In this document: one piece after another, positions 1-10,632 of the stretch
How the letters are laid out: each line of letters begins with the position of its first letter
How positions within the stretch are numbered: the first letter of the stretch is position 1
Assembly (NCBI GenBank): GCA_027310795.1
Contig: DAIDAD010000011.1
Span: 1-10,632 of the forward strand
Origin: Candidatus Micrarchaeaceae archaeon
GTDB lineage: Archaea > Micrarchaeota > Micrarchaeia > Micrarchaeales > CABMGC01
Direction: 5' to 3'
Length of the DNA stretch: 10,632 nucleotides
The notes under the pieces: model-generated
Databases searched by the model: none
What the model saw: the letters and a program-made list of their open reading frames with translations, nothing else
What the model was told of the DNA's origin: nothing
Program-made: the position numbers and the translations under genes

Positions 1-9
1 GTTGATAAT

Positions 10-234
10 ATGGTAGATTTAAACCCCATAGAGACCCTTGTCGTCCAGGCGATGAGGGATATAGGCGCGACGAGCGAGGAGAAGAAGAAGACCGCAGACG
101 ACATAGCGAAGAAGTGCAGCAGGCCGAAGAGCATGGTGAACAACGCGCTCGTTGCCCTTTCTCAGAAAGGAGTCGTCAAGAGAGTAGCAAGGGAAAAGGC
201 CTCGGGCTATTTCGTAATACCTGGGACAGCGTAG
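10..234 (+). CDS. small winged-helix DNA-binding protein
   Basis: A 74-aa basic protein with the layout of a winged helix-turn-helix domain. Residues ~28-35 (TADDIAKK) look like the first HTH helix, residues ~38-53 (RPKSMVNNALVALSQK) like the recognition helix, and the final KGVVKRVAREKASGYFVI like the beta wing. This is the shape of many archaeal MarR/TrmB-like regulators, but no specific family is recognised. The frame stays open to base 1, so the gene could start upstream of the window; the ATG at 10 is used because the domain is complete from there. The next gene begins 4 bases after the stop, so the two are probably co-transcribed. DNA binding is inferred from the fold pattern, and the target is unknown. 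Confidence 0.6.
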   Translation: MVDLNPIETLVVQAMRDIGATSEEKKKTADDIAKKCSRPKSMVNNALVALSQKGVVKRVAREKASGYFVIPGTA

Positions 235-238
235 ATGC

Positions 239-1129
239 ATGCCCGGCTCCGATTCCATAGAGTTCCTTGCTAATTACAAAGGATGGATTGAGAACCGCTG
301 CGTCGAGATATACGAATCCACCAGCCCTGCACAGGTGGCTCATGTGCTCGCTTCGATAAGGAACATTGTGGACAGGAGGGCTTTTGAAGTGCTTGGCGTC
401 GATACAAAGGCATTGGAAGTTTATTCTGAGAAGTTGGCAAAGGCTTTCCCAAAGAACGATTACAAATCGCTTGCACTTGCATACAAATCCTTAGGCTCTT
501 CAGATTCAGATTCTGAGATAGCAAAGGCTTCTGCGGACAGGGAGGAGATCAGGCCTTTTGCAAAAGTATTTTTACTAAGGTCGACTGCACTGAAACTGGG
601 ATTGATGTGGTACGTGTCTGCAGATAACAAGGCGCTTGCAACGGGCGCAGCAGCAGGAAAAGCAGGCGCTACGCCGCCGGGGATAGCCTTCATGGCAAAA
701 TACAAGGAATGGATATCGATAAAGAAACTTTCCGTGACCGATGATACCAAACCGGAAGAAGTCTCTGCGCACCTTTCATCGATAAGGATGACAACTGACA
801 GGAAGCTTCCCCAGATACTCGGGATAAACACCGAAGACCTTGACGCTTATGCCAGTGCTTCCGTGAATAAGATGAGGAAGAGCGCTGCAAACATAGAGAA
901 GATAGTTGACATATTGTGCTCCGAAGAGACGAAGAGCCAGATAGATTCTTCCATACCGTCAGAGAATGTAAGGGGCGTTGCAGTGACGTATCTTTTCGGC
1001 CGTATGCTGCAGAACATCAAGCTCGACCTTGAGGTGAGCCCCGATACGCTCATGAGCATGTTCCCCGGCCTGAAGATACCGAAGCCGAGGGGAAGGATGC
1101 CGGGCAAGAAGAAAAAGCAGAAGCAGTAG
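239..1129 (+). CDS. uncharacterised protein with two tandem copies of one domain
   Basis: A 296-aa protein that I do not recognise. It contains an internal duplication: residues 7-62 align without gaps to residues 149-204 (offset 142), with 21 of 56 positions identical by eye. Shared positions include YK-W-I, T-P, SIR, DR, LG, T and Y. Weaker similarity continues to about residue 125 in copy 1 and 265 in copy 2. The copies are joined by an Ala/Gly-rich linker (about 132-148). The C-terminus is a short Pro/Lys-rich tail (from about KIPKPRGR to the end), which suggests contact with nucleic acid. No signal peptide or membrane segment is seen. It lies 4 bases after the winged-helix gene, so a joint role is likely but unknown. 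An out-of-frame ATG at 235 is not its start. Confidence 0.75.
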   Translation: MPGSDSIEFLANYKGWIENRCVEIYESTSPAQVAHVLASIRNIVDRRAFEVLGVDTKALEVYSEKLAKAFPKNDYKSLALAYKSLGSSDSDSEIAKASADREEIRPFAKVFLLRSTALKLGLMWYVSADNKALATGAAAGKAGATPPGIAFMAKYKEWISIKKLSVTDDTKPEEVSAHLSSIRMTTDRKLPQILGINTEDLDAYASASVNKMRKSAANIEKIVDILCSEETKSQIDSSIPSENVRGVAVTYLFGRMLQNIKLDLEVSPDTLMSMFPGLKIPKPRGRMPGKKKKQKQ

Positions 1130-1146
1130 AGCAGAAGCAGGATAAT

Positions 1147-1156
1147 ATTATATATT
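1147..1156 (+). promoter_or_regulatory. TATA box for tRNA-Pro (and perhaps the HD gene)
   Basis: ATTATATATT is centred about 30 bases upstream of the first base of tRNA-Pro, the usual archaeal spacing. It lies in the AT-rich gap between the preceding gene's stop and the tRNA. No other good TATA box is visible before the HD-domain gene, so this promoter may serve both. Confidence 0.6.
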
Positions 1157-1181
1157 GCCCTTAATCTTAATATGCAAAACG

Positions 1182-1254
1182 GGGGAGTTAGGCTAGCTTG
1201 GTAGGCTTCAAGCTTTGGGAGCTTGCGACCCGCGTTCAAATCGCGGACTCCCCA
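1182..1254 (+). tRNA. tRNA-Pro (anticodon UGG)
   Basis: A full cloverleaf folds by hand. The acceptor stem GGGGAGT (1182-1188) pairs perfectly with ACTCCCC (1247-1253), with A1254 as discriminator. The D stem is GGCT/GGCT with two G-U pairs. The anticodon stem CAAGC/GCTTG encloses loop TTTGGGA, giving anticodon TGG at 1216-1218. A 4-base variable loop follows, then T stem CCGCG/CGCGG around TTCAAAT. There is no intron and no encoded CCA; the 3' flank is TCT, directly followed by the ATG of the next gene. Confidence 0.95.
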
Positions 1255-1257
1255 TCT

Positions 1258-2091
1258 ATGAAACCAGTAATTGTTCTAAAAAGAGACCCAGGTGGATTGT
1301 ATAGAAGAGAGAGAGGCTATGGAGAAGAGGGTTGCCGCCGCCTAATGAATGCGGCAGGTATACTCGAATCGCTTGATAGGTTAAGCGCAGATGGGAAGCT
1401 GCCGTATCCTGGAAGGTTGGAGTATCATCTCAGCGAGCATACTATCGGAAACGAAGGGGTGGCCAGGCGGGCAAAGCATTATGCCGTGCAGGAAGGCCTT
1501 TCGATGAGGGAGCAGGAGCTTGCCTGCATAGCCGCAGTATTTCATGACACAGGATTCGGCGGGCCTAAGGGCAGGTACGATAATAACGAGCCTGTAGGGG
1601 CAGAGTACGCAAAGGATTTCATGAAGGAACAGAGGGACGGATCAGGCAACGCTGAATATACAAAACAGGAGATGCGCATCGTCGAAGCTGCGATAATGTC
1701 GACAGCTGCGTCGAGGGATTATGAAAGCGCAATGGTAAAATTACAGAATGTTGACGGAGAAATGGAGAGGCTCAAGAAGGAGGGGTTCGGCGGAAATGCG
1801 ATAGAGAGTGCAAGGAGGATAGCTAATGTAGTCTGTGACGCAGACCTCGACAACCTTGGTAGGAAAGATTTCTTCGAGCTCGGGGCAAAGGTAAGGAACG
1901 AGATAGGGTCAGTCAAGAATGTACAGATGCCGAATCGGCTTGCAGAGCTGAAGTCGCTTTTGTCCATCTTTGAAAAGCACGGAGGCTACAAGACAGAGTC
2001 TGCGCGGAGAGAGCGGGGCCGGCAGTACCAGAACAACATGGATGAGATAGTTGCTTCGATAAAGAAGCTTGAAGGACGACGAGTGTTCTAA
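1258..2091 (+). CDS. HD-domain metal-dependent phosphohydrolase
   Basis: A 277-aa protein of the HD superfamily, whose members use a His/Asp-bound metal centre to hydrolyse phosphate esters, often of nucleotides. Visible ligand candidates are His61 (in YHLSEHT), the His96-Asp97 doublet (VFHDTGFG) and Asp194 or Asp196 (CDADLDNLG), in the order H...HD...D. The substrate cannot be read from sequence. The open frame extends back into tRNA-Pro, so the first start outside the tRNA, ATG 1258, is chosen; ATG 1345 is an alternative that still keeps all HD residues. The start is only 3 bases beyond the tRNA discriminator, and no separate promoter is seen. It converges with the repeat-protein gene, leaving a 16-base gap. 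Confidence 0.8.
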   Translation: MKPVIVLKRDPGGLYRRERGYGEEGCRRLMNAAGILESLDRLSADGKLPYPGRLEYHLSEHTIGNEGVARRAKHYAVQEGLSMREQELACIAAVFHDTGFGGPKGRYDNNEPVGAEYAKDFMKEQRDGSGNAEYTKQEMRIVEAAIMSTAASRDYESAMVKLQNVDGEMERLKKEGFGGNAIESARRIANVVCDADLDNLGRKDFFELGAKVRNEIGSVKNVQMPNRLAELKSLLSIFEKHGGYKTESARRERGRQYQNNMDEIVASIKKLEGRRVF

Positions 2092-2107
2092 CCTTGCTTT
2101 AATCTGC

Positions 2108-2806
2108 CTATTTTCCAAGGCTGCGGCTTAGCCTTTTGAATATCGAGATTTTGTATTTTTCCGAAACGGCTTTTCTGACATATTTGTCCTCGTCAGAAAA
2201 CGCCCTTTCTATCTGCTCCGGATTAAGGTCCTGTTTCAGTACAGCGGTCATTCTTACATGTTTGTTCTCATCAGATAGGGCCTTGTCTGCCTGATCTTTA
2301 TTGAAGACCTGGAACTCTGCTGCAGCCTTCCTTACATCAGGACTTCCATTAGATTGCATTTCATCGATATGCCGAGGTAAAAGTCCTTTCTGGTATCTTG
2401 CCATGGCTACCCCTACTTCAGATTCATCGTTTAATAGAGCCTTGTCTGCCTGCCTATGGTTGAGCTGATAATGTCTTATTGTGGTTGCGATGACGTTCGG
2501 GGAGCTGTCCGATATGGCGGTGTCCAAGTGCGATTCTTTCAGTTTTTGATATATTACCGTCTCTCTTCTTACTTCGTAGTCTTTTTCGTGCTTGAGCACA
2601 GCCGTAATCTGGCTGTCTGTCAGTTCCTGCACCCTGACTGCAATAAGCCTTACGCTTTTCTCAGGATCTGTCAGCAGCCTGCCTACCTCCTGCTCAGGCA
2701 GTTTGTTATACGCGGCTTCTGCCCGTGCAAAACCGTTCTTATCATTAAGTTTCTTTACCGTTTCAGGGCCTATTTTTTTAGTTTCCATATAATCACTCAT
2801 AAACAT
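2108..2806 (-). CDS. LRV/HEAT-like helical repeat protein (about 8 repeats)
   Basis: A 232-aa protein composed almost wholly of 24-27-residue repeats. Each unit runs roughly L-x3-Q-x3-AL-S/xD-x4-VR-x2-A, for example LNPEQIERAFSDEDKYVRKA and FNKDQADKALSDENKHVRMT. About eight units can be laid end to end. The pattern resembles leucine-rich-repeat-variant (LRV) or short HEAT-type alpha solenoids, which usually act as protein-binding scaffolds. No enzyme motif, cysteine cluster or membrane segment is seen. A second in-frame ATG at 2800 (MSDYME) is an equally good start. It begins 12 bases after the stop of the upstream paralogue (2819-3232) and is probably co-transcribed with it. Partner unknown. 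Confidence 0.75.
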   Translation of the reverse strand: MFMSDYMETKKIGPETVKKLNDKNGFARAEAAYNKLPEQEVGRLLTDPEKSVRLIAVRVQELTDSQITAVLKHEKDYEVRRETVIYQKLKESHLDTAISDSSPNVIATTIRHYQLNHRQADKALLNDESEVGVAMARYQKGLLPRHIDEMQSNGSPDVRKAAAEFQVFNKDQADKALSDENKHVRMTAVLKQDLNPEQIERAFSDEDKYVRKAVSEKYKISIFKRLSRSLGK

Positions 2807-2818
2807 TCGGGTCTGAAT

Positions 2819-3232
2819 TCATTTGCTGCCTTGGTCGTGCATCTTGAAGAGCCTTACATACGCGGCCTTGAAAGGGTGCAGCTTCTCGGTTGTTTCTGCG
2901 ACGTATCTGTCCTTGTCTGAAAGAGCCTGAAGGATGTGCTCAGTTTTGAGCTTCTGATTCAGTATTACTGCAACCTTCACTTCCGTGTCCCTGTCTTTTC
3001 TAAGCAGATTGCTTATCTGCTGAGGCAGCAGTCTCTGGAATGTGGCTATCTCCCAACGCAATATGCTCTTTTCACTGCCCAGCTCTGCGTCTATCTCTTC
3101 TTTTGTAAGCTGCTTTGCGCACGAAATGCCGCGGTTATGCGGCGCTGCATCGTAATCTATGAATGCAAGCTCCAGCTGGCTCTCCATTGCGCCTGAGGCC
3201 GCACCTTTTGCGGCGATGCCGTTCTTGAGCAT
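2819..3232 (-). CDS. short LRV/HEAT-like repeat protein, paralogue of its neighbour
   Basis: A 137-aa protein with three clear repeats of the same ~26-residue type as the adjacent 232-aa protein: units starting LTKEEIDAEL, LLPQQISNLL and LKTEHILQAL. A degenerate fourth lies near the N-terminus (SQLELAFIDYD...RGISCAKQ). It is therefore a paralogue, probably from local duplication followed by gain or loss of repeat units. The first ~15 residues (Ala/Gly-rich, with a second Met at 16) are unlike the repeats, so a start at Met16 is possible. A TATA box lies about 34 bases upstream of the chosen ATG. Likely first gene of a two-gene operon; function unknown. Confidence 0.7.
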   Translation of the reverse strand: MLKNGIAAKGAASGAMESQLELAFIDYDAAPHNRGISCAKQLTKEEIDAELGSEKSILRWEIATFQRLLPQQISNLLRKDRDTEVKVAVILNQKLKTEHILQALSDKDRYVAETTEKLHPFKAAYVRLFKMHDQGSK

Positions 3233-3260
3233 ATGTTATCAGTAATATGCTTCGCTTCCC

Positions 3261-3271
3261 AAATATTTAAA
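3261..3271 (-). promoter_or_regulatory. TATA box for the repeat-protein operon
   Basis: Read on the minus strand the site is TTTAAATATTT, centred ~34 bases before the ATG at 3232. That predicts a transcript with a leader of only ~8 bases. A second AT-rich box (TTTATAAAA, minus strand, around 3285-3293) lies further upstream and could be an alternative. Confidence 0.45.
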
Positions 3272-3328
3272 GGCGATACAGAGCTTTTATAAAGCCCTGA
3301 GTTCAGGCATGTTGTTGTCCGATTGCGT

Positions 3329-3985
3329 TCATTGCATTGCAGAAGACCTTCTGCCGTTGAGCACGTCATTTAAGCGCTTGTTTGCTTCCTCCCAGTTTAT
3401 GTTGTCGAGGAATACTTTTACATATGCGCCCTTGTCCGTTCCATAGTCTATGGCGTATGCGTGCTCCCAGCAGTCAAGCGCGATTATGACGTCCTGCGCG
3501 ATTGCGGGCACGTTAACGCTGTGCTCATTGATGACCCAGTTGTGCAGTTGGTTCCGGTTCCTGTCCAATGCGACAAGTACCCAGCCAGGCGTAGAAGCTG
3601 CATCGGCCTTCGTCTCCGCCTTCCATTTGTCTATGTTGCCGAACGAGCTGTTAATGAGTGACTTGAACTGATCGTCAGGCTCGTTCACAGGCTCGAGGTT
3701 TTCAAAGTATGCCTTGTGCAGGTAGCTGCCGTTGTATGCTACCGTCTCCCTGCGTTTCAGCTCGCTGTACGGGCCGTAGCTGAAGTTTGCATTCTTCTGC
3801 AGTATTTCTGGATCCGTGTCCATCTGCTTCCTTAAATCGTCAAGCCTCTGCTCTATCTCGTTGAGTTTCTTCACATACCCTTCATACAATCCTATGTGCG
3901 CCTTTATCTGCTTCGGCGTAAGCCCCTTTATCGCGCCTTCATTCAGCAGGGCTGAAAAATCCTTTATCTTATGTTCCACTATCAT
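3329..3985 (-). CDS. sod: Fe/Mn superoxide dismutase, SodF-like subclass
   Basis: A 218-aa cytoplasmic enzyme that dismutates superoxide to oxygen and hydrogen peroxide. The four metal ligands of the Fe/Mn family are visible: His30 (AHIGLYEGYVKKLN), His90 (GSYLHKAYFENL), Asp171 and His175 (ALDCWEHAYAIDY). The NINWEEANKRL tail is also typical. The first and second ligand contexts match the SodF-like branch (H-x3-Y-x2-YVKKxN and LHxxYFxNL) rather than classic HH-x2-YV and NHxxFW forms. The metal cannot be told from sequence. The frame extends to an ATG at 4009, but that ATG lies only ~11 bases from the TATA box, where the transcript would not yet have begun. The ATG at 3985, preceded by GTGAGG, is preferred. 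Divergent from the 385-aa gene. Confidence 0.93.
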   Translation of the reverse strand: MIVEHKIKDFSALLNEGAIKGLTPKQIKAHIGLYEGYVKKLNEIEQRLDDLRKQMDTDPEILQKNANFSYGPYSELKRRETVAYNGSYLHKAYFENLEPVNEPDDQFKSLINSSFGNIDKWKAETKADAASTPGWVLVALDRNRNQLHNWVINEHSVNVPAIAQDVIIALDCWEHAYAIDYGTDKGAYVKVFLDNINWEEANKRLNDVLNGRRSSAMQ

Positions 3986-4014
3986 TTCCTCACTTATGAT
4001 TTGTTGCATGGAAG

Positions 4015-4025
4015 TTATTTAAATT
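4015..4025 (-). promoter_or_regulatory. TATA box for sod
   Basis: On the minus strand the site is AATTTAAATAA, centred at about 4020. A transcript starting ~26 bases downstream would begin near 3994, just before the ATG at 3985. This site decides the sod start. Confidence 0.5.
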
Positions 4026-4065
4026 CTACAATCATTTTCAGATAGCTTTCTCTCGTTTCCGCAGC

Positions 4066-4083
4066 CAAGGTTCAATAACCTTG
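4066..4083. repeat. perfect inverted repeat between divergent promoters
   Basis: CAAGGTT-CAAT-AACCTTG is a perfect 7-bp inverted repeat with a 4-base centre. It lies between the TATA box of sod and that of the 385-aa gene. Its size and position suit an operator for a dimeric regulator; this is inference. Confidence 0.5.
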
Positions 4084-4089
4084 CTTTGC

Positions 4090-4117
4090 TCAGGGGATAA
4101 TTATTTAAATCAGGGGA
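4090..4117 (+). promoter_or_regulatory. TATA box flanked by direct repeats, promoter of the 385-aa gene
   Basis: The TATA-like AATTATTTAAAT (4099-4110) is centred ~44 bases before the ATG at 4149, predicting a leader of about 18 bases. It is bracketed by two copies of TCAGGGGA (4090-4097 and 4110-4117), exactly 20 bases apart, about two helical turns. The second copy overlaps the last base of the TATA element. A regulator bound there could block or aid TBP/TFB binding. Confidence 0.45.
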
Positions 4118-4148
4118 ATCATATGCCCTTTACCAGTCTGGGGATAGG

Positions 4149-5306
4149 ATGACAGAGGTTTATAGGGCATATCCGCATGCGCTCAGGAAGCTTGACGAAT
4201 CAGGCCTTACGGCAAGGATAGAGAAGGCGCTGCATGGATCGACAGTCAAGCCGTTGAGATTCGTTTCAATGGATGATGTAGAAAGGACAGTAAACAGCAT
4301 GGAAGGCGAGGGGCTTCTCGGGACGATGAAAAAAGAGGACAGGGACAGGTTCAGGGCAGAGCTTTCGGGAGCAATTCGTAAAAAAGATTCATGTTGGACA
4401 GTTGAAAGGGCAGGCGGCGGCTTCGAGGAGCGTGCAGTTGCCCACGATTTCCTGCTTTTGACAGGATACAGGAACCTCGCAGTGCTTCAGAAGGAGGAGC
4501 TTTTCGATTACAATAAATTCGGGTTCTCCAGCGTGTCTGAATTCACAGGCACGGTAGGCGCTGCAATAGAGATGGGGCTCGCGAACAATGGCAACAATAA
4601 AGGGCTTGCGTGGAGCACAGTGAGGAATGACGGAAGAGACATATCCAGCGATATTACAGGAGATACGTATGGCGACCTTAGGATATTCCAGTATGATGTA
4701 ACCCCGTACCAGACCCAGGACCCTATAGGAAATACAGTTTATTATAGAAGGCTGGGCAGCAGGGACAAGATGGCTGTCGAGGCTTACCATAACACGGAAG
4801 GGCAGCTCCTTGTATCTGTGCTCAAGTATGTGAATCAGGAAAACATAAAGCCGCAGATTCTTGAGTTCGGGGCGCGGGGCGCAATGCTGTTCATATCTAC
4901 GCTTGAGCGCAGGGACAAAGTTTACATGAACGAGAACCTGTTCGGCTTCAAGCGTGCGTCAGTTGACATGCTGTTCTCTGCATGGAATATGCAGATACCA
5001 AAGCTAAATGCCATGGGCATGCCTTCCACTGAGAAACCGGGGCATTATATAAATGCACAATATGGCGAGGGCTATGTAGTTTACCTGAGCCATGAAGGCG
5101 ACATGGTGATAGCGATGAGGGAGAAGCGCAAGCCTGTAAACGTTGAAGAAGCAGTGACCTTTGCGCCTGAAGAGATTGACAGTGTGATAAATGGTATTTT
5201 TTACCAGGCGGTACGCGGGCTTGGAAGGACCACGGAGAGGGAGCTTGTAGAGATACTTGACTACAGGTTCTCGCCGGAATTTGGTAAACTGGCACGCAGG
5301 GCATAG
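4149..5306 (+). CDS. uncharacterised 385-aa soluble protein
   Basis: I do not recognise this family. The ATG at 4149 is preceded by a GGGGAT ribosome-binding-like site 3 bases upstream. The protein is soluble in character: no signal peptide, no membrane helix, and a single cysteine near residue 80. Possible landmarks are a Gly/Asn-rich stretch near residue 155 (GLANNGNNKG), an aromatic/acidic stretch near 177-190 (YGDLRIFQYDVTPYQTQD) and a Gly/Tyr stretch near 300-310 (YINAQYGEGYVVYLS). Codon use matches the core genes (Gln 9 CAG to 1 CAA), so recent transfer is not indicated. It has its own promoter and is followed by T-rich DNA, so it is probably monocistronic. The divergent sod gene may share regulation. 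Confidence 0.7.
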   Translation: MTEVYRAYPHALRKLDESGLTARIEKALHGSTVKPLRFVSMDDVERTVNSMEGEGLLGTMKKEDRDRFRAELSGAIRKKDSCWTVERAGGGFEERAVAHDFLLLTGYRNLAVLQKEELFDYNKFGFSSVSEFTGTVGAAIEMGLANNGNNKGLAWSTVRNDGRDISSDITGDTYGDLRIFQYDVTPYQTQDPIGNTVYYRRLGSRDKMAVEAYHNTEGQLLVSVLKYVNQENIKPQILEFGARGAMLFISTLERRDKVYMNENLFGFKRASVDMLFSAWNMQIPKLNAMGMPSTEKPGHYINAQYGEGYVVYLSHEGDMVIAMREKRKPVNVEEAVTFAPEEIDSVINGIFYQAVRGLGRTTERELVEILDYRFSPEFGKLARRA

Positions 5307-5316
5307 CCGTTTGCTG

Positions 5317-5344
5317 TTTTTTTCTTATATCTGCTTCCGTTTTT
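5317..5344 (+). terminator. T-rich transcription terminator
   Basis: A run of seven T (5317-5323) and a further run of five (5340-5344) begin 10 bases after the stop of the 385-aa gene. Archaeal RNA polymerase terminates at such T-tracts without needing a strong hairpin. Confidence 0.5.
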
Positions 5345-5355
5345 GTGAACGATAC

Positions 5356-5367
5356 TTATTTTAAATT
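5356..5367 (+). promoter_or_regulatory. TATA box for the OFOR operon
   Basis: TTATTTTAAATT is centred ~47 bases before the ATG at 5409, giving a leader of roughly 20 bases. A second AT-rich site, TTTAATTA, at about 5383-5390, is too close to serve that ATG. Confidence 0.45.
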
Positions 5368-5408
5368 TGCAACCGCTACCCGTTTAATTACAGATAGCGT
5401 GTCTTTTT

Positions 5409-6245
5409 ATGAAGCTTTCTTGGATGATAGGAGGAGCGCAGGGGCTTGGCGTAGACACATCCGCAAACCTTTTTGGTTCAGCTGTTGCAAAAGCCGGCTA
5501 TTACATATACGGCAACAGGGAGTACTATTCAAACATCAAAGGCAGGCACAGTTATTTCAACGTGGTGATGAGCAACAGGCCTCCTAGGAGCATATCAGAA
5601 AAGGTCAACATACTTGTGGCTTTCGATTCTGAGACCGTGTTCCAGCACTTTACCGGCGTAACTGATTTTCTGATATATGACAAGAACTCGGAGATTGTAA
5701 AGGCAGAAACAGTAAGGTCGATGGAGAATGAGATTACTGAAAAGGTTGTAAAGGAGCTTGAAGGCGCAGGGTTCGGCACCAGCATTGCCGATGTTGTACA
5801 GTACTTGAAAAGGAAGAATGTCACATGCATACCTGTTAATTATGTAGACGGCATAAACGCGATAATAAACCAGTTGAAGATACCGCCACCTGTTGCAGGG
5901 AAGGCGAAGAACATAATAGGGATAGGCGCGTCATATTCGCTGCTCGGCCTGAAAAAGGATTTCCTTGACAATGCAATAAAGGAATCTTTCGGCAAGAACG
6001 ACCTTTTCTACAGGATGAACATGCTTGCCGCAGAAGCTGGCTTGAAATATGCAAAGAGCAATTACAATATGGAAGAGCTGCAGCTGAATAGCGAAAGGGT
6101 GCAGGTTGACGGCAATACATTGTCTGCGATAGGCAAGATTGCAGGAGGACTGCGCTTCCAGTCATATTATCCGATAACGCCAGCATCTGACGAGAGCACA
6201 TACATTGAGGCAAACCAGGTGCTGCAGGTAAATTCAGGCTCATGA
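5409..6245 (+). CDS. korA: 2-oxoacid:ferredoxin oxidoreductase gamma-alpha subunit, N-terminal part (ends at in-frame TGA)
   Basis: First 278 residues of the fused gamma-alpha chain of a Sulfolobus-type 2-oxoacid:ferredoxin oxidoreductase, which oxidatively decarboxylates 2-oxoacids to acyl-CoA and reduces ferredoxin. The gamma domain is clear from the start (IGGAQGLGVDTSANLF, then GYYIYGNREYYSNIKGRHSY) and runs to about residue 185. The alpha chain's first, pyrimidine-binding domain begins near residue 235 and includes the YPITP motif (residues 254-258). The frame then meets TGA at 6243, while the same frame continues with the rest of alpha. The break is therefore inside a domain, not at the gamma/alpha boundary. 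Substrate preference (pyruvate, 2-oxoglutarate or both) is not readable, so the symbol is tentative. No clear ribosome-binding site precedes the ATG. Confidence 0.85.
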   Translation: MKLSWMIGGAQGLGVDTSANLFGSAVAKAGYYIYGNREYYSNIKGRHSYFNVVMSNRPPRSISEKVNILVAFDSETVFQHFTGVTDFLIYDKNSEIVKAETVRSMENEITEKVVKELEGAGFGTSIADVVQYLKRKNVTCIPVNYVDGINAIINQLKIPPPVAGKAKNIIGIGASYSLLGLKKDFLDNAIKESFGKNDLFYRMNMLAAEAGLKYAKSNYNMEELQLNSERVQVDGNTLSAIGKIAGGLRFQSYYPITPASDESTYIEANQVLQVNSGS

Positions 6246-6260
6246 ACAGGCAGCGGGGGC

Positions 6261-8184
<1,924 letters not shown>

Positions 8185-8186
8185 GT

Positions 8187-8342
8187 TTATGAGTCCCCTG
8201 AGCCGCAGTTGCAGAATCCCAGTTCGTCTATCCTTCCGTTGCACATTGGGCACTGTATGTCAAGGAATTCCACTTTGTGAAACTCTTTGCCATACATCTT
8301 TACATGCATGTCCTCTTCCATGTTACCGATAACATAGCTCAT
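8187..8342 (-). CDS. 51-aa four-cysteine protein, probable zinc ribbon
   Basis: A 51-aa protein with pattern C-x2-C-x9-C-x-C at Cys31, Cys34, Cys44 and Cys46 (QCPMCNGRIDELGFCNCGSG). This is a compact zinc-ribbon or knuckle arrangement; zinc binding is inferred. The N-terminal 30 residues are acidic and contain Met and His (MEEDMHVKMYGKEFH). Length and the ordered cysteines favour a real gene. A TATA box ~27 bases upstream of the ATG predicts a leaderless mRNA, which also supports it. Function unknown; small zinc-ribbon proteins of this kind often join transcription or translation complexes. It ends 2 bases from the stop of korB on the other strand. Confidence 0.7.
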   Translation of the reverse strand: MSYVIGNMEEDMHVKMYGKEFHKVEFLDIQCPMCNGRIDELGFCNCGSGDS

Positions 8343-8346
8343 TTTA

Positions 8347-8357
8347 CATATTTATTA
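8347..8357 (+). promoter_or_regulatory. TATA box for tRNA-Lys
   Basis: ACATATTTATT is centred ~29 bases before the first base of tRNA-Lys. It lies just upstream of the ATG of the divergent cysteine-rich gene. Confidence 0.5.
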
Positions 8358-8362
8358 CTTTC

Positions 8363-8375
8363 TATGTATAATATT
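8363..8375 (-). promoter_or_regulatory. TATA box for the 51-aa cysteine-rich gene
   Basis: On the minus strand the site reads AATATTATACATA, centred ~27 bases before the ATG at 8342, so the message would be leaderless. It lies between the tRNA-Lys TATA box and the tRNA start, so the two promoters interlace. Confidence 0.5.
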
Positions 8376-8380
8376 CACGC

Positions 8381-8455
8381 GGGTCCGTAACTCAGTTTGG
8401 CTAGAGTGGAAGGCTTTTAACCTTTAAGTCGAGGGTTCAAATCCCTCCGGGCCCA
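8381..8455 (+). tRNA. tRNA-Lys (anticodon UUU)
   Basis: The cloverleaf folds by hand. Acceptor GGGTCCG (8381-8387) pairs with CGGGCCC (8448-8454) with one G-U pair; A8455 is the discriminator. D stem ACTC/GAGT. Anticodon stem GAAGG/CCTTT encloses CTTTTAA, with TTT at 8416-8418. The variable loop is 5 bases. T stem GAGGG/CCCTC encloses TTCAAAT. No intron and no encoded CCA. Confidence 0.95.
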
Positions 8456-8495
8456 CTATGTTCTTCTAGAGTCAAAACAGGGCTCAGTTACAGAG

Positions 8496-8516
8496 CGTTC
8501 CTGGCCCGTAGGAATG
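8496..8516. repeat. 7-bp inverted repeat next to a TATA box
   Basis: CGTTCCT (8496-8502) can pair with AGGAATG (8510-8516), with one G-U, across the 7-base loop GGCCCGT. It lies just upstream of the TATA box of the 169-aa gene and 40 bases after tRNA-Lys. It could be an operator or a processing/termination hairpin of the tRNA transcript. Confidence 0.35.
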
Positions 8517-8527
8517 TTTAAATATTT
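8517..8527 (+). promoter_or_regulatory. TATA box for the two-gene unit at 8550-9364
   Basis: TTTAAATATTT is centred ~28 bases before the ATG at 8550, which predicts a nearly leaderless mRNA. It overlaps the alternative ATG at 8514 and so rules that start out. Confidence 0.55.
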
Positions 8528-8549
8528 CCTATGCAATATAATACTATTG

Positions 8550-9059
8550 ATGGCAGGCATAGAAAAGATTGGCAAACGACCATTCGACCAGAGAGAGTAC
8601 GGAGCCGCACTCCTGAAACCTACTTTTGAAGGTGACCATTATAAGTTTACTCTTCTTCTACCAGTCACGGAGAAGTCAGAAGAGAGGAAGGTATCAAGGA
8701 ATGTTTTTACAGAAGCTGATCTTAAGGAACTTAAGAGGTTGTTTCGCGATGATTTAGGCGGTGCTACATATTTCGAACTTAATGGGCCTCCTCCAATACA
8801 AGGAGATTGGATAGATAAAAAAGGGAAAGTTGTTGTTGACTGGCACATCAGAATTGAGTTATACACAAAGAAACATGAACGAGCTTTGGGATATTTTGAA
8901 GAGTTAAAAGCAAGGCTTTTGCAACATGCCAGAGAGGTAAGACAAATGGAACAAGAAGACATTGTAATAGAGCGTGCTACAGTCAATTTTGTACCACAAA
9001 TACCACTTAAGGCACTAATAACGAAGCCAATAGAAAAGCTTAAAGATTTGAAGAGGTAA
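8550..9059 (+). CDS. uncharacterised 169-aa protein, possibly acquired
   Basis: An unfamiliar protein with an N-terminal region rich in charged and beta-type residues and a helical C-terminal half. The central segment (LGGATYF, then GDWIDKKGKVVVDWHIRIEL) vaguely recalls small uncharacterised proteins common on plasmids and phages with a GG-x-T...G-x-W-x-D-x2-G layout. That is an impression, not a family call. The ATG at 8550 is chosen because the longer frame (ATG 8514) would begin upstream of the TATA box. Codon use differs from the core genes: Gln is 5 CAA to 1 CAG, with TTA, CTA and CGA appearing, whereas neighbours use almost only CAG. This suggests foreign origin. The next gene begins 5 bases after its stop. 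Confidence 0.65.
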   Translation: MAGIEKIGKRPFDQREYGAALLKPTFEGDHYKFTLLLPVTEKSEERKVSRNVFTEADLKELKRLFRDDLGGATYFELNGPPPIQGDWIDKKGKVVVDWHIRIELYTKKHERALGYFEELKARLLQHAREVRQMEQEDIVIERATVNFVPQIPLKALITKPIEKLKDLKR

Positions 9060-9064
9060 TTGAT

Positions 9065-9364
9065 ATGTTAGCAACAGTTGACGATGTAGTAGGCCATGAT
9101 ATGAATATGCTGCATGGAAAAGATATTGGAGCTTTGCCTGAGTGCTCAGTATTTATAGTGCGATTCAGAAATGAAGACGACGACATAAGGGCAACAAGAG
9201 CCATGGCCAGGGCAAGCGGTGATGGCATTGCTTTTGATGGAAAAGGGAATAATAGAGTAAATAGAGTGCAGTATGAAGAGCTACTGAAGCTTAGAATACC
9301 TCATGAACTCGTTGCTGCCCCAGATGGTTATAAACTACTTTCGGCAAAAACACTGAGAAAATAA
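9065..9364 (+). CDS. uncharacterised 99-aa protein
   Basis: A 99-aa acidic-to-neutral soluble protein of unknown family. It starts at an ATG 5 bases after the stop of the 169-aa gene and is presumably translated from the same mRNA. It has a hydrophobic strand-like stretch (SVFIVRF), an acidic patch (NEDDD) and a basic C-terminus (SAKTLRK). No catalytic motif or metal site is evident; one cysteine. The conserved pairing, if found elsewhere, would suggest a two-component module, but the partner role is not visible here. Confidence 0.6.
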   Translation: MLATVDDVVGHDMNMLHGKDIGALPECSVFIVRFRNEDDDIRATRAMARASGDGIAFDGKGNNRVNRVQYEELLKLRIPHELVAAPDGYKLLSAKTLRK

Positions 9365-9422
9365 ATATGTCTAATTATAAGTTTCAAGCTGATTCCATTC
9401 AGCTGTAATCATATGCAAAGGA

Positions 9423-9432
9423 TTAAATATTT
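9423..9432 (+). promoter_or_regulatory. TATA box for 5S rRNA
   Basis: TTAAATATTT is centred ~23 bases before the inferred 5' end of the 5S rRNA and in the right orientation. This supports independent transcription of the 5S gene. Confidence 0.5.
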
Positions 9433-9449
9433 TCTTTTCCTAAAGTGCT

Positions 9450-9566
9450 TGTCAAACGGCCATAGGAACAGGGAAACGCCCGAACCCATCCCGAACTCGG
9501 AAGCTAAGCCTGCTCACGATATGCAATACTGCTCGAAAGAGTGGGAAAGCATATTGCTGTTTGGCA
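9450..9566 (+). rRNA. 5S ribosomal RNA
   Basis: The hallmark 5S core is present: GGCCATAG, GGGAAACGCCCGAACCCAT, CCCGAACTCGGAAGCTAAGCC. Helix I forms between TGTCAAAC (9450-9457) and GTTTGGCA (9559-9566). In the helix IV region, ATATGC pairs with GCATAT, and CTC/GAG is closed by a GAAA loop. The ends are set from helix I and could shift by a few bases. No 16S or 23S sequence lies beside it in the window, so the gene is not directly joined to an rRNA operon here. Open frames over this region are not genes. Confidence 0.93.
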
Positions 9567-9629
9567 CCATTTTAGAAGGATTAGCTGTAGCAATCGGCGC
9601 TGCCAAGGCAAGATTCTGGCTTATTCTGT

Positions 9630-10097
9630 TTATACCTTGACTTCCCCTTTTTTTATCTTCGCAATCATCTCCCTTGCGCTTATGCCTTCGCAGGTTATGT
9701 TCATTGATTTGCACGTGCCAAGGCCCTGAGTAACTTTCTCTTTTAGGCTTTGACCGTATAATTTCGAGTCTTTAGCCTGCGCCACATTCTTTGCCTGTTC
9801 TATGGTTATGTTCCCTGCTACCTCGTCCTTCGTCTTTGCGCCTTTCTGTATCCCCAATTCTTTCAGTATAAGTGCACTTGTAGGCGGCGATCCGACTTCA
9901 ACAGTGTACTTTTTTGTCCCAGGATTAACTATCACCTTGACCGGCACCTTTATCCCTTCGTATGCCTTGGTCTTGCTGTTTATCTCATCTATGATGGACG
10001 CTACGTTCACTCCCAAAGGCCCAAGCGCAGGTCCGAACGGCGCGCCGTTCGTGGCTTTGCCTCCTTCAATAAGCCCATTTACTATTACATCTGCCAT
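9630..10097 (-). CDS. rpl11: 50S ribosomal protein uL11
   Basis: A 155-aa ribosomal protein of the GTPase-associated centre, binding 23S rRNA at the stalk base. The N-terminal domain has the signature GAPFGPALGPLGVN. The C-terminal rRNA-binding domain begins near residue 75 and ends GISAREMIAKIKKGEVKV. Length is normal for archaea. The ATG follows the stop of spt5 by 2 bases, and a Shine-Dalgarno-like AAGGTG lies in the last codons of spt5, so the two are co-translated. The usual archaeal followers (rpl1, rpl10, rpl12) are absent; the strand ends at the convergent 5S gene. Confidence 0.97.
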   Translation of the reverse strand: MADVIVNGLIEGGKATNGAPFGPALGPLGVNVASIIDEINSKTKAYEGIKVPVKVIVNPGTKKYTVEVGSPPTSALILKELGIQKGAKTKDEVAGNITIEQAKNVAQAKDSKLYGQSLKEKVTQGLGTCKSMNITCEGISAREMIAKIKKGEVKV

Positions 10098-10099
10098 TT

Positions 10100-10546
10100 C
10101 TACACCTTTTCAGCTTTCTCTATCACTCGTGCCATGTTCGACTTTGTAGTGACCGGTATCGGCACTGCAACGTCCATAAGCTCGACTGTAATCTCATCCT
10201 TCTGCGGGTCTGTATTTATTACCTTTGCCTTGTAGCCCTTGAACGGGCCTGCAAAGAATTCAACGAGGTCGTTCGGAGATATGTCCTGTGACTGCTGCTT
10301 TGCCGATAGTATCTTGCTTATCTCTTCATCGGAAAGCGGCTTCGGCAGCATGCCCTTTACATGCGGTTCATTGAGTATCAGCTCCCTGCATGCCACTTCG
10401 TCCCTCGCCTCTACTATTATGTAGCCGCGCATCCCCTGCGGCATTATTATTGAGAATACGCCGTTGTCCTTGCCTTTTGACTTGCTTTGCAGTATGTCTG
10501 CCGTTATCTTCTCCTGGCTTGCCGTTACTCTTACTATGAAATACAT
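10100..10546 (-). CDS. spt5: transcription elongation factor Spt5 (NusG homologue)
   Basis: A 148-aa archaeal Spt5, which binds the RNA polymerase clamp with Spt4 to aid processivity. The NGN domain spans about residues 1-85 (MYFIVRVTASQEK, then GMRGYIIVEA and KGMLPKPLSDEE). A KOW domain follows from about 92 (ISPNDLVEFFAGPFKGYKAKV) to the C-terminus. The frame extends to ATG 10603, but family length, the conserved MYFIVR start and a TATA box placed for a transcript beginning at the ATG all favour 10546. SecE, its common upstream partner in archaea, is not seen in the 86 bases before it. Confidence 0.95.
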   Translation of the reverse strand: MYFIVRVTASQEKITADILQSKSKGKDNGVFSIIMPQGMRGYIIVEARDEVACRELILNEPHVKGMLPKPLSDEEISKILSAKQQSQDISPNDLVEFFAGPFKGYKAKVINTDPQKDEITVELMDVAVPIPVTTKSNMARVIEKAEKV

Positions 10547-10565
10547 TTTGACAGCTTCTTTGTTT

Positions 10566-10577
10566 TTTATGCATAAA
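10566..10577 (-). promoter_or_regulatory. TATA box for the spt5-rpl11 operon
   Basis: The palindromic TTTATGCATAAA is centred ~26 bases before the ATG at 10546, predicting a leaderless message. The remaining bases up to the window end are AT-rich and show no gene. Confidence 0.5.
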
Positions 10578-10632
10578 TTGCTATGCGATAAACATACTTG
10601 CAATTAAGGGCATGTTTAACGCAATACATATT

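Follow-up and report, generated by a model that had tools for sequence, protein, structure and literature searches.

An in-frame TGA in a micrarchaeal 2-oxoacid:ferredoxin oxidoreductase gene, best read as a consensus error

Does an in-frame stop codon in a conserved enzyme gene of a Candidatus Micrarchaeaceae archaeon mark a split protein, a recoded codon, a mutation or an error in the assembled sequence? The window analyzed here, a stretch of 10,632 nucleotides, is one of the 117 contigs (C20) of a genome, G000, of 603,184 bases that is 73% complete. On its plus strand, a TGA at positions 6243 to 6245 forms codon 279 of a frame opened by the ATG at 5409. When this TGA was read as X, the frame stayed open to a second TGA at 7287 to 7289, and its full length, from 5409 to 7289, codes for the gamma/alpha fusion subunit of a 2-oxoacid:ferredoxin oxidoreductase of the archaeal type, broken by the single TGA. 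The features of the locus are as follows.

5409..6245, plus strand: alpha subunit, first piece, 278 aa that stop at the TGA, with a gamma-type POR domain and the beginning of POR_N; PF01558, 92 bits; NF041170 positions 1-280
6228..6260, plus strand: variable Gly/Ser loop holding the stop (VNSGS-stop-TGSGG); exceeds the loop of five congeners by 3 codons, its length differing between relatives
6243..6245, plus strand: in-frame TGA; P0122, a protein otherwise the same, has glycine here
6246..7289, plus strand: alpha subunit, second piece, with the remainder of POR_N and core domain II, running to the normal TGA; PF01855 from profile position 38; PF17147; NF041170 positions 289-636
7276..8184, plus strand: intact beta subunit of this enzyme; NF041171, 476 bits (cut-off 423); identical protein P0240 on three contigs

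Scanned apart, the two pieces scored 332 and 546 bits against NF041170, each below the curated cut-off of 800 bits. Residues 1 to 275 of the first piece correspond to positions 1 to 280 of that model and the second piece to positions 289 to 636 (of 636). The second piece begins at position 38 of the POR_N profile (PF01855) and continues into core domain II (PF17147), so that POR, POR_N and core domain II lie across the two pieces in the order of the model. Since the halves are collinear on NF041170, there is no frameshift, as the preliminary description of this DNA had stated from the unchanged frame and the family likeness on both sides of the TGA. Judged from the sequence, chance does not account for a single frame holding two such long stretches of the same family. 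Elsewhere in the window, tRNA-Pro (TGG) and tRNA-Lys (TTT) genes were observed at 1182 to 1254 and 8381 to 8456, respectively, and positions 239 to 1129 encode a protein with two DUF2666 (PF10869) stretches. The open reading frame at 1198 to 2091 is listed with TTG 1198 as its start, a codon inside the tRNA-Pro gene, and its true start must therefore lie further on.

The structure of the Sulfolobus tokodaii enzyme is reportedly the subject of a published paper. That enzyme (NF041170; PDB entries 5b46, 5b47 and 5b48) has the same domain order as the alpha subunit of the window. A profile of 20 relatives, which included the read-through window protein, aligned with the solved 5b46 and 5b48 chains at 618 and 617 of 618 positions, with a difference in length between the solved chains and the profile in the loop that bears the stop. 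Compared with the archaeal alpha subunit described by NF041170, the contig of the window differs only by the TGA. The stop was placed by the preliminary description in a Gly/Ser loop (NSGS-stop-TGSGG) after the YPITP motif, within the pyrimidine-binding domain, and the entry of the second piece into POR_N at position 38 agrees with that placement. At the DNA level, the loop has 3 codons more than its counterpart in five congeners, which is made up of sense codons alone. Loop length after YPITP varies in general among the relatives, being 3 codons shorter in those five congeners and 2 residues longer in the protein P0123. No tandem array was found over the loop, no terminator-like site was found between 6150 and 6400 (one promoter-like match lay on the minus strand), and viral contigs contained no match to a 26-base pattern taken from the stop site.

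When protein records were searched with the read-through protein, the best 120 of 7,997 scored candidates included P0122, a protein of 621 aa present on two contigs, of which the longer has 26,612 bases. P0122 and the window protein agree at 620 of 621 aligned residues, and the sole difference is a glycine in P0122 at the site of the stop, the residue that had been guessed beforehand from the sequence. The beta subunit was recovered at 100% identity (P0240) with three contigs listed, the longest again of 26,612 bases, and the C-terminal fragment created by the stop (P0002) with one contig listed, whose 10,632 bases equal the length of the window. These counts agree with glycine on two contigs and the stop on a third, the numbers themselves suggesting that the same three contigs recur across the counts.

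We then compared the gene with those of related genomes. Within the genome of the window there was one match to the alpha-subunit protein. Matches were obtained in 39 of the 60 relatives searched, and none of the matches listed outside the genome of the window had an internal stop. All five congeners carry a full-length gene with no stop and 82 to 84% identity. In genome contigs, 27 related loci were found, a set from which records very near the genome of the window are possibly omitted. The TGA is thus not conserved, being absent from the five congeners and replaced by glycine in P0122; a look for a sense codon in close relatives had been proposed in advance, and this is what it returned. Values of pN against the five congeners were alike before and after the stop (0.100 to 0.120 and 0.089 to 0.111), with no sign in pN of decay past the stop; pS was near saturation, and dN/dS was therefore not used.

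In order to place the TGA among other breaks in the same assembly, 226,148 readable bases of G000 were surveyed against 495,254 readable bases of the congener G002, both being partial samples with overlaps removed; 18 of the 41 G000 stretches were mostly N and yielded nothing. Three of 112 well-matched G000 genes (39,935 aligned residues) were broken: those for the alpha subunit, the thermosome and a ParA-like ATPase. The thermosome gene (PF00118; L094, contig C37) has a frame change near position 5,612; it is whole in all five congeners and lies in two pieces in the genome of the window, where no other copy was detected. The gene for the ParA/MinD-like ATPase (PF10609, PF01656; L082, contig C25) contains an in-frame TAG at 10098 to 10100 on the minus strand, 63 bases from the contig end. 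All five congeners have glutamate at that site and no stop past the start methionine, the copies in G003 and G005 each having one TAG upstream of it. For both of these breaks, the comparison was with other species only. In the reverse survey, of 115 G000 genes against G002, no stop was found inside a gene.

With one possible exception, the remaining flagged sites were rejected as breaks. Inspection showed that flagged frame changes in L104 (G002) and L086 (G000) were overhangs at gene boundaries. The other stops flagged in G000 lay within the first 40 aligned residues, mostly before a methionine, or antisense to SufB (L082 near 2024); one, in L085, a possible break, fell at position 15 of 133 in a gapped alignment. 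Those flagged in G002 preceded a methionine, sat where the start matched poorly or were antisense to SufB. The SufB protein of G002 (L111, 14492 to 17212, minus strand) is about 907 aa long with an insert that we read from its sequence as intein-like, and the G000 SufB (L082 from about 1230) is without this insert.

A living cell is not expected to lose its chaperonin, and breaks at the edge of a contig are a typical product of assembly error. Therefore, errors in this assembly are likely to be the common cause of the three breaks, although three is a small number. Together with the match of P0122 at every residue but the glycine and the stop-free genes of the congeners, the two further broken conserved genes support the view that the TGA is probably a consensus error in an ordinary enzyme gene. 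The gene would then be that of an ordinary two-subunit archaeal 2-oxoacid:ferredoxin oxidoreductase, with the fused gamma-alpha subunit followed by beta, in which a sense codon, glycine in P0122, was read as TGA because the consensus of a fragmented metagenome assembly is wrong at this point. Under this interpretation, the TGA would have no mechanism of its own and the organism would most likely make one unbroken alpha chain. Nonsense and frameshift errors in metagenome-assembled genomes likewise appear as isolated breaks in conserved genes of fragmented genomes whose relatives are intact; the TGA here is a probable, not a proven, case.

Four options had been listed in the preliminary description, and two of them, an error and a recent nonsense mutation, still stand: the stop is private to the contig of the window, and the best reading is a consensus error, with a fresh mutation as the alternative. 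A nonsense mutation that is real and recent, carried by one strain of the population, would cut the alpha subunit short and probably leave the enzyme inactive in those cells. It is the less likely of the two but deserves serious weight, and a real low-frequency allele fits the data nearly as well as an error does. The TGA is one base from a glycine codon, and the rest of the gene is undecayed, with pN alike in both halves and P0122 otherwise the same, as expected of a very young mutation. However, the genome has two other breaks, one of them in the only thermosome gene detected, whose real loss would be hard to credit, and this points to errors. The preliminary description had also taken the intact key residues of the beta subunit to favor function. 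That argument does not hold for the copy with the stop, since neighboring genes would be equally spared by an error of one base or by a mutation of very recent date.

The other two options, a real split protein and programmed readthrough, found no support in the comparison with P0122 and the five stop-free congeners; because an otherwise identical protein on two contigs has glycine, the TGA most likely reflects neither a split protein nor special decoding. In a real split, translation would stop at the TGA and restart at the GTG at 6261 or 6267, 15 and 21 bases past it, and the two chains would assemble around a loop whose length varies among relatives. Termination-reinitiation in archaea is reportedly the subject of a paper. 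A split of this kind is nevertheless very improbable. P0122 is unbroken, so that a split common to independent copies of the species is not found, and no congener has one; the ATG overlapping the TGA lies in another frame, and the GTGs are valine codons in unbroken relatives, GTG itself occurring in three of the five congeners at 6261 and in one of five at 6267. Split genes have been reported for Nanoarchaeota, Micrarchaeota and other DPANN archaea, and there too, in the excerpt of PMC6349945, a DPANN gene reads as two pieces, which lends the split some support; as presented in that excerpt, the splits are a property of the species, whereas in the present case P0122, otherwise identical, is unbroken. 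Less probable still is that the TGA is subject to programmed readthrough or is recoded as glycine, selenocysteine or another residue. The sole support for this is the open frame on either side of the TGA, and against it stands the ordinary glycine of P0122. The one match to tRNA-Sec was below the cut-off and was called tRNA-Ser GCT by ARAGORN. No UCA anticodon, the kind that an opal suppressor would have, was present among the 16 readable of 23 tRNA matches in this 73% complete genome; the other seven were without a clear anticodon (L141, L145, L146, L148, L150 and C27, which matched without an ARAGORN call, and L144, with its anticodon unassigned). The RNA past the stop folds like its shuffles (z of -1.27, with 22 of 200 as good), and the other in-frame stop in the sample is TAG, not TGA.

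Should the TGA be real and expressed, it would be an uncommon chance to see a gene become split within a species. A gene caught at the origin of its split, with one alpha chain in some cells of a single micrarchaeal species and two in others, the first ended at the TGA, the second begun at GTG 6261 or 6267 and the pair held together around a surface loop, is, however, a long shot. With a consensus error as the preferred reading, the locus carries a caution for the DPANN archaea: a lone in-frame stop in a fragmented metagenome-assembled genome may mimic a split or recoded gene, and a single further copy of the protein suffices to make either unlikely.
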